Shown here: positions 1 to 7,115 of the stretch, piece after piece
Layout: every line of letters starts with the position of its first letter
How positions within the stretch are numbered: position 1 is the first letter of the stretch
From: Deltaproteobacteria bacterium
GTDB lineage: Bacteria; Desulfobacterota; DSM-4660; Desulfatiglandales; HGW-15
Direction of reading: 5' to 3'
Length of the DNA: 7,115 nucleotides
Assembly: GCA_030671095.1 (NCBI GenBank)
Contig: DAOVAK010000136.1
Span: forward strand, 1 to 7,115
The notes under the pieces: generated by a model
Told to the model about the DNA's origin: nothing
The model's database searches: none
The model's input: only the letters and a program-made list of their open reading frames with translations
Program-made: the position numbers and the translations under genes

Positions 1-2
1 AT

Positions 3-572
3 CTAATCAACAATTATCTCATCTAGAGTTCGCTTGGGGACATGGTGAACTTCTGACTCATCCCGCCAGTATTTGATATCCCCGTCAGGCCCCACATTCT
101 CAATCACCACCTGCTCTTTGGGTTTACCGAGTGCGATCACATGGAGGATCTCATAACGATCAGGGATCTGCAACGCTTCTCTCAAGCGCTTCCTATCCAC
201 TGAGCCCACAATGCAACCCCCCAGGCCCATATGGGTCGCTCCGAGAAGGATATTCTGACTGGCAATGCCGTGATCACAGCCAAAAGATTCCGAGATCTCC
301 TTGTCCCCTAACACAATGATGTAGGCAGATGGCCTTTCGCCCTCTCCTGGACCACCCCAATCTTTCAGATAAGCAGCCCACGCGAGTTTGGGGAAAATGA
401 TAGCGTTCCTTTCTTTTTCATTGGAGAGGATATACTTGAGGGGTTGGCGGTTGGCGGCAGAGGCGGACAGACGTGCAAGCTCCACAAGGCTCCGGAGGGT
501 CTCCATACCAATCGTGTGATCCTCAGAAAACCTTCGGTAGCTCCTTGTCTTTCGCACGAGATCCTCTATCAT
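3..572 (-). CDS. Nitroreductase-family FMN oxidoreductase
   Basis: The 189-aa product is a complete short member of the FMN-dependent nitroreductase fold, whose enzymes reduce nitro groups, quinones, flavins or other acceptors with NAD(P)H, usually as homodimers in the cytoplasm. Visible features are the N-terminal phosphate-binding stretch RSYRRF (10-15), SAANRQP (38-44), where the flavin ring is usually contacted, an ASQNILLGATHMGLGGC helix region (104-120), and LREALQIPDRYEILHVIALGKPKE (130-153), the usual C-terminal core ending in a glycine-proline turn. A tail with KYWRDESEVHHVPKR follows (167-181). The substrate cannot be told from sequence. It has a good ribosome binding site and a TAG stop at 3-5. 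It follows mutT on the same strand but across a 153-bp repeat-filled gap, so membership of the same operon is uncertain. Confidence 0.87.
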   Translation of the reverse strand: MIEDLVRKTRSYRRFSEDHTIGMETLRSLVELARLSASAANRQPLKYILSNEKERNAIIFPKLAWAAYLKDWGGPGEGERPSAYIIVLGDKEISESFGCDHGIASQNILLGATHMGLGGCIVGSVDRKRLREALQIPDRYEILHVIALGKPKEQVVIENVGPDGDIKYWRDESEVHHVPKRTLDEIIVD

Positions 573-577
573 ACCTT

Positions 578-583
578 CTCCTC
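578..583 (-). promoter_or_regulatory. Ribosome binding site of the nitroreductase gene
   Basis: GAGGAG on the minus strand, 5 nt before the ATG at 570-572, supports that start codon. Confidence 0.8.
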
Positions 584-599
584 TAAGTATCTTTTTCCC

Positions 600-757
600 T
601 GGAGTAATGGAGTAGTGGAGTATCGGAGTATTGGAAAAAGCTGAAACTCCTCAGATTCCATTATTCTTCGCGCTCGCTGCGCTCCGCTCAGTCCCCATCC
701 CTCTGTGATGGGTCCCCAGTTTCCATTACTCCATTACTCCATCACTCCAGTACTCCA
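600..757. repeat. Inverted pair of 8-bp tandem arrays between mutT and nitroreductase gene
   Basis: Left arm, plus strand 601-632: GGAGTAAT, GGAGTAGT, GGAGTATC, GGAGTATT. Right arm 723-754, plus strand: CCATTACT twice, CCATCACT, CCAGTACT. Aligned as an inverted repeat, 600-634 and 723-757 match at 29 of 35 positions. The 88-bp interior includes GAAACT (643-648) pairing with AGTTTC (718-723), a GC-rich block rich in CGCTC at 667-691, and the hairpin CCCATC/GATGGG (694-699 with 707-712, 7-nt loop). The right arm lies over the end of mutT and its stop codon; the left arm ends about 17 bp before the nitroreductase ribosome binding site. The layout copies that of 6708-7027 with an unrelated 8-bp unit. 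Confidence 0.85.
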
Positions 758-1169
758 CGGTTAATAATTCGATTATCTTCTCATCTGGTGGTGGAAAACG
801 GTATTGAGTCATATCCTCAGGATAGACCCATTTCATTTCTTCACACGCCAAAGGTTTGAGCTCACCACTCAAGTGGGAGCACTGAAATAGATAGAGGGAA
901 ATAATCCTGTCCCCATATTCGTGATCCACAGTAAGAAGGCGTTTTCCAGCGCGCACGTCTGCACCCAATTCCTCCTTCATCTCCCTTTCCAGGCACTCTT
1001 CCAGGGTCTCACCCACTTCTTGCTTTCCTCCAGGGAACTCCCAGTACCCTGCAAGATGGCTGCCCTCAGGGCGTTTTGTTATCAACACCATTCCGTTCTG
1101 CCATAGGAGTCCGGCAGTCACATGGAAATAGGGTTTGCTACTCCTTACCACCACGCGGCAAAGCCTCAA
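726..1169 (-). CDS. mutT: MutT-type Nudix hydrolase (probable 8-oxo-dGTP diphosphatase)
   Basis: MutT-type enzymes hydrolyse oxidised nucleotides such as 8-oxo-dGTP to the monophosphate, preventing A:T to C:G changes. The complete Nudix box, G-x5-E-x7-R-E-U-x-E-E-x-G, is present at residues 48-70 (GGKQEVGE, then REMKEELGA). It is preceded by LAGYWEFPGGK (39-49), typical of the MutT group. Exact substrate is inferred. The longest frame starts at TTG (1167-1169); GTG codons at residues 6 and 7 are equally plausible, with GAGG about 9 bases upstream, and the family similarity starts near residue 12. All options overlap the TPR gene end, implying translational coupling. The tail after IIELL (VEYWSDGVME) is encoded by four units of the 8-bp repeat at 723-757, so the natural C-terminus has probably been replaced or extended. 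Confidence 0.88.
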   Translation of the reverse strand: MRLCRVVVRSSKPYFHVTAGLLWQNGMVLITKRPEGSHLAGYWEFPGGKQEVGETLEECLEREMKEELGADVRAGKRLLTVDHEYGDRIISLYLFQCSHLSGELKPLACEEMKWVYPEDMTQYRFPPPDEKIIELLTVEYWSDGVME

Positions 1170-3126
1170 GTCTCAATCTGAGGTAGGCCTCTTCAGCCTC
1201 TTCATGCCCAGGCGAAATATCCAAGACTTTTTTGTAAGCCTCCAGGGCCTTCTTAAGATTGCCTTTCTCCTCTTCAAGCTTGGCTAATTGTAAGAGCAAC
1301 CGGACATAGGTCTCTTTGCCCTCTTTGCTGTCTGGTGAAATCTCAAGGATCTTTTCATAGGTCTGCAGCGCTTCAGGGAGTTTCCCCTGTTTCTCTTTGA
1401 GCTTGGCTAGATCCAAAAGCAAGGTTACATCTTTCGGCTTCCTTTTGAGGATTTCCTCCATCTGCTTGGTAGCAAGGTCCTCTTTGCCTGTTTTTAGATA
1501 GGCAACCATGAGATATTCCCTGAACTCAAGTCTCTTAGGATGAGATTTGAGACCACTTTTCATGATCTCTATCATCTTTTCATACTCTGCGCGGCTGTTC
1601 AGATATTCAAACATGTAACGATAATAGCTTATCTCCTTTGGTTTCAATTTGATAAGGGTCTGGGCTTCCTTGAAAGCCAGATCATCCTTTTTTTGCTTTC
1701 TATAGATATCAAACAGGAAACTGTGTACTTCTGCATCCTTTGGGTGTGACTTTAAGAATTTCTTAAAATGGGACAGGCTTTTCTCAAGATTGCCCGTCTC
1801 ATACTCTAGAACCCCCAAATTGTAGATAATCGTTTCGTTCTTTGGATCAATAGAGCGTATTTTGTAGTAGGTCTTTTTCAGCCCCTTTTTGTCCCCCTTC
1901 TTTTCCTGGATTTTGATCATCAGCAGTAATACCTCGAGGGACTTGGGACTTTTTTTAAGGACCACGGTGAGGTGTTTTTCCGCCTCTTTAAACTTTCCTT
2001 TCTTGATCAAGCTCTCTGCCAGCTTCAACCGGCTATCCACGTCTCCTGATTTGAGACGGACCGCTTTTTCCAGATAGAGATCCGCTTTCTCTCTTTGGCC
2101 TGTCTCTTCGTACAGATGTGAGAGGTTGTAGTAAAGATTTGCATCCCTCTTATCCATTTCGACGGCCTTGCGGTAATTGGAGATGGCCTTTTTGGGTTGA
2201 TTGGTTTTCGTGTAGAGGTATCCCAGCGTTTTATATATGGCCACCATGTCCGCTTTTTTGAGTCGTTTCAAAAGCCTCTCATACTCTCGAATGGCCTCTT
2301 TGAGTTTCCCCCTTTTTTCCAAAGTTGACGCCAATCGGAGTCGGGTTTCCACATCATCTGGGTGCTTCTTAATGATCCTTCTAAGGACAGAAATGACCTC
2401 ATCCTTTCTCCCCGTGGATTCATAGACTTCAAGCAGATCATATAGGAAACCTTCATCAGGTTTCTCTTGGGCCATCTCTTCGAGAATCAAGGCAGCCTTT
2501 TGCCAATCCTTGAGCGATTTGTATTCTTCAAGCAATCGGTTCCGGATCCGATCGTCCTTGGGCATCAGCTGCAGCGCCCGTTCCAAAAGGGCAACCCTCC
2601 GATTCCTATCAATAATCCTTTCTGCCCGCTCGAGCCAATCTTCTATATGAGGTTCAACAATTATGTCCACGTGACCCAGGTCTTGATTAAACTGTTTAAT
2701 CATCACCCTAAAGCTGTATTGATTGAATATGTCTCTGTCTGGCAACAGGACCGCGATTGGTATTTCCTCAATGAGAAGGGCATTTGCATCAAAACCTCTG
2801 GCAACCAGACGCACACCCCGATTGAAACATATATTTGTTGAGACTTTCAGTATCTTTAGCGTGTCTTTAGGATGAAGACGAAGGACCTCTCCATTCACGA
2901 GCTTAAGGGGGGCCTCATTCTTTTTTAGGAGTATGAAATTAAATTCAGGCGAGACATTGTGGAGGCAGGACCAAAGCCGCCAGCCCCCGTAGATAGCAAC
3001 AATCACTAAGAGGATAATTACCCAAAAGCGTATTTTTCGGGCACGGCGTTTTGTTCGTTTTTTCTTATATTTCTCGTAACGATCCACGATCAGGCAATGA
3101 GGTTTTCCACTCCTGCTTGCATCCAC
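1138..3126 (-). CDS. Membrane-anchored tetratricopeptide repeat protein
   Basis: This 662-aa protein has a very basic cytoplasmic start (KKKRTKRRARKIR, 21-33), one membrane helix at about 34-52, and no signal-peptidase site that I can see, so it is probably anchored with the bulk outside the cytoplasm. Residues about 60-165 form a non-repeat region of unknown type. From about 170 to the end run roughly 13 units of 34 residues with TPR spacing (for example YNLGVLEYETGNLEKSLSHF and LAKLKEKQGKLPEALQTYEK), many ending in P-K-D or P-D-D; lysine content is high. TPR arrays bind protein partners; the partner is unknown. The start taken is GTG (3124-3126) with GGAG four bases upstream; a later in-frame GTG at residue 14 has no better site. 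Its position after secF suggests an envelope or export role. It overlaps mutT by 32 bp. Confidence 0.85.
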   Translation of the reverse strand: MDASRSGKPHCLIVDRYEKYKKKRTKRRARKIRFWVIILLVIVAIYGGWRLWSCLHNVSPEFNFILLKKNEAPLKLVNGEVLRLHPKDTLKILKVSTNICFNRGVRLVARGFDANALLIEEIPIAVLLPDRDIFNQYSFRVMIKQFNQDLGHVDIIVEPHIEDWLERAERIIDRNRRVALLERALQLMPKDDRIRNRLLEEYKSLKDWQKAALILEEMAQEKPDEGFLYDLLEVYESTGRKDEVISVLRRIIKKHPDDVETRLRLASTLEKRGKLKEAIREYERLLKRLKKADMVAIYKTLGYLYTKTNQPKKAISNYRKAVEMDKRDANLYYNLSHLYEETGQREKADLYLEKAVRLKSGDVDSRLKLAESLIKKGKFKEAEKHLTVVLKKSPKSLEVLLLMIKIQEKKGDKKGLKKTYYKIRSIDPKNETIIYNLGVLEYETGNLEKSLSHFKKFLKSHPKDAEVHSFLFDIYRKQKKDDLAFKEAQTLIKLKPKEISYYRYMFEYLNSRAEYEKMIEIMKSGLKSHPKRLEFREYLMVAYLKTGKEDLATKQMEEILKRKPKDVTLLLDLAKLKEKQGKLPEALQTYEKILEISPDSKEGKETYVRLLLQLAKLEEEKGNLKKALEAYKKVLDISPGHEEAEEAYLRLRLEALPRGGKE

Positions 3127-3206
3127 CCGGCTCCACAGATCGGAGAGGTGGTGAGAAGTGCAAGAGTGTCCTGTGGGTTATGAGGTAGGTCATCCATAGC
3201 CATCCT

Positions 3207-4274
3207 TCACGAACGGGCTCCTTTCCGGCCCTTGACTTTTCGGGCAAGTTGGCTTTCCCAAATCAGGAGTATGGGACTCGCTACAAAGATAGAGGAATAG
3301 GTTCCCACGAAAATGCCCACTAAAATGGCAAAAGCGAAATCATGGATGACACCACCACCCAGAATGAATAAAGCCGCTACAACGATTAAGGTGGTTGTGG
3401 AGGTGAGGATGGTCCTGCTCAATGTTTCGTTTATGCTGGCATTTATCACTTCTTCAAGGCCTCGCCTCCGGAACCGTCTTAAATTCTCCCTGATCCTGTC
3501 AAAGACCACAATAGTATCGTTCAGGGAATACCCCACGATGGTAAGAAAGGCGGCGATTATGGCGAGAGATATTTCTCGGTTTGTTAAAGCAAAGGCCCCG
3601 ACAGTAATGGTGACATCATGTATGAGGGCAATAACAGCACCCATGGCGTATTTCAGTTTGAGGACCCAGCACAGCCCAAGGGTAACCACAAAGGAGATCA
3701 GGATCAACCAGGTCACGCTGACTCCAAATGTTGAGGCGATCCAGACGACAAATGCGAGTGAGAGGGCCATGACAATACTCATTAGCCATTTGAACTCAAA
3801 CCGCCCAGATATATAGATCGCGATGAAAAGGATGGCGTAGAAAATGGCAAATAGGGCCTTCTGCCTCAAATCCTCACCAACCTTTGGGCCGACCATTTCC
3901 ACTCTTCTTATCTCCGCCCCTTCTCCCAGCTGAGAAGCTAATGTCTCCTTCACTTTGTCGCTCAATCCGGACAGTTGAATATCTGTACTTCTGACCCTTA
4001 TAAGATATTCGAATTGCCCCTCCTCACCAAATTCCTGGATGATGCTGTCCTGGAGTTGCAGGGACTCCAGTGCATCTCTGATCTCGGAAGGTGTCCGCTT
4101 CGTCTCCAATTTGACTTGAATAAGGATCCCACCAGAAAAATCCACCCCTAAGTTGGGACCGCCCCGCCAAACGAGCAAAAAAATCGTGATAATGACCATG
4201 GCAAGGGATAGAGAAAAAGCGGTTTTTCTTTTGCCTATGAAATCAATATTAATCCCTGGCTTTATAAATTGCAT
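3207..4274 (-). CDS. secF: Protein translocase subunit SecF, with an extra membrane segment
   Basis: SecF is the partner of SecD in the proton-driven export complex. The 355-aa product has helix 1 (about 18-37), the periplasmic motif GVDFSGG (43-49), [13 protein letters not shown] (129-141), then [14 protein letters not shown] (213-226), [20 protein letters not shown] (245-264) and [15 protein letters not shown] (282-296). All are diagnostic of SecF. Between RFEF (158-161) and YAMGA (209-213), normally only a few residues apart, lie about 45 mostly hydrophobic residues (roughly 162-208) that look like two additional helices, giving eight rather than six. The ATG at 4272-4274 has only a weak Shine-Dalgarno (AGGT), and the 424-bp gap from secD means expression may need its own promoter or long read-through. 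The TPR gene starts 80 bp downstream. Confidence 0.96.
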
Positions 4275-4292
4275 GTGATTACCTATCCTAAT

Positions 4293-4357
4293 TAAGTGAT
4301 CTAAAGTGTCTAAAGTGATCTAAAGTGCCTAAAGTGAAACAAAGTGTCTAAAGTGCC
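4293..4357 (+). repeat. Seven-copy ~9-bp tandem repeat (TAAAGTGNC) upstream of secF
   Basis: Plus-strand units, in order: TAAGTGATC, TAAAGTGTC, TAAAGTGATC, TAAAGTGCC, TAAAGTGAAAC, AAAGTGTC, TAAAGTGCC. The core TAAAGTG is nearly invariant while the spacer gives lengths of 8 to 11 bp, unlike the strict 8-bp and 7-bp arrays elsewhere in the window. The array ends 18 bp before the secF start codon, so it lies in the secF leader. Two more copies in the same direction occur at 4460-4478. Confidence 0.85.
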
Positions 4358-4454
4358 TGCCCGCCAATGCCCCCTTGCTCAGGATGCTTCAACTCGCCCA
4401 AGCAGTGAGACCCGAGCAAATAGACGGCATCACCCATTAATGGCTCTGGCAGGC
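4355..4454. repeat. Inverted-repeat core between TAAAGTG arrays
   Basis: GCCTGCC (4355-4361) and GGCAGGC (4448-4454) form a perfect 7-bp inverted pair. The interior has a weaker pair, TTGCTC (4375-4380) with GAGCAA (4414-4419), and the perfect palindrome CCATTAATGG (4434-4443). The stretch has no coding frame of note. It looks like the body of a small element whose edges are the TAAAGTG repeats, but no target duplication can be shown. Confidence 0.45.
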
Positions 4455-4459
4455 GGGTC

Positions 4460-4478
4460 TAAAGTGAGCTAAAGTTGG
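4460..4478 (+). repeat. Outlying TAAAGTG repeat copies
   Basis: TAAAGTGAGC and TAAAGTTGG repeat the unit of the array at 4293-4357 in the same orientation, about 100 bp away. With the main array they flank the stretch at 4355-4454 as direct, not inverted, repeats. Confidence 0.7.
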
Positions 4479-4516
4479 ATCTGACTTTTTTCTGTAAATC
4501 ACATATTCCTATCATG

Positions 4517-4655
4517 TATAGTGAACGACCTGAATAAAATGGCATTACAACGCTTGTCATTGCGAGCACCAGCGAAGCAATCTCGAGAGATTGCCACGTC
4601 CCCCGCATCAAGTGCGGGGTCCTCGCAATGACTCTTTTCTATGTCGTTCACTATA
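4517..4655. mobile_element. MITE-like element with perfect 13-bp inverted ends
   Basis: TATAGTGAACGAC (4517-4529) recurs inverted as GTCGTTCACTATA (4643-4655), a perfect 13-bp terminal inverted repeat bounding 139 bp. Both ends finish with TA. If the terminal TA is counted as target, this fits the TA duplication of IS630/Tc1-mariner-type transposition, so a non-autonomous (MITE-like) element is the best guess. It contains no open frame and carries a complete REP-like palindrome inside (4556-4632), so it is either a nested insertion or one composite element. No transposase is in the window; family assignment is inference. Confidence 0.65.
4556..4632 (+). repeat. REP-like palindromic element (GTCATTGCGAG family), intact copy
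   Basis: Perfect 11-bp outer arms GTCATTGCGAG (4556-4566) and CTCGCAATGAC (4622-4632) enclose two further perfect stems. CAATCTC/GAGATTG (4578-4584 with 4587-4593) has a 2-nt gap, and CCCCGCA/TGCGGGG (4601-4607 with 4613-4619) has a 5-nt loop. The 77 bp could fold into a branched cruciform-like structure. It shares GTCATTGCGAG and the CGAAGCAATCTC block with the degenerate copy upstream of yajC, in the opposite orientation. Such elements can be mobilised by REP-associated Y1 transposases in other bacteria; whether that holds here is unknown. Confidence 0.8.
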
Positions 4656-4656
4656 G

Positions 4657-4698
4657 TATCCAGTATCCGGCATCCGGCATCGGGTATCCGGCATCCGG
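4657..4698 (-). repeat. Six-copy 7-bp tandem repeat (CCGGATG/A) at the secD stop
   Basis: Read on the minus strand from 4698: CCGGATG, CCGGATA, CCCGATG, CCGGATG, CCGGATA, CTGGATA, six exact 7-bp periods with few substitutions. The array begins directly after the secD TGA (4699-4701 includes the stop) and ends one base short of the inverted-repeat element at 4517-4655. In one frame it reads as repeated CRIPDAG-type peptides, but there is no gene there. Confidence 0.85.
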
Positions 4699-6300
4699 TC
4701 ATATACTAATCTTCTTCCATCTCCTGGATGTGTAAAGATAGTCAAAGATGACCCTCGTAATGAATACAGCGGTGACAAAACTTGCCACAATGCCAATACT
4801 GAGGGTCACTGCAAAGCCCCTGACTGGACCGGTACCAAACTGAAACAATACAAGGGCAGCAATAAAGGTTGTCACATTGGCATCCAGAATGGTGACCAGT
4901 GCCTTTGCGTATCCTCCCTCAATGGCAGCCCGGGCTGGTTTCCCCAATCTCAATTCTTCTCGTATCCGCTCAAAAATCAGAACATTCGCATCCACAGCCA
5001 TACCAATAGTGAGAATCATCCCAGCTATACCTGGCAGCGTCAGAGTGGCACCAAAAAAGGCGAGACCGGACATAATGAAAAGAATGTTGAGCATGAGCGC
5101 CAAATCCGCAAAGACACCAGAGAGGCCATAGTAAATGATCATAAAAAGAATGACGACAAGTCCTCCGATGATCATGGACTTAAATCCCTTTTCTATGGAG
5201 TCTTTCCCTAAGGAGGGACCCACCGTCCTCTCCTCCAATATCTTTACGGGTGCGGGAAGGGCACCAGCCCTCAAAACGATGGCTAGGTCCCGCGCCTCAT
5301 CCATGGTGAAGCGCCCTGTGATCTGCGCCTTTCCTCCCGCTATTCTATCCCTTATGACAGGCGCAGAATAGACGTGGTTGTCGAGCACGATGGCCAGTCT
5401 TTTGTCTATATTCTCCCCTGTTATCCGTTCAAACAGCCTTGCCCCTCTCGCATTAAATGATAGAGAGACTTGGGGTTCGTTGTATTGATTGTCGATTTGG
5501 ACTCTCGCGTCAGTAAGATATTCTCCAGTGAGCAGAGTTCGTCTCTTGAGCAAGTAGGGAATTCTTGTTTGCCGTCCTGATTTAGGATCTGGGGATATCT
5601 GGTAGAGAATTTCCTTGCCCGGAGGAATATTGCCTTTCAATGCCTCCTCCAGGCTACTCTCCTCATCAACCAGCTTGAATTCCAGAAGGGCTGTTTTACC
5701 TATGAGCTCTATGGCTCTTTTAGGATCCTTGATACCTGGGAGCTGGACCAGAATTCTATGATTCTCTTGGGGCCTGATATCCGGTTCACTGACTCCAAAC
5801 TGATCAATGCGATTTCTGATCGTCTCCAGGGCTTGATCTGCGGCCAATTTCATGATTCGGACTTTGGCCTTTGGATTTAGAACCAATCGAAGTGATATCC
5901 CTTCCTCTTTGTACGGACCCGACTCTGTCTTGTAATCGGGAAAGTTGACCTTCACCAGGTCCTCAAAAGTCTTTTTGTCTTCTTCCCTCATGAGCGTCAG
6001 GTCAATGCCTTCGGTCCCATGACGTTTGAGTTCCAGATACCTGATTTTGCTCTTGCGCAAATCATGCTTAAACTCTTCCACCACCCTCTCCAGGTGGCTT
6101 TCCACCGCTTTGCCTGCATCAACTTCCAGGATCAGGTGCATGCCGCCCTGAAGGTCAAGACCGAGCTGTATCTTCTCTTGCGGCAAAAAACTGGACCACC
6201 ATGCTGGAAGCTCACCCCTTAGGGATGGGGTTAGATAAAGGAATGCCATGAATACGAGAAAAGCGACTATAGCTCCCCGCCAGCTTAAGTTCTTTGACAC
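4699..6300 (-). CDS. secD: Protein translocase subunit SecD
   Basis: SecD pairs with SecF as an RND-like, proton-driven factor that completes translocation of preproteins emerging from SecYEG. The 533-aa product begins at GTG with a strong ribosome binding site. A first membrane helix (about 10-24) leads into the periplasmic P1 domain with LGLDLQGG (46-53), IRNRIDQFGVSEPDI (161-175) and VQLPGIKDPKRA (185-196). Five C-terminal helices follow from about residue 374. They include the signature TIGMAVDANVLIFERIREE (431-449), whose Asp437 corresponds to the membrane aspartate needed for proton coupling, and a glycine-rich FGTGPVRGFAVTLSIG (488-503). The length matches standalone SecD proteins that lack the E. 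coli extension. yajC lies 66 bp upstream. Downstream, secF, normally adjacent, is 424 bp away behind repeats; a CCGGATG array touches the stop codon. Confidence 0.97.
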   Translation of the reverse strand: MSKNLSWRGAIVAFLVFMAFLYLTPSLRGELPAWWSSFLPQEKIQLGLDLQGGMHLILEVDAGKAVESHLERVVEEFKHDLRKSKIRYLELKRHGTEGIDLTLMREEDKKTFEDLVKVNFPDYKTESGPYKEEGISLRLVLNPKAKVRIMKLAADQALETIRNRIDQFGVSEPDIRPQENHRILVQLPGIKDPKRAIELIGKTALLEFKLVDEESSLEEALKGNIPPGKEILYQISPDPKSGRQTRIPYLLKRRTLLTGEYLTDARVQIDNQYNEPQVSLSFNARGARLFERITGENIDKRLAIVLDNHVYSAPVIRDRIAGGKAQITGRFTMDEARDLAIVLRAGALPAPVKILEERTVGPSLGKDSIEKGFKSMIIGGLVVILFMIIYYGLSGVFADLALMLNILFIMSGLAFFGATLTLPGIAGMILTIGMAVDANVLIFERIREELRLGKPARAAIEGGYAKALVTILDANVTTFIAALVLFQFGTGPVRGFAVTLSIGIVASFVTAVFITRVIFDYLYTSRRWKKISI

Positions 6301-6306
6301 GGTCTG

Positions 6307-6313
6307 CTCCTTT
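6307..6313 (-). promoter_or_regulatory. Ribosome binding site of secD
   Basis: AAAGGAG on the minus strand lies 6 nt before a GTG codon. This near-consensus Shine-Dalgarno is what decides for the GTG start at 6298-6300. Confidence 0.85.
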
Positions 6314-6366
6314 GTGTTTTCTTCTGTACCAGAGGGCTTCTGTAGATCAACAGAAGCGAACTATCT

Positions 6367-6687
6367 TCACTCGGCCTTTAACATACCGGCTATGGATCCC
6401 CGTGCGACCTTCACCCTTATCTTTGGGGCTATCTCCACGGTGACCGCGTTTTCCTTCATTCCGGTAATCTTTCCGTGAAGTCCGCCGTTGGTTACGACCT
6501 TATCCCCCACTTTTAGGGCGCCAAGCAGCTCCCTATGCGCCTTAGCCTTCTTCTGCTGAGGCCTTATGAGCAAAAAATAAAAGATGCCGAACAGAAGAAT
6601 AAGGGGGAGGAAGGTGGTGAAGCCTCCTCCCTGTCCGCCTGCTCCTCCTGTACCACCTGTTCCCAAAGCGTATGCCAATGTATCCAT
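6367..6687 (-). CDS. yajC: Preprotein translocase subunit YajC
   Basis: YajC is a small single-span inner-membrane protein that co-purifies with SecD-SecF and the SecYEG channel. The product is 106 aa, normal for the family. A glycine-rich periplasmic N-terminus (residues 9-22, mostly GG and GT pairs) is followed by a membrane helix at about 25-41 ending in the hallmark LIRPQQKKAK. The conserved cytoplasmic domain then contains LKVGDKVVTNGGLHGKI (about 58-74) and a basic KIRVKVARGSI near the end. The ATG start has a strong ribosome binding site. It is transcribed after tgt and before secD, the standard order, but a 339-bp repeat-filled gap separates it from tgt. Identification is secure; the unusually glycine-rich start is the only variation seen. 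Confidence 0.96.
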   Translation of the reverse strand: MDTLAYALGTGGTGGAGGQGGGFTTFLPLILLFGIFYFLLIRPQQKKAKAHRELLGALKVGDKVVTNGGLHGKITGMKENAVTVEIAPKIRVKVARGSIAGMLKAE

Positions 6688-6693
6688 TATGTT

Positions 6694-6700
6694 ACCTCCA
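6694..6700 (-). promoter_or_regulatory. Ribosome binding site of yajC
   Basis: TGGAGGT on the minus strand lies 6 nt before the ATG, a strong Shine-Dalgarno. It fixes the yajC start at 6687. Confidence 0.85.
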
Positions 6701-6745
6701 TTCAGTTTGGTTAAGTAGTTAAGTGGTTGAGTCGTTGAGTTGTAA

Positions 6746-6765
6746 GGCTGTCATGCTGGACAGCC
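6746..6765. other. Short perfect hairpin upstream of yajC
   Basis: GGCTGTC (6746-6752) and GACAGCC (6759-6765) form a perfect 7-bp stem with a 6-nt loop, ATGCTG. There is no T-run beside it on either strand, so it is not a typical intrinsic terminator. It lies just inside the left arm of the 8-bp repeat arrays and may be part of that element. Confidence 0.5.
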
Positions 6766-6803
6766 AGTTGCATAATCCCGTACTCCGCTAGGCTACGTGG
6801 TGA

Positions 6804-6903
6804 TCATTACCATCCCGTCCTTGCGACCTCCGATCCAGTCGGGGGGGAAGCAATCTTTTGGCCAGGAGATTGCTTCGTCGTCCGTGGGACTCCTCGCAAT
6901 GAC
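6804..6903 (-). repeat. REP-like palindromic element (GTCATTGCGAG family), degenerate copy
   Basis: On the minus strand the element begins GTCATTGCGAGGAGTCC (6903 leftward) and continues to CGAAGCAATCT. A perfect 10-bp stem, GAAGCAATCT (6847-6856) with AGATTGCTTC (6867-6876), encloses a 10-nt loop. The distal arm is decayed or interrupted: 6804-6826 keeps TCATT and TTGCGAC but separates them with about 12 unrelated bases. Similar GTCATTGCGAG...GAAGCAATCTC sequences are, to my knowledge, dispersed intergenic repeats in several bacterial groups. A second copy of the family lies in the secD-secF gap (4556-4632). It is probably non-autonomous; no transposase is present in the window. Confidence 0.75.
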
Positions 6904-7026
6904 ATTTTGTGAACATGGCAAAATTTCTGAATATTGCACATGAATCAGCCCGCGGACGACGATGATTCTTCTTGAATCCTTAGTTTCCTCTAAACGACTC
7001 AACCACTCAACCACTCAACCACTCAA

Positions 7027-7115
7027 CTAATCCAAAATCTCCACTTCTTGAAATTTGCAAAAATCTTGACGATACTCTTCCCATCTTCCTTCCTGGATGG
7101 CTCGGCGTATATCAT
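7027..7115 (-). CDS. tgt: queuine tRNA-ribosyltransferase, C-terminal end (partial)
   Basis: Reading the minus strand from the window edge, an open frame ends in DIRRAIQEGRWEEYRQDF followed by ten more residues and a TAG stop; 28 codons are visible. The pattern D-I-R-x-A-I-x-E-G-R-(W/F)-x-x-(Y/F)-x-x-x-F matches the C-terminal helix of bacterial Tgt, which exchanges guanine-34 of GU(N) anticodon tRNAs for the queuosine precursor preQ1. The catalytic barrel and zinc site lie outside the window, so the call rests on this tail plus gene order: tgt directly upstream of yajC-secD-secF is a very common bacterial arrangement. The stop codon is followed at once by the 8-bp GTTGAGTG repeat array that fills the gap to yajC. 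Confidence 0.8.
   Translation of the reverse strand, partial: DIRRAIQEGRWEEYRQDFCKFQEVEILD

Follow-up and report, generated by a model that had tools for sequence, protein, structure and literature searches.

Inverted arrays of 7–9 bp units in a deltaproteobacterial contig as probable copies of a mobile hairpin resembling 23S rRNA intervening sequences

The window analysed here, a stretch of 7115 nucleotides from a deltaproteobacterial genome (contig DAOVAK010000136.1), carries tandem arrays of 7–9 bp units in three intergenic gaps. In gaps 1 and 3 the arrays are inverted, and they are likely to be ORF-less copies of a mobile hairpin similar to the intervening sequences (IVS) of rRNA, full copies of which encode a PF05635 protein in the loop. 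This protein is the 23S rRNA IVP, also called S23p or four-helix-bundle protein.

An earlier note on this DNA had reported short arrays in three gaps, and these are confirmed: TRF gives rows at all of them, and our own detector, applied to 81 records (the window and 80 loci, 1.21 Mb), finds 53 arrays in the real sequence, two block shuffles giving 0 and 1. Its description of inverted arms of about four 8-bp units in two gaps is true of gaps 1 and 3 (not of gap 2), and the stop codons that it placed at arrays are found there. The features are as follows.

600–635, + strand: gap 1 left arm, 8-bp array TGGAGTAN (TRF, 4.5 copies; detector)
636–721, no strand: gap 1 loop, of which about 664–722 is a dispersed repeat
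722–757, − strand: right arm of gap 1, the left-arm unit in inverted orientation (TRF, 8 bp, 4.5 copies; RNA fold)
726–1169, − strand: mutT-like gene (ORF), C-terminal residues encoded by the gap 1 array
4294–4355, + strand: TAAAGTGNC array, about 9 bp with indels (TRF, 6.5 copies)
4357–4457, no strand: GC-rich palindrome within the TAAAGTG array, limits approximate (sequence reading; fold)
4458–4476, + strand: further TAAAGTG units, oriented as before the palindrome (sequence reading)
4517–4655, no strand: MITE-like element of 139 bp (terminal repeats TATAGTGAACGAC/GTCGTTCACTATA), beside the 7-bp array (dispersed matches)
4656–4699, − strand: array of the 7-bp unit CCGGATR, immediately following the secD stop (TRF, overlapping 7- and 14-bp rows; detector)
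6710–6743, + strand: yajC-side arm of gap 3, array of the 8-bp unit GTTRAGTN (TRF at 6710–6740, 3.9 copies; detector)
6744–6989, no strand: gap 3 loop, containing a dispersed CATTGCGAG-type palindrome at 6847–6925
6990–7027, − strand: tgt-stop arm of gap 3, GTTRAGTN in inverted orientation (TRF at 6993–7027, 8 bp, 4.4 copies; detector; fold)

The mutT stop codon (726–728) falls within the right array of gap 1. Of the alignments of the 147-residue product with 15 relatives, 13 end at residues 136–139 and the other two at 129 and 145. RNA of the transcribed strand folds into a long hairpin (z −8.5), the stem having one 1×1 mismatch per 8-bp unit. The unit family, GGAGTANT, is present in the genomes of 15 of 32 relatives, and the loop repeat was matched in G048, G002 and G051 (query about 49–107) and in G001 (75–107). 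In gap 3, the tgt stop (7027–7029, frame 2 reading) touches the right array and the transcribed strand again gives a long hairpin (z −8.9). The GTTRAGTN family occurs in 27 of 85 genomes, the reversed-pattern control having up to 2 hits in a genome, and the palindrome of the loop was matched in G044, G041 and G038 (query 105–183) and in G045 (105–162). The sequences of both gaps are dispersed in relatives; no outer terminal repeats or target duplication were seen by eye at either. According to the ORF list, the elements of all three gaps sit among protein-coding genes and not inside 23S rRNA. No IVP gene remnant was matched in the window at E 0.05, and at the Rfam gathering score the window and nine loci gave a single match, a tRNA in one of the loci (L084).

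Gap 2, between secD and secF, departs from the two-arm plan of gaps 1 and 3. Its content is mosaic, assembled from other dispersed repeats, namely a MITE, a palindrome, and TAAAGTG and CCGGATR arrays. As the earlier note had stated, a 7-bp array (CCGGATR) abuts the secD stop (4699–4701). There is no same-unit inverted pair in this gap, the TAAAGTG units keeping one orientation on either side of the inserted palindrome, and in the RNA fold (z −3.8) the strongest stems are the inserted palindromes. Some gap 2 match was found in 46 of 85 genomes and, among the matches listed, many of these include the TAAAGTGNC array (query 344–406); the 139-bp element (query 42–182) has 70–77% matches, among those listed, in G045, G038, G044 and G013, and a copy with both ends was read in L243. 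The claim that each gap has its own unit holds locally, but the units belong to dispersed families. Likewise, the three gaps taken jointly do not descend from one repeat, whereas every unit family on its own is dispersed and repetitive.

The units seen in relatives form dispersed families, and the arms of one element have a common unit. The comparison of arms with random units, proposed in the earlier note, was run on a pooled set and did not refute the note's reading: of 82 intergenic arrays, 31 have an inverted partner of the same unit within 400 bp, compared with 11 of 484 control units, and only 6 of 82 have a same-unit direct partner. The arms of one gap are alike beyond random units in the SecD loci (80 loci; 19/54 versus 10/323) and in G015 (10/17 versus 1/100); the corresponding figures are 2/4 versus 0/24 for the window and 0/7 versus 0/37 for G029. 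A general sample yielded 29 inverted array pairs, the left arm having a majority of purines in 25 of them and in 14 of 17 hairpins of the SecD loci.

Inverted arrays flank PF05635 genes, and the association spans several phyla. PF05635 was found in 73 of the 85 genomes searched, with up to 24 matches per genome. An inverted array partner (at least 0.85) is present at 61 of 89 loci, against 3 of 499 control ORFs, all three from the array-rich G015 (elsewhere 0/454). The set of 90 IVP loci consists of strong matches and was not drawn at random. The 61 comprise 24 of the 30 tool-supplied loci and 37 of the 59 chosen by the analyst. Both flanks hold an array at 43 of 89 loci (controls 1/499). After thinning by clusters with common outer flanks, the proportion is 36/61 (first member) or 28/52 (singletons), and flanks swapped between IVP loci are positive in 1–4 of 86–88 pairs (five draws). 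Among plasmid copies, mostly from Cyanobacteriota with one from Bacteroidota and one from an alphaproteobacterium, 13 of 16 have inverted arrays. The upstream arm has a polarity, with G>C in 54 and G<C in 4 of 66 units. Twenty-eight of the 89 loci fall below 0.85; seven of these have no array at the detector settings, and two more (L397 and L400) have 9-bp arrays on either side of the IVP gene that share one orientation. The link to PF05635 was not foreseen in the earlier note.

Each of the two unit words, of gap 1 and of gap 3, is found around an intact IVP gene at other loci, though rarely. The gap 1 unit stands on both sides of the gene in L467; the upstream arm is interrupted in L466, and L465 (same place as L090) has one unit upstream and three downstream. 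The gap 3 unit flanks the gene in L136 (same place as L418 and L435). IVP hits occur in 4 of 217 records searched, and in 2 of 130 loci with GGAGTANT or GTTRAGTN arrays (L090 and L136). The matching genes were reached from array loci, and then through relatives of their IVPs; they therefore show that copies of this kind occur, without showing them to be frequent. None of the 66 IVP units is closer than 0.75 to the GGAGTANT and GTTRAGTN units of the window. Exact unit sharing between hairpins and IVP arms was found for 5 of 29 (controls 0, 1 and 0), and sharing at 0.85 or more is no better than in the reversed-word control (9 versus 13).

Movement into gene borders, one of the processes suggested in the earlier note, is supported by the dispersed families, by 8-bp target duplications and by one spacer being filled by different families. 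The duplications belong to one terminal-repeat family, GTAACTACNCAGGT, and include an IVP-bearing copy: in 12 of 18 facing pairs, 7 or all 8 of the 8 positions agree. In relatives this family has the features of MITEs, being dispersed, with terminal inverted repeats and a target duplication and no transposase gene. The IVP-bearing copy (L395) is a 453-bp element with terminal repeats GTAACTACTCAGG, arrays, an intact IVP and a target duplication matching at 8/8; two shortened copies with the same terminal repeats (L311 and L318) retain IVP fragments. The IVP elements of L380 and L389 are 97% identical and have different outer flanks. L003 has an IVP element in the yajC–secD spacer; in L005 and L006 the same spacer contains a hairpin lacking an ORF, and in L004 and L012 it measures 76 bp.

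We propose that the element has two arms, which would be inverted arrays of a 7–9 bp word, and a loop that in full copies would encode the PF05635 protein. Copies would move between sites, and within operons those in spacers would survive, hence their location between one stop and the next start codon. In RNA the two arms would pair into a long, imperfect stem, which is probably either tolerated or processed by RNase III, as in rRNA intervening sequences. The constant letters of the units probably persist owing to some factor that reads them; the first candidate is the IVP. The hairpins of the window may descend from IVP-bearing copies, and elements without outer terminal repeats would presumably also have a mover.

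It is possible, but in our opinion unlikely, that the elements are ordinary MITEs with arrays as inner arms, the IVP genes being passengers, inserted or trapped, and the IVP no parent of the window copies. The GGAGTANT arms occur in at least five seemingly unrelated backbones with different ends; arms and backbones are combined many-to-many, and arms may therefore move without the IVP. The terminal repeat GTAACTACNCAGGT is paired with GGTTCAA, GGCTGAA or GGCACAAA arrays. In the general sample, hairpins without an ORF are more numerous than IVP genes (29 inverted pairs versus 6 IVP hits, 3 of them passing the flank test), and only 2 of 130 loci of the two unit families of the window have such a gene. 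Against this, the match between the arrays on the two sides of the gene far exceeds that of swapped flanks. Their spacing from the IVP domain would be tight for random capture, with medians of 14 bp between the end of the upstream array and the domain (n = 53) and of 20.5 bp between the domain and the start of the downstream array (n = 48). Moreover, IVP similarity predicts the unit at sites without common flanks (r 0.294, 0 of 2000 permutations).

Selection on the flanking genes, with the arrays serving as terminators, mRNA-stability stems or multi-site operators, appears very improbable. The strong RNA folds of gaps 1 and 3 agree with such a role, for which cyanobacterial STRR hairpins offer a precedent, since it was suggested that they stabilize transcripts or couple translation (PMC2670836). 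The earlier note had tied arrays to gene ends; this is true of stops, with 22 of 52 arrays within 15 bp where uniform placement predicts 12.1, but starts show no excess (10/53 within 15 bp, 9.4 expected). The secD–secF spacer measures only 11–97 bp in 68 of 76 measurable records, so that an array's position between stop and ribosome site largely follows from its insertion into a short spacer, and one spacer holds different array families and words in different relatives. Growth in place, by slippage or arm-to-arm copying without insertion, we regard as scarcely credible. Unit number does differ between close relatives, by one 7-bp unit in the yajC–secD spacer (L005 versus L006) and by more than one in secD–secF, as well as among copies of one element, and Coxiella strains differ by one heptamer (PMC4990558). 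However, constancy is position-specific: six of eight positions of the GGAGTANT unit are nearly invariant and two variable, and the GTTNAGTN unit has five fixed positions, one partly fixed and two variable. The variable letters are not common to both arms above chance, adjacent identical units are rarer than random pairs (GGAGTNNT, 0.07 versus 0.16; GTTNAGTN, 0.07 versus 0.12), one unit pattern has 352 partly overlapping hits across 15 genomes, and one family has exact target duplications. Slippage or hairpin copying, which the earlier note had also suggested as the generator of the arrays, finds no support in that role from the fixed positions, the variable letters of the arms and the rare adjacent identity; changes in unit number do occur.

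The proposed mobile hairpin recalls the eukaryotic Foldback-type elements, whose arms are likewise internally repetitive, in its terminal inverted repeats, lack of a transposase and target duplications in one family; it differs in arms made of 7–9 bp words with fixed and free positions and in the PF05635 gene of full copies. Closer is the 23S rRNA IVS (PF05635, TIGR02436), a short stem-loop with inverted stem and an IVP ORF in the loop (PMC4990558). An inverted stem of tandem short units is found in gaps 1 and 3 and at 61 of 89 IVP loci, not in gap 2; the ORF is absent from the window and present in relatives with its units (L467 for GGAGTANT, L136 for GTTRAGTN). The IVS of that description is located in helix 45 of the rRNA, from which RNase III removes it, whereas the elements here lie between protein genes, most hairpins have no ORF and PF05635 has up to 24 matches per genome. 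The Coxiella burnetii IVS has a 28-bp stem, with two or three tandem heptamers upstream of the S23p ORF; in the cited text the heptamers are described for one species, without a general rule, and the function of S23p proteins was not known as of 2016 (PMC4990558).

The STRRs of filamentous cyanobacteria are 7-bp intergenic arrays, dispersed and hairpin-forming, for example at hupS/hupL (PMC2670836, PMC2408588). The arrays studied here are also intergenic, dispersed and able to form hairpins, with units of 7–9 bp rather than 7 only. The cited passages on STRRs do not link them to IVP genes, around which we see arrays in cyanobacteria, and the two may be identical. The Nostoc sequence ttgtcagttgtcagttgtca, named csR1.1 and not STRR in PMC2408588, is the word GTTGTCA, which occurs in G015 and next to the IVP genes L380 and L389. 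We suggest, tentatively and with considerable doubt, that rRNA IVS, cyanobacterial STRRs and desulfobacterial hairpins are one cross-phylum class of mobile element, in which the pentameric four-helix-bundle IVP would serve as the element's own recognition factor, the subunits of its ring each reading one 7–9 nt arm word as RNA or single-stranded DNA. Such reading, if true, would account for the length of the unit, the small number of units in an arm, the presence of both fixed and free positions and the drift of the unit with protein subfamily. It would give the PF05635 protein a hypothetical role, as reader of the arms, its genes being cargo of array-armed mobile hairpins. Mobile hairpins would explain many short intergenic repeat arrays, and IVP genes within operons, such as cas and cmr clusters, may be hitch-hikers and not partners. 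Repeat arrays in spacers, inserts in rRNA genes and a small protein of obscure role may be three puzzles with one answer, and the origin and movement of the 23S IVS become directly testable.

Other intergenic repeats are more distant. The TAACTGA repeats of Beggiatoaceae are also intergenic heptamer arrays, patchy over distant phyla, but are direct, not inverted, lie mostly just upstream of start codons and were proposed as binding sites of a post-transcriptional regulator, according to the passages cited (PMC4679880). REP/REPIN sequences are likewise small palindromic intergenic repeats in many copies (PMC3116915), whereas the arms here are tandem arrays. The 139-bp element of gap 2 (4517–4655) has terminal repeats and a dispersal like those of MITEs.

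On its minus strand the whole window carries the end of tgt, yajC, secD, secF and the genes for a TPR protein, a mutT-like and a nitroreductase-like product; the names were given by similarity and gene order, and the computed part is their matches in relatives. The nearest genomes are desulfobacterial MAGs: SecD matches that of Deltaproteobacteria Meg22_1214_Bin_272 at 80%, and a SecF protein among the closest (95%) bears the source name 'Nitrospira bacterium SG8_3'. Relatives' genomes were used throughout for the genome-scale tests.

The arrays of 7–9 bp units that the earlier note placed at three spacers (gap 1, at the mutT stop; gap 2, secD–secF; gap 3, yajC–tgt) were recovered at those positions by TRF and by an independent detector, and the observation is sound. 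Over 81 records (1.21 Mb) the detector found 53 such arrays, whereas two block shuffles gave 0 and 1. Of the 53, 41 are mostly intergenic, the intergenic share of bases being 11.5%. Gap 1 (unit GGAGTANT) folds into a stem of about 40 bp with one 1 × 1 mismatch per 8-bp unit (z −8.5), and gap 3 (unit GTTRAGTN) into a stem almost without breaks (z −8.9). In gap 2, a palindrome splits a TAAAGTG array, a CCGGATR array follows secD and there is also a 139-bp MITE-like element. Gaps 1 and 3 look like ORF-less mobile hairpins resembling the 23S rRNA intervening sequence (IVS), not unexplained private repeats, and gap 2 looks like a repeat mosaic. An Rfam search of the window and nine loci gave one tRNA, in L084, as the only match to a known RNA family. 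Palindromes of the type CATTGCGAG...GCAATC are present in the loop of gap 3 (window 6847–6925) and within gap 2's MITE-like element (4517–4655); sequence of this type is dispersed across several relatives.

The secD–secF spacer, counted from the base following secD's final codon to secF, was compared in the 76 records, window included, in which the ends of both genes could be located (five of 81 were dropped). It is 11–97 bp long in 68 of them, and the window's 427 bp is the longest. Among 33 syntenic records, in which some spacers were not measurable, arrays in this spacer are built of TTTCGAA (locus record L002), AATATTC (L003), AAGTG-type units (L005 and L006) or ACCTATT (L007); the secF–TPR spacer holds CAATCGC in L006 and GAACATC in L008. 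Descent from a single repeat leaves these different words unexplained, as the earlier note suggested for the arrays of the three gaps, and the insertion of separate families at separate times explains them.

A general sample of 90 records (1.81 Mb) comprised 80 SecD loci, the window, the first 400 kb of the relative's genome G029 and eleven stretches on eight contigs of genome G015. The SecD loci and G029 were picked blind to arrays, and G015 for its richness in GTTRAGTN matches. The sample contains 106 arrays, 82 of them mostly intergenic (intergenic sequence is 13.3% of bases). An inverted partner, defined as two copies of the reverse-complement unit at 85% or more within 400 bp, accompanies 31 of the 82 intergenic arrays, against 11 of 484 trials with units borrowed from other arrays; a direct-orientation partner with the array's own unit accompanies 6 of 82. 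By source, the counts are 19/54 for SecD loci (control 10/323), 10/17 for G015 (1/100), 2/4 for the window (0/24) and 0/7 for G029 (0/37). This comparison, put forward in the earlier note, bears the note out except in G029: the arms of one gap are alike beyond other arrays. The proposed tie to gene ends holds for stops (22 of 52 arrays within 15 bp, 12.1 expected) and fails for starts (10 of 53, 9.4 expected), where expectation assumes uniform placement and starts are rough, genes being called as simple longest ORFs. When spacers of 60 bp or longer are grouped by gene orientation, 45 of 571 tandem spacers contain arrays, as do 5 of 108 convergent and 7 of 151 divergent ones.

The unit words of gaps 1 and 3 form dispersed families. 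Of 32 relatives, 15 contain three successive GGAGTANT units, with two mismatches allowed (352 matches in all, partly overlapping, up to 132 in G020); the reversed-pattern control gives one match in one genome. The GTTRAGTN pattern occurs in 27 of 85 genomes, and its reverse gives at most two matches per genome. Many of the GTTRAGTN arms in G005 and G006 are part of a MITE of about 180 bp with YAGAYCTCGTTRAGT ends. Among the matches to these ends, on contigs that are short, no facing pair 1–3 kb apart indicated an autonomous insertion sequence. On visual inspection a few copies of this MITE showed possible 5-bp duplications, for which no claim is made. BLAST and visual comparison place GGAGTANT arms in at least five backbones that differ in their ends. 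Another terminal repeat, GTAACTACNCAGGT, present in 39 of 85 genomes, bears GGTTCAA, GGCTGAA or GGCACAAA arrays. In 18 pairs of this family, selected for two ends facing each other, target duplications agree in at least 7 of 8 bases in 12 pairs (in all 8 in nine) and in 0–5 bases in the remaining six. The GTAA-ended family with 8-bp duplications may belong to IS66. A further dispersed element, with short CCGGGCCCAGAGGACCCGG-type hairpins at its ends (L193, L199, L220, L082, L098 and L106), is host to GGAGTANT arms in certain copies and to GTTGAGT arms in L106; it is without an Rfam match in L082, L098 and L106. A cluster in G020 (C325:6959–7201) has GGAGTANT arrays on either strand, separated by about 40 bp.

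Shortened GTAACTAC elements contain pieces of a gene for a four-helix-bundle protein, confirmed in L311 and L318. This protein family, PF05635 (23S rRNA IVP, also S23p; IVP below), was found in 73 of 85 genomes (69 above the curated cut-off), with up to 24 matches, and in none of 14 control genomes. Ninety IVP loci were assembled: 30 are each the best match in a genome, and a further 60 were picked down the match list, skipping rows with stops, rows located where a contig begins and certain others. One locus, L418, was picked in the knowledge of its adjoining GTTGAGT arrays and scored as a miss. In the 89 loci with at least 100 bp on either side, arrays lie in either flank of 75 and in both flanks of 43, and an inverted array of the same unit (at least 0.85) spans the gene in 61 (24 of 30 best matches, 37 of 59 picked). 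Among 499 control ORFs of 80–190 aa, whose flanks were cut slightly differently (200 bp outside plus 40 bp inside the ORF), the respective numbers are 38, 1 and 3, all three inverted matches being in the array-rich G015. When the loci are thinned to 61 clusters that differ in outer flanks, the first member passes in 36; when flanks are swapped between IVP loci, only 1–4 of 86–88 pass. The general sample has six IVP matches, some of them mere fragments, and three pass the flank test. In L397 and L400, the 9-bp arrays (AACCCAATA and ACCARACAA) have the same orientation on both sides of the IVP gene and are not inverted.

A plasmid search with one IVP gave 20 records, and 16 were examined, the others being three more from Riemerella and a second plasmid of Calothrix brevissima. 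One of the copies, L424 on a Nostoc plasmid, has AACAGGG arms. Thirteen of the 16 loci pass, from Cyanobacteriota, one Bacteroidota and one alphaproteobacterium. Of those that fail, L419 and L434 have short G/A-rich or C/T-rich repeats, probably dropped by the low-period filter, and L427 scores 0.71.

In Coxiella, the 23S IVS has a 28-bp stem, with two or three tandem heptamers before the S23p ORF, and the Xanthomonas S23p is a homopentamer ring (both described in PMC4990558). The solved structures closest to an IVP from these loci, 2gsc (E 3.6e-29) and 2rld (E 8.8e-08), have five chains each. Among NCBIfam models, IVP also matches Avd of diversity-generating retroelements, below the cut-off. 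Cyanobacterial STRRs are described as usually 7-bp repeats forming hairpins between genes (PMC2670836), and the Nostoc repeat ttgtcagttgtcagttgtca in Table 3 of PMC2408588 is identical to the word of the arrays around the IVP genes L380 and L389. We propose, as an inferred step, that the 23S IVS, the cyanobacterial STRRs and the hairpins found here form one class. In the open-licence PMC literature we found no general link between IVP genes and flanking arrays besides the Coxiella heptamers, though one may be in print elsewhere.

Some IVP loci bear on movement. L395 is a complete 453-bp element with GTAACTACTCAGG terminal repeats, GCTGAAG arrays, an intact IVP gene and a duplication matching at 8 of 8 bases; in a second candidate, L412, the duplication matches at 3 of 8. 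The elements L380 and L389 are 97% identical, and their similarity ends in or near their arrays. Protein identity between IVPs correlates with unit similarity (r = 0.294, 0 of 2000 permutations; 2066 pairs without shared flanks), which shows that gene and arms travel together. Nearly all of the correlation lies above 50% identity and it is almost gone below, so it demonstrates joint travel, not binding of the arms by IVP.

None of 66 IVP units is closer than 0.75 to either window unit, GGAGTANT or GTTRAGTN, and only two of 130 loci fetched for arrays of these words have an IVP gene (L090 and L136). A search with these two IVPs gave 60 loci, of which 16 were examined. In L467, an intact IVP gene has four GGAGTANT units before it and three after; L466 has the same arms, but with an insert within the upstream one. 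One unit precedes and three follow the gene in L465, which is at the same site as L090. L468 fits more loosely, and more distant members (L469, L470, L471 and L474) have TGGAATNN arms. In L136 (the place of L418 and L435), a GTTGAGT-type arm lies upstream of the IVP match, with its inverse about 320–350 bp downstream. Gaps 1 and 3 therefore share words with IVP subfamilies: each of these inverted-arm gaps uses the word of a particular subfamily, though the words are rarely seen at IVP genes. No IVP remnant was found in the window. In G029, L472 (1252–1704) is a copy broken where it stands: its IVP gene, of the GGAGTANT subfamily, is split into two matches and contains stops.

Slippage and templated hairpin copying, offered earlier as generators of the arrays, were weighed against position-specific variability, adjacency and arm-to-arm matching. 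Across 264 GGAGTANT units, six of the eight positions hardly vary (at most 0.35 bits) and the other two vary freely (1.0 and 1.8 bits); GTTNAGTN units are free at positions 4 and 8 (1.1 and 1.8 bits) and partly variable at position 6 (0.83 bits). Identical neighbours are rarer than random pairs (GGAGTANT, 0.07 versus 0.16; GTTNAGTN, 0.07 versus 0.12). Variable letters are not shared between arms beyond chance: for GGAGTNNT (14 clusters), 0.361 versus 0.400 (s.d. 0.05) in the outer register and 0.309 versus 0.413 (s.d. 0.048) in the inner; for GTTNAGTN (three clusters), 0.329 versus 0.355 and 0.369 versus 0.358. Recent slippage and arm-to-arm copying are disfavoured, because each predicts the opposite of these adjacency and arm results. 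Unit number differs between some relatives. Constraint by a putative factor that reads the unit, with IVP as the first candidate, fits the arrays best. An initially strong anti-correlation between the variable letters of the two arms shrank once each cluster was represented by one element, and no claim is made of it.

In cyanobacterial plasmids, array-armed IVP genes also lie between CRISPR-associated genes, in two records between cas6 and cas4 and in one between cas10/cmr2 and cmr3:
L420, 492–851: IVP gene amid cas/cmr genes
L429, 480–848: IVP gene amid cas/cmr genes
L432, 486–842: IVP gene amid cas/cmr genes
This placement could reflect hitch-hiking insertion. A figure legend in a CRISPR-mining paper names the 23S rRNA IVP (PMC10910872).
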